The position numbers and the translations under genes were made by a program. A stretch of DNA of 64,000 nt from Mumia sp. zg.B17 (GTDB lineage: Bacteria > Actinomycetota > Actinomycetes > Propionibacteriales > Nocardioidaceae): NCBI RefSeq assembly GCF_019550915.1, contig NZ_JAHWCI010000009.1, forward strand, positions 1-64,000, read 5' to 3'. Under the pieces are notes generated by a model that had not been told where the DNA came from, did not search any database, and worked only from the letters and a program-made list of their open reading frames with translations. Of the stretch, positions 1 to 64,000 are shown piece by piece (position 1 is the first letter of the stretch; every line of letters begins with the position of its first letter).

Positions 1-2
1 TC

Positions 3-548
3 ATGACGAGACGATGGATGCGCATCGGCGCAGTAGCGGCAGGGTCCGTCCTGGCCGTCGGCATGGTGCCGACCGCAGCACAGGCGGCGACCACCGACGT
101 GAAGGACCCGCGCGGCGATGCCCCGCGGGTCGCCGACATCACGAAGCTGCGGGTCAAGAACGGCGATCACCGCGTCAGCGGTGTGCTGACGATCCCGAAC
201 CGCAACAAGAAGAAGCTCGCGATCACGGAGCTGAACATCAAGACCCGTGACAGCGGCCGCTGGGCCTACATCGTCTCGGTCAAGCGCAACCGCCAGGGCG
301 CGGTGACCGACAAGTCCCTCGGCTGGCAGCGCGGTGACGATCCGAGCAGTTACACACCGCTGCCCTGCAGCGGGATCACGACGTCCTGGAACGGCAAGAA
401 GACGACCATCTCGGTGCCCGTCCGCTGCCTGACCAAGACGACCCGCCCGCGCGTCAAGGTGCGTGCCGCGATCATCGCCCGCGTCGGCGAGGGTCACGAC
501 TGGTACGACGAGCGCACCCGCTACAGCCGCTACGTCAAGCGCGGCTGA
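3..548 (+). CDS. Secreted protein of unknown function
   Basis: The 181-residue product begins with a typical Sec signal peptide: a positive N-terminus (MTRRWMR), a hydrophobic core, and a probable AQA-A cleavage near residue 28. The mature part is rich in Lys, Arg, Thr and Val and looks like a small all-beta domain. It holds two cysteines (in LPCSG and VRCL) that could form a disulfide outside the cell. No catalytic motif was recognised and no function is proposed. The ATG lies at the very edge of the window, so promoter and ribosome site cannot be seen; the good signal peptide argues that this is the true start. It converges on the VOC gene across a large palindrome. Confidence 0.75.
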   Translation: MTRRWMRIGAVAAGSVLAVGMVPTAAQAATTDVKDPRGDAPRVADITKLRVKNGDHRVSGVLTIPNRNKKKLAITELNIKTRDSGRWAYIVSVKRNRQGAVTDKSLGWQRGDDPSSYTPLPCSGITTSWNGKKTTISVPVRCLTKTTRPRVKVRAAIIARVGEGHDWYDERTRYSRYVKRG

Positions 549-556
549 CCTCTCCT

Positions 557-621
557 CCCCGATGTGTGCAGAACATCCAGGATCTCGGGCGTAAGACCTG
601 GATGAACTGCACACATCGGGG
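557..621. terminator. Nested palindrome between convergent genes, family member 1
   Basis: Perfect 15-base outer arms (CCCCGATGTGTGCAG at 557-571 and its complement at 607-621) enclose 8-base inner arms (CATCCAGG at 574-581, CCTGGATG at 597-604), an AA/AA internal loop and a 15-base apical loop. It lies 9 bases after the stop of the upstream gene and 17 bases from the stop of the opposing gene. Folded RNA from either strand would be a long hairpin, so a bidirectional terminator is the simplest role. The right edge reads CGGGGACGG, as in the two elements near 10.8 and 15.1 kb. Confidence 0.7.
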
Positions 622-638
622 ACGGAACGCCCGCGACG

Positions 639-1328
639 TCAGGCGCGGTCGAGCGATCGCCTCAGGTCGGCGACCGCCTCCTCGATCTCGGGGGTGAGGG
701 GGTGGTCGCCAAGCTCGTCCAGGGTGCGGGCCGCAGCCTCGGGGTCGTCGGCGCGGACCCAGAGCTCGGCGAGGTAGGCCAGCGCCTGCACCCGGTCCTC
801 GATGGGACTCGCCTCGTCCTCACGGCGGATCGCGCCGGCGAGCAAGGTCGCCGCCTCCGCCGGGTCACCGTTCGAGTCGGCGAGCACCACCGCGTACGCG
901 TACGCCGTCGCGAGCCGGCTCTCCTCCATGACGGGCTCCGCGATGCCGCGCGTGAAGCGGACCGCGTTGCCGCCCGGGTCGATCAGGCTGAATCCCGAGA
1001 GGCCGCGGGCGTTCTCGCGCAGGCGCGGTCGCGTGATCCGGGGGACACCGGACATCGGGAGCGTGTCGTAGCGCTCACGCAACCCGGCCGCGATCGCCTC
1101 GAACCACGGCTCGGTGTCGTCGACCAGGACGACGCACGTCCCGTACGAGCCGTCGGGATCGAACCCCTCCACGCCGAAGTAGTGGAGCTCCAGGCCGTCG
1201 CGCTCGACGGCGACGTACGGGTTGGGGCTGGACTGGCGAAAGGTCGTGGTGAACCCGAGGGCTTCGTAGAAGTCGGTGATGTCGTCGATCGAAGGGCAGG
1301 GCAGCAGCGGGATCGCGCGGACAGACAT
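639..1328 (-). CDS. VOC (glyoxalase/bleomycin-resistance fold) protein with helical C-terminal extension
   Basis: Residues 1 to about 128 match the vicinal oxygen chelate fold: a beta-strand start (RAIPLLPCPSI), FYEALGF, and a second half ending LIDPGGNAVRF. The remaining 100 residues are almost entirely helical, with TPR-like periodicity (AYAYAVVLADSNGDPAEAATLL, then AYLAELWVRADDPEAAARTL). A plain VOC protein is about 120-140 residues, so this is a two-part protein. The substrate is unknown; members bind small electrophiles, antibiotics or metals. The start is ATG with TACGCT 6 bases upstream and no Shine-Dalgarno sequence, suggesting a leaderless transcript separate from the leucine operon. 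Confidence 0.8.
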   Translation of the reverse strand: MSVRAIPLLPCPSIDDITDFYEALGFTTTFRQSSPNPYVAVERDGLELHYFGVEGFDPDGSYGTCVVLVDDTEPWFEAIAAGLRERYDTLPMSGVPRITRPRLRENARGLSGFSLIDPGGNAVRFTRGIAEPVMEESRLATAYAYAVVLADSNGDPAEAATLLAGAIRREDEASPIEDRVQALAYLAELWVRADDPEAAARTLDELGDHPLTPEIEEAVADLRRSLDRA

Positions 1329-1334
1329 ACCAGC

Positions 1335-1340
1335 AGCGTA
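1335..1340 (-). promoter_or_regulatory. -10 element of the VOC gene (leaderless)
   Basis: On the minus strand TACGCT is followed by six bases and then the ATG at 1328. TANNNT placed 6-7 bases before the start codon is the usual layout of leaderless actinobacterial genes. It sits in the 34-base gap after the HMG-CoA lyase gene. Confidence 0.5.
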
Positions 1341-1362
1341 GAACCCCGGCCCGTCTGGCCGC

Positions 1363-2292
1363 TCAGCCGGCCGTCAGCGCACGCACCACCGCGGACGGGG
1401 ACGGGCGCCCCAGCTGCTCTGCCATCCAGGCACTCGTCTGCGCGAGCGCGGACAGGTCGACCCCGTGCGCCACGCCGAGCCCGTCGAGCATCCAGACCAG
1501 ATCCTCGGTGGCGAGGTTGCCGGTCGCAGACTTCGCGTACGGACACCCGCCGAGCCCACCGGCGGAGGCGTCGAAGGTCGTGACGCCGCGGCGGAGTGCC
1601 GCGTACGTGTTGGCGAGCGCCTGCCCGTAGGTGTCGTGGAAGTGCAGGGCGATCTGGTCGAGTCCGACGCCCGCCTCCGCGAACGCGTCGAGCAGCACCT
1701 CGACATGGTGTGCGGTGCCGACGCCGATGGTGTCGCCGAGCGACAGCTCGTACGCGCCCATGTCGAGCAGCCGCCGACCGGCGGTGACGACGCGGTCGAC
1801 CGCGACCTCGCCCTCCCACGGGTCGCCGAAGCACATCGAGAGGTACGCCCGCACCTTCACGCCGGCGTCGAGGGCACGCCGCACCACCGGCTCGAACATT
1901 GCGAACTGCGACTCGTACGTGCTGTTGAGGTTCTTCGCGGCGAACGTCTCCGTGGCGCTGGCAAAGACCGCGACGTGGGTGACGCCGGACTCGAGCGCGC
2001 GGTCGAGGCCGCGCTCGTTGGGGACGAGGACGGGGTACGGCACGGGGCCGTGCAGGTCGAGCCGCGCGACCAGGTCGGCGGCGTCAGCGAGCTGCGGGAC
2101 CCATCGCGGGTGGACGAAGCTCGTCGCCTCGACGACCGGGAGTCCGGCGGCGGTCAGCCGCTCGACGAACGCGAGCTTGGTGTCGAGAGGGATCACGCCC
2201 GACTCGTTCTGCAGACCGTCGCGAGCACCGACCTCGTAGATCGTCACCCTCTCGGGCAGTGCCGGATCGCGGTGGACGGAGGGGAGACTCAC
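1363..2292 (-). CDS. Hydroxymethylglutaryl-CoA lyase
   Basis: This 309-residue protein cleaves 3-hydroxy-3-methylglutaryl-CoA to acetoacetate and acetyl-CoA, the last step of leucine breakdown. The family signature is clear: the VGARDGLQNE motif near residue 21, with the catalytic Arg-Asp pair and substrate-binding residues of the DRE-TIM barrel; later SLGDTIGVG, the metal-binding HFHDTYGQAL and the cysteine loop GGLGGCPYA. Length is normal for bacterial enzymes (about 300). The GTG start overlaps the stop of the biotin-carrying subunit by four bases (GTGA), so it is the third and last gene of the leucine operon. The enzyme is often called MvaB, HmgL or LiuE. Confidence 0.93.
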   Translation of the reverse strand: MSLPSVHRDPALPERVTIYEVGARDGLQNESGVIPLDTKLAFVERLTAAGLPVVEATSFVHPRWVPQLADAADLVARLDLHGPVPYPVLVPNERGLDRALESGVTHVAVFASATETFAAKNLNSTYESQFAMFEPVVRRALDAGVKVRAYLSMCFGDPWEGEVAVDRVVTAGRRLLDMGAYELSLGDTIGVGTAHHVEVLLDAFAEAGVGLDQIALHFHDTYGQALANTYAALRRGVTTFDASAGGLGGCPYAKSATGNLATEDLVWMLDGLGVAHGVDLSALAQTSAWMAEQLGRPSPSAVVRALTAG

Positions 2293-4151
2293 GCCTGGTC
2301 CTCCACCCTGAACAGCAGCGCACCGAGCGCGACCTGGTCACCGGACGCGACCCCGACCCGGGTCACCACACCCGCGTACGGAGCCTTCAGCGCGATCTCC
2401 ATCTTCATCGCCTCCACGACGCCGAGGACCTGGCCTTCGTCCACCGTCTCACCCTCGGCCGCCGAGACGGAGAGGACCGTGCCCGGCATCGGGGACACGA
2501 TGTCGGCGTCACCGGTCGCAGCGCCTGCGCGGTCACGCGCCGGGTCCGGGTGACGGAACGTCCAGGACTGGCCCTGGTGGGCGACGGTCACGCTGCGGGG
2601 ATCGACGACCGACGGCGCGTCGACGGCCGTGACTGCTTCGTACGACCCGGGCGTCAGGCTGACCTCCACCGGGTTGGCGTCGGCGTCGACGAGCGAGACC
2701 AGGACCGGAGCCGGGCTCGCCGCGGAGCGCCACCCGTCGGCGGCGCCGAACGGGTCGTCGGCCGGAGACACGTTCGCCCGGGCCCACGCGCGCGTCGCGG
2801 ACTCACACGCCTGCGGCGGGACGTCGGGACGTGTCGTCAGGTCTGCCGCCTCGGCCGAGTCGAGCCACGACGTGTGGACCGCCGCGGACCCGAAGGCGTC
2901 GGACGCCACCAGCCGTCGAAGGAAGCCGGTGTTGGTGGTGACGCCCAGCACGGCCGTCCGGTCGAGCGCGTCGACGAGTGCGGCGCGAGCGGTCTCGCGG
3001 TCCGGTCCGTGCGCGATCACCTTGCCCAGCATCGGGTCGTACGCGGTGGTGACCTCGGCGCCCGACTCGAGCGCCGCGTCGACACGCACGTGCTCGGGCC
3101 AGACGACGCGGTCGGCACGGCCCGCCTGCGGGAGGAATCCGGCGTAGGCGTCCTCGGCGTAGACGCGCGCCTCGATCGCGTGGCCGGACGCGGCCACCTC
3201 GTCCTGGGCGATGCCGAGGGGGAGACCCTGCGCGACCCGCAGCTGGAGATCGACGAGGTCGAGCCCGGTGATCGCCTCGGTCACCGGGTGCTCGACCTGG
3301 AGGCGCGTGTTCATCTCGAGGAAGGCGATCCGCTCCGCGTCGCCCTGGCCGTGCACGAGGAACTCGACCGTGCCGGCGTTCACGTAGCCGACCTCCTGCG
3401 ACAGCGCGACCGCGGCCTCCGTCAGCCGGGCGCGCGTGGCGTCGGAGATCGTCGGGGCCGGGGCCTCCTCGAGCACCTTCTGGTGGCGGCGCTGGGCCGA
3501 GCAGTCGCGCTCGAAGAGGTGGAGGACGGTGCCGTGCTCGTCGCCGATCACCTGCACCTCGACGTGGCGGCCACGCTCGACGTACTCCTCGACGATGAGC
3601 GTGTCGTCGCCGAAGGCCGACGCGGCCTCACGGCGGGCGGCCGCGATCGCCTCGGCGAGGTCGGCGGGGTCGCGCACGACACGCATGCCCTTGCCGCCTC
3701 CACCGGCCGCGGCCTTGACCAGGACGGGATAGGCGTCGGCGGGGACCGTCGCCGGGTCATAGCGCTGGGTCACGGGCACGCCTGCCCGCTCGGCCACGTC
3801 ACGCGCCCGGTCCTTGCGCCCCATCAGGTCGATGACCTCGGCGCTCGGTCCGATCCACACCAGGCCGGCGTTGGTGACCGACCGAGCCGCGTCGGCCCGC
3901 TCGGACAGGAACCCGTAGCCAGGGTGCACGGCCTGCGCACCGCTGCGTCGAGCGGCGTCGAGGATCGCGTCGACGGAGAGGTAGGAGTCGACCCGCTCGA
4001 CATGGTCGGCGAGGCGGACGTGGGGCGCCAGGGCATCGGCGTCGGAGTGGACGGCGACCGCCCGCAGCCCGGCCGCCTGGAGGGCGCGGACGACGCGGAC
4101 GGCGATCTCGCCGCGGTTGGCGACGAGCACGCTGGTGAATCGTGGGGTCAT
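2289..4151 (-). CDS. Methylcrotonyl-CoA carboxylase, biotin carboxylase/BCCP (alpha) subunit
   Basis: A 620-residue acyl-CoA carboxylase alpha chain. The N-terminal biotin carboxylase domain starts VLVANRGEIAVR; the ATP-grasp part contains KAAAGGGGKGMR and FLEMNTRLQVEHPVTE. A BT-like middle region follows, and the C-terminal biotinyl domain has VEAMKMEI, whose Lys carries biotin. It works with the carboxyltransferase 5 bases upstream. Together with HMG-CoA lyase this points to 3-methylcrotonyl-CoA (leucine pathway) as substrate, although acetyl- or propionyl-CoA activity cannot be excluded from sequence. The ATG at 4151 was chosen because it gives MTPRFTSVLVANRGE and falls just after the preceding stop; longer frames run into the upstream gene. 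Confidence 0.9.
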   Translation of the reverse strand: MTPRFTSVLVANRGEIAVRVVRALQAAGLRAVAVHSDADALAPHVRLADHVERVDSYLSVDAILDAARRSGAQAVHPGYGFLSERADAARSVTNAGLVWIGPSAEVIDLMGRKDRARDVAERAGVPVTQRYDPATVPADAYPVLVKAAAGGGGKGMRVVRDPADLAEAIAAARREAASAFGDDTLIVEEYVERGRHVEVQVIGDEHGTVLHLFERDCSAQRRHQKVLEEAPAPTISDATRARLTEAAVALSQEVGYVNAGTVEFLVHGQGDAERIAFLEMNTRLQVEHPVTEAITGLDLVDLQLRVAQGLPLGIAQDEVAASGHAIEARVYAEDAYAGFLPQAGRADRVVWPEHVRVDAALESGAEVTTAYDPMLGKVIAHGPDRETARAALVDALDRTAVLGVTTNTGFLRRLVASDAFGSAAVHTSWLDSAEAADLTTRPDVPPQACESATRAWARANVSPADDPFGAADGWRSAASPAPVLVSLVDADANPVEVSLTPGSYEAVTAVDAPSVVDPRSVTVAHQGQSWTFRHPDPARDRAGAATGDADIVSPMPGTVLSVSAAEGETVDEGQVLGVVEAMKMEIALKAPYAGVVTRVGVASGDQVALGALLFRVEDQA

Positions 4152-4156
4152 GGCAC

Positions 4157-5731
4157 TCACATCCGGAAGACGCCGTAGTGGGGTTCGGGGATCGGCGCGT
4201 TGGACGACGCCTGGAGCGCCATGCCGAGGACGCGCCGGGTGTCGGCGGGGTCGATGATGCCGTCGTCCCAGAGCCGTGCGGTCGAGTAGTACGCAGAGCC
4301 CTGCGCCTCGTACTGGGCGCGGATCGGCGCCTTGAAGGCCTCCTCGTCGTCGGCCGACCACTCCTCACCACGCGCCTCCACGCCGTCTCGCCGGACGGTC
4401 GCCAGCACCGAGGCGGCCTGCTCGCCGCCCATCACGGAGATCTTGGCGTTGGGCCACATCCAGAGGAAGCGAGGGTCGTACGCGCGTCCCGACATGCCGT
4501 AGTTGCCGGCGCCGTACGACCCGCCGATGACGACGGTGAACCGCGGGACGACCGAGGACGCGACGGCGGTCACGAGCTTGGCGCCGTCCTTGGCGATGCC
4601 GCCGTTCTCGTACTCGCGGCCGACCATGAAGCCGGTGATGTTCTGGAGGAACACCAACGGGACGCCGCGCTGGTTGGCGAGCTCGATGAAGTGCGCGCCC
4701 TTGAGGGACGACTCGGAGAACAAGATGCCGTTGTTGGCGACGATGGCGACCGGGTAGCCCCAGATGCGGGCGAACGCGCAGACCAGCGTCTCGCCGTACA
4801 GCGGCTTGAACTCGTGGAACGTCGAGCCGTCGACGAGGCGACGGATCACCTCGCGCACGTCGTACGGGGTGCGCGAGTCGGTCGGCACCACGTCGTACAG
4901 GGTCTCGGGGTCCTCGAGGGGCTCGACGACCTCCGTGCGCTCGATGCTCGGAGGCGTCCGGCGCTCGAACGTCGCGACGATGCTGCGGACGATCGCCAGG
5001 GCGTGGGCGTCGTCGTCGGCGAGGTGGTCGACGACACCGGAGCGCCGGGCGTGGACCTCGCCGCCGCCCAGCTCCTCGGCAGTGACGACCTCTCCGGTCG
5101 CGGCCTTCACCAGCGGCGGGCCTCCCAGGAAGATCGTGCCCTGGTCCTTGACGATGACGGTCTCGTCGCTCATCGCCGGGACGTACGCGCCTCCCGCGGT
5201 GCACGAGCCCATCACCGCGGCGACCTGCGGGATGCCCTGCGCCGACATCTGCGCCTGGTTGTAGAAGATGCGCCCGAAGTGCTCCCGGTCCGGGAAGACC
5301 TCGTCCTGCATCGGCAGGAACGCGCCCCCGGAGTCCACGAGATAGAGGCAGGGGAGCCGGTTCTCGGCAGCCACGGTCTGGGCGCGGAGGTGCTTCTTGA
5401 CCGTGAGCGGGTAGTAGGTGCCGCCCTTGACGGTGGCGTCGTTGGCGACGATCACACACTCGCGGCCCGACACCCGGCCGATGCCGGCGACCACACCTGC
5501 GCTGGGCACCGCGTGCGCGTCCCCGTCGGCGCCGTACATCCCGTACGCGGCCAGCGGCGCGATCTCGAGGAACGGCGAGCCGGGGTCGAGGAGGCGGTCG
5601 ACGCGGTCGCGGACGAAGAGCTTGCCGCGCTTCTCGTGCTTGTCGCGGGCGCGCTCGGGTCCGCCGGTGCGCACGACGGCGAGGCGTTCGCGCAGCTCGG
5701 CGACGAGGTCGCGCATGCCGGTGGGGTGCAT
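4157..5731 (-). CDS. Methylcrotonyl-CoA carboxylase, carboxyltransferase (beta) subunit
   Basis: This 524-residue carboxyltransferase moves CO2 from carboxybiotin to the acyl-CoA. The N-half carries the acyl-CoA site ([33 protein letters not shown]) and the C-half the biotin-side oxyanion glycines ([16 protein letters not shown]). [14 protein letters not shown] and the length (about 530) are typical of MCC beta rather than propionyl-CoA carboxylase. It is the first gene of the operon with the alpha subunit and HMG-CoA lyase. Isovaleryl-CoA dehydrogenase and methylglutaconyl-CoA hydratase are not in the window. The start is ATG at 5731 (Met6 at 5716 is an alternative); neither has a Shine-Dalgarno sequence, and a double GTTAAC site lies 10 bases upstream. 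Confidence 0.92.
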
Positions 5732-5740
5732 GCCGTCGAT

Positions 5741-5756
5741 GTTAACGGTTGTTAAC
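5741..5756. promoter_or_regulatory. Candidate operator of the leucine-degradation operon (paired GTTAAC)
   Basis: Two copies of the self-complementary hexamer GTTAAC (5741-5746 and 5751-5756) are separated by four bases, in an otherwise GC-rich region just upstream of the carboxyltransferase start. Their position across the expected transcription start would let a bound repressor block the operon. No regulator gene is adjacent. Confidence 0.45.
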
Positions 5757-5818
5757 CTGAGAAACCACCGCCCCCGTGGGACTACGCACCCGCCTCGCCG
5801 GTCCGTACGCCTCAGCCG

Positions 5819-7141
5819 TCAGTGCGCGTCGAACTGCACGGACACCCAGTGGTCGGACGACGGCCAGGCCGGGACGACGAGGGTGTGCGGACGTGTCGTC
5901 CCGCGCGGCACCGCCCGCAGCCGGATCCCGGCGTGCCGGCGGGGCGCCCGGAGGTACTGGTCGACGCCGGTGATGAACGGGACCGACGCGAACTCGGCGA
6001 TGGGCTGACCCAGGACGCTCACCCCGTCGGCGTGCTGGTCGCCCACCGCGATGCCGATCGCGCGCTTGGCTCGAGGAGCGATCCCGTCGAGAACCGAGAC
6101 GCCGTCGATCGTCAGGGTGTCGTTGCGGCCGTCCTGGTCGCTCCACCACTCCTTGTTGCGGCTGATCGTGAGGTTGGCGTGCCGCGGCGACGCGGTCATC
6201 ACGCTGCGCACGACCCCGCCGGGCTGGTCGGTCATCAGGCGGACGAACCGGTCGGAGCGCGTGAACGGCTCGGTGTAGAAGTGGTGCGTGATCTCGCCGC
6301 GGGTGAGCACGAACTCGTACCGGGCGTGCCGCGAGGCGCGGAACGGGCCGAACGCTCCGTCGGTCACGTCGAAGGTGGCGACCGGTCGTCCGAGGCGTGC
6401 CCCAGTGAGCCGACCGACGCGATAGACCCTCAGCGTGCCGTCGACCACCGGCAGGTTGCTCACGAAGAAGTTCACCCGCCCGGATACCGTCGGACGCCCA
6501 CGCTCCGCGCGGACCTCGGTCGTGGCGGGCCGGCGCCCGTTGAAGAAGCGGAACATCTCGCGGAAGCTCTTTTCCGAGGTGACCGCCTCGGTGTGCCCCT
6601 GCTCGCCGAGGTCGACGTTGGTGGCACCGACGACCGTGCGGGTGACGCCTGGATAGCGCCACGGCTCCGCCCACAGCGCCAGGGTCGGGACGCCGCCGGG
6701 GAGCGCCGTCGCCGTCAGACCGTCGATGTTGACGTAGTGGGCGACACGGCCGGCGCGCGCCGGGGAGCTGTTCAAGTACTGCTGGGAGACGTACGTGCCG
6801 AGGGAGTGGCCGACGAGGTCGACCTTGTCGGCTCCTGTACGTCGGAGCACCGCCGCGACCGCGGCGTCGATCCGCTCGTGCACCTGAGCGAGCGTGTTGG
6901 TCTGGAACTGCGTGTCGTACTCGACCGCCTCGATGTCCTCCGCGCGGTAGCCGTTGCTCGCGAACCGCAGCGCGGGTGTCTGGAACTGGCTCGCCGAGCC
7001 CGCCGAGCCGTGCACGAACACGATGGGTCGCGGCTTGACGTGTCCCGGACCCGTCCCGCTCGCCGGAGCAGGCGCTGCCAGGGCGAACGAGGCGAGAACG
7101 AGCGAGAGAGTGGCGACGATCGAGCCGAGCACACGCTTCAC
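5819..7141 (-). CDS. Secreted alpha/beta-hydrolase (lipase-like)
   Basis: A 440-residue exported hydrolase. The N-terminus is a signal peptide (MKRVLGSIVATLSLVLASFA, cleaved near APAPASG). The catalytic part begins with the oxyanion loop PIVFVHGSAGSASQF and has the nucleophile elbow GHSLGTYVSQ near residue 120, the GxSxG serine of lipases and esterases. The second half (about 200 residues) looks like beta-sandwich modules and may bind substrate. The GTG start is preceded by AGGAGG five bases upstream. A strong promoter containing an embedded palindrome lies 31-59 bases upstream, so the gene is probably repressible. Substrate is unknown; a triacylglycerol or other ester outside the cell is likely. 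Confidence 0.82.
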   Translation of the reverse strand: MKRVLGSIVATLSLVLASFALAAPAPASGTGPGHVKPRPIVFVHGSAGSASQFQTPALRFASNGYRAEDIEAVEYDTQFQTNTLAQVHERIDAAVAAVLRRTGADKVDLVGHSLGTYVSQQYLNSSPARAGRVAHYVNIDGLTATALPGGVPTLALWAEPWRYPGVTRTVVGATNVDLGEQGHTEAVTSEKSFREMFRFFNGRRPATTEVRAERGRPTVSGRVNFFVSNLPVVDGTLRVYRVGRLTGARLGRPVATFDVTDGAFGPFRASRHARYEFVLTRGEITHHFYTEPFTRSDRFVRLMTDQPGGVVRSVMTASPRHANLTISRNKEWWSDQDGRNDTLTIDGVSVLDGIAPRAKRAIGIAVGDQHADGVSVLGQPIAEFASVPFITGVDQYLRAPRRHAGIRLRAVPRGTTRPHTLVVPAWPSSDHWVSVQFDAH

Positions 7142-7171
7142 GGGACCTCCTGGGCCGAGATGTGATCTCCG

Positions 7172-7200
7172 ACACTAAGCAGGCGCTTAGCGGGGGTCAA
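7172..7200 (-). promoter_or_regulatory. Lipase promoter with operator palindrome in the spacer
   Basis: Reading the minus strand, TTGACC (7200-7195) and TAGTGT (7177-7172) are separated by 17 bases, a good SigA-type promoter. The spacer and -10 region contain the inverted repeat CTAAGC-N4-GCTTAG (7190-7175). A protein on this palindrome would block polymerase directly. The form resembles TetR-family operators; no matching regulator gene is adjacent. Confidence 0.65.
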
Positions 7201-7222
7201 CAGCAGGACGTGAGACCGCGTC

Positions 7223-8185
7223 TCAGGCGAGCAACAGGGTCTTGCCGATCGCGCTGCGGTCCTCCAGCCCACGGTGGGCGTCGGCGGCCCGTTCCAACGG
7301 ATAGCGCTGCTTGATGACCGGCGCCCACTCGGCGGCGCGTCGCCGCTGCACCGCCTCTGCCGTCAGGCGCCGGATGCCGTCCGGTGCGAGCTGTGCCCCC
7401 GTGATGCCCTGCACCTCCAGGCGACGCCTGCGAACCTCCTCCGGGTCCGGCTCGAGGAAGCCTCCGGCCGCGCCGTACGCAACGAGCCTGCCCCCGTCGC
7501 CGAGCACCGCGAACGCCTCCTGCCCGGGCGTACCGCCGGCGCCGTCGAGCAGGACGGTCGGAGCCAACCCTCCGAGCGCGGCTACTGCCTTGTCGGTCCA
7601 GCCGGGCACGCTGTAGTCGACCGCCTCGGCACCGAGCTCGCGCACGAGCGCCAGCTTGCGCTCGCCGCGGGCGGCCCCGACCACGGCCGCACCCCGAGCG
7701 AGGAGCAGCTGCACGATCAGCGCCCCTGCGCCTCCGGTCGCGGCGTTGACGATCACCCGGTCGCCCCGCTCGACACGCGTCACCTCGACGAGGCGCAGCG
7801 CCGTCACCCCGTCACGCGAGAGCGCGGCGGCATCCTCGTCGGCGACGTCGTCGGGGAGGGCGTACGCGGTCTCGACCGGAACGGTGACCCGCTCGGCGTA
7901 CCCGCCCTGCGTCCCCGATCGCGCCACCACCCGCCGCCCGACCCAGGAGCCGTCGACGCCGGGTCCCACGCTGCGCACCGTGCCGGCGACCGCGCCGCCC
8001 GCGACGTACGGCAGAGGCATCCCCCACTCCGCGGCCCCGCCCTGACGGAGCATCGTGTCGAGGTAGATCACGTCGGCGACGGAGACGTCGACCAGGAGCT
8101 GGTCCGGCTCTGGTTCGGGATCGGGGAGCTCCTCGACCTCCAGCACGTCCGGTCCGCCGTACTCCCGCACCACCACTGCACGCAT
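7223..8185 (-). CDS. Zinc-independent quinone oxidoreductase-like protein (MDR family)
   Basis: A 320-residue medium-chain dehydrogenase/reductase of the NADPH:quinone reductase type. The GroES-like N-half starts MRAVVVREYGGPDVLEVEE; the NADPH-binding Rossmann motif is NAATGGAGALIVQLLLARG near residue 140-160. The catalytic and structural zinc cysteines of alcohol dehydrogenases are absent, as expected for this branch. It would reduce quinones or enone-like electrophiles in the cytoplasm. ATG at 8185 has GAGGAGGACCC upstream. It follows the LuxR/TrmB-type regulator on the same strand, separated by the 26-bp tandem repeat, and is probably cotranscribed with it or controlled by it. Confidence 0.88.
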   Translation of the reverse strand: MRAVVVREYGGPDVLEVEELPDPEPEPDQLLVDVSVADVIYLDTMLRQGGAAEWGMPLPYVAGGAVAGTVRSVGPGVDGSWVGRRVVARSGTQGGYAERVTVPVETAYALPDDVADEDAAALSRDGVTALRLVEVTRVERGDRVIVNAATGGAGALIVQLLLARGAAVVGAARGERKLALVRELGAEAVDYSVPGWTDKAVAALGGLAPTVLLDGAGGTPGQEAFAVLGDGGRLVAYGAAGGFLEPDPEEVRRRRLEVQGITGAQLAPDGIRRLTAEAVQRRRAAEWAPVIKQRYPLERAADAHRGLEDRSAIGKTLLLA

Positions 8186-8247
8186 CGGGTCCTCCTCGTC
8201 GGTCGACTGGAATCCCGAGTGTTCATGCTCAAGTCGACATGAGGTCA

Positions 8248-8373
8248 AGAGCCAACCGCGCTGCTTCGCCGCTAGAGCCAACCGCGCTGCTTCGCCGCTA
8301 GAGCCAACCGCGCTGCTTCGCCGCTAGAGCCAACCGCGCTGCTTCGCCGCTAGAGCCAACCGCGCTGCTTCGC
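8248..8373. repeat. 26-bp tandem repeat, about 4.8 copies, derived from the 3' end of the regulator gene
   Basis: Units begin at 8248, 8274, 8300, 8326 and 8352; the last matches for 22 bases before joining unique sequence. The unit contains CAACCGCGCTGCTTCGCCGC. The right-most copy is the coding end of the regulator (minus strand, AAKQRGWL and the TAG stop); the four other copies lie beyond that stop. They differ from the gene copy by a synonymous change (GCG for GCT). The array fills most of the gap before the oxidoreductase gene. It has the form of a VNTR made by replication slippage, not a CRISPR: there are no spacers. Confidence 0.95.
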
Positions 8374-9318
8374 AGCGACCCCGAGCTGGAGCCGCGTCTC
8401 CACCTCAGCCCGCTCCATCAGCCGACTCATGCGGCGCTGCACCGTCCGGGCCGAGAGGCTGAGCTGGTTCGCCACCTTGTGGTCGGTGAGGCCGGCGTTG
8501 AGGAGGCGGAGGATCCGTGCGTCGGTGTCGTCGAGCCCGGCGGCCCTCGCGTCACCGGACTGGCTCTCGAGCAGCGGCGAAGCGCCGGCCCACATCCCTT
8601 CGAACAAAGCGATCAGGCTGTCGAGAAGTCCGCTCCGGTGCACGATCAGCGCTCCGCCGGACAGGTCGTCCGGCGAGGCCATCACCGGCACCATCGCGAT
8701 CTCGGAGTCGACCACCAGCAGCCGCGACGGGAGCGCAGACGCGAGCCGGACGTCCATGCCCTCGCCGTCGTGGAAGTCCGAGAGCGAGTTGGGACGGTCG
8801 AGGACCGCACGCTCGGCGAGGATCCGGAACCGTACGCCGCGCTCGACGGCGCGCCGCTCCTCGACGAAGCCGTACTCCGACGACGTCAGCTTCGTCGTAC
8901 GCACCGACAGGCGGACTTCTCGCCGTGCGGCGCGGACGAGCTGCTTCACGCGCTGCAACCCCGCGTCCCGGCCCGGCACCAGGTCGACCAGGTCGGAGGC
9001 GGTGCGATCGTCGGCGGCCTTTCGATAGAGGTCGTTGAGGCGCTCGAGCTCGATTTCGGCACGGCGCAGCCACCGCTGGCGCTCGACGATCAACGAGCCG
9101 AGGGCGACCGTCGGCGGAGACGCGGTGAAGTGCTCCTCGGTGCCGTCCACGTGACGGCCGACCAGCCCGCGCTGCTCGAGGGAGGAGAGGTAGGCGCTCA
9201 CGTCGGCGACCGGCATCCCCACCACGTCGCCGAGGTCGCCCGGTGTCGCGCTCGCGACCTCCACCAGCGTGCGATAGAGGTCGTACTCGTCGGGGCTCAG
9301 CCCTAGGACTTCCAGCAC
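8350..9318 (-). CDS. TrmB-like/LuxR-type transcriptional regulator
   Basis: A regulator of about 322 residues with three parts. Residues 1-75 form a winged helix of TrmB type (LGLSPDEYDLYRTLV, then PVADVSAYLSSLEQRGLV). A middle domain resembles the phospholipase-D-like sensor seen in such proteins (EVRLSVRTTKLTSSEYGFV, RGVRFRILAE). The end is a LuxR-type helix-turn-helix (DDTDARILRLLNAGLTDHKV, LSLSARTVQRRMSRLMERA). Two DNA-binding modules at opposite ends are seen in some actinobacterial regulators. The GTG at 9318 has GGAGGG 4 bases upstream; a GTG at 9333 would add 5 residues. Its C-terminal codons are the source of the adjacent tandem repeat. It probably controls the downstream oxidoreductase. 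Confidence 0.8.
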   Translation of the reverse strand: MLEVLGLSPDEYDLYRTLVEVASATPGDLGDVVGMPVADVSAYLSSLEQRGLVGRHVDGTEEHFTASPPTVALGSLIVERQRWLRRAEIELERLNDLYRKAADDRTASDLVDLVPGRDAGLQRVKQLVRAARREVRLSVRTTKLTSSEYGFVEERRAVERGVRFRILAERAVLDRPNSLSDFHDGEGMDVRLASALPSRLLVVDSEIAMVPVMASPDDLSGGALIVHRSGLLDSLIALFEGMWAGASPLLESQSGDARAAGLDDTDARILRLLNAGLTDHKVANQLSLSARTVQRRMSRLMERAEVETRLQLGVAAKQRGWL

Positions 9319-9487
9319 GCGACCCTCCCTCACTGCGGTTCGATGCGTGATCGTCCCACGTGATCTTGCCGATATCCGGCGGATTTGTGGGAAAACTGGT
9401 GCCGGTTCACACGATCTCGACCTTGCGAGCCCTCGTTCGGAACGAGATCCGTGTCGTTTTCATGCCACGGCTTGATTATGCCATTCC

Positions 9488-9637
9488 CATGCCGGTGAAT
9501 TCGTGGCAGATTTCTTCCTGTAGCACCCCGACTCCTCCGCGCGGCCCCCGTGACGCGGAGGGGACATGTTCGTGAGCGGACCCGAGACCGCTCACGGACA
9601 ACGGCGGCCGGCGGATCTCCGCCGGCCGCTTTCTTTT
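9488..9637 (+). ncRNA. Candidate small structured RNA (possibly 6C-like)
   Basis: The roughly 340-base gap between the regulator (minus) and TetR (plus) holds no credible gene, but has successive hairpins ending in an intrinsic terminator: CTCCGCG/CGCGGAG around 9533-9559 with a C-rich loop (GGCCCCCGTGA), GTGAGCGG/CCGCTCAC at 9572-9595, then the terminator at 9604-9629. Upstream, TGCCACG (9463-9469) and CGTGGCA (9502-9508) are also complementary. A terminator with no gene before it implies a short independent transcript. C-rich hairpin loops recall the actinobacterial 6C RNA; I compare from memory only. The 5' end is a guess. Confidence 0.5.
9604..9637 (+). terminator. Intrinsic terminator
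   Basis: Perfect 12-base arms GCGGCCGGCGGA (9604-9615) and TCCGCCGGCCGC (9618-9629), followed by TTTCTTTT. It is one of few hairpins in the window with a U-rich tail, and it faces rightwards, ending the candidate small RNA just before the TetR promoter. Confidence 0.85.
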
Positions 9638-9659
9638 CCCCTGCGAACCGGTGGAGACC

Positions 9660-9665
9660 TAGCAT
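9660..9665 (+). promoter_or_regulatory. -10 element of the TetR gene (leaderless)
   Basis: TAGCAT is followed by six bases and the GTG at 9672. This decides the start: the ATG at 9664 is out of frame, and no Shine-Dalgarno sequence precedes the GTG. Confidence 0.55.
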
Positions 9666-9671
9666 GACGGC

Positions 9672-10223
9672 GTGGTCACCACGCGCCAGGAGCAAATCCT
9701 CACCACCGCCGCCACCCTCTTCGCCGAGCGGGGCTTCCATGGTGTCTCCGTGCACGACATCGGCGCGGCCTGCGGGATCTCCGGCCCCGCCCTCTACCGC
9801 CACTTCGCCGGCAAGGACGCGGTCCTCTCCGAGATGCTCGTCGGGATCAGCCGGACGCTTCGCAGCGGCGGACGCACCCGTGTCGCGGAGGCGAGCGACC
9901 CCAAGGACGCGCTCGACGCGCTGGTGGCCTTCCACATCGACTTCGCACTCACCAACCCTGCGCTGATCGTCGTGCAGGAGCGCGAGTGGACCAACCTCGA
10001 CGACGCCAGCAGGGCAGAGGTGCGCGCGCTCCAGCTCGACTACGTCGACACCTGGGTCGAGGTGCTCCGGACGCTGCGCCCCGAGCTCGACCAGCGGACA
10101 GCGCGCGCCGCCGTGCAGGCGACGTTCGGCCTGCTCAACTCGACGCCGCACAGCGCCCGGATCTCGGCGGACGCGATGGCGGAGCTGCTGACCCAGATGG
10201 CCCGCCGCGCCCTCCTCGGCTGA
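9672..10223 (+). CDS. TetR-family transcriptional regulator
   Basis: A 183-residue repressor. The N-terminal TetR helix-turn-helix is complete: ILTTAATLFAERGFHGVSV, then IGAACGISGPALYRHFAGKD at residues 10-50. The C-terminal ligand and dimer domain resembles the FadR/KstR2-like group (VVQEREWTNLDDASRAEVR), which often controls fatty-acid or CoA-ester genes, though the ligand cannot be read from sequence. It starts with GTG on a leaderless-type promoter. The next gene (gamma-carbonic anhydrase) is 54 bases downstream in the same direction, but no functional link is obvious. It is a candidate regulator for one of the orphan TetR-type operators in the window. Confidence 0.88.
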   Translation: MVTTRQEQILTTAATLFAERGFHGVSVHDIGAACGISGPALYRHFAGKDAVLSEMLVGISRTLRSGGRTRVAEASDPKDALDALVAFHIDFALTNPALIVVQEREWTNLDDASRAEVRALQLDYVDTWVEVLRTLRPELDQRTARAAVQATFGLLNSTPHSARISADAMAELLTQMARRALLG

Positions 10224-10277
10224 GGCCGTACCCGACCCTCGCCCGGGCGCGGCACCACCCGTGGCACGATCGGCACC

Positions 10278-10814
10278 ATGACCGACGCACCCCTGCTCCG
10301 CACCATCGCCGGCACCAGCCCCAGCCTCGATCCCACCTCGTACGTCGCGCCCACCGCGGTCCTGACCGGCAGCGTGACGCTCGGCCCGCAGGCCAGCGTC
10401 TGGTACGGCGCCGTGCTGCGGGGCGACAACGCACCGATCACGATCGGCGAGCGCAGCAACGTCCAGGACGGGTGCGTCTTCCACGTCGACACGGACAAGC
10501 CTGTCACCCTCGGCGCCGGCGTCTCGGTCGGGCACCGCGCCGTGCTGCACGGCTGCACGGTGGAGGACGACTCGCTGATCGGGATGGGCGCCGTGGTGCT
10601 CAACGGGGCACGGATCGGGGCGGGCTCCATGGTCGCCGCCGGCGCCGTCGTCCTCCAGGACACCGACGTCCCGCCGGGGTCGCTCGTCGCCGGGGTCCCC
10701 GGCAAGGTGCGCCGCCCGCTGAGCGACGAGGAGCGCGAGGGCCTCAAGGTCAACGCCAGCAACTACCTCGCACTGACCGAGCTCCACCGCGACGCGGGCC
10801 CGTCCCCGTTGTGA
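10278..10814 (+). CDS. Gamma-carbonic anhydrase family protein (left-handed beta-helix)
   Basis: A 178-residue hexapeptide-repeat protein. Repeating turns such as VLTGSVTLGPQASVWYGAVL and ARIGAGSMVAAGAVVLQDT build the left-handed beta-helix. Three histidines sit where gamma-class enzymes bind zinc between trimer subunits: FHVDTD near residue 72 and VGHRAVLHG near 90-95. The length matches the short CaiE/YrdA/PaaY-like group (170-200). Some members are true carbonic anhydrases and PaaY is a thioesterase-like member linked to phenylacetate loci; this copy lies far from the paa genes. Its last four codons lie inside the nested palindrome at 10802, so the terminator and stop codon overlap. Confidence 0.9.
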   Translation: MTDAPLLRTIAGTSPSLDPTSYVAPTAVLTGSVTLGPQASVWYGAVLRGDNAPITIGERSNVQDGCVFHVDTDKPVTLGAGVSVGHRAVLHGCTVEDDSLIGMGAVVLNGARIGAGSMVAAGAVVLQDTDVPPGSLVAGVPGKVRRPLSDEEREGLKVNASNYLALTELHRDAGPSPL

Positions 10815-10870
10815 AGGGTTGCGGTCGGTTTCTGCTGCTGAAACCGACCTGAAGTCTTCACAACGGGGAC
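10802..10870. terminator. Nested palindrome between convergent genes, family member 2
   Basis: Outer arms GTCCCCGTTGTGAAG (10802-10816) and its exact complement (10856-10870); inner arms GGTCGGTTT (10823-10831) and AAACCGACC (10841-10849); loop CTGCTGCTG. The stop codon of the carbonic anhydrase gene (10812-10814) is inside the left arm, and the M14 peptidase gene ends 17 bases to the right. An almost identical copy lies at 15089. Likely a bidirectional terminator; it lacks a U-tract. Confidence 0.75.
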
Positions 10871-10886
10871 GGGGCGGAGCGACGCG

Positions 10887-13541
10887 CTACTGCAGGAGGC
10901 GACCGCTGGAGGAGAAGGCCGGCTGCAGCTTGCGCAGCTGGGTCTTGTTCACCTCCGCAGCGGGGCCGCCGTACACCGCGTTGTAGAGCAGGTTGAACGA
11001 CGAGCGCGGGAGCGACCGGAAGGTGATCTCGCTGCCGTACGTCACGACCTTGCCCTTGCCGACGTCGAACGACACGACGTTCGCCGCGCCCTCGATGTAG
11101 TCCTCACCCTTGAGATATCCGCTCGCAAGGACGTCGGACTGCGGGTAGGTCGACACGACGTCGGCCTTCTTGCCCGTCGGCTTCCACGCCTGCGTGTTGT
11201 AGAGCCACACCGGCCACTTCTCCGGCATCCCCCACGCGACCATGTCGGACGTGTCGAACTCGTGGTTGAGGAGGCTGCCGCCGGTGGCGAAGACGTCCTG
11301 GTCGGTCGGCAGAGCCGGCTCGATCGGCAGGTCCAGCAGCTCCTTCGCCGTCGCGACCGAGCTGCCGATCGCGAGCAGCGTGCCGCCCTGGCGGACGAAC
11401 TGCCGCAGCTTCTTCCAACCCGCCTCACCGACGCCGTACGCCCACGCGAACTCCTCGTCGTAGCGCTCCTGGTCGAGCCCGTCGACGATGCGCGCCTTGG
11501 AGATGCCCTGCGGCAGGACGATCGTGTCGTAGACGTCGATCAGCCGACCGGTCTGGAAGTCCTGGGCACCCACGACCTCGTAGTTGATCTTGTACTGGTC
11601 CAGGAGCCACATGTCCCAGCCGCCCGGCATGTTGTTCGCCCCACGCAGCAGGCCGACCCGCGTGCGCGGCTTGAGCTGGATGCCCTTGACGTTCGGCGCG
11701 GTCGCGACCGCCGTCACCGGGACACCGACCTTCTTGGTCGACGTCGCGAGGACCGAGCGCGCCTGCGGCGTCGCCGGGACCACGTACGTGCCCGCCGGGT
11801 ACGTCGTGCCGGCGGCGGCGAACTCCTTGCCGGCCCGGAAGGTCGTGATGTTCGCCTTCTGCAGCGCCGACACGACCTGGATCGTGCCGTACGACTCCGG
11901 TCGTACGAGGTACGCACCCGAGGCGCCCGGCGCTGCCGGCATCGTCACGGTCGGGACCTCGACGGACGTCACGCGCTCGAGCTGCGCGTCGACGGCACCC
12001 TTGACCTCGTCCACCGCGACGCCCAGCTGCAGCGGCAGGCTCGTCGTCGCCTCGGCGTACGGAAGGTCGTCGGTCGGGTAGGTGTCCTTGCCGAGCACCT
12101 GGTCGACCCAGTTGCCGCGCGGCTGCCTGGTCTTGATCACGTGCGACCCGGCGGCGTACTCCTTGCCGCCCGCAGTGAACGGGGCGGTCGCCCGATGGAT
12201 CTCGACCTGCGTCCAGTCGAGGCGCTCGAGCATCTCGTACGTCGCGAACGGGTCGCGCTGCTCGGCATCGACGACGTAGGCCTCGACACCGGACTTCACG
12301 CCGTTCTCCATGTACTCCTGCGGGACGGCGAAGAGGTTGTCGTAGAGCAGCTTCTCGCCGTTCTGCGCGACGTACTCCATGCCCGCGTAGGTGGCGGTGC
12401 TGGCGTACTCGACGATGTCCTTGAGCGTCCAGGTGTCCTTCTCGTACGGCTCGATCAGCGCCTGCGTCGGCACCTGCGGGCCCAACGGCTTGCCGTCGTT
12501 CGACTTCTGCGGGTAGGCGAGGTCGGTGGCGGACGCGATCTCGGTGAGGTATGCGCCGGTCCCGGTGAACGGGAAGAACCCGACGGGCTGCTCCAGGGTC
12601 CAGAAGATGTGGTAGTCGAGCGACCCGACACCGGACTTGCCCTCGGCGGCGAGCTGGCGAGCCGCGTGCTGCCCGACGACCGCGCTCGAGGCGTTCATGT
12701 TGGGCGGCACGTTGGCGCTCGTCACGCCCCCGTACGGCGGGACGAAGATGCGCTCCCCACCGTTGCCCTGCTGGTGCATGATGTGCGTCATCACCGGGCG
12801 GTACTTCTTCTCCAGCTCGAGCCGGTACTGCGCCTCGACCTGGGTGAACATCGTCCAGTCACGGTTGTCGTCGTGCCCGGTGTACTTGTGGTAAAGATCC
12901 GGGTACGTCCGCGCGAGGTCGGTGCCTGCGGTCCGGTTGAAGTGGTCGACCACCAGGTGCTGGCCGTCAGGGTTCTGCGACGGGACCAGCATGATCACCG
13001 AGTTGTTGAGCACCTCCTCGGTGAAGTCGGAGTCCTCGGTCGCGAGCCGGTGCACGATGTCGTTGATCGCCTGGCCGTTGCCGACCTCGGTCGAGTGGAT
13101 CGTCGCCTCGAGGTGATAGATCGGGACGCTCTCCCGGGCCAGCGCCTTGGCCTCGGCCTCCGAGGTGGAGCGCGGGTCGGAGAGCTTCTGGCTGGCCGCG
13201 ACGATCTCGTCGAGCCGCTCGAGGTTCTTGGGTGCGCTGATGAAGACGGTGGCGTACTCGTTGCCCATCGTCGTCTCGCCGACCGTCTCGTAGTCGACCC
13301 GGTCGGACTGCTTGGCGATGGTCTTCATGTAGTCGAGGACGTCGGGGTACGCCGCGAGCTTCCCCTCCGTCCCCATCTCGAACCCGAAGAACTCCTCGGG
13401 CGTCTCGATGCCGTCCGCGGCGGCCGGCAGGGTGATCCGGTACGGCGCCTCCGCGGTGGCGGAGGACGCGACCAGGCTGGTTCCGAGCAAGGAGACCGAC
13501 GCCGTCACGACGGCGGCGGAGAGCAATCGTCTGTGTCTCAT
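10887..13541 (-). CDS. Secreted M14-family zinc carboxypeptidase
   Basis: An 884-residue exported peptidase. The signal peptide is MRHRRLLSAAVVTASVSLLG, cleaved near ATA-EAPY. The M14 catalytic domain follows, with the zinc ligand pair HSTE in EATIHSTEVGNG near residue 148, the substrate-binding NPDG motif and DNRDWTMF, and the third zinc ligand in HIMHQQGNGG near residue 255. The C-terminal 500 residues are not a standard carboxypeptidase part and include a class-I glutamine-amidotransferase-like region typical of large actinobacterial M14 proteins (GVGEAGWKKLRQFVRQGGTLLAIG). It would digest proteins or peptides outside the cell. The ATG at 13541 was chosen because it exposes the signal peptide; the longer frame has none. 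Confidence 0.88.
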   Translation of the reverse strand: MRHRRLLSAAVVTASVSLLGTSLVASSATAEAPYRITLPAAADGIETPEEFFGFEMGTEGKLAAYPDVLDYMKTIAKQSDRVDYETVGETTMGNEYATVFISAPKNLERLDEIVAASQKLSDPRSTSEAEAKALARESVPIYHLEATIHSTEVGNGQAINDIVHRLATEDSDFTEEVLNNSVIMLVPSQNPDGQHLVVDHFNRTAGTDLARTYPDLYHKYTGHDDNRDWTMFTQVEAQYRLELEKKYRPVMTHIMHQQGNGGERIFVPPYGGVTSANVPPNMNASSAVVGQHAARQLAAEGKSGVGSLDYHIFWTLEQPVGFFPFTGTGAYLTEIASATDLAYPQKSNDGKPLGPQVPTQALIEPYEKDTWTLKDIVEYASTATYAGMEYVAQNGEKLLYDNLFAVPQEYMENGVKSGVEAYVVDAEQRDPFATYEMLERLDWTQVEIHRATAPFTAGGKEYAAGSHVIKTRQPRGNWVDQVLGKDTYPTDDLPYAEATTSLPLQLGVAVDEVKGAVDAQLERVTSVEVPTVTMPAAPGASGAYLVRPESYGTIQVVSALQKANITTFRAGKEFAAAGTTYPAGTYVVPATPQARSVLATSTKKVGVPVTAVATAPNVKGIQLKPRTRVGLLRGANNMPGGWDMWLLDQYKINYEVVGAQDFQTGRLIDVYDTIVLPQGISKARIVDGLDQERYDEEFAWAYGVGEAGWKKLRQFVRQGGTLLAIGSSVATAKELLDLPIEPALPTDQDVFATGGSLLNHEFDTSDMVAWGMPEKWPVWLYNTQAWKPTGKKADVVSTYPQSDVLASGYLKGEDYIEGAANVVSFDVGKGKVVTYGSEITFRSLPRSSFNLLYNAVYGGPAAEVNKTQLRKLQPAFSSSGRLLQ

Positions 13542-13718
13542 GTGCTGCCCTTCCCACGTAACCCGCCGCGGGTCCGCGGCGAGGTGGCCCCACGTTAAGG
13601 AGCATTCACGTCGACGGGCGCCGCTCGATTGTTCGGGATTGTGCCGACTTAGCAACAACACGCGGTCCGCGTGCGGACACCGGTGGCGCGCGGCTGCCAC
13701 GCACGCTAAGAATTCGTC

Positions 13719-15077
13719 ATGGGAGGAAGGCATCGTCGACCGGTCACCTCGATGCCTGCCGCGGAGATCGCCGCAGGCGTCACCGAACCGTCCGCCCGCG
13801 GCATCGCCGACCACGTCGCCGGACTCATCCGACAGGGCGTGATCGCCGACGGCTCACGGCTGCCCACCGTCCGTGCAACGGCTGCCGCGCTGCAGGTCGG
13901 TGCGACCACGGTCGCCACCGCCTGGACCCTCCTGCGCCACGAGCGCCTCGTACGCTCCGACGGGCGCAACGGCACCTTCGTCCGTGACCTCAGCCTTCCG
14001 GTCCCCGAGCCCGGGCTCCCTCCCGAGCTCCCGGTGAGGATCGACCTCGTCGCCTCGGCGTACGACGTGGACCTCCTCCCGGATCCCGCGCCTCACCTCC
14101 TCGCGGCCGCCGAAGGTCTTGCCTGGCACCAGTTCGAGAGGAGCGAGGTCGACGGCGACCTCGCTCGGATGGCGGTCGGCAGCTGGCCGTTCGTGCCCGA
14201 CGGCCTCGCGGTCGCCTGGGGATTCGCCGACGCACTCGCCCAGCTCGCGGCCCTCGTCGTCCGTCCGGGCGACCGGGTCGTCGTGGAGTCGGCGTGCTCG
14301 CCGGAGACCCAGGCGGTCCTGACGGCGGTCCGCGCGCAGATCGTCCGTGTGCCGTGCGACGCCGCGGGCATGCTGCCCGACGCGCTCGCACGTGCTCTCG
14401 CGACGCGCCCGAGCATGGTGGTCACCCAGCCGCGGATGGCCGACCCCCTCGCGCACCACGTCACCGACGAACGCGCTCGTGACCTTGCCGCGGTCCTTGC
14501 CGAGCGGGAGGTGCTGATCGTCGAGGAGGACACCGCGGCGTGTCTCGCCGCCGGGCCTGCGGGGTCGGTCGGCAGCTGGTTGCCGGACCAGACCGTGCTC
14601 GTCCGGGGCTACCAGCGCTCGCACGGGCCGACCGTACGGATGGCGGTCGTCGGGGGAGCCTCCGCCGTCGTCGACCGGCTCCGCGCACGCCAGGACATCA
14701 CCGGGTCGTTCCCACCGCTGGTCGCCCAACGGACCCTGGCGCTGATGCTCGGTGACCTGGGCGTCCAGGAGATGGTCGCGCGGGCGCGCTGGCGGTACGC
14801 GCGACGGTGGCACGCCCTGGCGCGGGCGCTGCGGCACCGGGGTCTCGCGGTGCCCGGCGTCGACGGTCTCGCCCTGTGGGTACGGGTGCCGGACGGCCCG
14901 GCGGCCCTGCGGCGCCTGGCGCGGTCGGGGATCCGCGCGCGGCTGGGAACCGAGGCCGCCGGCCCTGCTGAAGGGTCGCGCCACCTCCGCCTGGCGACGG
15001 TCGGCCTGCGCTTCGAGCACGACGCCGTCGCCGAGCTGGTCGCGTCCTGCGGGCGTGATCACCGCAGCGCGAGCTGA
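13719..15077 (+). CDS. MocR/GntR-type regulator lacking the PLP lysine
   Basis: A 452-residue fusion of a GntR winged helix (GIADHVAGLIRQGVIADGSRLP, then TAAALQVGATTVATAWTLLR) with a fold-type-I aminotransferase domain. MocR proteins normally hold PLP on a lysine in an S-K-x-x-x-P-x-x-R-x-G type motif; here the equivalent is YQRSHGPTVRMAVV, and the whole protein contains no lysine. It therefore cannot form an internal aldimine and may sense a ligand without PLP chemistry. Start: ATG at 13719 (possibly leaderless, TAAGAA 6 bases upstream); ATG at 13752 is an alternative, although the GGAGGAAGG after the first ATG is poorly spaced for it. The target is unknown; the nearest genes are the M14 peptidase and the nucleoside operon. 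Confidence 0.8.
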   Translation: MGGRHRRPVTSMPAAEIAAGVTEPSARGIADHVAGLIRQGVIADGSRLPTVRATAAALQVGATTVATAWTLLRHERLVRSDGRNGTFVRDLSLPVPEPGLPPELPVRIDLVASAYDVDLLPDPAPHLLAAAEGLAWHQFERSEVDGDLARMAVGSWPFVPDGLAVAWGFADALAQLAALVVRPGDRVVVESACSPETQAVLTAVRAQIVRVPCDAAGMLPDALARALATRPSMVVTQPRMADPLAHHVTDERARDLAAVLAEREVLIVEEDTAACLAAGPAGSVGSWLPDQTVLVRGYQRSHGPTVRMAVVGGASAVVDRLRARQDITGSFPPLVAQRTLALMLGDLGVQEMVARARWRYARRWHALARALRHRGLAVPGVDGLALWVRVPDGPAALRRLARSGIRARLGTEAAGPAEGSRHLRLATVGLRFEHDAVAELVASCGRDHRSAS

Positions 15078-15088
15078 CTCTCGCTCCC

Positions 15089-15157
15089 GTCCCCGTTGTG
15101 AAGGGTTGCGGTCGGTTTCTGCTGCTGAAACCGACCTGAAGTCTTCACCACGGGGAC
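15089..15157. terminator. Nested palindrome between convergent genes, family member 3
   Basis: Same sequence as the element at 10802 over 69 bases except one base (C for A at 15149), which makes a single mismatch in the outer stem. The inner arms (15110-15118 and 15128-15136) and the CTGCTGCTG loop are identical. It starts 11 bases after the MocR stop, and its right arm encodes the last codons and the stop (15145-15147) of the opposing NmrA-like gene. Confidence 0.75.
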
Positions 15158-15996
15158 GGGGCGGACGGGGCGCGGCCGGTGAGCGCCCGCACCTCCTCGG
15201 ACACCGCCTCCCAGCGCCGCTGGCGGATCGAGGCGAACAGCGACGCGTACGCGTAGGTCCACCACGGGTCCTCCCCGCTCGCGGCGAGCTCGGCACCGAA
15301 CGTCGTCGGGGGGACGTCGACGTACGAGACCGGCGTGCCCCAGGCCCGCTCCGCAACCTCGGCCACCTCCGCCATGCCGAGCGCCACCGGCCCGGTCACG
15401 TCGTGGGAGCGCCCCGTCGGCGTCGTCGCCAACGCGGCCAGGCAACGCGCCACGTCGTCTCGCGAGACCAGGGACACCTGCGCGTCGCCAGCGGGAAGCC
15501 GCAGCTCGCCGGACGGTCTCGCTCGCGCCACGAGACCGGCGAAGAACTCGGTGAAGATCGACGCACGCACGACCGACAGCCCACGGCCCGTACGGGCGAG
15601 CAGCTCCTCCGTCGTGCCGTTGGTGTAGGCGTAGCAGAACGGCGAGGAGAGGTCGACGTCCAGACCGGAGAGATACACGACGTGCGCGACGTCCGACGCC
15701 ACGATCGCCTCGACCACGTTGCGGTGGTGCGTCATCATCCGCGCCGCCTCGCCGTCGCTCGAGACGAAGACGAGCGTGTCGACGCCGACCAGCGCCGTCC
15801 GCAGGGAGTCGGGATCGTCGTAGTCAGCGTGGACGGACTGGACCTTCCCACCCCCGTCGTACGCCGGGGTGCGGGCGAGGGCGACCACCTCGTGCTCGGC
15901 GCTGCCCGCCAAGGCGCGCACCACCTGCCCACCGAGACGGCCGGTGGAACCCGTCACCGCGATCCGCGAGCGGGTCGCGGTGACGGGCGGCGACAT
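15145..15996 (-). CDS. NmrA-like NAD(P)-binding protein (atypical SDR)
   Basis: A 283-residue Rossmann protein. The dinucleotide motif is IAVTGSTGRLGGQVVRAL near residue 12-30, followed by an NmrA-like pattern (ADYDDPDSLRTALVGVDTLVFVSS) and VVYLSGLDVD; there is no Tyr-x3-Lys pair typical of active short-chain dehydrogenases. Relatives include NAD(P)H-sensing regulators and quinone-reductase-like proteins (QorB type). The ATG overlaps the permease stop by one base (TGATG), so it is the third gene of the nucleoside operon and probably translationally coupled. Its role with a phosphorylase and a nucleobase permease is unclear. The 3' end runs into the palindrome at 15089. Confidence 0.8.
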   Translation of the reverse strand: MSPPVTATRSRIAVTGSTGRLGGQVVRALAGSAEHEVVALARTPAYDGGGKVQSVHADYDDPDSLRTALVGVDTLVFVSSDGEAARMMTHHRNVVEAIVASDVAHVVYLSGLDVDLSSPFCYAYTNGTTEELLARTGRGLSVVRASIFTEFFAGLVARARPSGELRLPAGDAQVSLVSRDDVARCLAALATTPTGRSHDVTGPVALGMAEVAEVAERAWGTPVSYVDVPPTTFGAELAASGEDPWWTYAYASLFASIRQRRWEAVSEEVRALTGRAPSAPSPW

Positions 15997-17486
15997 CAGC
16001 GCCGCGCCTCCTGACGAGCGACCTGACCGCGCCCGGTGAGGAGGTAGCCCACGAAGCCGATCGCCAGCGCGGCGACGACACCGAGGTTCGCGAACGCCCA
16101 CTCGCCCTTCTTGCCGCCGAGCTGCAGCGGCTCCAGCAGGTAGCCCTGCCAGCCCAGCCAGTCGGCGTAGGTGTTCGTGACCATGCCCCAGCCGACGACG
16201 ACCGCGAGCAGGAACCACGCCACGGTCGGCACGTTCCACGCGCCGTACCGTCCGCGCGGGTCGTAGAGGTCGCGGTCGGCGTAGTCGCGGCGGCGCAGCG
16301 CGATGTCGGCGACGAAGATCCCCGCCCAGGCCGCGATCGGCACGGCGAGCGTGATGAGGAAGCCCTGGAACGGGCCGAAGAAGTCGTCGGCGATCCACAG
16401 GAAGTAGATCGTCCCGACCACCATGATCGCGCCGTCGATCGCCGCCGCGACCCATCGCGGCGTCTTCAGGCCGAGCGTGAGCAGCGCGAGGCCCGAGGAG
16501 TAGATGTCGAGCACCGCACCGCCGACCAGCCCGGCCAGCGCGACGAGGAAGAACGGCACGAGGTACCAGGTCGGCAGCAGCGTCACGAGCGTGCCGATCG
16601 GGTCGGCGCCGAGCGCCGCGAACAGCGCGGGATCGGACCCGGCGAGCAGCAGGCCGTAGAGGACCAGGAAGACCGGCGCGATCGCCCCGCCGAGGGTCGT
16701 CCAGAGGACCACGCCGCCGGCCGAGGCCGTACGGGGCAGGTAGCGGGAGTAGTCGGCGCCGGAGTTCACCCAGCTGATCCCGAACCCCGCGGTCGCGAAG
16801 ATCGCCAGTCCGATCACCGCGGCGGCACCGCCCGACGGCAGCGAGGTCACGGCATCCCAGTCGATGTCGTCGAACGTGAGCGCGACGTAGCCGACGGTCA
16901 GCACCGCGGTCGCGATGGTGATCCACACCTGCAGCTTCATGATCGTGTCGAACCCGAGGATGCCCGCGCCGATGACCACGGCGGCGGTGAGGACGAAGCC
17001 GAGGATCCGCGCCCCGTCGCCGCCTCCCCACCCGAGCTCCTCGATGACCGAGGCGCTGGCGAGCGCCGCGAGCGACACCAGCACCGTCTCCCAGCCGACG
17101 AGCAGCACGTACGAGACGGCGCTCGGCAGCGTGTTGCCGCGCACGCCGAACGCGGCGCGCGACAGCACCATCGTCGGTGCCGATCCGCGCTTGCCCGCGA
17201 TCGAGACGATCCCGACCAGGAGGAATGAGAGCACCGTCCCGATCAGCCCGGCGAAGAGCGCCTGCCAGAACGAGACCCCGAATCCGAGGAAGTACGCACC
17301 GTACGCAACACCGAAGACCGAGATGTTGGACGCGCACCACGGCCAGAACAGGGACCGTGGCGTGCCCTTGCGCTCGGACTCGTCGATGACGTTGATCCCG
17401 TTGGCCTCGATCGCGCTGGTCGGCGCACTGACCGGGGCGGCAGCCGGGAGGGGCTCGTGGCTTCTCGAGGGGGGTTCCATGGACAT
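15996..17486 (-). CDS. NCS1-family nucleobase permease (purine/cytosine type)
   Basis: A 496-residue membrane protein with about 12 transmembrane segments. Family signs are the N-terminal SLFWPWCASNISVFGVAYGAY region with its conserved polar residues in helix 1, LSRAAFGVRGNTLPS after helix 2, and GADYSRYLPRTAS in the central loop, where codB/Mhp1-like proteins have NADYSRYLP. It probably carries cytosine, a purine base or a hydantoin-like compound with sodium or protons. The ATG overlaps the phosphorylase stop by one base (TGATG), so a base released by or fed to the phosphorylase is the likely substrate. The exact substrate cannot be told. Confidence 0.88.
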   Translation of the reverse strand: MSMEPPSRSHEPLPAAAPVSAPTSAIEANGINVIDESERKGTPRSLFWPWCASNISVFGVAYGAYFLGFGVSFWQALFAGLIGTVLSFLLVGIVSIAGKRGSAPTMVLSRAAFGVRGNTLPSAVSYVLLVGWETVLVSLAALASASVIEELGWGGGDGARILGFVLTAAVVIGAGILGFDTIMKLQVWITIATAVLTVGYVALTFDDIDWDAVTSLPSGGAAAVIGLAIFATAGFGISWVNSGADYSRYLPRTASAGGVVLWTTLGGAIAPVFLVLYGLLLAGSDPALFAALGADPIGTLVTLLPTWYLVPFFLVALAGLVGGAVLDIYSSGLALLTLGLKTPRWVAAAIDGAIMVVGTIYFLWIADDFFGPFQGFLITLAVPIAAWAGIFVADIALRRRDYADRDLYDPRGRYGAWNVPTVAWFLLAVVVGWGMVTNTYADWLGWQGYLLEPLQLGGKKGEWAFANLGVVAALAIGFVGYLLTGRGQVARQEARR

Positions 17487-18313
17487 CAGTGCTCCTTCAG
17501 GAGTGTTGCGGCGAGGACTCGGCGGATCGTGGTGCCCAGACCGGTCGCCGCCTGCGCGGCGGCAGCCACCACGGCGTCGGGATCGGTGAGGACAGGGTGG
17601 TCACCGTGCTCGTCGAGCTCGGTGGTGGTGACGACGGAGATCCCGAGCAGCTCCATCCCGGCGGCGCGTGCGGCGATCGCCTCGAGGACGGTCGACATCC
17701 CGACGACGTCGGCCCCGACCGTGCGCAGGCCGCGGAGCTCGGCGACGGTCTGGAACTCGGGGCCGCGGAGCATCGCGTACGTTCCCTCGACCAGGCGAGG
17801 GTCGACGTCACGGGCGACCGCACGCAGCTGTGGCGACCAGCAGTCGGTGAGGTCGACGAAGTCGGCGCCGACGAGCGGCGAGACTGCGGCCAGGTCGAGG
17901 TGGTCGGCGATCAGCATGCCCGTCCCGGTCGGCCACTCGGGCCGGAGGGAGCCGTTGGCGTTGGTGAGGACGCAGATCCGGGCGCCGCAGGCCGCCGCCG
18001 TCCGTACGCCGTGGGCGACCGCCGCGGGCCCGTGGCCCTCGTAGAGGTGGGTGCGCCCGCTCAGCACGAGGACGTGCGCGACGTCCCCGGACCCGGCGGT
18101 CAATGGGATCGAGGCGACCTGACCCGCGTGCCCGGGTGCCGCCGGCGGGAAGAATCCTGGGAGGTCGGCTGCCGGCACCTGCCAGCTCGGGGTGCCGATG
18201 ACGTCGACCGCACCGGTCCATCCCGACCCGAGGACGACGGCGGCGTCGTGCCGCTCCACCCCGCTCGCCGAGATGATCCGGCTCGCCGCCGACAGAGCGG
18301 CCTCGTCACGCAT
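17486..18313 (-). CDS. Purine nucleoside phosphorylase, trimeric type, with altered base-binding residues
   Basis: A 275-residue member of the PNP/MTAP family, which splits nucleosides with phosphate into base and ribose-1-phosphate. Phosphate-site motifs are present: VVLGSGWTGAV near residue 30, LSGRTHLYEGHGP near 85-95, and VGMSTVLEAIAARAAG. The two residues that read the purine base differ from classical PNPs: Glu in the FET motif is Gln (RGPEFQTVAE, near 184), and the Asn of VTN is Thr (VVTTTEL, near 228). Specificity may therefore not be inosine/guanosine. ATG at 18313 was chosen for length (family about 268); the longer frame lacks homology. It is the first gene of the operon with permease and NmrA-like protein. 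Confidence 0.85.
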   Translation of the reverse strand: MRDEAALSAASRIISASGVERHDAAVVLGSGWTGAVDVIGTPSWQVPAADLPGFFPPAAPGHAGQVASIPLTAGSGDVAHVLVLSGRTHLYEGHGPAAVAHGVRTAAACGARICVLTNANGSLRPEWPTGTGMLIADHLDLAAVSPLVGADFVDLTDCWSPQLRAVARDVDPRLVEGTYAMLRGPEFQTVAELRGLRTVGADVVGMSTVLEAIAARAAGMELLGISVVTTTELDEHGDHPVLTDPDAVVAAAAQAATGLGTTIRRVLAATLLKEH

Positions 18314-18444
18314 GGACGAATCTTGGCACGCGCGCGCCTCGCGCGGGGAACAGCGGGCGACGACGCAGGTGCCCCATAAATCCTCGCCTAAACGCACGAA
18401 AAATAGGAGCACTTCCGGTCTAGACGTGCGTGCCCGCCAATGCC

Positions 18445-18558
18445 TAAGTTGGGCCGCGGTGCGTCTCGTTCCCCCCCACAACCATCTGTGGGACAGGGCG
18501 ACGCGTTCACCCCGGGCCAGTCCGGCCCGTCCCACCGTTGCATGAAGGGGAGAAGTCT
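18445..18558 (+). promoter_or_regulatory. Promoter and structured leader of protease gene 1
   Basis: TAAGTT (18445-18450) in the context CCTAAGTTGGG is a TANNNT -10 element; the same context (CCTAGGTTGGG) stands at the equivalent distance before the second protease. The leader of about 100 bases contains a hairpin CCCACA/TGTGGG near 18475-18492, a GGGCC/GGCCC hairpin near 18514-18528, and then the ribosome site GAAGGGGAGAAG before the TTG start. Confidence 0.5.
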
Positions 18559-20991
18559 TTGAGACGTCTCAGCACTGCACTCGTCACCCTCGGCGTCGCG
18601 GCCTCGTTCGGCGCCGTCTACGCCGCACCAGGATCCGCCGAACCCGCTCCGCCGGTCACCGCTGCGGACCGCACCGGCAAGGCCCACGAGCTGCCCAACC
18701 CGCTCGAGGACAAGCGACGGGCTCTCCGCGAGGAGGCCATCACGTCGGTCGTCAACGGCGAGGCGAAGCCCGTCACCAAGAACGGCTCCAAGGTCGTCAA
18801 GGTCGGCAAGTCGTACGCGCCCGCCGACGCCGCCGCCCAGAAGACCAAGAAGGGCCGCAAGGCCCTCGCAGCGGCCAAGGGCCCCAAGGCCCAGAAGCAG
18901 GACCAGTACGTCGAGCTCTCCCAGGAGCGGGCCGACAAGGTCTTCGTCATCCTCGCCGAGTTCGGCGACCAGCGTCACCCGGACTACCCCGACGACGGCT
19001 GGGACGACTTCGACCCCGACGTCGCCGAGCCGCAGCGCTTCGACGGCCCGCTGGTCAACCAGATCCCCGAGCCCGACCGGACCAAGGACAACTCCACGGT
19101 CTGGCAGCCGAACTACGACCGCCAGCACTACCAGGACATCTACTTCGGCGACGGCAAGGGCGACGAGTCGGTGAAGACGTACTACGAGGCGCAGTCCTCG
19201 GGTCGCTACACCGTCGACGGCACCGTGTCGGACTGGGTGAAGGTCCCGTACAACGAGGCGCGCTACGGCCGTACGACCGCTGACGAGAACGGCGATCCCG
19301 ACGAGTCCAACGCGTGGGAGCTGATCCGCGACGCCGTCACAGCGTGGGTCGCGGACCAGGAGGCCCAGGGCCGCACGGACGCCCAGATCAAGGCCGACCT
19401 GGCGTCGTACGACGAGTACGACCGCTACGACTTCGACGGCGACGGCAACTTCAACGAGCCCGACGGCTACATCGACCACTTCCAGATCGTGCACGCCGGT
19501 GGCGACGAGGCCGACGGCGACCCGATCTACGGCGGGGACGCCCTGTGGTCGCACCGCTGGTACGCCTTCGGCACCGATGCCGGACTCACCGGACCCGAGC
19601 AGAACCCGCTCGGCGGCGCCGAGATCGGCGACACCGGCTTCTGGGTCGGTGACTACACGCTGCAGCCGGAGAACGGCGGACTGTCGGTCTTCGTCCACGA
19701 GTACGGCCACGACCTCGGTCTTCCGGATGCGTACGACACCTCCGGCAAGGGCGACAACTCCAACGAGTACTGGACGCTGATGGCGCAGAGCCGCCTCAAC
19801 GACGCCGGCGAGCCGCTCGGCACGCGCCCGGGCGACCTCGGCGCGTGGGAGAAGCTCCAGCTCGGCTGGCTCGACTACGAGGCGGTCGGCTACAAGCAGT
19901 CCAAGAAGCTCGACCTCGGCCCGCAGGAGTGGAACTCCGACAAGGCCCAGGGTGCGGTCGTCGTGCTGCCCAAGAAGCGGGTCGAGCTCAACAACGGCGC
20001 TCCGGCGTCGGGTCAGAACCAGTTCTTCTCCGGCTCCGGTGACGACCTGGCGAACTCGATGACGACGGAGATCGACCTCACCGGCAAGGCGTCGGCCGCC
20101 TTCACGGCCAAGGCCCGGTTCTCGATCGAGGCAGGCTACGACTACGCGTACTTCCAGGCGTCCACCGACGGCGGGAAGACGTGGAAGGCGCTCGCCGGCA
20201 CGATCGACGGGGCTGCGTACGGAACCGACTCGTCGGGCACCCCGGCGCTGTCGGGCGAGCACCCCGCCTGGGGCAACGTCTCCGTCCCGCTCGACGCCTA
20301 CGCCGGCCAGAAGATCCTCTTCCGGTCGTACTACAAGACCGACGGCGGTCTCGCCAAGGCCGGTCTGTTCCTCGACGACATCGTGGTGACTGCCGACGGA
20401 GCCACGATCCTCTCCGACGGCGCCGAGAGCGGTGCCGGCCCGTGGACGTTCGTGGGCTACAGCATCGTCGCCGCGACGACGTCGCGGGACTACGACAACT
20501 ACTACGTGATGGGCCACCGGTCCTACGTCGGGTACGACAAGTACCTGCAGACCGGCCCGTACAACTTCGGCTTCATGAACACCAAGCCGGACTGGGTCGA
20601 GCACTACCGCTACGGCCAGGGCCTCCTCATCTCGTACTGGGACACGTCGGTGCGTGACAACAACACGACCGACCACCCCGGCCAGGGCCGCAACCTGCCG
20701 ATCGACGCCCACCCGGAGCCGATCATCAACATCGCGACCGGCGCCCCGTGGAGGGCTCGCATCCAGGTCTACGACGCGCCGTTCGGGCTCATCAAGGCCG
20801 ACTCGATGACGCTGCACACCAACGGCAAGCCCAGCTACATCCGGGCACAGCCGGCGCAGCCGACCTTCAACGACACCAAGAAGTACTGGTACGCCGAGCT
20901 CCCGAGCCACGGCGTCAAGCTGCCTGCGGTGGGCGTGAAGATCAAGGTGCAGAAGCAGGAAGGCACCTCGATGAGGATCAAGATCAACTGA
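18559..20991 (+). CDS. Secreted M6 metalloprotease (immune inhibitor A family), copy 1
   Basis: An 810-residue exported zinc protease. Order: signal peptide (MRRLSTALVTLGVAASFGAV), propeptide-like region starting with a conserved ELPNPLEDKRRALREEAI segment, M6 catalytic domain with the zinc motif HEYGHDLGLPD near residue 379, then a carbohydrate-binding-like/MAM-like beta domain and the C-terminal LQTGPYNFGFMNTKPDWVEH region. Aspartate-rich DFDGDGNFNEPDGY may bind calcium. The start is a TTG in both copies: SD-like AAGGGGAG is 6-10 bases upstream, and it exposes the signal peptide; an upstream TTG at 18538 would add 7 residues. It is followed by a tandem paralogue. Likely role: degradation of extracellular protein. 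Confidence 0.9.
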   Translation: MRRLSTALVTLGVAASFGAVYAAPGSAEPAPPVTAADRTGKAHELPNPLEDKRRALREEAITSVVNGEAKPVTKNGSKVVKVGKSYAPADAAAQKTKKGRKALAAAKGPKAQKQDQYVELSQERADKVFVILAEFGDQRHPDYPDDGWDDFDPDVAEPQRFDGPLVNQIPEPDRTKDNSTVWQPNYDRQHYQDIYFGDGKGDESVKTYYEAQSSGRYTVDGTVSDWVKVPYNEARYGRTTADENGDPDESNAWELIRDAVTAWVADQEAQGRTDAQIKADLASYDEYDRYDFDGDGNFNEPDGYIDHFQIVHAGGDEADGDPIYGGDALWSHRWYAFGTDAGLTGPEQNPLGGAEIGDTGFWVGDYTLQPENGGLSVFVHEYGHDLGLPDAYDTSGKGDNSNEYWTLMAQSRLNDAGEPLGTRPGDLGAWEKLQLGWLDYEAVGYKQSKKLDLGPQEWNSDKAQGAVVVLPKKRVELNNGAPASGQNQFFSGSGDDLANSMTTEIDLTGKASAAFTAKARFSIEAGYDYAYFQASTDGGKTWKALAGTIDGAAYGTDSSGTPALSGEHPAWGNVSVPLDAYAGQKILFRSYYKTDGGLAKAGLFLDDIVVTADGATILSDGAESGAGPWTFVGYSIVAATTSRDYDNYYVMGHRSYVGYDKYLQTGPYNFGFMNTKPDWVEHYRYGQGLLISYWDTSVRDNNTTDHPGQGRNLPIDAHPEPIINIATGAPWRARIQVYDAPFGLIKADSMTLHTNGKPSYIRAQPAQPTFNDTKKYWYAELPSHGVKLPAVGVKIKVQKQEGTSMRIKIN

Positions 20992-21013
20992 TCTCCTCGT
21001 CATGAGCACGGAA

Positions 21014-21042
21014 GGGCCCCGGGGGTGATCCCCCCGGGGCCC
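21014..21042 (+). terminator. Terminator hairpin between the two proteases
   Basis: Arms GGGCCCCGGGGG (21014-21025) and CCCCCGGGGCCC (21031-21042) form 12 GC pairs with a 5-base loop, 23 bases after the first protease stop. There is no U-tract, as is common for actinobacterial terminators. Two TCTCCGTCCC repeats follow. Confidence 0.75.
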
Positions 21043-21107
21043 TCTCCGTCCCCTCTCCGTCCCCGCTCCGAGCCTTGTCCCGTGTGGCCGGAGCACGTGA
21101 TCGCTCC

Positions 21108-21225
21108 TAGGTTGGGTGGCAGAGCGGGCGTCGTCTCCCCGGGTGATCACCCATCACGTCGCGGGGACCGCGCGGGCTCGCCGGACCGATCGGTCCGGCT
21201 CCGTTGCACGAAGGGGAGAGAAGTC
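21108..21225 (+). promoter_or_regulatory. Promoter and leader of protease gene 2, with an 18-base palindrome
   Basis: TAGGTT (21108-21113) in CCTAGGTTGGG matches the copy-1 promoter. The leader of about 110 bases ends with ACGAAGGGGAGAGAAGTC before the TTG at 21226, close to the copy-1 ribosome site. At 21181-21198 there is a perfect palindrome, CCGGACCGATCGGTCCGG. Its 12-base core GACCGATCGGTC is identical to the core of the phenylacetate operator at 43111-43122. It could be a leader hairpin or an operator. Confidence 0.5.
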
Positions 21226-23604
21226 TTGAGACGTCTCAGCACGGCACTCATCACCCTCGGCATGGCGGCCTCTTTCGGGGCCGCCTTCGCGTCACCGGGA
21301 ACGGCGTCCTCGGCGCCCCCGGTCAACGCGGCCGCCACGACCAGCAAGGACCACGAGCTCCCCAACCCGCTCGAGGACAAGCGACGGGCTCTCCGCGAGG
21401 AGGCGATCACCTCGGTCGTCAACGGCGAGGCGAAGCCCGTCACCAAGAACGGCTCCGAGGTCGTCAAGGTCGGGACGTCGTTGTCGCCGGCCGACGCCGC
21501 CGCCCAGACCACCGTGCGTGGTCGTGAGGCACTCGCCGACGACGGGGACCACGACCAGTACGTCGAGCTGTCGCAGGAGCGGGCCGACAAGGTCTTCGTG
21601 ATCCTCGCCGAGTTCGGCGACCAGCGTCACCCGGACTTCCCCGACGACGACTGGTCGCGCTACGGCACGGTCAAGCCGCAACGGTTCGACGGGCCGCAGG
21701 TCAACCAGATCCCCGAGCCGGACCGCACCCAGGACAACTCCACGAACTGGCAGCCGGACTACGACCGTCAGCACTACCAGGACATCTACTTCGGTGAGGA
21801 CCAGGAGTCGGTGAAGACGTACTACGAGGCGCAGTCCTCGGGTCGCTACACCGTCGACGGCACCGTGTCGGACTGGGTGAAGGTCCCCTACAACCAGGCC
21901 CGCTACGGTCGCGTCACCGCCAACACGTGGGACCTCATCCGTGACGCGCTCACCGCCTGGGTCGCCGACCAGCAGGCCAAGGGGCGCACCGACGCGCAGA
22001 TCAAGGCCGACCTGGCGTCGTACGACGTCTACGACCGCTACGACTTCGACGGCGACGGCGACTTCAACGAGCCCGACGGCTACATCGACCACTTCCAGAT
22101 CGTGCACGCCGGTGGCGACGAGGCCGACGGCGACCCGCTCTATGCGGGAGACGCGATCTGGTCGCACCGCTGGTACGCGTTCCGGACCGACGTCGGCAGC
22201 ACCGGCCCTCCGCAGAACCGGCTCGGGGGCACCCAGATCGGCTCGACCGGCATCTGGGTCGGCGACTACACGATCCAGCCCGAGAACGGTGGTCTGTCGG
22301 TCTTCGTCCACGAGTACGGCCACGACCTGGGTCTGCCCGACGCCTACGACACGACCAGCAAGGGCGACAACTCCAACGAGTACTGGACGTTGATGGCGCA
22401 GAGCCGACTCAACGGCGCCGGCGAGCCGCTCGGCACCCGTCCGGGCGACCTCGGCGCGTGGGAGAAGCTCCAGCTCGGCTGGCTCGACTACGAAGCCGTC
22501 GCCTCCACGCAGACCAAGCGGCTCGACCTCGGCCCGCAGGAGTGGAACTCCGACAAGGCCCAGGGTGCGGTCGTCGTCCTGCCCAAGAAGCCCGTCGAGG
22601 AGAGCAACGGTCCGGCGCCCACCGGCACCAAGCAGTTCTGGTCCGGGTCGGGCAACAACCTGGAGAACGCGATGACCACCGCGATCGACCTGACCGGCAA
22701 GACGTCGGCGAGGTTCGATGCGAGGGTGCGCTTCTCCATCGAGAAGGGCTACGACTTCGCGTACTTCCAGGCGTCCACCGACGGCGGGAAGACCTGGACG
22801 TCGCTGCCTGGCACGCTCGACGCCAAGCCGTACGGGACGGACACCGACGGCAACCCGGCGCTCGACGGCAACCACCCTGCGTGGGGGCCGGTCACGGTGC
22901 CGCTCGATGCGTACGCGGGCCAGAAGATCCTCTTCCGGTCCTCCTACACGACCGACGCCGCGACCGTGGGCTCCGGTCTGTTCCTTGACGAGATCGCGGT
23001 GACCGCGGACGGGGCGACCGTCCTGTCCGACGGGGCCGAGAACGGTGCCGGGCCGTGGACGTTCAGGGGCTACAGCATCGTCGGCGCGACCACGACGAGG
23101 GAGTACGACAACTACTACGTGATGGGCCACCGGTCCTACGTCGGCTATGACACGTACCTCCAGACCGGCCCGTACAACTTCGGCTTCATGAACACCAAGC
23201 CGGACTGGGTCGAGCACTACCGCTACGGCCAGGGGCTGCTCATCTCGTACTGGGACACGTCGATCGCCAACAACAACACGACCGACCACCCCGGCCAGGG
23301 CCGCAACCTGCCGATCGACGCCCACCCGGAGCCGATCATCAACATCACCACCGGGGCTCCGTGGCGGGCTCGCATCCAGGTCTACGACGCACCGTTCGGT
23401 CTGATCAAGGCCGATTCGATGACGCTGCACACCAACGGCAAGCCCAGCTACATCCGCGCACAACCGGCTCAACCGGTCTTCGACGACACCAAGAAGTACT
23501 GGTACGAGGAGCTGCCGAACCACGGCGTCAAGCTCCCCGCCGTCGGCGTCCGGGTGAAGGTCCTCCAGCAGGAGGGCACCTCGATGAGGATCAGGGTCAA
23601 CTGA
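21226..23604 (+). CDS. Secreted M6 metalloprotease (immune inhibitor A family), copy 2
   Basis: A 792-residue paralogue of the preceding gene with the same domain order: signal peptide (MRRLSTALITLGMAASFGAA), ELPNPLEDKRRALREEAI region, catalytic HEYGHDLGLPD near residue 362, and a nearly identical C-terminal 250 residues. It differs mainly by missing the lysine-rich KTKKGRKALAAAKGPKAQKQ insert after residue 90 and by short deletions in the YGRTTADENGDPDE region. Long stretches are identical at DNA level, which suggests recent duplication or gene conversion. The start was set at TTG 21226 by analogy and by the AAGGGGAGAG ribosome site. Two copies with separate promoters may be regulated differently. 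Confidence 0.9.
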   Translation: MRRLSTALITLGMAASFGAAFASPGTASSAPPVNAAATTSKDHELPNPLEDKRRALREEAITSVVNGEAKPVTKNGSEVVKVGTSLSPADAAAQTTVRGREALADDGDHDQYVELSQERADKVFVILAEFGDQRHPDFPDDDWSRYGTVKPQRFDGPQVNQIPEPDRTQDNSTNWQPDYDRQHYQDIYFGEDQESVKTYYEAQSSGRYTVDGTVSDWVKVPYNQARYGRVTANTWDLIRDALTAWVADQQAKGRTDAQIKADLASYDVYDRYDFDGDGDFNEPDGYIDHFQIVHAGGDEADGDPLYAGDAIWSHRWYAFRTDVGSTGPPQNRLGGTQIGSTGIWVGDYTIQPENGGLSVFVHEYGHDLGLPDAYDTTSKGDNSNEYWTLMAQSRLNGAGEPLGTRPGDLGAWEKLQLGWLDYEAVASTQTKRLDLGPQEWNSDKAQGAVVVLPKKPVEESNGPAPTGTKQFWSGSGNNLENAMTTAIDLTGKTSARFDARVRFSIEKGYDFAYFQASTDGGKTWTSLPGTLDAKPYGTDTDGNPALDGNHPAWGPVTVPLDAYAGQKILFRSSYTTDAATVGSGLFLDEIAVTADGATVLSDGAENGAGPWTFRGYSIVGATTTREYDNYYVMGHRSYVGYDTYLQTGPYNFGFMNTKPDWVEHYRYGQGLLISYWDTSIANNNTTDHPGQGRNLPIDAHPEPIINITTGAPWRARIQVYDAPFGLIKADSMTLHTNGKPSYIRAQPAQPVFDDTKKYWYEELPNHGVKLPAVGVRVKVLQQEGTSMRIRVN

Positions 23605-23619
23605 TCGCAGCGTGAGTGC

Positions 23620-23655
23620 GGAGGGCCCGGGGCGAGAGATCGCCCCGGGCCCTCC
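23620..23655. terminator. Bidirectional terminator hairpin
   Basis: Fifteen-base perfect arms, GGAGGGCCCGGGGCG (23620-23634) and its complement (23641-23655), loop AGAGAT. It lies between the second protease (plus) and the MFS gene (minus), whose stops are 15 bases away on each side. Confidence 0.85.
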
Positions 23656-23670
23656 GTAGCTGTGCCGTGC

Positions 23671-25206
23671 TCAGCGCTCCGCGTCGCGCAGGGTGAACCA
23701 CGAGACGGCAGCGGCACCGAGCGCGATCACGACGGCCACGGCGCTCGTGGTCTGGACGGCGTGGTCGAACGCCAGGTGCGCCGACTCGACGAGCCAGCCC
23801 CCGACCTGCGGCGGGATGGCGTCGGCCAGGTCCATCGCTCCGCCGAGGGTCTGTCCCGCTGCCTCACGCTGAGTCTCGGTGCCGGCCAGCGGCGGGAGCG
23901 AGACCTCCGCGCGGTAGGTCGCGGTGAGGATGCCGCCGAGGACGGCCGTGCCGAGCACCGCGCCGATCTCGTACGCCGTCTCCGAGAGCGCCGATGCAGC
24001 GCCCGACTTCTCTGCCGGCACGCTGGACACGACGACGTCGTTGGTGAGCGTCTCGGCGAACCCGATGCCGACACCGAGAACGAGGAACGCGACCGCGATC
24101 GACGTCGCGGACGGCAGGGAGCCGGCGAACGCCGCGATCGCGTAGCCCACCGCCGACAGGCCGAAGCTCGCCGACACCACAGCGCGCACACCGAACACCG
24201 GCACGAGGCGCACGACGAGCAGACCGGCCAGGATGGTCGCCACCAGTCCCGGGACCAGGACCAACGCCGCCTCCATCGGGTCGAGCCCGACGACGAGCTG
24301 CAGGAACTGCGCCGCGAAGAACAGGAAGCCGGTGAGTCCCATCAGGCTCAGGAGGTTGGCACCGAGCGCTCCGGAGAACACGCGGTTGCGGAACATCGTG
24401 ACGTCGACCAGCGGGTGCTCGCGGGCCAGCTGGCGCCGTACGAACGCGACCGCGCTCAGCACGCTGACGGCCACGGTCCAGCCGACGGCGGCGGTGAGGC
24501 CGTGCTCGGCGAAGGTCTTGATCGCGTAGACGACCGGCAGCATCGTCGTCATCGACAGCACGATGCTCACCACGTCGAACGGCCCGGGGTTCGGGTTGCG
24601 CGACTCCGGCAGCAGCCACACCGCCAGCGGCACCAGAACCACGACGACGGGGAGGTTGATGAGGAACACCGCGTGCCAGGTGAAGTGCTCGAGGAGCCAC
24701 CCACCGATGACGGGGCCGAGCGCGGCGCCAGCCGAGAAGCCGGCTGCCCACACCGCGATCGCGAGCCGCCGCTGCTGGCGGTCCAAGAAGATGTTGCGCA
24801 GCAGCGACAGCGTCGACGGCATGAGCGTCGCACCGAAGACACCGAGCAGAGCGCGGGCGACGATGAGCCCGTTGATGTCGTCGACCTGGGCCGCGTAGAA
24901 CGAGACCGCTCCGAAGCCGATCGCACCGACGAGGAGGAGGCGGCGACGCCCGATGCGGTCGCCGAGCGATCCCATCGCCACCAGGAGACCAGCGAGCATC
25001 AGGGCGTAGATGTCGACGACCCAGAGCAGCGCGGTGCCGGACGGGTGCAGCGAGGAGCTGATGTCGGGGAGCGCGAAGCTCAAGACGGTGTTGTCCATGC
25101 TCACCATCAGCACCGGGAGCATGAGGACGGCGAGCGCCGCCCACTGGCGCAGGCCGGCGCGTGCCGGCACGGGTGCCGTACGGCGTGGTGCGGTGGTGGT
25201 GCTCAT
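23671..25206 (-). CDS. MFS multidrug exporter, DHA2 (14-helix) family
   Basis: A 511-residue transporter of the EmrB/QacA type with about 14 transmembrane helices. Motifs: LMVSMDNTVLSFALPDISSS in helix 1 (the D-x-T/S-V motif of DHA2 exporters), GSLGDRIGRRRLLLVG (motif A between helices 2 and 3), and LGPVIGGWLLEHFTWHAVF (motif C of antiporters in helix 5). It would export hydrophobic or cationic drugs by proton antiport. ATG at 25206 has GGGGGAGAC upstream; a longer frame to 25305 would translate the operator region and is rejected. Two copies of a TetR-type operator lie 39-78 bases upstream, so induction by its substrate is likely, but the repressor gene is not adjacent. Confidence 0.92.
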   Translation of the reverse strand: MSTTTAPRRTAPVPARAGLRQWAALAVLMLPVLMVSMDNTVLSFALPDISSSLHPSGTALLWVVDIYALMLAGLLVAMGSLGDRIGRRRLLLVGAIGFGAVSFYAAQVDDINGLIVARALLGVFGATLMPSTLSLLRNIFLDRQQRRLAIAVWAAGFSAGAALGPVIGGWLLEHFTWHAVFLINLPVVVVLVPLAVWLLPESRNPNPGPFDVVSIVLSMTTMLPVVYAIKTFAEHGLTAAVGWTVAVSVLSAVAFVRRQLAREHPLVDVTMFRNRVFSGALGANLLSLMGLTGFLFFAAQFLQLVVGLDPMEAALVLVPGLVATILAGLLVVRLVPVFGVRAVVSASFGLSAVGYAIAAFAGSLPSATSIAVAFLVLGVGIGFAETLTNDVVVSSVPAEKSGAASALSETAYEIGAVLGTAVLGGILTATYRAEVSLPPLAGTETQREAAGQTLGGAMDLADAIPPQVGGWLVESAHLAFDHAVQTTSAVAVVIALGAAAVSWFTLRDAER

Positions 25207-25244
25207 GTCTCCCCCTGTCGAGGCCTCGGTCCTGTCTGACTTAA

Positions 25245-25284
25245 CCGTCCAGCCGGTACAGTCATTCCCGTCCAGACGGTACAG
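25245..25284. promoter_or_regulatory. Double TetR-type operator of the MFS exporter
   Basis: Two direct copies of a 17-base sequence, CCGTCCAGCCGGTACAG (25245-25261) and CCGTCCAGACGGTACAG (25268-25284), spaced 23 bases apart (about two helical turns). Each contains an inverted repeat, exact in the right copy (CCGTC-CA-GACGG). The layout fits cooperative binding of two repressor dimers on one face of the DNA. Confidence 0.7.
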
Positions 25285-25350
25285 TTTCGAGACCGCGCGA
25301 CTCAAGCCGAGGGGTGGTGTTCTTCGCCACCAGCCCTGGGGAGCGGTGAC

Positions 25351-27468
25351 TCAGGCCAGGAAGTGGTCGGCCGTCAACGGGAGGTCGCGGACCCGGATCC
25401 CGGTCGCGTGGAACGTCGCGTTGGCGATCGCGGCGGCCGTACCGACGATCCCGATCTCGCCGATCCCGCGCGAGCCCATCGGGGTGAACGACTCGTCGGA
25501 CTCCTCGAGCCACTCGGCCTCGATGCCGAGGACGTCGGCGTGCGAGGCGACGTGGTAGGTCGCCAGGTCCTGCGTGACGACGTGACCGAAGCGCGGGTCA
25601 CGGTACGACTCCTCGAACAACGCCGCCGAGAGCCCCATCACGAGGCCACCGAGCAGCTGCGACCGCGCCGTGGTCGGATTGACGATCCGGCCCACCGAGT
25701 AGACGCCGAGCAGCCTCGGCACCCTCACCTCGCCGGTCCACCGGTGCACACGTGCCTCGGCAAAGACCGCACCGAAGGAGTGGAACGCATACTCCTCGGT
25801 CGCCGGGTTGGCCGCCGCCGAGGCCGTCGTCTCCACGCCGGCGTCGGGCGCCTCTCCGTGGTCATCGCGGAACTGCTGCGCCGCGGCGACGATCGCCGTG
25901 CCCCAGGAGCTGGTGCCCGACGATCCTCCGGCCACGCTCGCCGGCGGGAGCGACGAGTCGGCGATCGCCAGCTCGATGGCGTCCGTACCGACCCCGAGCG
26001 CGTCGGCGGCGATCTGCGTCAGGACCGTCCGGGCACCGGTCCCGATGTCCACGGCGCCGATCGCGACGGCGTAGCGCCCGTCGCCGAGCGAGCGGACACG
26101 GGCAGCGTTGCCCGGGGACCTCATCGCGGGGTACGTCGCCGAGGCCACGCCGGTGCCGATCCACCAGTCACCGTCGACGGTCGCGCGCGGCGCGGGCGGG
26201 CGCGTGTCCCACCCGAACCGGTCCGCCCCTCGCTGCAGGCACTCCACCAGCCTCCGCTCGTTGAACGGCTTGCCCGTCTCCGGATCGACCTCCGGCTCGT
26301 TGCGCTCGCGCAGCTCGATCGGGTCGACCCCGACCGCGACCGCGAGCTCGTCCATGGCGGTCTCCTGGGCGTACATCCCGGGCATCTCGCCCGGCGCACG
26401 CATCCACGACGGGACCGCCACGTCGAGCCGCGCCAGACGGTGGCTGGTACGGCGGTTCGGCGCGGCGTACATCATCCGGGTCGGCGCCGCCGTCTGCTCG
26501 GCGAACTCCCGGATGACCGAGGTCTGCTCCTGCACGGCATGCTCGACCGCGGTCAGGGTCCCGTCCAGGCGGGCACCCAGCCGGAGGTGGGAGAAGGTCG
26601 CCGTGCGGTAGCCGGTCAGGGAGAACATCTGCTGCCGGGTCACGGCGAGCCTGACCGGCCGTCCGCCGGTCGTCCGCGCCGCCATCGCCGTGGCGACGAC
26701 GTGGGCGTGCGCCTCGCCCTTGCTGCCGAACCCGCCGCCGACGTACGGCGCTCGGACCCGCACCTGATCCGGCTCCAGGCCGAGCATCGGCGCGATCGCC
26801 TGCACGACACCGTGGACGCCCTGGGTCGAGTCGAACATCGTCAGCGTCGGCCGGCCACCGTCCTCGCTCCACCAGGCCACCGTCGCGTGGGGCTCGAGCG
26901 GGTTGTTGTGCTCGTACGGCGTCTTGTAGGTCTCCGCCACGACGACCTCTGCCTCGGACAGCGCCGCGTCGACGTCACCCTCGGAGGTGTCGGTGTCCAT
27001 CGAGGGGTTGACGACCTCGGGCTTGTCGTCGGCGTTGTCCTCGCGCAGCTCGGCCTCGTGCGGCTCGGCGCGATAGCGGACGTGGACGAGCGCCGCCCCC
27101 TCCCGCGCAGCCTCGGACGTCTCGGCGAGCACGAGCGCGACGATCTGGCCGCGGAAGCCGACCGCGTCGTCCTGGAGGATCGCGAGCTCGCCGTTGCTGG
27201 TGTCGTCCAGCCGCGGCGCGTTCGTGTGGTCGAGCACCGCCACCACACCGGGGTGCGACGTGGCGGCGCCACCGTCGACGTCGACGACCCGGCCCTTGGC
27301 GATCGTAGACGTCACGAGCCACAGGTGCAGGGGATCGGTGACGCCGTCCGGCTCGCCGTGCTCCACCGCGTACGCCGCCCGGCCGGTGACCTTCTCCACA
27401 CCGTCGACCCGGCGCAGGTCGGACCCGACCGCGTGGGCGTCGATCGGCCTCGTCGGGTGCTCGATCAT
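25351..27468 (-). CDS. Molybdenum-cofactor-binding large subunit of a PaoABC-type aldehyde/xanthine oxidoreductase
   Basis: A 705-residue xanthine-oxidase-family large chain. Molybdopterin-binding loops are visible: RAPYVGGGFGSKGEAHAH near residue 240, APGEMPGMYAQETAMDELA near 360, and MGSRGIGEIGIVG near 670, where the Glu of GIGE is the catalytic base. The size is that of short PaoC/YagR-type subunits (about 730). With the next two genes it forms an alpha-beta-gamma hydroxylase that oxidises aldehydes or N-heterocycles with water as oxygen donor. The ATG overlaps the stop of the FAD subunit by four bases (ATGA). No Tat signal was seen, so it is probably cytoplasmic. MoCo sulfuration genes are absent here. 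Confidence 0.9.
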   Translation of the reverse strand: MIEHPTRPIDAHAVGSDLRRVDGVEKVTGRAAYAVEHGEPDGVTDPLHLWLVTSTIAKGRVVDVDGGAATSHPGVVAVLDHTNAPRLDDTSNGELAILQDDAVGFRGQIVALVLAETSEAAREGAALVHVRYRAEPHEAELREDNADDKPEVVNPSMDTDTSEGDVDAALSEAEVVVAETYKTPYEHNNPLEPHATVAWWSEDGGRPTLTMFDSTQGVHGVVQAIAPMLGLEPDQVRVRAPYVGGGFGSKGEAHAHVVATAMAARTTGGRPVRLAVTRQQMFSLTGYRTATFSHLRLGARLDGTLTAVEHAVQEQTSVIREFAEQTAAPTRMMYAAPNRRTSHRLARLDVAVPSWMRAPGEMPGMYAQETAMDELAVAVGVDPIELRERNEPEVDPETGKPFNERRLVECLQRGADRFGWDTRPPAPRATVDGDWWIGTGVASATYPAMRSPGNAARVRSLGDGRYAVAIGAVDIGTGARTVLTQIAADALGVGTDAIELAIADSSLPPASVAGGSSGTSSWGTAIVAAAQQFRDDHGEAPDAGVETTASAAANPATEEYAFHSFGAVFAEARVHRWTGEVRVPRLLGVYSVGRIVNPTTARSQLLGGLVMGLSAALFEESYRDPRFGHVVTQDLATYHVASHADVLGIEAEWLEESDESFTPMGSRGIGEIGIVGTAAAIANATFHATGIRVRDLPLTADHFLA

Positions 27469-28466
27469 CGCGTCCGCCCCTCCGCCAGGGCGAGGAGCGT
27501 CCACGCCGTCGTCCGTCGGAGCATGGCCGGCTTGAAGGCCGTCTCGTCGTCGGTCTGCGCGTCGGCGAGCTCGTCCTCGACGGCGGCGACGACCGCCTCC
27601 TCGGTCAGCTCCTGTCCACGCAGCAGCGCCTCCGCCCGTTCGGCCCGCCACGGCTTGTGAGCGACGCCTCCCCACGCGATCCGGACGTCGTCCACGAGCC
27701 CGTCTTCGATCGTGAGCACGGCAGCCACCGACACCAGCGCGAAGGCGTACGAGGCCCGGTCGCGGACCTTGCGGTACGTCGAGCGGTGCCCGGCCGCCGA
27801 CCACGGGACCTCGACGGCCGTCACGAGGTCGGCGGGGTCGAGCACGGTGTCACGCTCGGGATGGTGGCCGGGCAGCCGGTGGAGGTCGCGGAGCGGCACC
27901 CGCCGTTCACCCTCGACGCCGAGCACGATCACCGTCGCGTCGAGAGCCGCGAGCGCCACGGCGAGGTCGCTGGGGTGGGTCGTCACGCACGCCTCGCTGG
28001 CGCCGAGGATCGCGTTGTACCTGCCGTACCCGCCGATGGCCGAGCAGCCACTGCCAGGGTCGCGCTTGTTGCAGGGGGTGGTCACGTCCTGGAAGTAGAC
28101 GCACCGGGTTCGCTGCAGCAGGTTGCCGCCGGTCGTCGCCTGGTGGCGGAGCTGGCCGGAGGCGCCGGCCAGGAGGGCGCGCGCCATCACCTCGAACCGC
28201 GACCTCACCGACGGGTGCGCGGCGAGGTCACTGTTGCGGACGTTCGTGCCGATCCGCAGACCGGCGCCGTGCTCGTCGTCGTACTCCTCGATGCGGTCCA
28301 GCGGCAACCGGCTCACGTCCACCAGGACCTCGGGCTCGGCGACGCCCAGCTTGAGGTGGTCGACGAGGTTGGTGCCCCCGGCGAGGAACCGTGCCCGCGG
28401 ATTGCCCGCCACCGCCCGGACGGCCTCCTGCGCATCGGTCGGCCGGACGTAGTCGAAGGCCCTCAT
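27465..28466 (-). CDS. FAD-binding subunit with extra Fe-S cluster motif (PaoB-like)
   Basis: A 333-residue FAD subunit. The FAD site is FLAGGTNLVDHLKLGV near residue 28-43, followed by SGQLRHQATTGGNLLQ. It contains the cysteine-rich insertion RCVYFQDVTTPCNKR and PGSGCSAIGG (about residues 120-145); in E. coli PaoB (YagS) the same insert holds an additional [4Fe-4S] cluster, so this identifies the PaoABC branch rather than classic xanthine dehydrogenase. The subunit passes electrons from the 2Fe-2S chain to the acceptor. The gene overlaps both neighbours by four bases, so the three chains are made together. The ATG at 28466 is firm. Confidence 0.88.
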   Translation of the reverse strand: MRAFDYVRPTDAQEAVRAVAGNPRARFLAGGTNLVDHLKLGVAEPEVLVDVSRLPLDRIEEYDDEHGAGLRIGTNVRNSDLAAHPSVRSRFEVMARALLAGASGQLRHQATTGGNLLQRTRCVYFQDVTTPCNKRDPGSGCSAIGGYGRYNAILGASEACVTTHPSDLAVALAALDATVIVLGVEGERRVPLRDLHRLPGHHPERDTVLDPADLVTAVEVPWSAAGHRSTYRKVRDRASYAFALVSVAAVLTIEDGLVDDVRIAWGGVAHKPWRAERAEALLRGQELTEEAVVAAVEDELADAQTDDETAFKPAMLRRTTAWTLLALAEGRTR

Positions 28467-28966
28467 GCCTGTGCCGCCTCACGCACCGCGGCGAGAATGC
28501 CGGGGTACGCTCCGCAGCGGCACAGGTTGCCGCTCATCCGCTCGCGGATCTCATCGTCGTCGAGCTCGACGTCGCCCTCGAGGTCATCGGTGACGTGGCT
28601 GGGGTGTCCCTGCTTCGCCTCCTCGATCACCCCGACCGCGGAGCAGACCTGGCCCGGGGTGCAGTAGCCGCACTGGTAGCCGTCGTGCTCGAGGAACGCC
28701 TCGTGGACCGGATGCAGGCCGTCCGCGGCGAGCCCGTCCGAGGTGACGATCTCCGCGCCGTCGAAGGAGACGGCGAGCGCGAGGCAGGTCAGGTGGCGAC
28801 GTCCGTCCAGGAGCACCGTGCACGATCCGCACTGGCCGTGGTCGCACCCCTTCTTAGGAGAGACGATGCCGAGCCGTTCTCGCAAGGCGTCCAGCAGGGT
28901 CGTGCGCGTGTCGACCGTGAGGGTCCGCGACCGACCGTCGACCAACAGCGTGATGTCGGCATCCAT
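28463..28966 (-). CDS. 2Fe-2S subunit of the molybdenum hydroxylase
   Basis: This small subunit carries two [2Fe-2S] clusters: the plant-ferredoxin type CDHGQCGSCTVLLDG near residue 42-55, and the second helical domain with GYQCGYCTPGQV and GNLCRCGAYPGIL. Length (167 residues) is normal. The ATG at 28966 (MDADITLLVDG) matches family N-termini and has TACCAC 6 bases upstream, a near -10 element; an ATG at 28999 would add 11 residues. E. coli PaoA has a Tat signal here, which this protein lacks. It is the first gene of the operon, divergent from a TetR gene only 61 bases away, which probably controls it. Confidence 0.9.
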   Translation of the reverse strand: MDADITLLVDGRSRTLTVDTRTTLLDALRERLGIVSPKKGCDHGQCGSCTVLLDGRRHLTCLALAVSFDGAEIVTSDGLAADGLHPVHEAFLEHDGYQCGYCTPGQVCSAVGVIEEAKQGHPSHVTDDLEGDVELDDDEIRERMSGNLCRCGAYPGILAAVREAAQA

Positions 28967-29015
28967 GCGGGAGTGGTACCCGGTCGGGCGGGCGTCCATG
29001 CCGAGAACGCCTCGC

Positions 29016-29021
29016 TAGAGT
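29016..29021 (+). promoter_or_regulatory. -10 element of the TetR gene (leaderless)
   Basis: TAGAGT stands 6 bases before the ATG at 29028. The divergent hydroxylase operon starts within 61 bases, so the two promoters must overlap; a repressor bound here would act on both. Confidence 0.55.
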
Positions 29022-29027
29022 GCTCGC

Positions 29028-29558
29028 ATGTCCGCCCGATCCGACGGTGCCTCCACCCGTGACCGCATCCTCGACGCCTTCGAGATGCTCCTCGTCGAGG
29101 GCGGCGGCAGGATCGCCACGCTGGACGCCGTCGCAGCCCGCGCCGAGGTGTCGAAGGGCGGCCTGCTCTACCACTTCCCGAGCAAGGACGCGATGGTCGA
29201 CGCCATGCTCGACCGGCTCCGAGAGCAGGGCCGCGCCGACGTCCTGAAGATGAAGGACGCCCCGCAGGGACCGGTCCGCTACTACCTGGAGACGTCCGTC
29301 GACACCGGGTCGGCGTTCGACCGCGGGCTGATCGCCGCCTCCCGCGTCGCGCAGGACGACGTCCGAGCGCGCGAGACGTTGGCGGAGCTCCGCAACGGGT
29401 GGTTCGCCGTCCTGGCCGAGCACTACGGCGACGACGCGCTCGCCCGTACGGTCCAGCTCATCGGTGACGGGCTCTACTTCGACGACACCACGGGTCTCGC
29501 GCACAAGCGGTCGCTGGAGCACGTCCGCGACGTCCTCGGCCGCCTCGACGCCCTCTGA
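29028..29558 (+). CDS. TetR-family regulator, divergent from the molybdenum hydroxylase
   Basis: A 176-residue repressor with a standard N-terminal helix-turn-helix (TRDRILDAFEMLLVEGGGRI, then AVAARAEVSKGGLLYHFPSKDAMVDAML). The C-terminal part with YYLETSVDTGSAFDRGLIAAS resembles the TetR_C_37/YcfQ-like group of drug- or aldehyde-responsive regulators. The ATG follows a leaderless-type -10 element. Because it is divergent from the PaoABC-type genes it is their most likely local repressor, perhaps responding to an aldehyde substrate. It converges on a small membrane-protein gene with a 9-base gap. Confidence 0.88.
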   Translation: MSARSDGASTRDRILDAFEMLLVEGGGRIATLDAVAARAEVSKGGLLYHFPSKDAMVDAMLDRLREQGRADVLKMKDAPQGPVRYYLETSVDTGSAFDRGLIAASRVAQDDVRARETLAELRNGWFAVLAEHYGDDALARTVQLIGDGLYFDDTTGLAHKRSLEHVRDVLGRLDAL

Positions 29559-29567
29559 CGAGACGGG

Positions 29568-29777
29568 TCAGCGCCGCCCGACGAGGAAGTAGGCGAGCGG
29601 CCCGACGGGCTGCACGAAGCATCCGGCGATCCACGCCGCCTTCGGTCCGCGGAGGCGCGTCGAGGGCGTACGGGCGAGGCTCGTCAACGCCGCGGTGGTG
29701 AGCACGACCTCGGCAGCTCCCACGAGGACCACGGCACGCCTCTGGCGCGTGGTGAGGTCGGACCATCGTGTCGTCAT
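29568..29777 (-). CDS. Small membrane protein with PLDc_N-like helices
   Basis: A 69-residue protein with two transmembrane helices (VVLVGAAEVVLTTAALTSLA and AAWIAGCFVQPVGPLAYFLVG). The second helix and its end, QPVGPLAYFLVGRR, match the phospholipase-D-nuclease N-terminal (PLDc_N) motif found in many tiny actinobacterial membrane proteins of unknown role. ATG at 29777 is supported by TACGGT 7 bases upstream (29785-29790), a leaderless layout; GTG at 29786 would add three residues. No partner is evident. Confidence 0.75.
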   Translation of the reverse strand: MTTRWSDLTTRQRRAVVLVGAAEVVLTTAALTSLARTPSTRLRGPKAAWIAGCFVQPVGPLAYFLVGRR

Positions 29778-29827
29778 GCCGTTCACCGTACTCGCGCCCG
29801 GCCCGCCGGCGGGTCACTGGCCGGGCG

Positions 29828-30457
29828 TCACGGCACCCAGAGCGTGCCACCCGCCGCAACCCCGCCGGAGCCGTGGGTGATCGCCGCGACCAGCTCCGCG
29901 ATCGGCGCCACCGCACCCGGGTGTGCGGCGGCGGTGAGGACGACGTCACCCGCGCCGTAGTCGACGCCGAGGATCGCGACCCCGCGGGCACGCAGCTCGT
30001 TCTCGACCTTGCCGACCTCCCCGTGCGAGACCGTGACCTCGACGCGCGTGCGCAGCTCGCGGCGCACGACACCGGCCGCGTCCAGGGCGGCGGCCGTCGT
30101 CTCGGAGTAGGCGCGGACCAGCCCACCGGCACCGAGCAGGGTCCCACCGAACCAGCGGGTGACCACCGCGACGACGTCGCGGACCTCACGCCGTACGAGG
30201 ACCTCGAGCATCGGCGCTCCCGCCGTACCGCTCGGCTCGCCGTCGTCGTTGCTGCGCTGGAGTGCCCCGTCCGCGCCGATCACGAAGGCCGAGCAGTGGT
30301 GGCGTGCGTCCCAGAACCGGCGTCGGGCCTCAGCAACGTACGCGCGCGCCTCGTCCTCGGAGTCGACCCGTCGCACCCACCCGAGGAAGCGCGATCCCTT
30401 GACCTCGATCGCGGCCTCCGCCGCGCCAGCGGGGACGAGATAGTGGTCGCGCGCCAC
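29828..30457 (-). CDS. YigZ/IMPACT-family protein
   Basis: A 209-residue member of the YigZ (IMPACT N-terminal) family. The signature is clear: EVKGSRFLGWVRRVDSEDEA, then the core RHHCSAFVIG, SNDDGEPSGTAGAPMLEVL and VVTRWFGGTLLGAGGLVRAY, followed by a C-terminal DUF1949-like domain. The eukaryotic relative acts in translation control; the bacterial function is not settled. GTG at 30457 was chosen because GGGAGG is optimally placed and the length fits the family (about 205-215); an ATG at 30499 would add 14 residues without homology. It is divergent from the secreted 5'-nucleotidase. Confidence 0.85.
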   Translation of the reverse strand: MARDHYLVPAGAAEAAIEVKGSRFLGWVRRVDSEDEARAYVAEARRRFWDARHHCSAFVIGADGALQRSNDDGEPSGTAGAPMLEVLVRREVRDVVAVVTRWFGGTLLGAGGLVRAYSETTAAALDAAGVVRRELRTRVEVTVSHGEVGKVENELRARGVAILGVDYGAGDVVLTAAAHPGAVAPIAELVAAITHGSGGVAAGGTLWVP

Positions 30458-30591
30458 AGGACCTCCCGCCGATGTGCCAGGATCGCCAACAGTTGCCATC
30501 CGATCGTGGCCGAACCGTCACAGTTTGCGGAAGCGCTGGACACCCCCGCTCGCTTATGGTCAGCGGGATCACGTCTCTCGAGGAGCCCCTG

Positions 30592-32748
30592 ATGCGACCC
30601 ACTCACCGTACTCTGCTGCGTCGGAGCACCGTCTTCGCCGCAACCGCCGCCCTCGTGGCAGCCCCGTTGTCCTTCGCCCCGTCGGCGTCGGCGGCGCCCG
30701 CGGACGAGGTGAAGCTCACCTTCCTCGGCATCAACGACTTCCACGGCAGGATCGACAGCAACGCCGTGAAGTTCGCCGGCACGGTCGAGCAGCTGCGCGC
30801 TGCCGCGGGCGAGGACAGCACGGTCTTCGTCGCCGCCGGTGACAACTTCGGTGCCTCTCTCTTCGCGTCGGCCGTCGACCAGGACAACCCGACGATCGAC
30901 GTCCTCAAGGCCCTCCAGCTCGACAACTCCGCCGTCGGCAACCACGAGTTCGATCAGGGCTTCGCCGACCTCACCGACCGTGTGGTCCCACGGATGGGCG
31001 ACAACCGCTTCGGCACACCGGTCTTCCTCGGCGCCAACGTGTACGAGAAGGGCACCGACGACCCGGCCCTTCCCGAGTACGCGCAGTACACGGTGAAGGG
31101 CGTCGACGTCGCGATCGTCGGCGTCGTGACCGAGGAGACCAAGTCCCTGGTGCGGCCCGCAGGCATCGCCGACCTCGAGTTCGGAGACCCCGTCGAGGCG
31201 GTCAACCGCGTCGCCGGCGAGCTCAAGGACGGCAACGACGCCAACGGCGAGGCAGACGTGGTGATCGCCAGCTACCACGAGGGCGCGCCGCTCTCCGAGC
31301 CCGCCGCGACGCTGCCGCAGCAGGTGGCCGCGAGCCCCGTCTTCGCGCACCTGGTCAACGACACGGTCGCCGCGGTCGACGCGATCTTCACCGGCCACAC
31401 CCACCAGCGCTACGCCTACGACGCGCCCATCCCAGGCAGCACGGGCACACGCCCGTTGGTGCAGTCCGGCAACTACGGCGAGGGGGTCGCCAAGGTCGAG
31501 CTCACCGTCGACACCGCGACCGACGACGTGACCGCGTACACCCGCGCGGTCGTCGCCCGCACCACCACCGCCGACGCCGACCTGGTCGCGCAGTACCCGC
31601 GGGTCGCTGCGGTCAAGACGATCGTCGACGCCGCGCTCGCCCGCGCTGCCGAGGTCGGCAACGTTCGCAAGGCCACGATCACCGACGACATCACCACCGC
31701 GCTCACCGGCGGCACCTACCAGGACGGCCGCTACTTCCACCCGACACCGACCGCCAGCGGTGTCCGCGACGACCGCGGCTCGGAGTCGACCCTGGGCGGC
31801 CTCGTCGCCAACGCACTGCGTGAGCGCCTCGGCGACGACCTGGGCGGCAACGCCGAGATCGGCGTCGTGAACCCGGGCGGTCTGCGCTCCGACCTCATGT
31901 ACGCCCCCGACACCACCGTGCCGACCGACGCCGACGGTGTGGTGACGTACGCGCAGGCCAACGCCGTGCTCCCGTTCGCCAACAACCTGTGGTCGGTGAC
32001 GCTGACCGGTGAGCAGTTCGTCACGATGCTCGAGCAGCAGTGGCAGCGCGACGCAGACGGCAACGTGCCCAGCCGCTCGTACCTTCAGCTCGGCCTCTCC
32101 GACAACGTCTCCTACACGTTCCACGAGGTCGACGACCCGGCGAACCCTGGCGCCAAGAAGGGCGTCATCGACTCGGTGACGATCGACGGAGCGCCGCTCG
32201 ACCCCACCAAGAACTACCGGGTCGGCACCTTCAGCTTCCTCGCGACCGGCGGTGACAACTTCCGAGTCTTCACCGAGGGCGAGGCGCCCAAGGACTCCGG
32301 TCTCGTCGACCGAGACGCGTGGATCGCCTACCTCGAGGAGAGCTCGCCGCTCAGCCCGTCGTTCGCCCGCCGCTCGGTCCGGCAGGACGGCTCGATCCCC
32401 AGCGACCTGAAGATCGGCGACACGGTGGAGATCGGTCTCTCTGGCCTCGACATGACGTCGCTCGACAGCCCTCAGAACACGACGGTGACAGCACGGTTCG
32501 GCAACACGGTCGTCGGCACCTTCCCGGTGGTCAACGGCGCTGCGGACATCACCCTGAAGGTCCCCGCCACGGCCGGCGGAGCCCGCGCGCTGACCTTCAC
32601 CGCGGCACCGTCCGGGACGACGGTGACGTTCCCCGTGTCGGTCCCGAAGTCGGCGTCCTCGCTGAAGGCCGTCGTGCGCGGCGCCGAGTACGGCAAGGGC
32701 GGCGCCGTCCAGGTGACCGTCACCCGCCGACCGCCACCGGCACCGTGA
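30592..32748 (+). CDS. Secreted 5'-nucleotidase/2',3'-cyclic phosphodiesterase, C-terminus frameshifted
   Basis: A 718-residue exported metallophosphoesterase of the UshA/NadN family. After the signal peptide (ATAALVAAPLSFAPSASAAP) come the two-metal motifs GINDFHGRID, AAGDNFGASLF, VGNHEFDQG and TGHTHQRYAYD; the C-terminal substrate domain has NPGGLRSDLMY and GDNFRVFTEG. It would release nucleosides and phosphate from extracellular nucleotides. ATG at 30592 has GAGGAG upstream. After residue 660 an Ig-like domain begins but stops at 32748 with an odd RRPPPAP tail, while the domain continues in another frame to 33218. The catalytic part is intact. The next gene, a nuclease, follows at 33244. 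Confidence 0.88.
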   Translation: MRPTHRTLLRRSTVFAATAALVAAPLSFAPSASAAPADEVKLTFLGINDFHGRIDSNAVKFAGTVEQLRAAAGEDSTVFVAAGDNFGASLFASAVDQDNPTIDVLKALQLDNSAVGNHEFDQGFADLTDRVVPRMGDNRFGTPVFLGANVYEKGTDDPALPEYAQYTVKGVDVAIVGVVTEETKSLVRPAGIADLEFGDPVEAVNRVAGELKDGNDANGEADVVIASYHEGAPLSEPAATLPQQVAASPVFAHLVNDTVAAVDAIFTGHTHQRYAYDAPIPGSTGTRPLVQSGNYGEGVAKVELTVDTATDDVTAYTRAVVARTTTADADLVAQYPRVAAVKTIVDAALARAAEVGNVRKATITDDITTALTGGTYQDGRYFHPTPTASGVRDDRGSESTLGGLVANALRERLGDDLGGNAEIGVVNPGGLRSDLMYAPDTTVPTDADGVVTYAQANAVLPFANNLWSVTLTGEQFVTMLEQQWQRDADGNVPSRSYLQLGLSDNVSYTFHEVDDPANPGAKKGVIDSVTIDGAPLDPTKNYRVGTFSFLATGGDNFRVFTEGEAPKDSGLVDRDAWIAYLEESSPLSPSFARRSVRQDGSIPSDLKIGDTVEIGLSGLDMTSLDSPQNTTVTARFGNTVVGTFPVVNGAADITLKVPATAGGARALTFTAAPSGTTVTFPVSVPKSASSLKAVVRGAEYGKGGAVQVTVTRRPPPAP

Positions 32749-33218
32749 CCGTCAAGGCCGGCACGAAGGTCCTCGGCACCGGCTCCGTCAAGAACGGCAA
32801 GGTCACGGTCCCGATCAAGAAGAAGGCGCTGCGACCCGGCCGTCACACCCTCACCGTCACCTACTCCGGTGACAGCAGGACCAGCGCGTCCAGCACGACG
32901 GTCGCGCTCTCGGTCGCCAAGGCGGCCTCGACCACCAAGGCGAAGAAGAAGACCCGCACGATCCGGGCGAAGAGGACGAAGGCGAAGGTCTCCGTCGTCG
33001 TCCGCACCACGACCGGGGTGCCGGCCAACGGGAAGGTCGTCGTGACCTTCAAGGGCAACAAGGTCGGCACGGCCACCGTCCGCAACGGCCGGGCGACGGT
33101 CACTCTCAAGAAGTTCAGGAGCAAGGGCACGAAGAAGCTCCGGATCACCTACCGAGGCTCCTCCACCGTGAAGGCCAGCAGCGACACGCTGACCGTCACC
33201 GTCAAGAAGCGCCGCTGA
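32721..33218 (+). pseudogene. Out-of-frame continuation of the 5'-nucleotidase: two Ig-like domains
   Basis: In a second frame the sequence reads on as PPTATGTVTVKAGTKVLGTG, HTLTVTYSGDSRTSASST and, after a Lys-rich linker, VVVTFKGNKVGTATVRNG and KLRITYRGSSTVKASSD, ending KKRR at 33218. These are two Big_3_5-type Ig-like modules that belong to the nucleotidase. The frame changes by one base near 32715-32735 (GC-rich CACCCGCCGACCGCC). No slippery heptamer was seen, so one missing base (mutation or sequencing error) is more likely than programmed frameshifting. The same Ig-like module, intact, ends the next gene. Confidence 0.75.
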
Positions 33219-33243
33219 CCGCACGGATCCAGGAGGATCACCA

Positions 33244-36024
33244 GTGTCTTCATCTCTTCGACGCGCCGTCCGGACGACGTCGCTCCTCGCCGCGGGCGCG
33301 CTCGCGGCGGGGACGCTCGCCGCGGTCGCCGCTCCCGCCAGCGCCGCACCGGCCGACCATCTCGTCATCAACGAGGCCTACCTCAACGGCGGGAGCGCCG
33401 GCGCGACGTACCTCAACAAGTTCGTCGAGCTCCACAACCCGACCAGCGAGCCGGTGACGGTGGACGGATGGACGGTGCAGTACCGCTCCTACTCGTCGAC
33501 CTCGGCGTTCACCGGCAAGATCGCCCTGTCGGGGACGATCCCGGCCGGGGGTCACTACCTGCTGAGCGGCAACGCCAATGCGGCCAACGGTGCTCCGCTG
33601 CCGACGCCCGACGTGACGTCCACGATCGCCTTCTCGGGCAACGCCAACGGGGGCACGCTCGCCCTGACCAAGACCGCCGACACGCTCACCGGTGACGGTG
33701 CCGCCGTGCTCGCCGACCCTGATGTGGTCGACCTCCTCGGGTACGGCGTGTCCACCACCGCGGAGACCGCCCCGAAGGCTGACGGCTACTCGGTGACGTC
33801 GTCGCTCAACCGCACCGGTGGAGCAGACACGGACGACAACAGCGCCGACTTCACGGCCGGTGCGCCGACACCGACCGCGTGCGGACAGGCGTGCGTCCCA
33901 GGCCCGAACCCTGTCGTCGAGCGGACCGTCGCCGCCATCCAGGGCACCGGCGACGCCAGCCCGTACGTCGGTGACACCGTCATCACGCAGGGCGTGGTCA
34001 CGGCCGCGTACAAGACCGGCGGCTTCAACGGGTTCTACCTCCAGACCGCGGGCAGCGGCGGCGAGGACGACACGACTCCGGACGCCTCCGACGGCATCTT
34101 CGTCTTCGGCGGCGCCGCGGTCGCCCTGGTCGAGAAGGACGACCACGTCAAGGTGACGGGTCCGGTCAGCGAGTTCGGCGGGATGACCCAGCTCACCCCG
34201 GCCGCAGCCGACGTCGTCGTGCTCGACGAGCCGGCGGAGGCGGTCAAGCCGACCCCGCTCGCACTGCCCCTCGGCGACGCGGGTCGCGAGCGGCTCGAGG
34301 GCATGCTCGTCGCCCCGGCGGGTCCGTTGACCGTGACGAACAACTACACCACCAACACGTTCGCCGAGATCGGCCTCGCGGCCGGTGACTCTCCCCTGTA
34401 CGTCCCGACCGAGGTCGCGGCTCCGGGCGCCGCCTCGCAGGCCGTGAAGGCGGAGAACGCGACCCGTCGCATCACCCTCGACGACGGCTCCTCGACCAAC
34501 TACACCGGTGCCGGCAAGAACACGCCTCAACCGTGGATCGACGACGACACGACGATCCGGGTCGGGGCGACGGCGACGTTCACCAAGGACGTGGTCCTCG
34601 ACTACCGCAACAGCACCTGGAAGCTCCAGCCCACCGCGCAGCTCACCGCCGACGACGCCAACGGGGTCCTCCCGGCGACGTTCAGCGGGGCGGAGCGTCC
34701 TGCCTCGCCGCCGGCCGTCGGGGGCGACTTCAGCCTCGCCGCGTTCAACGTCCTCAACTACTTCGTCACCACCGGTGAGGAGTACGAGGCCACCACCGGC
34801 ATCTCGTGCACGTACTTCGTCGACCGCGAGGGTGTCCCGACGACGGTCGACGAGTGCGTCGGCCAGGCGGGTCCCCGTGGCGCCGCGACCGCCGTCCAGC
34901 TTGAGCGCCAGGAGAAGAAGATCGTGGCCGCGATCAACGCTCTCGACGCCGACGTGGTCTCGCTCGAGGAGATCGAGAACTCCGTGAAGTTCGGCAAGGA
35001 CCGCGACGCGGCCCTCGCCGCGCTCACCCAGGCGCTCAACGAGGCTGCCGGCGCCGGCACGTGGGCGTACGTCCCGTCGCCCGACGCCGCGGCGCTGCCT
35101 CCGGTCGCCGACCAGGACTTCATCCGTACGGCGTTCATCTACAAGCCGGCGGTCCTGGCGCCGGTCGGTGCGTCGACGGTGCTCGTCGGCGAACCCGCGT
35201 TCGACGACGCCCGCGAGCCGCTCGCCCAGGCGTTCCAGCCGGTCGCCGGCACCGAGGACGACCGCTTCGTCGCGATCGTCAACCACTTCAAGTCGAAGCG
35301 GTCCGGCACGCCCGACGCCGACCAGGGGGCGGGCACGGTGGAGCGGGTGGCCCAGGCCCGCGCGCTGGTCGCGTTCGCCGACACCGTCAAGGAGACGGCG
35401 GGCACCGACAAGGTCTATCTGTCGGGCGACTTCAACGCCTACTCCCAGGAGGACCCGATCACCGTCCTGCGGGAGGCCGGCTACGTCGATCTCGAGGAGA
35501 CCTACGACACCGCCGAGACCTACCAGTTCGACGGCGAGATCGGGTCTCTCGACCACGTGCTCGCGTCGCCCGCCGCGGCGGCGGACATCACGGGCATGGG
35601 CGTCTGGTCCATCAACGCCATGGAGTCGATCGCCTACGAGTACAGCCGCTACAACGGCAACGCGACCAACTTCTACGACGCAGGCCCGTTCCGCTCGAGC
35701 GACCACGACCCGGCGCTCGTCGGGATCGCCCTCGAGGAGCAGCTGACCCCGACGACGGTGCGCGCCGTGGCGACGCCCGGTCTCTCCCCGCTGTTCGGTC
35801 CGATCGTCGCGGCCCAGGTGAAGCCTCGCGCCACGGGGACGGTCCAGGTCCTCAAGGGCGACAGCGTCCTCGCCAGCCAGCGGCTCGTCGCAGGCGTGAC
35901 GCTCGTGGCGGTCCCGGCCAGGGCACTCAAGCCGGGGACCCACCAGCTCACGGTCCGCTACACCGGTGACGCGACGCACGCGCCGTCGGAGACCACGGTG
36001 ACCGCGCGGGTGCTCGGGTTCTGA
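33244..36024 (+). CDS. Secreted ExeM/NucH-type endonuclease
   Basis: A 926-residue exported DNase. Order: signal peptide (to about residue 40); lamin-tail (LTD) domain with HLVINEAYLNGGSAG and NKFVELHNPT; an OB-fold region (VITQGVVTAAYKTGGFNGFY); an endonuclease/exonuclease/phosphatase domain with FNVLNYF, VSLEEIEN, YLSGDFNAY, GSLDHVLASP and SDHDPALVG; and a C-terminal Ig-like module (ATGTVQVLKG, HQLTVRYTGDAT). The EEP catalytic residues are present. Such enzymes digest extracellular DNA, including biofilm DNA. GTG at 33244 has AGGAGG 7 bases upstream. It follows the 5'-nucleotidase frame by 25 bases and is probably cotranscribed, so nucleic acid would be turned into nucleosides outside the cell. 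Confidence 0.9.
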   Translation: MSSSLRRAVRTTSLLAAGALAAGTLAAVAAPASAAPADHLVINEAYLNGGSAGATYLNKFVELHNPTSEPVTVDGWTVQYRSYSSTSAFTGKIALSGTIPAGGHYLLSGNANAANGAPLPTPDVTSTIAFSGNANGGTLALTKTADTLTGDGAAVLADPDVVDLLGYGVSTTAETAPKADGYSVTSSLNRTGGADTDDNSADFTAGAPTPTACGQACVPGPNPVVERTVAAIQGTGDASPYVGDTVITQGVVTAAYKTGGFNGFYLQTAGSGGEDDTTPDASDGIFVFGGAAVALVEKDDHVKVTGPVSEFGGMTQLTPAAADVVVLDEPAEAVKPTPLALPLGDAGRERLEGMLVAPAGPLTVTNNYTTNTFAEIGLAAGDSPLYVPTEVAAPGAASQAVKAENATRRITLDDGSSTNYTGAGKNTPQPWIDDDTTIRVGATATFTKDVVLDYRNSTWKLQPTAQLTADDANGVLPATFSGAERPASPPAVGGDFSLAAFNVLNYFVTTGEEYEATTGISCTYFVDREGVPTTVDECVGQAGPRGAATAVQLERQEKKIVAAINALDADVVSLEEIENSVKFGKDRDAALAALTQALNEAAGAGTWAYVPSPDAAALPPVADQDFIRTAFIYKPAVLAPVGASTVLVGEPAFDDAREPLAQAFQPVAGTEDDRFVAIVNHFKSKRSGTPDADQGAGTVERVAQARALVAFADTVKETAGTDKVYLSGDFNAYSQEDPITVLREAGYVDLEETYDTAETYQFDGEIGSLDHVLASPAAAADITGMGVWSINAMESIAYEYSRYNGNATNFYDAGPFRSSDHDPALVGIALEEQLTPTTVRAVATPGLSPLFGPIVAAQVKPRATGTVQVLKGDSVLASQRLVAGVTLVAVPARALKPGTHQLTVRYTGDATHAPSETTVTARVLGF

Positions 36025-36031
36025 CGGTCAC

Positions 36032-36060
36032 GGCGGGGTCGTCCTGGTGGCGACCCCGCC
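36032..36060 (+). terminator. Terminator after the nuclease gene
   Basis: Arms GGCGGGGTCG (36032-36041) and CGACCCCGCC (36051-36060) with a 9-base loop, 8 bases after the nuclease stop. No U-tract. Confidence 0.7.
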
Positions 36061-36092
36061 GTGCACGGTCGCGGCCTCCGTGGCTGACATGA

Positions 36093-36254
36093 AGGCTCCC
36101 GTACGAGGACTTCGTCCGCCGCTACCGCGACGAGCTTTCGACCGAGGAGGAGCGCGCGGCGCTGGACGCCCTCAGGGATATCCCTGAGATCCGGGATATG
36201 AGGCAAGGATCGGACCCGTGCGACGCTAACCTGGTCGGACTATGCGGAACATGA
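36093..36254 (+). pseudogene. Remnant of a DUF488-family gene
   Basis: The frame from 36093 reads RLPYEDFVRRYRDELSTEEE and then RAALDALRDIPEIRDMR before losing resemblance and stopping at 36254, inside the P450 gene. The F-x-x-R-Y-R-x-E-L pattern with a following Leu-rich helix resembles the middle of DUF488 (YeaO-like) proteins, which are normally about 120 residues. There is no start codon, ribosome site or remaining domain, so it is probably a decayed fragment. The match is from memory of the family pattern and is modest. Confidence 0.4.
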
Positions 36255-37522
36255 CGACCGATCTCCTGACGTGGGCCGCGCAGCGGACGGTCCTGAGGTC
36301 GCAGAGGGACGGGATCGACCTCTCCAAGCTCACCTTCGTCCCCAACCGGTGGCTGATGCCGCTGCGCCGGGACGGCCTCGACCCCATCCCGGCGCTCGGC
36401 AAGGTCCGGGCCGAGGCCCCGGTGAAGCGGCTCGCGAGCCTGTTCGGGATGAACATCTGGCTGGTGACCGGTCACACCGAGTCGCTGGCGGTGCTCGCCG
36501 ACCGCACCTCGTACAGCAACGACATCCGGCCGTTCGTCGGCACCGTCGGCGCGGCCGACGGTGACATCGGCGGCCTCGGCTTCACCGATCCACCCGAGCA
36601 CACACGGCTTCGCAAGCTGCTCACCCCCGAGTTCACGATGCGTCGCCTGGCGCGGCTGACGCCCAAGATCACCGAGATCATCGAGCACCAGCTCGACGTC
36701 ATGGAGCAGAAGGGCCCCGACGTCGACCTGATGGAGGACTTCGCCTTCGCCGTGCCGTTCCTGGTGATCTGCGAGCTTCTCGGGCTCCCCGACGAGTCCC
36801 GTGAGGAGTTCTTCGCGCTGGGATCGGCGCGCTTCGACGTCTCGGGGGGCGGCGCCGGCAGCTTCGGTGCCATCTCGGAGTCACGGACGTTCCTCATGAA
36901 CGCCACCAAGGCGCAGCGCGACAACCCAGGTGACGGACTCATCGGCAAGATCATCGAGGAGGTCGGTGACGCGATCTCCGACTACGACCTCGGCGGTCTC
37001 GCCGACGGCGTCTTCACCGGCGGGCACGAGACCACCGCCAGCACGATCGCGCTGGGCGCGCTGGTGCTGATGGGTGATCCTGCCGCCCGCACGCAGCTCA
37101 TCAAGGACGACACGTTCGCCAACAGCGTCGTGGAGGAGATGCTGCGCTATCTCACCGTCGTGCAGCTGGCGTTCCCGCGCTTCGCCAAGGCCGAGCACGA
37201 CCTCTTCGGCGAGCGCATCGCCAAGGGCGACGTGGTCGTGTGCTCGTTGTCCGGCGCCAACCGCGACCACCGCACCGGCGGCCCCGACCTCGAGAACTTC
37301 AACCCTCACCGCGACTGGCCCGTGTCGCACGTCGCGTTCGGTCACGGGTTCCACCGCTGCGTCGGTGCGGAGCTCGCGCGCATGGAGCTGCGCTCGGCCT
37401 ACCCCCGCCTCTTCCGCCGCTTCCCCGACATGACGCTCGCGTGCGACCCGCGCGAGCTCAGGTTCCGGCAGCGCTCGATCGTCTACGGCGTGGAGTCAAT
37501 GCCGGTCCGTCTGTACGGCTGA
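36242..37522 (+). CDS. Cytochrome P450
   Basis: A 426-residue soluble bacterial P450. The heme-thiolate motif is FGHGFHRCVGAELARMEL (Cys near residue 372), the oxygen-activating I-helix is GVFTGGHETTASTIAL near residue 260, the K-helix E-x-x-R is EEMLRYLT, and the C-helix has DPPEHTRLRKLLTPEF. It needs a ferredoxin and reductase, neither of which is adjacent. The substrate is unknown. ATG at 36242 is the first; TAACCT lies 9 bases upstream, so the leader is short or absent. The gene stands alone between a terminator and a converging membrane-protein gene. Confidence 0.93.
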   Translation: MRNMTTDLLTWAAQRTVLRSQRDGIDLSKLTFVPNRWLMPLRRDGLDPIPALGKVRAEAPVKRLASLFGMNIWLVTGHTESLAVLADRTSYSNDIRPFVGTVGAADGDIGGLGFTDPPEHTRLRKLLTPEFTMRRLARLTPKITEIIEHQLDVMEQKGPDVDLMEDFAFAVPFLVICELLGLPDESREEFFALGSARFDVSGGGAGSFGAISESRTFLMNATKAQRDNPGDGLIGKIIEEVGDAISDYDLGGLADGVFTGGHETTASTIALGALVLMGDPAARTQLIKDDTFANSVVEEMLRYLTVVQLAFPRFAKAEHDLFGERIAKGDVVVCSLSGANRDHRTGGPDLENFNPHRDWPVSHVAFGHGFHRCVGAELARMELRSAYPRLFRRFPDMTLACDPRELRFRQRSIVYGVESMPVRLYG

Positions 37523-37550
37523 CGACGTCGCGTCGCGACCCGTCCAGCAC

Positions 37551-37585
37551 AACGCCCCACGGCCCTGGTCGCAGCGTGGGGCGTT
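37551..37585. terminator. Bidirectional terminator hairpin
   Basis: Arms AACGCCCCAC (37551-37560) and GTGGGGCGTT (37576-37585), loop 15 bases, between the converging P450 and DUF308 genes. Confidence 0.75.
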
Positions 37586-37598
37586 GGCGTCCAGGGGC

Positions 37599-38162
37599 CT
37601 ACGCGAGCGCCTTCAGGTCCTTGCGGATCATGAAGGCCGTGATCAGCCAGACCACGCCGAGCGCCAGGGCGTAGATGCCGATCAGGATGATGAGCGTCGC
37701 GAAGCCGAGATCGGGCCAGACGAAGAGCAGGATGCCGAAGACGATCGAGACGACACCGGAGGCGAGCAGCCAGCCCCACCCGCTGCCGGGGACCTGACGG
37801 ACCTGGAGGGATCCCGAGATCTCGAGCACGCCGATCATGATCGACCAGAAGGCGATCAGGAGGACGAGCGCGAGAGCCACCGTCACCGGCGCGCGGAAGG
37901 CGATGATGCCGGCAGCGATGCCGAGGACGCCCTCGAGCAGCAGCCACCCCCACGACCGGCCGCCCCCGGTGATGATGCTGACGAGGGCGATGATGCCGTC
38001 AACCAGCGCCCAGACGCCGAACAGCACGATGATCACGCGGGCGGTCGGTCCGGGCCAGACCAGCGCGACGATGCCGAGGACGACGGCGAGGAGTCCTCGG
38101 ACGACGACGATCCACCACGCGGTTCTCGCCGCCGAGGTGATGGCTCCTGCAAGATCCGTCAT
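37599..38162 (-). CDS. DUF308 (HdeD-like) membrane protein
   Basis: A 187-residue integral membrane protein with six predicted helices arranged as three similar helix pairs: WWIVVVRGLLAVVLGIVALV, VIIVLFGVWALVDGIIALV, GWLLLEGVLGIAAGIIAF, VALALVLLIAFWSIMIGVLE and so on. W-P-x-x-x at the end of alternate helices (VWPGPTA, VWPDLGFA) is the DUF308 hallmark. HdeD of E. coli is linked with acid resistance, but the molecular role is unknown. ATG at 38162 is supported by TAGTGT 7 bases upstream. The longer frame to 38246 crosses the divergent TetR promoter and is rejected. Confidence 0.85.
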   Translation of the reverse strand: MTDLAGAITSAARTAWWIVVVRGLLAVVLGIVALVWPGPTARVIIVLFGVWALVDGIIALVSIITGGGRSWGWLLLEGVLGIAAGIIAFRAPVTVALALVLLIAFWSIMIGVLEISGSLQVRQVPGSGWGWLLASGVVSIVFGILLFVWPDLGFATLIILIGIYALALGVVWLITAFMIRKDLKALA

Positions 38163-38169
38163 GTCTCGC

Positions 38170-38175
38170 ACACTA
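38170..38175 (-). promoter_or_regulatory. -10 element of the DUF308 gene (leaderless)
   Basis: On the minus strand TAGTGT is followed by seven bases and the ATG at 38162; there is no Shine-Dalgarno sequence. Confidence 0.5.
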
Positions 38176-38244
38176 GGGGCGCCGAGGGTGGTGAGCACGG
38201 GGACACGCGGGCGTACGGGCGTACGGGCGTGAGACGCTGGGACC

Positions 38245-38859
38245 ATGGCGACCGGGTCGACGCAGGGCAGCCCCCGCCGCGGGCGCCCCGGCTACGACCA
38301 GGAGACGGTGCTGCGGCGGGCGATCGATGTCTTCATCCGGCAGGGGTACGACGCCACCAGCGTGGGTGACCTCGCCCGCGAGCTCGGTCTGACCAAGTCC
38401 GCGATCTACCACCACGTGCCCAGCAAGGAGCACCTTCTCGCCCTCGCGCTCGACGAGGCGCTCGACAGTCTCGAGGCCGTGATCGACGAGGCGTCCCGGC
38501 CGCAGGACGGCTCGGCGTACGAGCGCCTGCGCACGGCGGTGCGGGAGAGCGTGGCGGTGCTGGTGGCTCACCTGCCGTCGGTGACCCTGCTGTTGCGCGT
38601 ACACGGCAACAGCGAGGTCGAGCTCCGTGCGCTCGCCCGCCGACGTCAGATCGACGAGCGGTTGGCGGCGCTCGTCCAGGAGGCCGTCGACGACGGGTCG
38701 CTGCGCAGGGACATCGCACCGGACCTGATCAGCAGGCTCATCTTCGGCACGGTGAACTCGCTCGTCGAGTGGTACCGGCCGGATGGTCCGGTCGACGCGC
38801 AGGTTCTGGCCGGCGCGGTCGCGACGCTGGCCTTCGACGGGCTCGCCGTACGCCCGTGA
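38245..38859 (+). CDS. TetR-family regulator, probable PaaR of the phenylacetate genes
   Basis: A 204-residue TetR repressor. The helix-turn-helix is complete: QETVLRRAIDVFIRQGYDAT and DLARELGLTKSAIYHHVPSKEHLLAL. The C-terminal domain (LVAHLPSVTLLLRVHGNSEVE) resembles the group found with paa genes. It converges on paaI at the end of the paaA-I operon, as in other actinobacteria where a TetR-type PaaR senses phenylacetyl-CoA. Two near-identical palindromes before paaA and paaZ are its likely targets. None was found before its own gene, so autoregulation is not evident. Assignment rests on position and family, not on a unique motif. Confidence 0.8.
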   Translation: MATGSTQGSPRRGRPGYDQETVLRRAIDVFIRQGYDATSVGDLARELGLTKSAIYHHVPSKEHLLALALDEALDSLEAVIDEASRPQDGSAYERLRTAVRESVAVLVAHLPSVTLLLRVHGNSEVELRALARRRQIDERLAALVQEAVDDGSLRRDIAPDLISRLIFGTVNSLVEWYRPDGPVDAQVLAGAVATLAFDGLAVRP

Positions 38860-38886
38860 CCCGCGCGTCGCGGTGACGTGCCCGGC

Positions 38887-39285
38887 TCAGCGCCCGGGCG
38901 TGGGGCCGAGGGTGCGGCTGCGCCCGCGGAACTCCGCGACCACCGTCGCGTCGGACCGGCGGCGTACCGTCACGTCGTAGACCCCCGACCGCCCTCGCTG
39001 TGACCGTTGCGACGCCTCGGCGACGAGCGTGTCGCCGTGGCGGGCGGGCTCGAGAAACGTGATGTCGAATCCCGCGGCGACAGTGGGCGTGCCGTCGCCG
39101 TTGCAGGCGAGCGCGAAGGCGCTGTCGGCGAGCGTCGCGACGAGGCCACCGTGGCACAGGTCGTGCCCGTTGACCATGTCCTCACGCACCTCCATCGACA
39201 CCCGGGCGCTGCCGGGCTGCAGCTCCTCAAGCCTCATCCCGAGCGCTCGGCTCGCCTCGTCGGCCTCCCACATCGCCTCGCTCAC
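38887..39285 (-). CDS. paaI: Phenylacetyl-CoA pathway thioesterase PaaI
   Basis: A 132-residue hotdog-fold thioesterase. The family signature is LCHGGLVATLADSAFALACN, where the Asn/His-Gly-Gly loop and Asp hold the catalytic water; VAAGFDITFLEPARHGD completes the core. PaaI hydrolyses ring-hydroxylated phenylacetyl-CoA and other dead-end esters, freeing CoA. The GTG at 39285 overlaps the paaE stop by four bases (GTGA); an internal ATG at 39273 is possible. It is the last gene of the operon and converges on the TetR gene. Confidence 0.88.
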   Translation of the reverse strand: MSEAMWEADEASRALGMRLEELQPGSARVSMEVREDMVNGHDLCHGGLVATLADSAFALACNGDGTPTVAAGFDITFLEPARHGDTLVAEASQRSQRGRSGVYDVTVRRRSDATVVAEFRGRSRTLGPTPGR

Positions 39286-40370
39286 GCGTCGAAGTCCACG
39301 GTCACGCTGTCGGCGACCGGCCGGGACTGGCAGGTCAGCACGAACCCCCGCTCGAGCTCCTCGGGAGTGAGGGCGTAGTTGCGCCGCATCTCCACCTCGC
39401 CGTCGCACAGCATCGCCCGGCAGGTCCCGCACACCCCGCCCTTGCACGCGAACGGCAGGTCCGCGCGCACCTGCTGGACCCCCTCGAGCACGGTGGTCGA
39501 CCGCGGCACCGTGGCGGTCGTCCGCCGTCCGTCGAGGACGACGGTCACCTCGCTGGTCGCGCCGTCGGCGACGGCATCGACGCGCTGCACCTCCGGAGGC
39601 GGCTCGTCGACGTAGAAGAGCTCGGCGTGGACCCGCTCGGGCGGCACGCCGAGATCGGCGAGGACGGCCCGGGCGTCGAGGAGCATCGGGTGCGGTCCGC
39701 ACACCCACGCGTGGTCGACGTCGCTCACGGGCACGAGCAGAGTGAGGAGCTGTCGGAGCCTGGCGGCGTCGAGCCGGCCGGAGAAGAGCTCGACGTCGCG
39801 GGGCTCTCGCGACAGCACTTGCACCAGCTCGAGCCGAGGGCCGTACCGGTCCTTGAGGTCCGCGAGCTCCTCGGCGAACATCACCGTGGTCGTGGTGCGG
39901 TTGCCGTACAGGAGGGTGACCGACGCGTCCGGGTGGGTGAGGACGGTGCTCGCGATGGACAGCATCGGCGTGATGCCCGACCCAGCGGCGATGCACAGGT
40001 GCCGGCCGCCTCGGTCCGGGTCGGCGCGGAAGCTCCCGGTCGGGGTCTGCACGTCGATGACCGTGTCCGGTCCGACCTCTCGGGACAGCCAGCGCGAGAA
40101 CAGTCCGTCCGGGATCTCGCGCACACCGATCCGGAGGGCGGCGCCGACAGGGGCACAGATCGAGTACGACCGGCGCTCCTCACGGCCCTCGACGACGCGG
40201 CGCAGGGTGACCGACTGACCGGCGGCGAACGCGAACTGGTCGGCGAGGTCCGCAGGCACCGCGAATGTCACCGCCACCGCGTCGTCGGTCAGCCGCTCCA
40301 CGTCCGCGACGGGCAGCGGGTGGAAGCGGGCGCTACGGCGCTGGGGGGGTGCCGGTGTTGTCACCGTCAT
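39282..40370 (-). CDS. paaE: Phenylacetyl-CoA epoxidase reductase subunit PaaE
   Basis: A 362-residue flavo-iron-sulfur reductase that feeds electrons from NADPH to the PaaA diiron site. The N-terminal FAD domain has RRSYSICAP; the NAD(P) domain LCIAAGSGITPMLSI and HAWVCGPHPML; the C-terminal plant-type ferredoxin has CKGGVCGTCRAMLCDG and a fourth Cys in LTCQS, completing the [2Fe-2S] ligands. The ATG overlaps the paaD stop by one base (TGATG). Confidence 0.93.
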   Translation of the reverse strand: MTVTTPAPPQRRSARFHPLPVADVERLTDDAVAVTFAVPADLADQFAFAAGQSVTLRRVVEGREERRSYSICAPVGAALRIGVREIPDGLFSRWLSREVGPDTVIDVQTPTGSFRADPDRGGRHLCIAAGSGITPMLSIASTVLTHPDASVTLLYGNRTTTTVMFAEELADLKDRYGPRLELVQVLSREPRDVELFSGRLDAARLRQLLTLLVPVSDVDHAWVCGPHPMLLDARAVLADLGVPPERVHAELFYVDEPPPEVQRVDAVADGATSEVTVVLDGRRTTATVPRSTTVLEGVQQVRADLPFACKGGVCGTCRAMLCDGEVEMRRNYALTPEELERGFVLTCQSRPVADSVTVDFDA

Positions 40371-40894
40371 CAGATCTCCTTGACGTGCTCGAACGGCTCC
40401 CAGCACGTCTGGCACCGATAGAGCGCGGTGCACGGCGTCGGGCCGAACTCCGACGAGACCTCCGTCGACGCCGATCCGCAGCGCGGGCAGGTGACGGCCC
40501 GCCGTACCGGCGCGAGGGTGAGGGGGACGGGGCCGTCGTGGCGGAGCGCGGGTCCGGGCACGGACAGTCCGTGCTCGGCGAGAGCCTCGCGTCCACGCGC
40601 GGTGATCCAGTCGCTCGACCAGGCGGGGGAGAGCACCAGCTCGACGTGGACGTCGGCGAACCCTGCCTCCTGGAGGCTCCGGACCAGGTCGTCGCGCATC
40701 GTGGCGACGGCCGGGCAGCCCGAGTAGGTCGGAGTGAGGCGTACGACGACCCGGCCGTCGCCGCCGATCTCGACGCCCCGCAGGACTCCCAGGTCGTCGA
40801 GGGTGAGCATGGGCATCTCGGGATCGGTGACGCGCCGGACGACCTCGTACGCGGCGTGCCCCGACGTCGGGCCAGCGGCGCGGGTCGACACCAT
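40370..40894 (-). CDS. paaD: Phenylacetyl-CoA epoxidase assembly protein PaaD
   Basis: A 174-residue protein with an N-terminal MIP18/DUF59 domain (VTDPEMPMLTLDDLGVLRGV; YSGCPAVATM with the Cys typical of Fe-S assembly factors) and a C-terminal zinc-ribbon-like tail (VTCPRCGSAS, YRCQTCWEPFEHVK). PaaD is thought to mature the iron centres of the epoxidase rather than catalyse. Start: ATG at 40894, 2 bases after the paaC stop; a GTG at 40900 would overlap that stop by four bases and is equally plausible. Confidence 0.9.
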   Translation of the reverse strand: MVSTRAAGPTSGHAAYEVVRRVTDPEMPMLTLDDLGVLRGVEIGGDGRVVVRLTPTYSGCPAVATMRDDLVRSLQEAGFADVHVELVLSPAWSSDWITARGREALAEHGLSVPGPALRHDGPVPLTLAPVRRAVTCPRCGSASTEVSSEFGPTPCTALYRCQTCWEPFEHVKEI

Positions 40895-40896
40895 GA

Positions 40897-41844
40897 TCAC
40901 CACCGCCCTGTCGGGTGGGCCCGCGCCACGACCTGCATCTCGGCGAGCATCCGGCCGAACGCCTCGGTGTGCAGCCCGTCGCGGCCGGTCCGCCCTTGCA
41001 CGCCGGCCAGTCCCGCTGCGTCGGGACGTGCGACGTCGGCGGCGGCGAACACCTGCCCGAGGACGTCGTCGACCTCGTCGCCGACCGTCGTCGGGTCGAC
41101 GCCGACGCCGCACTGCGCGAGGCGGCTCTCCACCGCGTGCCCCTTGGTGAGCTCTGGCCGCATCGGCCACAGCCGGTCCAGAGCGGCGAGGAGACGGGCA
41201 CGCGACCCCTCCGTGCCCTGGGCCAGCGTCACGAACCAGCGTCCGGCGTAGTCCCGGTGGTAGGTCAGCTCCTTGACGCCCTTCGAGGCGACCGCGGCGA
41301 GGACGGGGTCGCTGCTGTCGCGCAGCCGTGACAGCAGCGCCAGCCGCCAGGTCGCGAAGACGAGGAGCCGCACCACCGCCTCGGCGAAGTCGGCGTCCTC
41401 GCCTTCGACGAGCCGCACGTTGAGGAAGTCCTGGTCGCCGCGGAAGTAGGCGAGCGCGTCCTCGGCCGGCACCGGTGACCCCTCCGGGAGTGTCGGGACG
41501 ACGGCCGGGTCGGCGGCGGAAGCGCGGGTCAGCAGCAGACGGGCCTGGCCGAGCAGGTCCAGCGCGATGTTGGCGAGGGCGACGTCGTCCTCGAGCTCGG
41601 GAGCGTTGCTGCACCACTGCGAGAGCCGGTGCGACATCACGAGCGCGTCGTCGGCGAGCATCAGCGAGTAGGTTGCGAGGTCGCGCGGCGAGACGCCTTC
41701 CGGCACGGCCGCCGCCTCGCCCGCCCCGAGGCCGGCGAGCGGGTCCTCGAACCCGGTGCCGAAGGCCCAGTGCGCGGCGTCGCCACCGCCGTAGAGGTCC
41801 TCGTACGGGCTGGTCTGCGTCGAGGTCTCGGGATCGTGGGACAT
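40897..41844 (-). CDS. paaC: Phenylacetyl-CoA epoxidase structural subunit PaaC
   Basis: A 315-residue ferritin-like partner of PaaA. Family features include LMLADDALVMSHRLSQWCSN, DDVALANIALDLLGQARLLL and KELTYHRDYAGRWFVTLAQGT. In the known complex PaaC packs against PaaA and is the non-catalytic subunit. It is somewhat longer than E. coli PaaC (248) at the N-terminus. ATG at 41844 has GAGGAGGTGAGC directly upstream and begins MSHDPE; a longer frame overlaps paaB and lacks homology. Confidence 0.9.
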   Translation of the reverse strand: MSHDPETSTQTSPYEDLYGGGDAAHWAFGTGFEDPLAGLGAGEAAAVPEGVSPRDLATYSLMLADDALVMSHRLSQWCSNAPELEDDVALANIALDLLGQARLLLTRASAADPAVVPTLPEGSPVPAEDALAYFRGDQDFLNVRLVEGEDADFAEAVVRLLVFATWRLALLSRLRDSSDPVLAAVASKGVKELTYHRDYAGRWFVTLAQGTEGSRARLLAALDRLWPMRPELTKGHAVESRLAQCGVGVDPTTVGDEVDDVLGQVFAAADVARPDAAGLAGVQGRTGRDGLHTEAFGRMLAEMQVVARAHPTGRW

Positions 41845-41854
41845 GCTCACCTCC

Positions 41855-42148
41855 TCACAGGTGCGGGACGTCCTCGGGGATGTCGTAGAACGTGGGGTGC
41901 CGATAGACCTTGTCACCGCTCGGGGCGAACAGCGGGTCCTTCTCGTCGGGACTCGACGCGGTGATCGCGTCGGCACGGACGACCCAGATGCTTACGCCCT
42001 CGTTGCGCCGGGTGTAGACGTCGCGCGCGTGCCGCACCGCCATCTCGTCATCGGCGGCGTGCAGGGAGCCGACGTGGACGTGGTTGAGGCCTCGCTTGCC
42101 GCGGACGAACACCTCGTACAACGGCCACTCGCCCTTGACCCCGGTCAT
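41855..42148 (-). CDS. paaB: Phenylacetyl-CoA epoxidase subunit PaaB
   Basis: A 97-residue protein with the conserved PaaB core [20 protein letters not shown] and [12 protein letters not shown]-like [20 protein letters not shown]. PaaB is a small structural subunit needed for the epoxidase complex. Its ATG overlaps the paaA stop by four bases (ATGA). Confidence 0.93.
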
Positions 42149-43086
42149 GCGTCCACCTGCTTCGCCGCGAACGCCATCGCCGCCTCACGGACCCACGCGC
42201 CCTCGTCGTGGGCCCGCCGGCGGTGCGCGATCCGCTGGGCGTTGCACGGCCCGTTGCCGCCGACCACCTGCGCGAACTCCTCCCAGTCGGGAGAGCCGAA
42301 GTCGTAGTGCCCCCGGTCGGCGTTCCACGCGAGCTCAGGGTCGGGCAGGGTGACGCCGAGGGCCTCGGCCTGCGGCACGGACATGTCGACGAACTTCTGG
42401 CGTAGGTCGTCGTTGGTGTCGCGCTTGATGCCCCAGGCCATCGACTGCGCCGTGTTGGGCGACTGGTCGTCGGGCGGACCGAACATCATCAGCGACGGCC
42501 ACCAGAAGCGGTCGACCGACTCCTGGACCATCGCGCGCTGCTCGTCGGTGCCGCGCATCATCGTCATCAGGAGCTCGTAGCCCTGCCGCTGGTGAAACGA
42601 CTCCTCCTTGCAGATCCGGATCATCGCCCGCCCGTAGGGCCCGTAGGACGTCCGGCACAGCGGCACCTGGTTGCAGATGGCGGCGCCGTCGACCAGCCAG
42701 CCGATCGTGCCGACGTCGGCATAGGAGAGCGTCGGATAGTTGAAGATCGAGGAGTACTTCTGGCGCCCCTCCAGGAGCATCTGGGTGAGCTCGTCGCGCG
42801 AGACCCCGAGCGTCTCGGTCGCTGAGTAGAGGTACAGCCCGTGACCGGCCTCGTCCTGCACCTTCGCGAGCAGGATCGCCTTGCGACGCAGAGACGGAGC
42901 CCGCGTGATCCAGTTGCCCTCCGGCTGCATCCCGATGATCTCGGAGTGCGCGTGCTGCGCGATCTGCCGTACGAGCGTCTTGCGGTAGCGCTCGGGCATC
43001 CAGTCGCGCGGCTCGATGCGGTCGTGCTGGGCCACGGTGTGCTCGAAGTCCTCGAGGAGCTGCGCCTCGTCGACCGTCGTCGTCAT
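42145..43086 (-). CDS. paaA: Phenylacetyl-CoA epoxidase catalytic subunit PaaA
   Basis: A 313-residue diiron monooxygenase subunit that turns phenylacetyl-CoA into its 1,2-epoxide. Two E-x-x-H metal motifs are visible: [13 protein letters not shown] near residue 100 and [14 protein letters not shown] near 180. The region [17 protein letters not shown] is diagnostic. ATG at 43086 has GGAGG 4-8 bases upstream. It is the first gene of paaABCDEI. An operator-like palindrome lies 20-41 bases upstream, overlapping a TAATGT -10 element, so transcription is probably repressed until phenylacetyl-CoA is made. Confidence 0.94.
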
Positions 43087-43098
43087 GGTGCCTCCGGT

Positions 43099-43127
43099 TC
43101 GCACATTACTGACCGATCGGTCTGTAA
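43099..43127 (-). promoter_or_regulatory. paaA promoter and probable PaaR operator
   Basis: The 22-base element at 43106-43127 is TTAC-T-GACCGATCGGTC-T-GTAA read on the plus strand: a perfect 12-base palindromic core with complementary flanks and two unpaired T positions. On the minus strand TAATGT (about 43109-43104) serves as -10, so the operator covers the promoter. A near copy lies before paaZ. Confidence 0.75.
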
Positions 43128-43194
43128 ATCGTGACACACCGTCGCCGTGAAGGCAATCCCCGCCGGGAGGCGGCGCCCGTTCTGGGCCTGTCGG

Positions 43195-43629
43195 TCAGTC
43201 GGCGAGAACGTTGCGGACGACCGTCTCGTCCTTCAGGAGCGCTCTCGCGACAGGTCCCGACAGCTTCCAGTACGCCACGCCGGCGACAACGAGGACACCC
43301 GCCCCGATGACACGGACCACATCGCTCAGCGAGTCGGGCGCCGGCGACGTCACGTCGAGCACGACGAAGAGGAGGAATCCGAGGAAGAAAAGGGCATACA
43401 CGCCCTTGGACAGCACCGAGTGCATCCGAACGTGACCGGCAAGAAGCGCCCAGACCGAGCCAACCTGCAGCATCGGCGCGAGTGCCGCCACCACCAGCAC
43501 GGCGGGCCACGGTCGACCGAGCACCACCGTGACGACAAGCAGCGACATGAAGAGGAGACCAAACTCGTCGACAAGGACGCTCTGGGCCTCCCGAGCCTCG
43601 TCCTCGCTGATCGTGACCTCGCCTGACAT
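43195..43629 (-). CDS. Four-helix membrane protein of unknown function
   Basis: A 144-residue protein with a short charged N-terminus (MSGEVTISEDEAREAQ) and four transmembrane helices: LLFMSLLVVTVVLG, AVLVVAALAPMLQVGSVWAL, VYALFFLGFLLFVVLDV and VIGAGVLVVAGVAYWKL. No family was recognised. It sits between paaA and paaZ, inside the divergent regulatory region of the phenylacetate locus, on the same strand as paaA but upstream of its promoter, and ends 68 bases before the operator. ATG at 43629 has GGAGAG just upstream. A role in phenylacetate uptake is possible but not supported by any motif. Confidence 0.75.
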   Translation of the reverse strand: MSGEVTISEDEAREAQSVLVDEFGLLFMSLLVVTVVLGRPWPAVLVVAALAPMLQVGSVWALLAGHVRMHSVLSKGVYALFFLGFLLFVVLDVTSPAPDSLSDVVRVIGAGVLVVAGVAYWKLSGPVARALLKDETVVRNVLAD

Positions 43630-43720
43630 CCGCTCTCCGATCGTCCCACTGCCACCTCGCGTCCCGGGAAGGTAGCACTGCCCAGCACGCGCGCGGGGCT
43701 GATGCAAGAACGACAGACAT

Positions 43721-43748
43721 TTACTGACCGATCGTTCTGCAATAGCGT
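43721..43748 (+). promoter_or_regulatory. paaZ promoter and probable PaaR operator
   Basis: The element at 43721-43742 (TTACTGACCGATCG, then TTCTGCAA) differs from the paaA operator in two bases. TTACTG (43721-43726) and TAGCGT (43743-43748) form a promoter with a 16-base spacer, so the operator fills the gap between -35 and -10. The paaZ start lies 38 bases downstream. Confidence 0.7.
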
Positions 43749-43785
43749 GGACCGAAGACCGCGCCGACGACGTCGAGGGGGACAC

Positions 43786-45822
43786 GTGAGCACGCTGCTG
43801 GAGAGCTACACCGCAGGCCGTTGGTACGCCGCACCGGACGAGGGCCGCCCACTCCTCGACGCCTCGACCGGTGAGGTCGTCGCGACGATCTCGAGCACCG
43901 GTCTCGACCTCGGCGCCATGGTCGCGTACGCCCGCGAGGTCGGCGGTCCCGCGCTCCGCAGCCTCACGTTCCACGAGCGGGCCGGGATCCTCAAGGCTCT
44001 GGCGAAGCACCTGGGCGCCGGCAAGGACGAGCTCTACCGGCTGTCGGCGTGCGCCGGCGCCACCGAGCGTGACGCGATGGTCGACGTCGACGGCGGCATC
44101 GGCACCCTCTTCTCCTACGCGAGCAAGGGCACGCGCGAGCTGCCCAACGACACGATCGTCCTCGACGGTCGGCCGGAACCCCTCGGGAAGGGCGGGACCT
44201 TCGTCGGACAACACGTCTTCACGTCGCGTCCCGGCGTCGCGGTCCAGATCAACGCCTTCAACTTCCCGGCGTGGGGGATGCTCGAGAAGCTCGCCCCCGC
44301 CTTCCTCGCGGGGCTCCCCACGATCGTGAAGCCGGCCAGCCCCACCGCGTACGTCGCCGAGGCCCTCGTGCGCCGGATCATCGAGTCCGGCCTCCTGCCC
44401 GACGGCACCCTCCAGCTCGTCGCCGGCAGCGCAGGGACGCTCCTCGACGAGCTCGGCCCGCAGGACTCGGTCGCCTTCACCGGCTCCGCGCACACGGCGA
44501 ACGTGCTGCGAGCCCACCCGTCGGTCGCCACCGGCGGCGTACGGCTCGGCGTCGAGGCCGACTCCCTGAACTGCTCCATCCTGGGCCCCGACGTCACCGC
44601 CGACGACCCCGAGCTCGACCTCTTCGTGAAGGGCGTCGTCACCGAGATGACGGTCAAGGCGGGCCAGAAGTGCACCGCGATCCGCCGCGTCCTCGTCCCG
44701 GCAGGCATGGCCGACACGGTGGTCGACGCGATCGCCGCACGCCTCGCGCGGGTCACGGTCGGCGACCCTCGCGATGCCGGTGTCCGCATGGGCCCGCTCG
44801 CGAGCCTCGCCCAGCGCGACGAGGTCCGCAAGGCCGTCGAGGCGCTGCGCAGCTCCGCGGAGATCGTCTACGGCGACCCGGACCGCGTGGAGGGCGTCGA
44901 CGGCGACGCTGAGCGCGGCGCCTTCATGGCGCCGGTGCTGCTGCGGGCGCGAGATGGCGCGACCGAGCCGCACGACGTCGAGCCGTTCGGTCCGGTGAGC
45001 ACGGTGCTCACCTACGACGGCCTCGACGACGCGATCGCGCTGGCGGCCCGCGGTCGCGGGAGCCTGGTGGGCTCGCTCGTGACCCACGACCCCGCCGTGG
45101 CGCGCACGCTCACCCTCGGGCTCACGCCGTGGCACGGCCGCATCCTCGTCCTCGACCGCGACGACGCCGCCGAGTCGACCGGTCACGGCTCACCGCTCCC
45201 GGTCCTCGTCCACGGCGGGCCCGGCCGGGCCGGTGGGGGCGAGGAGCTGGGTGGCATCCGCAGCGTCCTCCACCACATGCAGCGCACGGCCGTCCAGGCC
45301 TCGCCGGACATGCTCACCGCGATCACCGGCCGCTGGACGCCGGGGTCCGACCGCCGGGAGGCCTCGGTCCACCCGTTCCGCAAGAGCCTGGCCGACCTGC
45401 GCGTCGGCGACACGATCGCCTCGGAGCCACGGACGGTGACGCGGGAGGACATCGACGCGTTCGCGGCACTCACCGGCGACACGTTCTATGCCCACACCGA
45501 CGAGGCGGCCGCGGCGGCGAACCCGCTCTTCGGCGGCATCGTGGCGCACGGCTATCTCCTGGTGTCGCTCGCCGCCGGTCTCTTCGTCGACCCTGACCCA
45601 GGGCCGGTGCTGGCCAACTTCGGCGTCGACAACCTGCGTTTCCTCACCCCGGTCAAGGCCGACGACGCGATCGCGGTGACGCTCACCGTCAAGGAGATCA
45701 CCCCGCGCACGACGGCCGACTACGGCGAGGTTCGGTGGGACGCACAGGTGACGAACCGCGACAGCGAGCCGGTCGCGACGTACGACGTCCTGACGCTGGT
45801 CGCGAAGACCTGGGACGCCTGA
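43786..45822 (+). CDS. paaZ: Oxepin-CoA hydrolase/3-oxo-5,6-dehydrosuberyl-CoA semialdehyde dehydrogenase PaaZ
   Basis: A 678-residue bifunctional enzyme that opens the oxepin-CoA ring and oxidises the resulting aldehyde. The N-terminal aldehyde dehydrogenase domain has INAFNFPAWGMLEKLAPAFL, SVAFTGSAHTANVL and the catalytic Cys in KAGQKCTAIRRVLVP near residue 295. The C-terminal MaoC-like hotdog hydratase domain has the Asp-His active site in ALTGDTFYAHTDEAAA and LFGGIVAHGYLLVSL. Full length agrees with E. coli PaaZ (681). GTG at 43786 has GAGGGGGAC upstream; a frame extending to 43702 crosses the promoter and is rejected. It is divergent from the paaA operon and shares its operator. Confidence 0.94.
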   Translation: MSTLLESYTAGRWYAAPDEGRPLLDASTGEVVATISSTGLDLGAMVAYAREVGGPALRSLTFHERAGILKALAKHLGAGKDELYRLSACAGATERDAMVDVDGGIGTLFSYASKGTRELPNDTIVLDGRPEPLGKGGTFVGQHVFTSRPGVAVQINAFNFPAWGMLEKLAPAFLAGLPTIVKPASPTAYVAEALVRRIIESGLLPDGTLQLVAGSAGTLLDELGPQDSVAFTGSAHTANVLRAHPSVATGGVRLGVEADSLNCSILGPDVTADDPELDLFVKGVVTEMTVKAGQKCTAIRRVLVPAGMADTVVDAIAARLARVTVGDPRDAGVRMGPLASLAQRDEVRKAVEALRSSAEIVYGDPDRVEGVDGDAERGAFMAPVLLRARDGATEPHDVEPFGPVSTVLTYDGLDDAIALAARGRGSLVGSLVTHDPAVARTLTLGLTPWHGRILVLDRDDAAESTGHGSPLPVLVHGGPGRAGGGEELGGIRSVLHHMQRTAVQASPDMLTAITGRWTPGSDRREASVHPFRKSLADLRVGDTIASEPRTVTREDIDAFAALTGDTFYAHTDEAAAAANPLFGGIVAHGYLLVSLAAGLFVDPDPGPVLANFGVDNLRFLTPVKADDAIAVTLTVKEITPRTTADYGEVRWDAQVTNRDSEPVATYDVLTLVAKTWDA

Positions 45823-45910
45823 CAGCACCTGCTGCTTCTCGATCTTCCGTGACAACGGGTCTCGACGGGGCGCGCCTCTGTGTGCGACAGTTCACGGCAG
45901 ATCGAAACGG

Positions 45911-45929
45911 TGTTCCATTAATGGGAACA
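45911..45929. promoter_or_regulatory. Candidate operator palindrome before the FG-GAP gene
   Basis: TGTTCC and GGAACA flank an AT-rich centre (TGTTCCATTAATGGGAACA), with the inner CCATTAATGG being perfectly palindromic. It lies 24 bases before the start codon in an otherwise GC-rich gap. The GTTCC-N-GGAAC form recalls IclR-type operators; no such gene is in the window. Confidence 0.5.
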
Positions 45930-45952
45930 GCGATCACCGAGGAGCAGCGCCC

Positions 45953-47449
45953 ATGCGTACCCCCGCACGTACGACCGCGACCGCCGTAGCGCTGGTGACG
46001 ACGTCCGTCGCCGTGGTGGCGGCCAGTCTCTCGCCGGCGATGGCCGAGCCGCCCGAGTTCACCCGCACCCTCGTCACCGAGGACGCCGTCGGCCCGGCCT
46101 TCACCGCCGTCGGCGACGTGGTCGGTGACCCGCGCCCGGAGCTGGTGTCGACCACCTATGGGGCTCTCACCATGCAAGGGCCGGCCGCACTCCCTGAGCC
46201 GGGCAGCGTCACGCTCTACACGAACGCCGGCCGCCGGCGCGGCGGAGGCGTCGACACCTGGAAGACCACTCCGGTGATCGAGCCGTCCGACGGGATCATC
46301 TTCCCGAGCGAGCCGACGCTCGCCGACGTCGACGGAGACGGTGACGTCGACGTCATCCAGCCCGCGGGCTACTTCTGGGACAGCGGCATGGGATTCAGCC
46401 GCGGCTCGCTGACCTGGTGGGAGAACCGCGACACCCCGCGCAGCGTCCGTGAGGTCCTCGCGCTCGCGAAGTGCGCCGTCGCCTCCCGTGGCGCCTCGCA
46501 GCTCAAAGAGTGCCGCGCCCGGCTGCGCGACTGGAAGCGTCACGACATCCTCACCGACAGCCCGTTCGCCTATCACGACCTCCAGCACGTGGACTTCGAC
46601 GGCGACGGGCGCAAGGATCTCGTCACAGTCGGCGAACAGGGCTTCAACGCCTCCGACACGACCGACGACGTCGTCGCGCTGCAGTTCTTCAAGGGCGACG
46701 GCAAGGGCAGGTTCGCCGCTCCCGTCACCCTGGCCGACCGCGGCGGGAGCAGCCCGGTGGTCACCGACGTCGACGGAGACGGTGACCTCGACGTCGCGTC
46801 GGCGCAGTACTTCGGGGTGAGCCCTGCGGTGCTCGGGCCGCCCACCGGCGAGGCGTCGTTCGTCTGGTTCGAGCGGGTCGGCGACGCCGCCGACGGCCTC
46901 ACCGCGTCCGACTTCGTGATGCACGAGATCAGCCGCGGGCAGGGACCGTCGTTCAGCATCCACCGCGTCGAGAACCTGTTCGGCGACGGGACCGATCGCT
47001 GGGTCGGCGTGAACCACACGAACACGACGCCCGGCAACCCCGGCCCCCCGGTGTTCCTCCGCGCCAAGCCCGACGTCTTCCTCATGACCCCGGGAGCCGA
47101 CCCCCGCACCCCCTGGACGGTTGCTCCGCTGGCCGCCGGCGTCGACCCGGGCGCCGACTTCACGGCGAGCCCACGCCCGGGGCAGGCGGCGCCCGGCAAG
47201 ACGGGATTCGGCGACATCGACGGCGACGGCGACCTCGACCTCGCGGTGTCCGGCGACGGGGCGTTCCGCCTCTACTGGCTCGAGCAGACGGCCCCGGGCA
47301 CCTTCCAGCAGCACGTGCTGCCCGAGTCGGAAGGCTGGGGGCAGGCCGGCGGCGCCAAGATCGCCGACCTCGACCGCGACGGCACCAACGACATCACGTT
47401 CTCGAGCTTCGAGAACAACAAGATCGGGATCTGGAGCCCGACGTCCTGA
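45953..47449 (+). CDS. Secreted FG-GAP/VCBS-repeat protein
   Basis: A 498-residue exported protein with signal peptide (TATAVALVTTSVAVVAASLS, cleaved near AMA-EPP) and a beta-propeller-like body marked by at least five calcium-binding repeats: DVDGDGDVDV, DFDGDGRKDL, DVDGDGDLDV, DIDGDGDLDL and DLDRDGTNDI. Such repeats form integrin-alpha-like propellers used in adhesion or ligand binding; no catalytic domain was seen. ATG at 45953 has GAGGAG upstream. It stands alone with its own operator-like palindrome and a terminator, next to but not obviously part of the phenylacetate locus. Confidence 0.85.
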   Translation: MRTPARTTATAVALVTTSVAVVAASLSPAMAEPPEFTRTLVTEDAVGPAFTAVGDVVGDPRPELVSTTYGALTMQGPAALPEPGSVTLYTNAGRRRGGGVDTWKTTPVIEPSDGIIFPSEPTLADVDGDGDVDVIQPAGYFWDSGMGFSRGSLTWWENRDTPRSVREVLALAKCAVASRGASQLKECRARLRDWKRHDILTDSPFAYHDLQHVDFDGDGRKDLVTVGEQGFNASDTTDDVVALQFFKGDGKGRFAAPVTLADRGGSSPVVTDVDGDGDLDVASAQYFGVSPAVLGPPTGEASFVWFERVGDAADGLTASDFVMHEISRGQGPSFSIHRVENLFGDGTDRWVGVNHTNTTPGNPGPPVFLRAKPDVFLMTPGADPRTPWTVAPLAAGVDPGADFTASPRPGQAAPGKTGFGDIDGDGDLDLAVSGDGAFRLYWLEQTAPGTFQQHVLPESEGWGQAGGAKIADLDRDGTNDITFSSFENNKIGIWSPTS

Positions 47450-47477
47450 TCCACGTCTGACTCCGTGATCCCGCCGT

Positions 47478-47505
47478 GGCGGGCCGTCGATCCTGACGGC
47501 CCGCC
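47478..47505 (+). terminator. Terminator after the FG-GAP gene
   Basis: Arms GGCGGGCCGTC (47478-47488) and GACGGCCCGCC (47495-47505), loop 6 bases, 28 bases after the stop. No U-tract. Confidence 0.75.
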
Positions 47506-47591
47506 CTTCGGCGTCCGCCGTGGGGTGTCGGCGCCGATGAGTTCGGCGTCCCGAGCCGGTCGGTGCTGCGACCGTCCGAGAAGGGAACCCC

Positions 47592-48749
47592 GTGGACCTC
47601 CAGACCCGCATCACCGAAGCCGTCCGTCCTCACGTCGAACGCGAGGACCCGCCCGGGCTCGCGTGGCTGGTCGCCCGCGGCGAGGAGGTCGCGCTCGGTG
47701 CACACGGGTCGTACGGACCGGACGACCCGACCCCCGTCCGTACCGACACCATCTTTCGGATCTCCTCGGTCACCAAGCCCGTCGTGGCGGTGGCCGCGCT
47801 CACGCTGATCGACGACGGCACCCTCGACCTCGACGCCCCCGTCGAGCGCTGGCTCCCGGAGCTGGCCGACCGCCAGGTGCTGCGCGACCCGGCCGGGCCG
47901 CTCGATGACACCGTGCCCGCGCGGCGCTCGATCACGGTTCGCGACGTGCTCGAGCTGCGGCTCGGGATCGGTCTCGACTTCACCGGACCGTTCCCTGGGC
48001 CTGTCCTGTCCGCGCTGGGAACACTCGGGCTCCAGTCCGGACCGCCCGCCCCGCAGGCGAACCCCGATCCGGACACGTGGATGCGGGCCGTCGGCTCCGT
48101 CCCGCTGTCGTACCAGCCGGGCGAGCGGTGGCTCTACCACTCGGGGAGCGAGGTGCTGGGGGTTCTCGTCGCGCGCGCCGCGAGGGCGCCGTTGCCCGAC
48201 GTCCTCGGCGCCCGGGTCCTCGAGCCGTGCGGGATGACGCGCACCGGCTTCGACGTCGGTCCCGGGGAGATCGGGACGCTGGGGCCGCTCTGGCTCCCGT
48301 CCCAAGCAGGTGCGCCGGCGGTGCCGTACGACGGGAGCGACGGTCAGTGGTCGCGACCGCCGGCCTTCCCCAACGCCGGTGACGGGCTGGTCTCGACCGT
48401 GACGGACCTGTACGCGCTTGCGCGGATGCTCCGCGCCGGCGGAGTGGCCGACGACGGGAGCCGCGTGGTGTCCACCGAGGTGCTGACCGAGGCGGTCCGC
48501 CCGCGCGTCGGCAGGATCGAAGCCGACGACACCTCGGGGTGGGGGCTCGGCTTCGGGGTGAAGACGACCGACCTCCCCGACGGCCGCCGCGCGGGGGCGT
48601 ACGGCTGGGACGGCGGGCTGGGGTCGACGTTCTGGGTCGACCCTGCCGCCGACGTCGTGGGCATCCTGCTCGTCAACCAGATGTGGTCCTCGCCTGAGCC
48701 GACCGCGGTGTTCGAGGACTTCTGGAGGGCGGCGTGGCACGCCCGGTGA
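47592..48749 (+). CDS. Serine beta-lactamase-like hydrolase (class C/EstB type)
   Basis: A 385-residue member of the beta-lactamase/transpeptidase-like superfamily. The nucleophile motif S-x-x-K is FRISSVTKPVVAVAALTL near residue 56, the Tyr motif is LYHSGSEVLGVL (Y-x-S rather than Y-x-N), and the third motif is YGWDGGLGSTFWVD where class C enzymes have K-T-G or H-x-G. There is no signal peptide, so a cytoplasmic esterase, lactonase or peptidase is more likely than antibiotic resistance. GTG at 47592 has AGAAGGGAA upstream. It converges on paaK with a 3-base gap. Confidence 0.85.
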   Translation: MDLQTRITEAVRPHVEREDPPGLAWLVARGEEVALGAHGSYGPDDPTPVRTDTIFRISSVTKPVVAVAALTLIDDGTLDLDAPVERWLPELADRQVLRDPAGPLDDTVPARRSITVRDVLELRLGIGLDFTGPFPGPVLSALGTLGLQSGPPAPQANPDPDTWMRAVGSVPLSYQPGERWLYHSGSEVLGVLVARAARAPLPDVLGARVLEPCGMTRTGFDVGPGEIGTLGPLWLPSQAGAPAVPYDGSDGQWSRPPAFPNAGDGLVSTVTDLYALARMLRAGGVADDGSRVVSTEVLTEAVRPRVGRIEADDTSGWGLGFGVKTTDLPDGRRAGAYGWDGGLGSTFWVDPAADVVGILLVNQMWSSPEPTAVFEDFWRAAWHAR

Positions 48750-48752
48750 TCC

Positions 48753-50057
48753 TCAGCGGTCGCGGCGCCGGTCCACGACTCGACGCATCTTGCCCACCGA
48801 GCGCTCGATCGTGTCGGGAGCCACGACCCTCATCTCGACGCTCACGCCGATGGTGTCCTTCACCTGAGAACGGACGCGTTCACCGGCACCGTGCGCCGCG
48901 TCGCTCGCCACCCCGTGGCGGTGCTCGACGACGACTGTCATCACATCCATGCGCCCGTCGCGTCCAAGGACGCACTGGAAGTGCGGCGACAGCTCGGCCG
49001 TCCGAAGGAGAAGCTCCTCGATCTGCGTCGGGAAGACGTTCACCCCGCGGAGGATGATCATGTCGTCGCTGCGCCCCGTGATCTTCTCGATCCGCCGCAT
49101 GGTCCGAGCCGTCCCCGGGAGGAGCCGCGTCAGGTCACGGGTGCGGTAGCGCAGGACCGGCATCGCCTCTCGGGTCAGGGAGGTCAGCACGAGCTCTCCC
49201 TCCTCGCCGTCGGGAAGGACCTCGTCGGTGAACGGGTCGACGATCTCGGGATAGAAGTGGTCCTCCCACACGTGGAGCCCGTCCTGGGTCTCGGCACACT
49301 CCATCGCCACCCCGGGACCGATCACCTCGGACAGCCCGTAGATGTCGACGGCCGTCAGGCCGAGGATCTCCTCGAGCTCGCGGCGCATCTCGTCGGTCCA
49401 CGGCTCGGCACCGAAGATGCCGACCTCCAAAGACGTCGCCCGGGGATCGACGCCCTGACGGACCATCTCGTCCACGATCGCGAGCATGTACGAGGGAGTC
49501 ACCATGATGATCGTGGGCCGGAAGTCTTCGATCAGGCGGACCTGCCGCTCGGTCATCCCGCCGGAGACGGGGACGACGGTGCAACCGAGCCTCTCCGCCC
49601 CCGCGTGCGCGCCGAGCCCGCCGGTGAACAACCCGTAGCCGTACGCGTTGTGGAGGACGTTGCCGGTCCGCCCACCCGCGGCGTAGATGCTGCGTGCGAC
49701 GACCGTGGCCCACACGTCGAGGTCACCGCGCGTGTAGCCCACGACGGTCGGTCGGCCCGTCGTCCCCGAGGAGGCGTGGATGCGGACGACATCCTCGCGG
49801 GGCACGGCGAACATCCCGAACGGGTAGTTGTCGCGCAGGTCGGCCTTCGTCGTGAACGGGACCCGGGCGAGGTCGTCCAGCGTGCGGATGTCGTCGGGAT
49901 GAACGGCGGCCTCGGTGAGAGACGCGTGGTAGTGCGGCACGTGGTCGTAGCAGCGACGGATCGAGGTCTTCAGCCGCTCGAGCTGGAGGGCACGGAGCTC
50001 GTCGACGGACGCGGTCTCGATCGCCTCGAGGCCGCCACCTCGCGAGGTCGGAGTCAT
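48753..50057 (-). CDS. paaK: Phenylacetate-CoA ligase
   Basis: A 434-residue AMP-forming ligase that activates phenylacetate to phenylacetyl-CoA, the first step of the paa pathway and the source of the inducer. Motifs: IHASSGTTGRPTVVGYTRGD (nucleotide-binding loop), GIFGAEPWTDEMR, DIYGLSEVIGPGVA, and the C-terminal GRSDDMIILRGVNVFPTQIE. Length fits PaaK (about 435). It is separated from paaZ by two unrelated genes. No copy of the palindromic operator was found near its start, so it may be regulated differently. ATG at 50057 fits the family N-terminus; a start at 50105 would add 16 residues. Confidence 0.93.
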   Translation of the reverse strand: MTPTSRGGGLEAIETASVDELRALQLERLKTSIRRCYDHVPHYHASLTEAAVHPDDIRTLDDLARVPFTTKADLRDNYPFGMFAVPREDVVRIHASSGTTGRPTVVGYTRGDLDVWATVVARSIYAAGGRTGNVLHNAYGYGLFTGGLGAHAGAERLGCTVVPVSGGMTERQVRLIEDFRPTIIMVTPSYMLAIVDEMVRQGVDPRATSLEVGIFGAEPWTDEMRRELEEILGLTAVDIYGLSEVIGPGVAMECAETQDGLHVWEDHFYPEIVDPFTDEVLPDGEEGELVLTSLTREAMPVLRYRTRDLTRLLPGTARTMRRIEKITGRSDDMIILRGVNVFPTQIEELLLRTAELSPHFQCVLGRDGRMDVMTVVVEHRHGVASDAAHGAGERVRSQVKDTIGVSVEMRVVAPDTIERSVGKMRRVVDRRRDR

Positions 50058-50134
50058 GTCGACAGCACAGCAGAGAGCTGAGGGGATGCCTACCCCTGTG
50101 GCCAAACCCGTTCGACCGTGAGCAGCGACGACAC

Positions 50135-50140
50135 TACGGT
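50135..50140 (+). promoter_or_regulatory. -10 element of the VOC gene (leaderless)
   Basis: TACGGT is followed by exactly six bases and the ATG at 50147. Confidence 0.55.
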
Positions 50141-50146
50141 CCTCCT

Positions 50147-50557
50147 ATGTCTTGCCGCATCTCGCACACGAGCATCGACGCCCACGACGCCTACGCCCAG
50201 TCCGAGTGGTGGAAGCAGGTGCTGACCGGCTACACCGACGTGCCGGGCGATCCCAACGAGCCGGGCCACGACGAGTGCATGATCGTGCCGCCCAGCGACG
50301 GCAGCGCGGGAGCCGGACCGCTGCTCTTCATCGAGGTCCCCGAGGGCAAGGAAGTCAAGAACCGCATCCACCTGGACCTCCGACCGACCGACCGCACGCG
50401 CGACGAGGAGATCGAGCGCGTGCTGGCGCTCGGCGCGACCGCGCTCGACGACCTGCGCAAGCCCGACGGTGGAGGGTGGCTGGTCCTCGCCGACCCGGAG
50501 GGCAACGAGTTCTGCATCCTGCGCAGCGACGCCGAGATCGCGGCCGTGAACAGCTGA
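50147..50557 (+). CDS. VOC-family (glyoxalase-like) protein
   Basis: A 136-residue single-domain protein of the glyoxalase-like group. Features are ISHTSIDAHDAYAQSEWWKQ at the start, FIEVPEGKEVKNRIHLDLRP in the middle and WLVLADPEGNEFCILRS at the end, the usual repeats of the VOC fold with a His and two Glu available for metal. The specific function is unknown. The start is a leaderless-type ATG. It converges on the DUF1330-like gene with a 13-base gap. Confidence 0.85.
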   Translation: MSCRISHTSIDAHDAYAQSEWWKQVLTGYTDVPGDPNEPGHDECMIVPPSDGSAGAGPLLFIEVPEGKEVKNRIHLDLRPTDRTRDEEIERVLALGATALDDLRKPDGGGWLVLADPEGNEFCILRSDAEIAAVNS

Positions 50558-50570
50558 CCTGAGGGCCGGG

Positions 50571-50945
50571 TCAGGCGCGCGCGGGCCACTCCGCGGTCGC
50601 TTGGAGCACGGCCTCCTCGAGCGCGTCCGTACGCCACTGCGTGACCTTCTGGTAGTCCTCGTCGGCGACCATGCGGCTGAACGCCTCGCGCGAGGGATAG
50701 CGCACGAGCGCGACCGCGTCCCAGGCCTGCCCGTCCTCGGCGACCAGGGGAGTCGCCCCGTCGCCGGCGTACAGGACCTCACCGCCGTAGCGGGGGAGGA
50801 ACGTCTCCTCGAGCGCCGCGGCGTACCTGGCGTACAGCTCGCGCCCACCCTCCCGGAAGCGCAGGAGGTTGAGCATGGTCACCGGACCCCCGGGGTCGTC
50901 GGCGAGGTAGCGCTTGAGGTCGGCACCGCGGGGATCGACAGCCAT
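50571..50945 (-). CDS. DUF1330-like dimeric alpha/beta-barrel protein
   Basis: A 124-residue protein with the ferredoxin-like dimeric barrel pattern: PVTMLNLLRFREGGRELYAR, YGGEVLYAGDGA, and WDAVALVRYPSREAFSRMVADEDYQ. This set (LNLLRF, then VRYPSREAF) is typical of DUF1330/NIPSNAP-like proteins, whose role is mostly unknown. ATG at 50945 starts MAVDPRGADLKRYLADD; the longer frame to 50969 adds only 8 residues. No operon partner. Confidence 0.8.
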   Translation of the reverse strand: MAVDPRGADLKRYLADDPGGPVTMLNLLRFREGGRELYARYAAALEETFLPRYGGEVLYAGDGATPLVAEDGQAWDAVALVRYPSREAFSRMVADEDYQKVTQWRTDALEEAVLQATAEWPARA

Positions 50946-50981
50946 GCGCGCATCGTGGCACAGCCGCACCTGCCCGCGGGC

Positions 50982-52010
50982 TCAGCGTGGCGCGCGGAAC
51001 CCCGCGGCCTGCGCGTCGGCCGCTGTGGCGAAGCACGCCTCGGGGACGGTGACCCCGTACGAGCGGCTGCCTGGCTCGTGGAAGATGCGTGCGCCGCCGC
51101 CGTCGGGGACGTTGCCCTTGATCGGCGCCTTCGCCGGGCACGACTTCCCCGTCGGCGCCACGCTCGGCCCCTTGGCCGCCGGTGGTGCGGCGCTCGTCGG
51201 GGCGCCCGCGTCTCCAGCGGTGCCTCCGGCGAACTTCGCGGCGTACGCCCACGTCGACGTCGGCAGCGGCTTCAGGTCGGCGGGCGTGCCGTCGACGCGT
51301 GTGCAGCCGTCGAGGATGCGGCTGATCGCGTCCTTCATCGGTTGCGTGACCCGCATCTCGTAGGCGGCGGCGACCCGGGTGAAACGCACGACGTAGGTGC
51401 AGCGGTAGGCCTTGTTGGGAGGGAGCCACGCGTCGGGGCCGGAGTCGGACTTGCTGGAGTTCGTCGGACCGTCGACCGCCATCAGGTTGATCGGGTCGTT
51501 GGCGAAGGTCACGCGCTTGCCCACCGGCCACTGCTGCGCACCGAGCTGCCAGCCGAGCGAGAGCGGCACGACGTGGTCGATCTGCACGGCGCTCGCGTCT
51601 TCTTTGCGGAACGTGATGGTGGTGCCGGTGTAGGGGTCCGCCAGGCGTCCACCGACGACGACGCACTTGTTGCGCTTGCTCACGTCCTGGAGGTCGCGGC
51701 TCAGGATGTTGTCGCGGGTGCCGCACCCGCTCCGGGTGACGTCGGCCCAGGCCTGACCGAAGCGTCCGACGCGGTCGTAGCCCGTCTTCGGAGCGCGACC
51801 GGCGACCTGGAGGCGGCCGAGCATCGCCCGCGCCTTGGTGACCTGGTCGGCAACCTGCTCCGCCGGCTTCCCGGCAGGGGGAGCCGCCGTGGTCGTCACC
51901 GCCTGGGCCGCCTGCTCGGTGCCGGTCTCCACCTCCACAGGGCCGCAGGCGGGAAGGACGAGGAGGGCCGCTGCAGCGGCCAGGAGGCGTCGCGCCGTAC
52001 GTGAGGTCAC
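50982..52010 (-). CDS. HNH-nuclease lipoprotein with C-terminal sunset-like domain
   Basis: A 342-residue exported protein. The N-terminus is a lipoprotein signal ending LVLPACGPV, with the lipobox Cys near residue 26. The central GmrSD/DUF1524-type HNH domain has TRDNILSRDL, QIDHVVPLSLGWQLGA (the catalytic D-H-V), FANDPINLMAVDGPTNSSKSD and WLPPNKAYRCTYVVR, a family common in secreted actinobacterial nucleases. After a Pro/Ala linker, KGNVPDGGGARIFHEPGSRS and PEACFATAADAQAAGFR form a short C-terminal domain of the type called sunset. It would cut DNA or RNA at the cell surface. The start is GTG (52010) with TAGAAC 6 bases upstream, suggesting a leaderless transcript. Confidence 0.85.
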   Translation of the reverse strand: MTSRTARRLLAAAAALLVLPACGPVEVETGTEQAAQAVTTTAAPPAGKPAEQVADQVTKARAMLGRLQVAGRAPKTGYDRVGRFGQAWADVTRSGCGTRDNILSRDLQDVSKRNKCVVVGGRLADPYTGTTITFRKEDASAVQIDHVVPLSLGWQLGAQQWPVGKRVTFANDPINLMAVDGPTNSSKSDSGPDAWLPPNKAYRCTYVVRFTRVAAAYEMRVTQPMKDAISRILDGCTRVDGTPADLKPLPTSTWAYAAKFAGGTAGDAGAPTSAAPPAAKGPSVAPTGKSCPAKAPIKGNVPDGGGARIFHEPGSRSYGVTVPEACFATAADAQAAGFRAPR

Positions 52011-52063
52011 AGAGGTGTTCTACACGTCGGCCCCGACCTCGGGCGAGGCGGTCACCCCGGCGC

Positions 52064-52069
52064 TAACGT
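52064..52069 (+). promoter_or_regulatory. -10 element of the CoA-binding protein gene (leaderless)
   Basis: TAACGT is followed by seven bases and the ATG at 52077. The divergent HNH gene starts 67 bases away. Confidence 0.5.
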
Positions 52070-52076
52070 CGACCTC

Positions 52077-52493
52077 ATGGACAGTGACTGGCAGGACCCG
52101 GCCGCGATCTCGCTGATGCTCGACGAGCTCAAGACGTGGGCCGTGGTCGGGCTCTCCGGCGACCCCTCCCGTACCGCCTTCCAGGTGGCGAAGGTCATGC
52201 AGACGCGTGGCAAGCGCATCGTCCCCATCCACCCCGACGCACCCACGGTGCTGGGCGAGCAGGGCTACGCGACGCTGTCCGACGTGCCGTTCCCGATCGA
52301 CGTCGTGGACGTCTTCCGGCGCTCGGAGGCAGCAGGGCCCTTCGCGGACCAGGCGGTGGCCATCGGGGCGCGGGCGGTGTGGTTCCAGCTGGGTGTGATC
52401 GACGTGGCCGCGTTCGAGCGGACCCGGGCCGCGGGTCTCGCGATGGTGATGGACACCTGCCCGTTGATCGAGTGGGGAAGGCGGTCGGCGTGA
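52077..52493 (+). CDS. CoA-binding domain protein (YccU-like)
   Basis: A 138-residue single-domain Rossmann protein of the CoA_binding_2 family: LKTWAVVGLSGDPSRTAFQV (nucleotide loop), GKRIVPIHPDAPTVLGEQGY, IDVVDVFRRSE and AVWFQLGVIDVAAFERTRAAGL, MDTCPLIE. Family members bind CoA; the physiological role is unknown. It overlaps the next gene (release factor-like ArfB) by four bases, so they form a two-gene operon with a leaderless start. Confidence 0.88.
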   Translation: MDSDWQDPAAISLMLDELKTWAVVGLSGDPSRTAFQVAKVMQTRGKRIVPIHPDAPTVLGEQGYATLSDVPFPIDVVDVFRRSEAAGPFADQAVAIGARAVWFQLGVIDVAAFERTRAAGLAMVMDTCPLIEWGRRSA

Positions 52494-52939
52494 CCCCAGG
52501 GGTGGGCGGCCCTCTCGTCGTACCCCCGGGTCCCGGCATCCCCGGGGGGCTCGTGGTGCCCGAGCGCGAGATCGAGGAGCGGTTCTCGCGGTCGCCCGGG
52601 CCTGGCGGACAGTCGGTCAACACGACCGACAGCCGCGTCGAGGTCGTGTTCGACGCCGCGACGTCGGAGGTGCTGTCACCGCAGCAGCGCGACCGCCTGG
52701 TGTCGGTGATCGGGTCGAGCCGCATCAGCGTGACCGCGTCGGAGCACCGCTCGCAGCTGCGCAACCGCGTCGCCGCACGCGAACGCCTCGCCGAACGCCT
52801 GCGTACGGCCCTGGCGCCACCTCCGCGCCCGCGCGTCGCGACGAAGCCGACCCGCGGGTCGAAGCGCCGCCGGATCGAGGCCAAACGCCGCCGTGCACAG
52901 ACGAAGTCGAACCGCGGGCGGGTCAGCGACGCCGACTGA
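52490..52939 (+). CDS. arfB: Peptidyl-tRNA hydrolase ArfB-like (ribosome rescue)
   Basis: A 149-residue protein with the class-I release-factor catalytic motif GGQ in SPGPGGQSVNTTDSRVEV near residue 40, and a basic C-terminal tail (KPTRGSKRRRIEAKRRRAQT) that in ArfB/YaeJ inserts into the mRNA channel of stalled ribosomes. It would release peptides from ribosomes without a stop codon. GTG at 52490 overlaps the upstream stop (GTGA); the longer frame to 52136 is the shadow of the CoA-binding gene. A glycine/proline-rich N-terminal stretch is unusual but short. Confidence 0.88.
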   Translation: MTPGVGGPLVVPPGPGIPGGLVVPEREIEERFSRSPGPGGQSVNTTDSRVEVVFDAATSEVLSPQQRDRLVSVIGSSRISVTASEHRSQLRNRVAARERLAERLRTALAPPPRPRVATKPTRGSKRRRIEAKRRRAQTKSNRGRVSDAD

Positions 52940-53001
52940 CGCTCGGTGCCGCGGGGACGTCCCGCGGAGCACGAGCCGCGCTGGCCGAAACCACCCGGCG
53001 A

Positions 53002-53007
53002 TACCAT
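53002..53007 (+). promoter_or_regulatory. -10 element of the hypothetical gene at 53014 (leaderless)
   Basis: TACCAT is followed by exactly six bases and the ATG. Confidence 0.55.
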
Positions 53008-53013
53008 CCGAGC

Positions 53014-53670
53014 ATGACCGACGAGCAGCCCGAGAACCCTGGCCAGGACCGCTGGACCGACGAGGCGAAGGACGAGTTCGTCCGCGCCGCCGAAGCCCTC
53101 AGCTCCGCCCTGCGCACCCATGCCGTCGCGGTCGCCGCGGCGGGATCCGATGCCGACGTCCCCACCATCACCGCCGCCAAGGAGGCGCTCGCCGCGGCGC
53201 TCGAGGCGTACGACGAGGCGCAGTACGACTACAGCGGGACGTTCCCGCCCTTCGCGATCATCGAGGAGGACGGTGACGAGGAGGCCACGCACGACCACGA
53301 CCACGACGGCAGCCCGCTCACCGGGCAGCGGGTGACGGGCGTGACGGTGCTCCAGCGCATGGACTACCGCATCACCGACCCGCAGGCGGTCGTCGCTGCC
53401 GGCAGCGTGGCGCAGAAGGCCTCGCCCGACGAGATCGACGGCCCGGTGACGGACCTCGGCGAGGCCCTCTATGCACTCGCGCACAGCAACGGCCTCGGCG
53501 GCTGGAGCGCGCTCGGCGAGACGGCCGGCATCGTGCCCGTCGCCCAGGTGACGCTCGCCGTCGCCAACGAGGGCCTCCTGCCGACCGACCCCGACGAGTG
53601 GCCCGAGGACTCGCTGTCGGTCGAGGAAGGCGAGCTGATCTTCCAGGAGGGCACGACCTGGGTCGAGTGA
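53014..53670 (+). CDS. Hypothetical acidic protein with His-Asp cluster
   Basis: A 218-residue, strongly acidic cytoplasmic protein with no recognised family. Residues 15-70 are helical and alanine-rich; near residue 93 there is an EATHDHDHDG cluster that could bind a metal; the C-half has alternating helix and strand segments (VTVLQRMDYRITDPQAVVAA, ALYALAHSNGLGGWSAL) and ends ELIFQEGTTWVE. There is no signal peptide or membrane segment. The start is a leaderless-type ATG. It converges on the HAD gene with a 9-base gap. Coding character (third-position GC, no rare codons) supports a real gene. Confidence 0.8.
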   Translation: MTDEQPENPGQDRWTDEAKDEFVRAAEALSSALRTHAVAVAAAGSDADVPTITAAKEALAAALEAYDEAQYDYSGTFPPFAIIEEDGDEEATHDHDHDGSPLTGQRVTGVTVLQRMDYRITDPQAVVAAGSVAQKASPDEIDGPVTDLGEALYALAHSNGLGGWSALGETAGIVPVAQVTLAVANEGLLPTDPDEWPEDSLSVEEGELIFQEGTTWVE

Positions 53671-53679
53671 CCCGGCAGA

Positions 53680-54315
53680 TCACGTGTGCTGCGTGCCTGA
53701 CGCTGTGCCGAGGAGCGGCGCCAGGGCACCGCGGAGATCGTCGATCTTCTGGTAGCGCAGGGCAGTCATCCCGACCTCGTGGGCTGCGGTGACGTTGGCG
53801 GTGGTGTCGTCGATGAACAAGCAGCGGTGGACCGGGGTGCCCACCCGTTCGGCGGCCAGGAAGTAGACGCGGGGGTCAGGCTTGATGTGGCCGACGCGAG
53901 AGGTGTTCACCACGGTGTCGGCGAGGTCGTCGAGCCCTTGCTGGACAAGGTCCCGCTCCAGCCGGGTGGTCGCGTTGGATACCAGGGCGACGGTCGCGAC
54001 CGAGCGTGCCTGGCGGAGGAGGGACGCAACCTCGTGGTCGACGACGGGAACCAGGCCGGACCAGTCGTCGACCACGGCATGGGCGCGTTCGGTCGATCCG
54101 CAGATCTCCGCGAGGTCTGCGGTCACGAGTGAGCGCCAGTGCTCGTCGGTGATCGCTCCGGTGATCGCAGGGTGCAGGCGTGACGGGGCGAAGGCCACCT
54201 TCGCGAGTGTGCCCGCGGGAAGCCCGTGACTGGTGTCGATGTCGTCGGCAGCAGGCCAGTGTCGAAGCACGCCGTCGATGTCGCAGAGCACCGCGTCGTA
54301 CGGGCGAACAGTCAT
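53680..54315 (-). CDS. HAD-superfamily hydrolase
   Basis: A 211-residue haloacid dehalogenase-like phosphatase (subclass IA). Motif I is AVLCDIDGVLRHW (first Asp nucleophile near residue 11), motif II VALVSNATTRL, motif III the Lys in GHIKPDPRVYFLA, and motif IV CLFIDDTTANVTAA. The helical cap lies between motifs I and II. The substrate is unknown; it resembles epoxide-hydrolase-N-terminal-like/GPP-like members. ATG at 54315 has AGGAG 8-12 bases upstream; the longer frame enters the divergent hydrolase promoter. Confidence 0.88.
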   Translation of the reverse strand: MTVRPYDAVLCDIDGVLRHWPAADDIDTSHGLPAGTLAKVAFAPSRLHPAITGAITDEHWRSLVTADLAEICGSTERAHAVVDDWSGLVPVVDHEVASLLRQARSVATVALVSNATTRLERDLVQQGLDDLADTVVNTSRVGHIKPDPRVYFLAAERVGTPVHRCLFIDDTTANVTAAHEVGMTALRYQKIDDLRGALAPLLGTASGTQHT

Positions 54316-54377
54316 GTGAGGACTCCTGGTGGTGGTTGCGGGCTGTCGTCGGCCTTGAAAGTTAAGGACATTAGCCG

Positions 54378-54383
54378 TACGGT
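54378..54383 (+). promoter_or_regulatory. -10 element of the alpha/beta-hydrolase gene (leaderless)
   Basis: TACGGT is followed by seven bases and the ATG at 54391. The divergent HAD gene starts 76 bases away. Confidence 0.55.
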
Positions 54384-54390
54384 GAAGAGC

Positions 54391-55239
54391 ATGAGCCAAT
54401 TACCGTCTGAGACCCTTCATCACCTTGCCCTCCCCGAGGGTCGGATCACCTACACCGACTCCGGACACGGGCCGCTCGTCGTCCTCGTCCCCGGCATGGG
54501 TGACGTCAGAGCGACGTACGCGCTCCTCGCGCCCGTCCTGATCGAGGCCGGCTACCGCGTCGTCGTCACCGACCTGCGCGGCCACGGCGACTCCGACACC
54601 GGCTTCCGCTCGTACGGCGACGCGGTCACCGCCTCCGACCTCGTCGCGCTCGTCGAGCACCTCGCGGCCGGCCCCGCGGCCCTGGTCGGCAGCTCGATGA
54701 GCGGGTCGGCCGCCCTCAACGCCGCGGCCGACCGGCCTGACCTGGTCAACGGTGTGGTCACTCTCGCCGGCTTCTACCGCGAGGCGGCGTCCCCGGCGGT
54801 GGCCGCCCTGCTGCGCCTCGTCTATCGCGCCGTCTTCGCGTGGCCGTGGGGCGGCGCCTTCTGGACGTGGTACGTCCGGTCGGCCCTGAGCAAGGGCCGC
54901 CCGACGCCGGGTCTCGACGAGCGGCTCACGACGCTCCGCGCGACGTACCGGGACCGTGCGCGGCTGCGCTCGCTGCGTCGCCTCGCGGTCGCTCTCGACC
55001 ACCGTCAGGCGGAGCGGCGCCTCTCCGACGTCCACACTTCCGTGCTCGCCGTTTTCGGCTCCGCCGACCCCGACTTCTCCGACGCCGCGGCCGAGCTCGC
55101 GTACGCCCGCGAGACGGTCGACGCCGACGGAGTCGTGCTCGAAGAGGTCGGTCACTATCCGCAGCTGCAGGCCGCCGACGAGGTCCTCGCGGTCCTGCTG
55201 CCGTTCCTCGCCTCCACCACCAGCGGCACCGATGCCTAG
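54391..55239 (+). CDS. Alpha/beta-hydrolase
   Basis: A 282-residue hydrolase without signal peptide. The oxyanion loop is VLVPGMGDVRATYALLAPV, the DLRGHGDSD motif follows, and the nucleophile is in ALVGSSMSGSAALNAA (G-S-S-M-S, near residue 96). The acid and base are probably the Asp in VFGSADPDFSDAA and His in EEVGHYPQLQAADEV. Such enzymes include esterases, epoxide hydrolases and C-C hydrolases; the reaction cannot be told. The gene overlaps the following TetR gene by 8 bases, so regulator and enzyme form one operon. Confidence 0.88.
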   Translation: MSQLPSETLHHLALPEGRITYTDSGHGPLVVLVPGMGDVRATYALLAPVLIEAGYRVVVTDLRGHGDSDTGFRSYGDAVTASDLVALVEHLAAGPAALVGSSMSGSAALNAAADRPDLVNGVVTLAGFYREAASPAVAALLRLVYRAVFAWPWGGAFWTWYVRSALSKGRPTPGLDERLTTLRATYRDRARLRSLRRLAVALDHRQAERRLSDVHTSVLAVFGSADPDFSDAAAELAYARETVDADGVVLEEVGHYPQLQAADEVLAVLLPFLASTTSGTDA

Positions 55240-55822
55240 GGCCGGCCTCAACCGCGACCGGGTCGTCGCCATCGCGCTCGACGTGGTCGACGCCGGCGGC
55301 CGTACGGGGTTCGCCGACCTCACCCTCGCGTCCGTCGCGTCGGCCGCGGGCGTCTCGACGCCCAGCCTCTACAAGCACGTCGCGTCTCTCGCCGACCTGC
55401 GTCGGGAGGTAGGGGTGCACGCGGTGGGCGACCTCGTACGCCTCACGAGCCAGGCGACCGTCGGCCGCTCCGGGCCCGAGGCGATCCGGTCGCTCGGTCA
55501 CGCCATGCGCGACTACGCCCGCGAGCACCCCGGCCGGTACGCCGCGGTGCAGGTCCCCGCGGACCCTGACGACCCGGCGGACGCCGCGCTCGCCCGCGCG
55601 GGCGGGGAGGCGGTGGCGATCCTCGCGGCCGTCGTCCGCGGCGCCGGCGTCGCGGACGACCACCTCGTCGACGCCGTGCGCATCCTCCGGTCCGCCGTGC
55701 ACGGATTCGTGAGCCTGGAGCTCGACCGGGGCTTCCGTCTCCCCGCCGACCTCGACGCGAGCTTCGACGCGCTGCTCGACGTGGTCGTCACCGGACTCTC
55801 CACCCTGGGCACGACCCCCTAG
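55232..55822 (+). CDS. TetR-family regulator with WHG-type C-terminal domain
   Basis: A 196-residue TetR protein: DNA-binding part RVVAIALDVVDAGGRTGFAD and VASAAGVSTPSLYKHVASLADL, then a ligand domain of the WHG type (HAMRDYAREHPGRYAAVQVP, VRILRSAVHGFVSLELDRGF). It starts at ATG 55232 within the end of the hydrolase gene, so the two are translationally coupled. Likely target: its own operon and perhaps the SDR gene 34 bases downstream, whose upstream AT-rich TATCATATACG block could hold an operator. Confidence 0.87.
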   Translation: MPRAGLNRDRVVAIALDVVDAGGRTGFADLTLASVASAAGVSTPSLYKHVASLADLRREVGVHAVGDLVRLTSQATVGRSGPEAIRSLGHAMRDYAREHPGRYAAVQVPADPDDPADAALARAGGEAVAILAAVVRGAGVADDHLVDAVRILRSAVHGFVSLELDRGFRLPADLDASFDALLDVVVTGLSTLGTTP

Positions 55823-55856
55823 CGGCACGCTGTTCCTATCATATACGTTTCAACTC

Positions 55857-56657
55857 ATGGCGACCGCGGTGATCACGGGCAGCAGCAAAGGGATCGGCTT
55901 CGGCCTGGCTCGGGAGCTGCGGTCACGCGGCTACGACGTCGTGGTCACCGGCCGACGGGAAGACTCGGTCACCGAGGCGGTGAAGCGGCTCGAGGAGGCC
56001 GATGCCCCCGGTCGGGTGCTCGGCATCGGGTGCGACGTCTCGGACCCGGCCGCCGTCCAGGCCCTGTGGGACGCAGCGGCCGCCCAGCTCGACACCATCG
56101 ACCTCTGGATCAACAACGCCGGCGTCGCGCGTACGGTCCACCCGGTCGTCGACCTGCGCCCCGACTGGATCGTCGAGATGGTCACCTCCAACATGGTCGG
56201 CACGATCCTCGGCAGCCGTGTCGCCGTACGCGGCATGACCGCCCAGGGGCACGGCCAGCTCGTCAACATCCTCGGTGGCGGGTCGGACGGCAAGATCCGG
56301 CCCGGCATGACCGTGTACGGCTCGACCAAGCGCGGCCTGCGGGCGTTCACCGATGCTCTGGTGCGCGAGACCGCGGGCGGCCCCGTCCGCATCGCGTCGG
56401 TCAGCCCGGGAGTCGTCGTCACCGACGGCATGATCCGAGAGGCCCGCGAGCTGGGGCCGGAGGGCTTTGCCAGGGTGCGCAAGGCGATGAACATCCTCGC
56501 CGACCCGGTGGACGACGCCGCGCCGGCGATCGTCGACATGATCCTGTCAAACCCCAAGCACGGTGCGACGCTCAAGCGCGTCGGCAGCCTCGAGCTCGGC
56601 ATGCGCTTCGCCAAGGGCGGCAAGGGCCGTGACGTCTTCGCCGGCGCAGGACTCTAG
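55857..56657 (+). CDS. Short-chain dehydrogenase/reductase
   Basis: A 266-residue classical SDR. The cofactor motif is AVITGSSKGIGFGLARELRS at residue 4-23, followed by GRREDSV (Arg at the end of strand 2 suggests NADP), LWINNAGVART, and the catalytic Tyr-x3-Lys in TVYGSTKRGLRAF near residue 165; the usual Ser partner position reads ILGGGSD. Substrate unknown. ATG at 55857 follows an AT-rich stretch (TATCATATACGTTTC), the most AT-rich spot nearby and the likely promoter. Its TAG stop shares the tetranucleotide CTAG (56654-56657) with the stop of the converging oxidase gene. Confidence 0.88.
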   Translation: MATAVITGSSKGIGFGLARELRSRGYDVVVTGRREDSVTEAVKRLEEADAPGRVLGIGCDVSDPAAVQALWDAAAAQLDTIDLWINNAGVARTVHPVVDLRPDWIVEMVTSNMVGTILGSRVAVRGMTAQGHGQLVNILGGGSDGKIRPGMTVYGSTKRGLRAFTDALVRETAGGPVRIASVSPGVVVTDGMIREARELGPEGFARVRKAMNILADPVDDAAPAIVDMILSNPKHGATLKRVGSLELGMRFAKGGKGRDVFAGAGL

Positions 56658-57898
56658 GAGCGGAGCACAGTCCGCTCCAGGAACGCGTTGCGGAAGCACC
56701 GGTCGGGATCCCGGCGGTCGGCCAGGGCCTGGAAGTCAGGAAGGCGCGGATAGAGCTCGGCGATCCGGTCCGCGCCGAGGCTGAACCACTTGCCCCAGTG
56801 CGGGCGCGCCCCGAACGGCGCCAGCGCCTCCTCGATCTCCGGCAGGAGCCGCCGCACGGCGTCGGGCTCGCGGACGAGGGTGAAGTGGATCGCGACGGTG
56901 TCGCGGCCGTACGCCGGGCTCAGCCACAGGTCGTCTCCGGGAACCGTGCGGATCTCGCTCACCTGCAGGAGCGGGTCGATCCGCGGGCCGAGCGCACGCA
57001 GCGCCTCGAAGGCCGCCGTGGCGCGGTCGCGCGGCAGGAGGTACTCGCTCTGGATCTCCGCACCGACGCTCGGTGTAAACCCCGCACGGAAGTGCGGGAG
57101 CCGCTCGAACCACGGCCCGCCCACTCCCAGCTGCGCCGTGGCGTGGATCGCGTCGATGCCGAGGATCGGGTGCTGCACGACGGTCGCCGGCACCCCCCAC
57201 CGGACGGTCGGCTCGGTCGGCCGACGGCTCTTCATCCAGACCTGGTCGACCACGTCGCCTCCCCACCGGGTGAAGAGGCTCACACTGTCGGCCGACGAGG
57301 AGACCGCGTCGAAGTCCGTGAGGACCGTCTCCCACGGCACCGCGTTGCGCACGTCCTGACGGACGTCGTACGTCGGCTCGACGCGCAACGTCACCCGGGT
57401 GACGATCCCCAGGGCTCCGAGGCTCACGACCGCGCCGCGGAGGTCCGGGTCGGCCTCGGTCGTCCACGCCAGGTCGCCGTCGGGTCCGACCGTCTCCAGG
57501 GCGGTGACCGCACCGGCGAGCGTCGGGGCGGCGTCCCCCGACCCGTGCGTCGCTGTGGCGACGGCACCCGCGACGGAGATGTGCGGCAACGACGCCATGG
57601 CGCCGAGCGCCCAGCCGGCACGGTGCAGCACCGGCGCGATCTCGGCATACGAGGCCGCGGCACCGACCGTGGCCGTGCCGGCGTCGGCGTCCACGACCAC
57701 CGTGCGCGGGATCGCGTCGAGACTCACCAGCAGCCCGGCCGAGTCCGCGAGGTCGTGGAAGGAGTGACGGCTGCCCAGCGCACGCACGCGTGGAGAGTCC
57801 GCCACAACCCTGCGGAGCTCGTCCACGCTCGACGGACGGCGCAGGGCGGCTGCCGCGTACGTGTGGGTCTCGGCCCAGTTGCGACCCGGGGTCGTCAC
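56654..57898 (-). CDS. FAD-dependent alditol oxidase-like protein (VAO/ALO family)
   Basis: A 414-residue flavoprotein. The FAD-binding PCMH domain has ELRRVVADSPRVRALGSRHS and FHDLADSAG at the start, SLPHISVAGAVATATHGSGD (the conserved A-T-H-G-S-G loop) and VVSLGALGIVTRVTLRVEP. The C-terminal ALO domain ends with APFGARPHWGKWFSLG and DPDRCFRNAFLERTVL. The closest known relatives are Streptomyces alditol oxidase AldO and xylitol oxidase, which oxidise polyols with oxygen and release peroxide. GTG at 57898 was chosen; the longer frame reads through the tRNA gene. The gene is 89 bases from tRNA-Leu. Confidence 0.88.
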   Translation of the reverse strand: MTTPGRNWAETHTYAAAALRRPSSVDELRRVVADSPRVRALGSRHSFHDLADSAGLLVSLDAIPRTVVVDADAGTATVGAAASYAEIAPVLHRAGWALGAMASLPHISVAGAVATATHGSGDAAPTLAGAVTALETVGPDGDLAWTTEADPDLRGAVVSLGALGIVTRVTLRVEPTYDVRQDVRNAVPWETVLTDFDAVSSSADSVSLFTRWGGDVVDQVWMKSRRPTEPTVRWGVPATVVQHPILGIDAIHATAQLGVGGPWFERLPHFRAGFTPSVGAEIQSEYLLPRDRATAAFEALRALGPRIDPLLQVSEIRTVPGDDLWLSPAYGRDTVAIHFTLVREPDAVRRLLPEIEEALAPFGARPHWGKWFSLGADRIAELYPRLPDFQALADRRDPDRCFRNAFLERTVLRS

Positions 57899-57987
57899 GA
57901 GTCCACCGTCCCACGGCCGAGGCTCGGGTGGCAGGTCCCGGACGCACGAGATCCCGGCCAGGAGACCTGACCGGGATCGTGTCGTGT

Positions 57988-58070
57988 GCGCGAGGGGGGA
58001 CTTGAACCCCCACGTCCTTGCGGACACTGGCACCTGAAGCCAGCGCGTCTGCCATTCCGCCACTCGCGCG
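57988..58070 (-). tRNA. tRNA-Leu (anticodon CAG)
   Basis: Acceptor arms GCGCGAG (58070-58064) and CTCGCGC (57995-57989) pair perfectly, with A as discriminator at 57988. The anticodon arm is CTGGC-TTCAGGT-GCCAG, giving CAG, which reads CUG, the dominant leucine codon at this GC content. The long variable arm expected for a class-II tRNA is present (GTGTCCGCAAGGACG), and the T-arm is GGGGG-TTCAAGT-CCCCC. CCA is not encoded. A tRNA-Leu at this place before the FHA genes is common in actinobacteria. Confidence 0.95.
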
Positions 58071-58258
58071 AGTGCTTGGTGAGTCTAACAGCCGTCGCCG
58101 AGGCCCGATCTGCGGGTGGCGGTCCACCGTGGGGCGTGTGACGGCGACACCCGCTCATGTCGGCCCGATACGATCAAGTGGACGTGCGGGGGTCATCTCC
58201 GCGAGAGTACGCGTGTCCGCTCGACGACGGCACCAGACGACAGGAGGAGGTCGCGGCG

Positions 58259-59107
58259 ATGGGAGTGCTCCAGCGCTTCGAGCAGCGGCTCGAGGATGCC
58301 GTCTCCGGCGCCTTCGCGCGGGTGTTCCAGAGTGCGGTCCAACCGGTCGAGATCGCGGCTGCTCTGCAACGTGAGCTCGACAACGGTGCTCAGATCCTCT
58401 CGCGCGACCGGGTCCTGGTCCCCAACGACTTCACCGTCGAGCTCTCGCAGATCGACTACGAGCGGCTCGCCCCGTACGGCGGCACGCTCTCGGGCGAGCT
58501 CTCCGAGCTCGTGCACGAGCACGTAGCCGAGCAGCACTACACGCTCGCGGGGCCGCTCAAGCTCGAGTTCGTCCACCAGCCCGACCTGACGACCGGCCGC
58601 TTCCGGATCCGCTCGCGCGCCTCCGCCGCCGTGACCCCCGCCGCGGGTGTCCGCATGACCGACACCGCCGTCGCCAAGGCACCGGTGGTCCTCGAGGTCA
58701 ACGGCGTGCGCCACCCCGTCGAGCCGCCCGGTGTCGTGATCGGCCGCGGCACCGACGCGCAGCTGCGCATCAACGACCCCGGCGTCTCCCGCAAGCACGC
58801 TCAGTTCCGCGTCTTCCTCGAGGGCAGCAGCGTCCGCGTCGCGATCGAGGACCTCGGGTCGACCAACGGCATCGTGGTCGACGGGCGACGCGTCACCCAC
58901 GCCGTCCTCACCGACGGCTCACGGGTTCAGCTGGGCAACACGCTGGTCGTGGTCCGCAACCCGCACGCGCGCCCCGGACCCCCGGTCGGGCCGACCGGCC
59001 CGGTGGCCCCACCCGGCCCCGCGCCGGCCGCACCCGGATCTCCGCCGCCGTACGCCGGGCCCTCGCAGCCGCCGCCGCAGGCCGGGCCACAAGGCGGTCG
59101 CTGGTGA
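58259..59107 (+). CDS. fhaA: FhaA: DUF3662/FHA-domain protein
   Basis: A 282-residue protein. Residues 1-115 are the DUF3662 (FhaA N-terminal) domain, starting MGVLQRFEQRLEDAVSGAFA and AVQPVEIAAALQRELDN; a linker follows; residues 185-265 form an FHA domain with GRGTDAQLRINDPGVSRKHA and EDLGSTNGIVVDGRRV, the phosphothreonine-binding residues. The C-terminus is Pro/Gly-rich. In mycobacteria FhaA binds phosphorylated MviN and regulates peptidoglycan synthesis. ATG at 58259 has AGGAGGAGG 8 bases upstream; a frame from 58157 lacks homology. It heads an operon with fhaB, pstP, ftsW/rodA, pbpA and probably the kinase. Confidence 0.94.
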   Translation: MGVLQRFEQRLEDAVSGAFARVFQSAVQPVEIAAALQRELDNGAQILSRDRVLVPNDFTVELSQIDYERLAPYGGTLSGELSELVHEHVAEQHYTLAGPLKLEFVHQPDLTTGRFRIRSRASAAVTPAAGVRMTDTAVAKAPVVLEVNGVRHPVEPPGVVIGRGTDAQLRINDPGVSRKHAQFRVFLEGSSVRVAIEDLGSTNGIVVDGRRVTHAVLTDGSRVQLGNTLVVVRNPHARPGPPVGPTGPVAPPGPAPAAPGSPPPYAGPSQPPPQAGPQGGRW

Positions 59108-59595
59108 CCGAGCTGACCCTGACCCTCATCAAGCTCGGATTCCTCGCGGTGCTGTGGCTCTTCGTACTCTCCGCGGTCTCAGTGATCCGCTCCGACATCT
59201 TCGGTGCCAAGGTCGACACGACGCGCGCGCCGCAGCCCCAGCCGCCGCGGCAAAAGAAGTCCAAGCAGCCCCGCGCACCCAAGGGCCGCAAGCCCAAGCG
59301 CGGGATGCCGTCGACGCTCGTGGTCACCGACGGGCCCAACGCCGGCCAGCTGGTGCCGGTCACGGGCGCGGACATCCTGCTGGGCCGCGGCACCGACGCC
59401 GCCATCAGGCTCGACGACGACTACGTCTCGACCCGCCACGTGCGCTTCTCGACCAACGGCGAGCAGTGGTACGTCGAGGACCTCGGCTCGACCAACGGCA
59501 CCTACCTCGGCAGCCAACGTGTGACGTCCCCCGTCCCGGTCGACCTCGGCATGCCCGTGCGCCTGGGCAAAACCGTGGTCGAGCTCCGGAAGTAG
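59104..59595 (+). CDS. fhaB: FhaB: membrane-anchored FHA-domain protein
   Basis: A 163-residue protein with one N-terminal transmembrane helix (LIKLGFLAVLWLFVLSAVSV), a basic linker rich in Lys and Pro (QPPRQKKSKQPRAPKGRKPK), and a C-terminal FHA domain (GRGTDAAIRLDDDYVSTRHV, EDLGSTNGTYLGSQRV). Known FhaB (FipA) links FtsZ/FtsQ and the kinases in division. The GTG overlaps the fhaA stop by four bases. Confidence 0.93.
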   Translation: MTELTLTLIKLGFLAVLWLFVLSAVSVIRSDIFGAKVDTTRAPQPQPPRQKKSKQPRAPKGRKPKRGMPSTLVVTDGPNAGQLVPVTGADILLGRGTDAAIRLDDDYVSTRHVRFSTNGEQWYVEDLGSTNGTYLGSQRVTSPVPVDLGMPVRLGKTVVELRK

Positions 59596-59603
59596 GACGC
59601 CCC

Positions 59604-60926
59604 TTGCCCGCTCACCAGACACGCCTCGGCTACACCTACGTCGCCCTCTCGGACGTCGGACGCAGGCGGAACTCCAACCAGGACTCCGGTTACGCCAGCC
59701 CGCACCTGCTCGTGATCGCCGACGGCATGGGAGGCGCGGCCGCGGGAGACCTCGCCTCCTCCGAGGTCATGCACGTCGTACGCCGCCTCGACCGGCCGCC
59801 GAACGGCGACGTCATCGAGGCGCTCGCCGGCGCCGTGCACCGTGCCAACGACCGTCTCGCCGAGGTGATCGAGGACGACCCGAGCGTCGAGGGGATGGGG
59901 ACGACCCTCACCGCTCTGCTGTGGAACGGCACGACGTTCGGCCTTGCCCACATCGGCGACTCCCGCGCCTACCTGATGCGCGACGGCCACCTTCACCAGA
60001 TCACCAAGGACCACACGCTCGTCCAGAGCCTGGTCGACGAGGGCCGTCTGACCCCCGAGGGGGCGCGGTCCCACCCCAACCGCTCCCTGATCCTCCGCGT
60101 CCTGCTCGGTCGCGACGACGCCGAGCCCGACCTGACCCTGATCGAGCCGCGGCTGGGCGACCGCTACCTGCTGTGCAGCGACGGGCTGTCCGACATGGTC
60201 GACGACGACTCCATCGCCGACGTCCTGGCCAACGCCCCCACGGTGGACTCGGCGGCCGTGGAGCTGGTCCAGCGGGCGCTGGCCGGCGGTGGCGCCGACA
60301 ACGTCACCGTCATCCTGGGCGAGATCATCGACCTTGATGCCCCGCCCGACCCGACCCTCGCCTCCGCCGACGGGCAGCCGATGCTCGTCGGAGCCGCCTC
60401 CGAGCAGGCGCGACCGGGCTCCGGACCGACCACCGCGACCAACCTCGACGCCGTGCCGGCGATCGACGACGACGCGGGCGGCGCCGGTGCCGCGCGCGCC
60501 AACGGCGACGGCACGGCCGACCCCGAGGCGCTCCGGTACGCTCCTCGGCCGCCCCAGCGCTACGTGTGGCTGCGGCGACTGGTCGTGATCGCGGTCGTCG
60601 TCGGCCTCCTCGCCCTCGCCGCCAAGCTGACCTACGACTGGACCCAGCGCCAGTACTACGTCGGCACCTCCGACGGCAACGTGGCCATCTTCCGCGGCAT
60701 CCAGGCCGACCTGCCGCTCCTCGAGCTCGACAGCGTCGAGGAGGTCACCGACGTCACGCTGGCGTCGCTGCCGACGTTCCGCGCGAACCAGGTCGAGAAG
60801 GGCATCACGTCGACCTCGCTGGCCGACGCCCGCGACACCATCGACCAGCTCCGTGACATCGCGGCCCGCTGCGCCGACCCCGCCCAGGCCAACGCGCCCG
60901 GTGCGGAGTGCGGGGGCGTCGAGTGA
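59604..60926 (+). CDS. pstP: PstP: PP2C-family Ser/Thr phosphatase
   Basis: A 440-residue membrane phosphatase that reverses the Ser/Thr kinases. The PP2C metal motifs are present: SDVGRRRNSNQDSGYA, LVIADGMGGAAAGDLAS, LAHIGDSRAYLMRDG, LCSDGLSDMVDDDSI and GGADNVTVILGEI. A low-complexity juxtamembrane segment follows, then one transmembrane helix (LVVIAVVVGLLALAAKLTYD) and an extracellular domain of about 110 residues. M. tuberculosis PstP is longer (514). The start is TTG at 59604, with AGGACG upstream and 8 bases after the fhaB stop; the longer frame is the shadow of fhaB. Confidence 0.93.
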   Translation: MPAHQTRLGYTYVALSDVGRRRNSNQDSGYASPHLLVIADGMGGAAAGDLASSEVMHVVRRLDRPPNGDVIEALAGAVHRANDRLAEVIEDDPSVEGMGTTLTALLWNGTTFGLAHIGDSRAYLMRDGHLHQITKDHTLVQSLVDEGRLTPEGARSHPNRSLILRVLLGRDDAEPDLTLIEPRLGDRYLLCSDGLSDMVDDDSIADVLANAPTVDSAAVELVQRALAGGGADNVTVILGEIIDLDAPPDPTLASADGQPMLVGAASEQARPGSGPTTATNLDAVPAIDDDAGGAGAARANGDGTADPEALRYAPRPPQRYVWLRRLVVIAVVVGLLALAAKLTYDWTQRQYYVGTSDGNVAIFRGIQADLPLLELDSVEEVTDVTLASLPTFRANQVEKGITSTSLADARDTIDQLRDIAARCADPAQANAPGAECGGVE

Positions 60927-62308
60927 GCACCCCAGCGACCAGCCCCGCCGTCGTCCACCGCAAGCGCCGAGGCGCCGAGGCGCTCCTCGTGGCGCTCGCT
61001 CTCGTGATCGTCATCTTCGCCTTCTGCGCCGTCGGGCTCGGCGCCCGCGGCAAGGTCCCCGGCTTCGTCGCCGGCCTCGCCGTCCTCCTCGTGGTGATCG
61101 CCGTGGCGACGCACCTCGTCGTCCGGTTCGTGGCGCCGTACGCCGACCCGGTGCTGGTGCCGCTGGTCGTCGCCCTCAACGGGCTGGGCGTCGCCATGAT
61201 CTACCGGCTCGACCTGGCACGCCTCGACCGCCTCGGCGACGAGGCCAAGCAGTTCGCCGGACGCCAGGTGATGTGGACCGCGATCGGCCTGGCCCTGTTC
61301 GTGGCCGTCCTGCTCATCGTGCGTGACCACCGCAAGCTCCAGGCCTACACCTACACGTTCGGGCTCACCGCGCTCGTGCTGCTGATCCTCCCGCTGCTGC
61401 CCGTCATCGGGACGCAGATCAACGGCGCCCGCATCTGGATCCGGGTCGGCGGCCTGAGTCTCCAGCCGGGCGAGTTCGCCAAGATCTGCCTGGCGATCTT
61501 CTTCGCCGGCTACCTCGTCGTGAAGCGCGACGCCCTCGCGCTGGCAGGCCGGCGGTTCATGGGCATCGACTTCCCCCGCGGCCGCGACCTCGGCCCCATC
61601 CTCGCCGCGTGGCTCGTGAGCCTCGGCGTCCTCATCTTCCAGCGCGACCTCGGTTCTTCGCTGCTGTTCTTCGGCCTCTTCGTCGTCATGCTCTACGTCG
61701 CCACCGAGCGGCCGGGGTGGCTCGTGGTGGGCACCCTTCTGTTCGTCGGGGGCGCGACCTTCGCCGCGACGACCTTCAGCCACGTCCAGAGCCGTGTCGA
61801 CGCCTGGCTCAGCCCCTTCCCGGTGACCGAGGGCACGTTCCAGCTGACCCAGGGCCTGTTCGGCATGGCGTGGGGTGGCCTCCTCGGACGCGGGCTCGGT
61901 GAGGGCAACCCCTTCCTCACCCCGTTCGCCTACTCCGACTTCATCTTCGCCTCCTTCGCCGAGGAGCTCGGGCTCGCCGGCGCGATGGCGATCCTGCTGA
62001 TGTACGGCCTGATCGTGGAGCGAGGGCTGCGGATCGCGCTGCTGTGCCGGGACGCGTTCGGCAAGCTTCTCGCGACAGGTCTCGCCGTGTCCTTCGCGCT
62101 CCAGGTGTTCGTCGTCGTCGGCGGCGTCACCCGCATCATCCCGCTCACCGGCCTCACCACCCCGTTCATGTCGTACGGCGGGTCCTCGATCCTCGCCAAC
62201 TGGGCGATCGTCGCGCTGCTGCTGCGGATCAGCGACCAGAGCCGGCGTCCGCCCCCGGAGGCGGCGCCGCTGGAGATGGACGACTCGACCCAGGTGGTGA
62301 AGCTGTGA
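60923..62308 (+). CDS. FtsW/RodA/SpoVE-family peptidoglycan glycosyltransferase
   Basis: A 461-residue polytopic SEDS protein with about 12 transmembrane helices. Signature segments are GARIWIRVGGLSLQPGEFAK, FQRDLGSSLLFFGLFVVMLY, FAYSDFIFASFAEELGLAGA (with the catalytic Asp region of SEDS enzymes) and LTTPFMSYGGSSILANWAI. It polymerises lipid II together with the class B PBP encoded next. In this actinobacterial operon the gene is called rodA in mycobacteria and ftsW-like in others. The GTG overlaps the pstP stop by four bases. Confidence 0.93.
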   Translation: MSTPATSPAVVHRKRRGAEALLVALALVIVIFAFCAVGLGARGKVPGFVAGLAVLLVVIAVATHLVVRFVAPYADPVLVPLVVALNGLGVAMIYRLDLARLDRLGDEAKQFAGRQVMWTAIGLALFVAVLLIVRDHRKLQAYTYTFGLTALVLLILPLLPVIGTQINGARIWIRVGGLSLQPGEFAKICLAIFFAGYLVVKRDALALAGRRFMGIDFPRGRDLGPILAAWLVSLGVLIFQRDLGSSLLFFGLFVVMLYVATERPGWLVVGTLLFVGGATFAATTFSHVQSRVDAWLSPFPVTEGTFQLTQGLFGMAWGGLLGRGLGEGNPFLTPFAYSDFIFASFAEELGLAGAMAILLMYGLIVERGLRIALLCRDAFGKLLATGLAVSFALQVFVVVGGVTRIIPLTGLTTPFMSYGGSSILANWAIVALLLRISDQSRRPPPEAAPLEMDDSTQVVKL

Positions 62309-63780
62309 ACCGGCCGATCCGCGTGATGTCGATCGTGTGCCTGATGCTCTTCGTCGCGCTGCTCCTCGGGGTCAACTACATCCAGTTCGTCGACGCCGAC
62401 ACGCTCAACGCCAAGAACGGCAACCGACGTGTCATCGACGAGCAGTTCGCCCGTGAGCGCGGCCCGATCCTCGTCGGCGACCGACCGATCGCCGAGAGCG
62501 TCCCGGTCGACGACGTCTGGAAGTTCCAGCGCCGCTACCCCGAGGGCAAGCTCTACAGCGACATCACCGGCTACTTCAGCTACACCTACGGGCGCAGCGG
62601 CCTCGAGCAGTCCCAGAACTCGATCCTCTCCGGCAGCGACAACCGGCTCTTCGTCAACCGTGTCGTCGACCTGATCGGATCCAACCAGCCTCGTGGTGGC
62701 AGCGTGTCGGTGACGATCAACCGCAAGGCCCAGCGAGCCGCCGCCGAGGGCCTCGACGGTCTCCCCGGTGACGCCAAGGGCGCTGCGGTCGCGATCGACC
62801 CGAGCACCGGCGCCGTCCTGGCGATGACCGGCACCCCGACCTACAACCCCAACGTGCTCGCGAGCCACGACCTCGACGCCGTCACCAAGGCATGGGACCG
62901 GCTCAACGCCGACGAGGACCAGCCGATGCTCAACCGCTCGACCCAGCAGACGCTGCCGCCGGGGTCGACGTTCAAGATCGTCACCGCTGCCGCCGCCATG
63001 GAGAACCTCGACCTCACCCCCTCCAGCAAGGTCAAGGGCGGGAGCGCCCTGTCCGCACCCGGCTTCGGGTCATACCAGCTGGTCAACCAGGGCGGGGGCA
63101 ACTGCGGCGGCAAGAACATCACCCTGACCCAGGCGCTCGAGGTCTCCTGCAACGTCACCTTCGGCGACCTCTCGATGAAGGTCGGTCAGGCCGCCATGCA
63201 GGCGCAGGCCGATGCCTTCGGGTTCGGGACCCGGCCGATCGAGCAGGTCGCCAGCAACCCCAGCCAGTTCACCGGCGACCCCGACGCCGAGCTCGACCCG
63301 CCCCAGCTCGCGCAGAGCGGCATCGGGCAGTTCGAGGTGTCGGCGACCCCGCTGCAGATGGCGATGGCGACCGGCGCGATCGCCAACGGCGGAGCGCTCA
63401 TGAAGCCTTACCTCGTGTCGACGGTGCGCTCGCCCGACCTCAAGACGATCGAGACCGCCAAGCCGGAGAAGATCCGCGACGCGATCTCGGGCGGCACCGC
63501 GGCCGGGCTGAGCCAGATGATGGTCGACGTCGTCGACAACGGCACCGGCTCGTCGGCCGCGATCTCGGGGGTCGAGGTCGGCGGCAAGACCGGCACCGCG
63601 CAGTCCACGTCGGACCGTCCGCCCTACGCCTGGTTCGTCTCGTTCGCCCCCGCCGACGACCCCAAGGTCGCGGTCGCGGTGGTGGTCGAGTCCTCCAGCA
63701 CCGGACGCGACGACATCTCGGGCGGCCGGCTGGCAGGACCCATCGCCAGATCGGTCATGGAGGCGGTGATCGGTCGATGA
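62305..63780 (+). CDS. pbpA: Class B penicillin-binding protein PbpA
   Basis: A 491-residue transpeptidase. One N-terminal membrane anchor (VMSIVCLMLFVALLLGVNYI), a dimerisation/pedestal domain, then the transpeptidase domain with S-T-F-K in PPGSTFKIVTAAAAMENLD (active Ser near residue 222), the S-C-N motif in EVSCNVTFG, and K-T-G-T in GGKTGTAQSTSDRP near 432. It cross-links peptidoglycan with the SEDS partner upstream, whose stop overlaps the GTG start by four bases. In mycobacteria PbpA is controlled by PknB phosphorylation. The next gene starts 73 bases later. Confidence 0.94.
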   Translation: MNRPIRVMSIVCLMLFVALLLGVNYIQFVDADTLNAKNGNRRVIDEQFARERGPILVGDRPIAESVPVDDVWKFQRRYPEGKLYSDITGYFSYTYGRSGLEQSQNSILSGSDNRLFVNRVVDLIGSNQPRGGSVSVTINRKAQRAAAEGLDGLPGDAKGAAVAIDPSTGAVLAMTGTPTYNPNVLASHDLDAVTKAWDRLNADEDQPMLNRSTQQTLPPGSTFKIVTAAAAMENLDLTPSSKVKGGSALSAPGFGSYQLVNQGGGNCGGKNITLTQALEVSCNVTFGDLSMKVGQAAMQAQADAFGFGTRPIEQVASNPSQFTGDPDAELDPPQLAQSGIGQFEVSATPLQMAMATGAIANGGALMKPYLVSTVRSPDLKTIETAKPEKIRDAISGGTAAGLSQMMVDVVDNGTGSSAAISGVEVGGKTGTAQSTSDRPPYAWFVSFAPADDPKVAVAVVVESSSTGRDDISGGRLAGPIARSVMEAVIGR

Positions 63781-63853
63781 CACGCCCTCTGCACGGGATT
63801 CTCACCGCCCGACCGGTATTTTTGAGCAGTTGCCTTGAAGGAAGCAGGAAACG

Positions 63854-64000
63854 ATGACCGAAACGCCCACCGGCCCGGGTCGGGGCTACGCAGGGCCTCC
63901 GGGTGCGTACGGCCGCCTCGGCGACCGCTACGAGATCGGCGGCGTGCTGGGCAGTGGAGGCATGGCCGAGGTCCGCATCGGACGCGACCTGCGGCTCGGC
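63854..64000 (+). CDS. Ser/Thr protein kinase (PknA/PknB type), 5' part only
   Basis: The gene runs off the window; 49 codons are visible. After a Gly/Pro-rich N-terminus comes the kinase start RYEIGGVLGSGGMAEVRIGR, with the glycine-rich ATP loop G-S-G-G-M-A-E-V of actinobacterial PknB-type kinases. Position after pbpA agrees with the conserved operon, where the kinase phosphorylates FHA proteins and wall enzymes and PstP reverses it. ATG at 63854 has GCAGGAAACG upstream. Whether it is PknA or PknB cannot be told from this part. Confidence 0.88.
   Translation, partial: MTETPTGPGRGYAGPPGAYGRLGDRYEIGGVLGSGGMAEVRIGRDLRLG

Follow-up and report, generated by a model that had tools for sequence, protein, structure and literature searches.

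Palindromes bracketing a gene for a DNA-binding nuclease suggest a self-spreading DNA of undescribed kind in Actinobacteria

Bacterial genomes commonly contain dispersed palindromes, whose spread is in the best-known proposal ascribed to RAYT transposases. In the REP/RAYT "REPtrons" of Proteobacteria, the gene of a Y1 (HUH) tyrosine transposase is flanked by two copies of a palindrome, further solo copies are dispersed through the genome, mostly at the 3' ends of genes in tandem or convergent arrangement, and the palindromes are gene- or genome-specific with compensating changes in their stems (PMC2817692, PMC3733652). REPs measure 20-40 nt and carry an unpaired GTAG/CGTC tag at the palindrome end, and those of the CGTC type are stated to be without a dedicated enzyme (PMC3733652). 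Two groups of proteins are also relevant here. EDxHD homing endonucleases such as I-Bth0305I join a nuclease domain with conserved acidic and histidine residues to a separate DNA-binding part, the target of I-Bth0305I being nearly 60 bp long (PMC3943268). AbiEi antitoxins of type IV toxin-antitoxin systems, including Rv2827c of M. tuberculosis, have a two-domain fold, bind inverted repeats and regulate their own expression (PMC7319586). Their genes share an operon with that of a DUF1814 (AbiEii) toxin.

The palindromes described here, from Actinomycetota, have REP/RAYT as their closest working analogue, and each of the traits just listed for REPtrons recurs in them except the enzyme: the partner gene encodes an AbiEi-DUF559/Vsr-like nuclease instead of a Y1 transposase. 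They fall outside that class also by their greater length (about 50-100 nt), by the lack of an unpaired GTAG/CGTC tag and in that one and the same locus may carry the full cassette or a solo palindrome. With I-Bth0305I the partner protein shares a nuclease fold, as judged from a structural model, conserved acidic and histidine residues, a separate putative DNA-binding part and, in the length of the palindromes, a comparable putative target. Unlike such homing endonucleases, its DNA-binding part is of predicted AbiEi fold, its gene lies in neither an intron nor a phage gene, palindromes flank it and occur as dispersed solo copies, and phage records gave no match (plasmid records gave three weak ones). 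With AbiEi antitoxins it has the modelled two-domain fold in common. Unlike them, it is fused to a nuclease, its palindromes stand on both sides of the gene and elsewhere in the genome, and no toxin gene lies between the palindromes of the cassette on contig C6, where the gene finder places a single gene. A link of DUF559 with palindromes, inverted repeats or AbiEi was not found in the open-access literature, outside which most subscription journals lie.

The window (the whole stretch of DNA analyzed, 64,000 nucleotides of Mumia sp. zg.B17) contains three members of the palindrome family (Table 1). A sequence-only reading had pointed out two near-identical elements at 10802-10870 and 15089-15157, one base apart and at the ends of unrelated convergent gene pairs, and direct reading of the sequence confirmed this: the sole difference is A at 10862 against C at 15149, and both lie between convergent genes with unrelated products. 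The copied unit is, however, 80 nt long (10799-10878 and 15086-15165, 99% identity), and the palindrome itself 75 nt. Both have the outer arms GTCCCCGTTGTGAAG/CTTCACAACGGGGAC, the inner arms GGTCGGTTT/AAACCGACC and the loop CTGCTGCTG. Predicted RNA folding gave -57.5 and -53.3 kcal/mol for palindromes 1 and 2 (z -10.6 and -8.8), with none of 200 shuffles as stable as either. The reported overlap with coding sequence was likewise borne out at both copies, palindrome 2 encoding the last NmrA-like codons and palindrome 1 supplying the TGA stop (10812-10814) of the hexapeptide-repeat gene. In four other Mumia genomes (G004, G005, G002 and G001) the latter gene has its own stop ahead of the intergenic element, and this native stop is absent here. 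A direct repeat (GCGACGCG) around palindrome 1 is an isolated case. The third member has convergent neighbors at 18-548 (+) and 639-1328 (-). No Rfam model matched window positions 10700-15300.

Table 1. Palindromes of the family in the window and the genes around palindromes 1 and 2.
Feature	Position	Strand	Remark
Third family member in window	552..626		stem CCCCGATGTGTGCAG, subfamily of the C6 DUF559 cassette
Hexapeptide-repeat (gamma-carbonic-anhydrase-like) gene	10278..10814	+	ends inside palindrome 1
Solo palindrome 1, 75 nt (copied unit to 10878)	10799..10873		stem GTCCCCGTTGTGAAG...GGTCGGTTT; holds the stop codon of the upstream gene
M14 zinc carboxypeptidase-like (M14 peptidase) gene	10887..13526	-	3' end toward palindrome 1
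GntR/aminotransferase-type regulator gene	13719..15077	+	3' end 8 nt from palindrome 2
Solo palindrome 2, 75 nt (copied unit to 15165)	15086..15160		one mismatch against palindrome 1
NmrA-like gene	15145..15996	-	last codons encoded by palindrome 2

The two window copies belong to a much larger and diverged family. A DNA similarity search placed their next relatives in the same genome at 72-79% identity, with none closer and with diverged members on contigs C12, C5 and C9. A covariance model was built from 12 own-genome palindromes, in which 54 cells had changes on both sides of a pair, against a shuffled mean of 28. This model retrieved at least 52 strand matches in the own genome, or about two dozen sites or more, since one palindrome scores on both strands and strand matches are thus about twice the sites; the five other Mumia genomes yielded at least 35-113 strand matches each. 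At least 22 own-genome sites had E < 2e-11, in agreement with the earlier idea of a dispersed REP-like family settled at gene ends. That only two copies might exist genome-wide therefore holds for the near-exact element and is contradicted for the diverged family by the similarity and covariance searches alike. The pattern GTCCCCGT-N25-55-ACGGGGAC, a form of the one proposed for finding further members, retrieved the two window copies and one chance-like match (the reversed pattern matched once per strand) and missed the diverged family. Among Mumia palindromes the outer arms are mostly of the type CCCGTCC[CG]CG[AT]T, while the inner stem splits into subfamilies. The CGTC within these stems is paired, and it is absent from most stems of other genera.

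The key feature of the family lies outside the window, and in this respect the sequence-only reading is incomplete: the palindromes are paired with an AbiEi-DUF559 nuclease gene. Of the relatives found first, two flank a DUF559 gene, and across the genus most DUF559 genes lie between two long hairpins whose stems match. Among 80 DUF559 loci of the taxonomic family, surveyed over 7 kb on each side, long hairpins peaked within 250 bp of the gene (34 upstream and 34 downstream, against 0-3 per bin elsewhere), with the end of the upstream hairpin typically about 58 nt ahead of the start codon and the start of the downstream hairpin 0-14 nt after the stop. When the 5' and 3' flanks of the same gene were compared (local alignment score of at least 30), they matched in 50 of the 80 DUF559 genes of the taxonomic family versus 1.1% of mismatched gene pairs, and in 55 of 80 named loci (Mumia, Aeromicrobium, Nocardioides, Microbacteriaceae and an Acidothermaceae MAG; a set whose genomes overlap in part with the former) versus 0.8%. 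Phylum-wide the flanks matched in 13 of 30 genes (12 of 29 without the own genome) versus 0.1% of mismatched pairs, and neighboring control genes of similar length gave no match (0/262). Thus the arrangement recurs across Actinomycetota, so that a REP-like or mobile family, as first proposed, stands, while its restriction to this lineage does not. Since about one third to one half of the homologues have no matched flanks, the palindrome is not obligatory for the gene.

In the presumed autonomous cassette of about 1.1-1.2 kb, a gene of some 305 codons is preceded by a palindrome about 60 nt away and followed, after some 10 nt, by a matching one. Stems are specific to gene and genome, and outside Mumia they mostly differ, with GATTTG and its variants in 16 of 78 palindromes against 0.6 expected. 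Across 70 cassettes, the similarity of palindromes did not follow that of proteins significantly (Mantel rho 0.07), the exception being pairs above about 70% identity, and the N-terminal, middle and C-terminal parts of the protein were equally weak predictors. For 44 of 77 solo sites, the cassette that best matched the stem was one of the same genome (mean 13 and maximum 37 in 1000 permutations of the labels). For the two window copies the own genome contains no exactly cognate cassette, the best being a diverged cassette on C9 (score 18). As separate observations, a third AbiEi-DUF559 homologue of this genome (L028/L083, G000:C11:43926-44873) has a 3' palindrome only, of a different stem (GCGATTCGGTGAGGAGATCGGGAGTT), beyond which its reading frame seems to continue, and a fourth lies at C12:533045-533857. 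A second palindrome-bracketed gene at C9:445.2-447.2 kb was set aside as a partner; it is sigma-factor-like by look and its bracketing looks fortuitous.

Solo copies have a marked preference for the ends of genes. With genes called by a codon-usage-based gene finder, the 77 solo sites of the six Mumia genomes comprised 33 between convergent genes, 34 between tandem genes, 1 between divergent genes and 9 within predicted genes. The median distance to the nearest stop codon was 9 nt. Adjacent gene pairs without a site served as background (n=265; 42 convergent, 161 tandem, 62 divergent). Against these, the 68 intergenic sites were enriched in convergent junctions (33/68 vs 42/265, p 7e-8) and depleted in divergent ones (1/68 vs 62/265, p 3e-6), as the sequence-only reading had anticipated. 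Such placement is what would be seen if the palindromes were strong bidirectional terminators kept between convergent genes, with DUF559 genes often inserting at terminators; the predicted folding energies of both strands (-47 to -57 kcal/mol) agree with this, as does the presence of an unrelated hairpin (G002) or a repeat array (G001) at the site of palindrome 1. However, neither window palindrome has a U-tract or a terminator-like site, which speaks against the bidirectional terminator proposed at first in its intrinsic form, while termination without a U-tract may still occur. This explanation also leaves unaccounted for both the matched palindromes around one gene family versus none around 262 other genes and the genome-specific stems, and we regard it as improbable. 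A mobile element fits the window palindromes better than a terminator does, though there is no general target-site duplication.

The partner protein of about 305 residues appears from its AlphaFold model (36 sequences, pLDDT 95.4) to consist of an AbiEi-fold part (residues 1-181) and a nuclease part of the Vsr/I-Bth0305I (EDxHD) type (residues 184-290). Specifically, the modelled N-terminal part aligned with AbiEi 6y8q (Z 11.9, 173 residues aligned, rmsd 5.9) and with Rv2827c (Z 9.0, rmsd 4.1), and, of four proteins, two matched PADLOC AbiEi models in this part at E 1e-18 to 1e-21 and the others more weakly. The C-terminal part matches DUF559, and in the model it aligned with the catalytic domain of I-Bth0305I (Z 12.3, rmsd 2.4) and with Vsr (Z 10.2, rmsd 2.2); a search of the PDB by sequence gave no match. 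Residues E189, D222, E233, D235, H239 and D249 are invariant in 36 of 36 sequences, as would be expected of an active nuclease.

Among the Mumia loci compared, 25 pairs of solo sites from two species coincided in position, and shared positions far exceed what independent insertion at random gene ends should give. Despite the common position, only in 9 of 50 comparisons was the other genome's nearest member the palindrome at the orthologous site. For 23 of 25 pairs a match closer than the shared-site partner was available within the own genome, a value that is indicative only since it is a maximum over many. Mean stem similarity within the genome exceeded that at the shared site weakly and not significantly (18/25, p 0.25), several subfamilies being present in each genome. 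The site of palindrome 1 holds family palindromes of their own, differing stem types in G004 and G005, and that of palindrome 2 is empty in G004 and has a different-stem palindrome after the GntR gene in G002. We also observed, at the site of palindrome 1, a different repeat array in G001 (TGGTTGAGCGAGC...GTCGAAACC; L186 5667-5958) and an unrelated GGTTGAGCCTGTCGAAACC hairpin in G002 (L185 5720-5797), which perhaps represent a further family of dispersed palindromes in Actinobacteria.

Full cassette and solo palindrome alternate at two orthologous loci, a pattern that gain and loss fit alike. At the C6 locus five species have the cassette and G005 has one palindrome exactly there, while at C10:430581 the own genome has one palindrome and G005 and G002 have cassettes of different subfamilies. 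Both flanking palindromes of the C6 cassettes have changed together in most of the five species. Such swaps of stem at fixed positions amount to concerted change with a candidate driver that can be named. The C9 cassette (L076, G000:C9:201241-202375) has a clean empty site in G004. Outside both its palindromes is a 12-bp direct repeat (CGCTCAGCCGCC), the lone case found that resembles a target-site duplication. Over 31 cassettes and 77 solo sites there was no clear excess of target-site duplication (mean shared word 4.3 vs 3.9).

Many of these observations could also be reconciled with palindromes that are operators or chromosome-organizing sites of an AbiEi-like regulator with a nuclease tail, co-evolving by selection and without copying. 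AbiEi proteins regulate themselves through inverted repeats (PMC7319586), there is a palindrome some 60-130 nt upstream of the gene, stem pairing is kept by compensating changes and many positions are common to several species. A regulator's site is not expected, however, in a matching palindrome directly past the stop codon, and the solo copies lie at 3' ends instead of promoters (1/68 divergent). Each of two dozen sites per genome would need many stem changes on both arms, and the full/solo alternation at orthologous loci and the invariant catalytic-type residues count against this explanation as well. We therefore consider it unlikely, though less so than the terminators.

Taken with the matched flanks, the pairing of gene and palindrome, the solo copies at gene ends and the species-specific stems at shared positions point to another reading: the window elements are probably solo members of a dispersed palindrome family that has a nuclease gene as its partner and spreads in a REP/RAYT-like or homing-like manner. 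In the mechanism that we infer, the AbiEi-like part would bind the palindrome, the nuclease part would nick or cut it, and repair would then copy cassette or palindrome sequence between sites. Resident palindromes would thus be converted to the type of the resident nuclease, and new ones would sometimes be seeded. A hairpin just 3' of a stop codon may be tolerated there, with a possible extra role as a terminator. Conventional REPs or MITEs that a known transposase mobilizes would share with these elements the copy number and the placement at 3' ends (PMC3733652), and RAYT genes too are flanked by two REPs (PMC2817692). Yet the flanked gene is DUF559 and not a transposase, there is no general target-site duplication, and the own genome has no Y1/RAYT gene; with no PF01797 match in it, a RAYT/Y1 transposase was rejected as the mover, and we consider this origin very unlikely.

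Spread by way of the partner nuclease, our preferred reading, would make this a second, unrelated family of enzymes paired with palindromes, and would mean more than one origin of this life style. A testable function would also suggest itself for a group of DUF559 proteins that bear the label of unknown function, and a class of gene-end hairpins across Actinomycetota would be explained. More tentatively, and at somewhat less than even chances, we propose a class of selfish DNA in Actinomycetota in which the palindrome of an AbiEi-EDxHD fusion serves it as target and homology arm alike, so that the cassette is copied into solo sites and dispersed palindromes are rewritten to its stem type. If so, the palindromes of a genome would change together whenever the resident nuclease changes.

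Some minor observations concern other repeats and a further genus. A near-perfect palindrome of the family type (CGTTTTGGAGAGTTTGGGTCGGTTT...) overlaps or abuts the end of a gene in G013, a member of another genus (L025 1507-1566); this gene may resemble Wadjet JetD. Within the window, a 26-base unit (AGAGCCAACCGCGCTGCTTCGCCGCT) is repeated head to tail about five times over 8248-8377, at and past the end of the minus-strand gene 8350-9333, and the neighboring genes of about 2.4 kb at 18559-20991 and 21262-23604 have stretches that are 84-94% identical and represent a tandem duplication.
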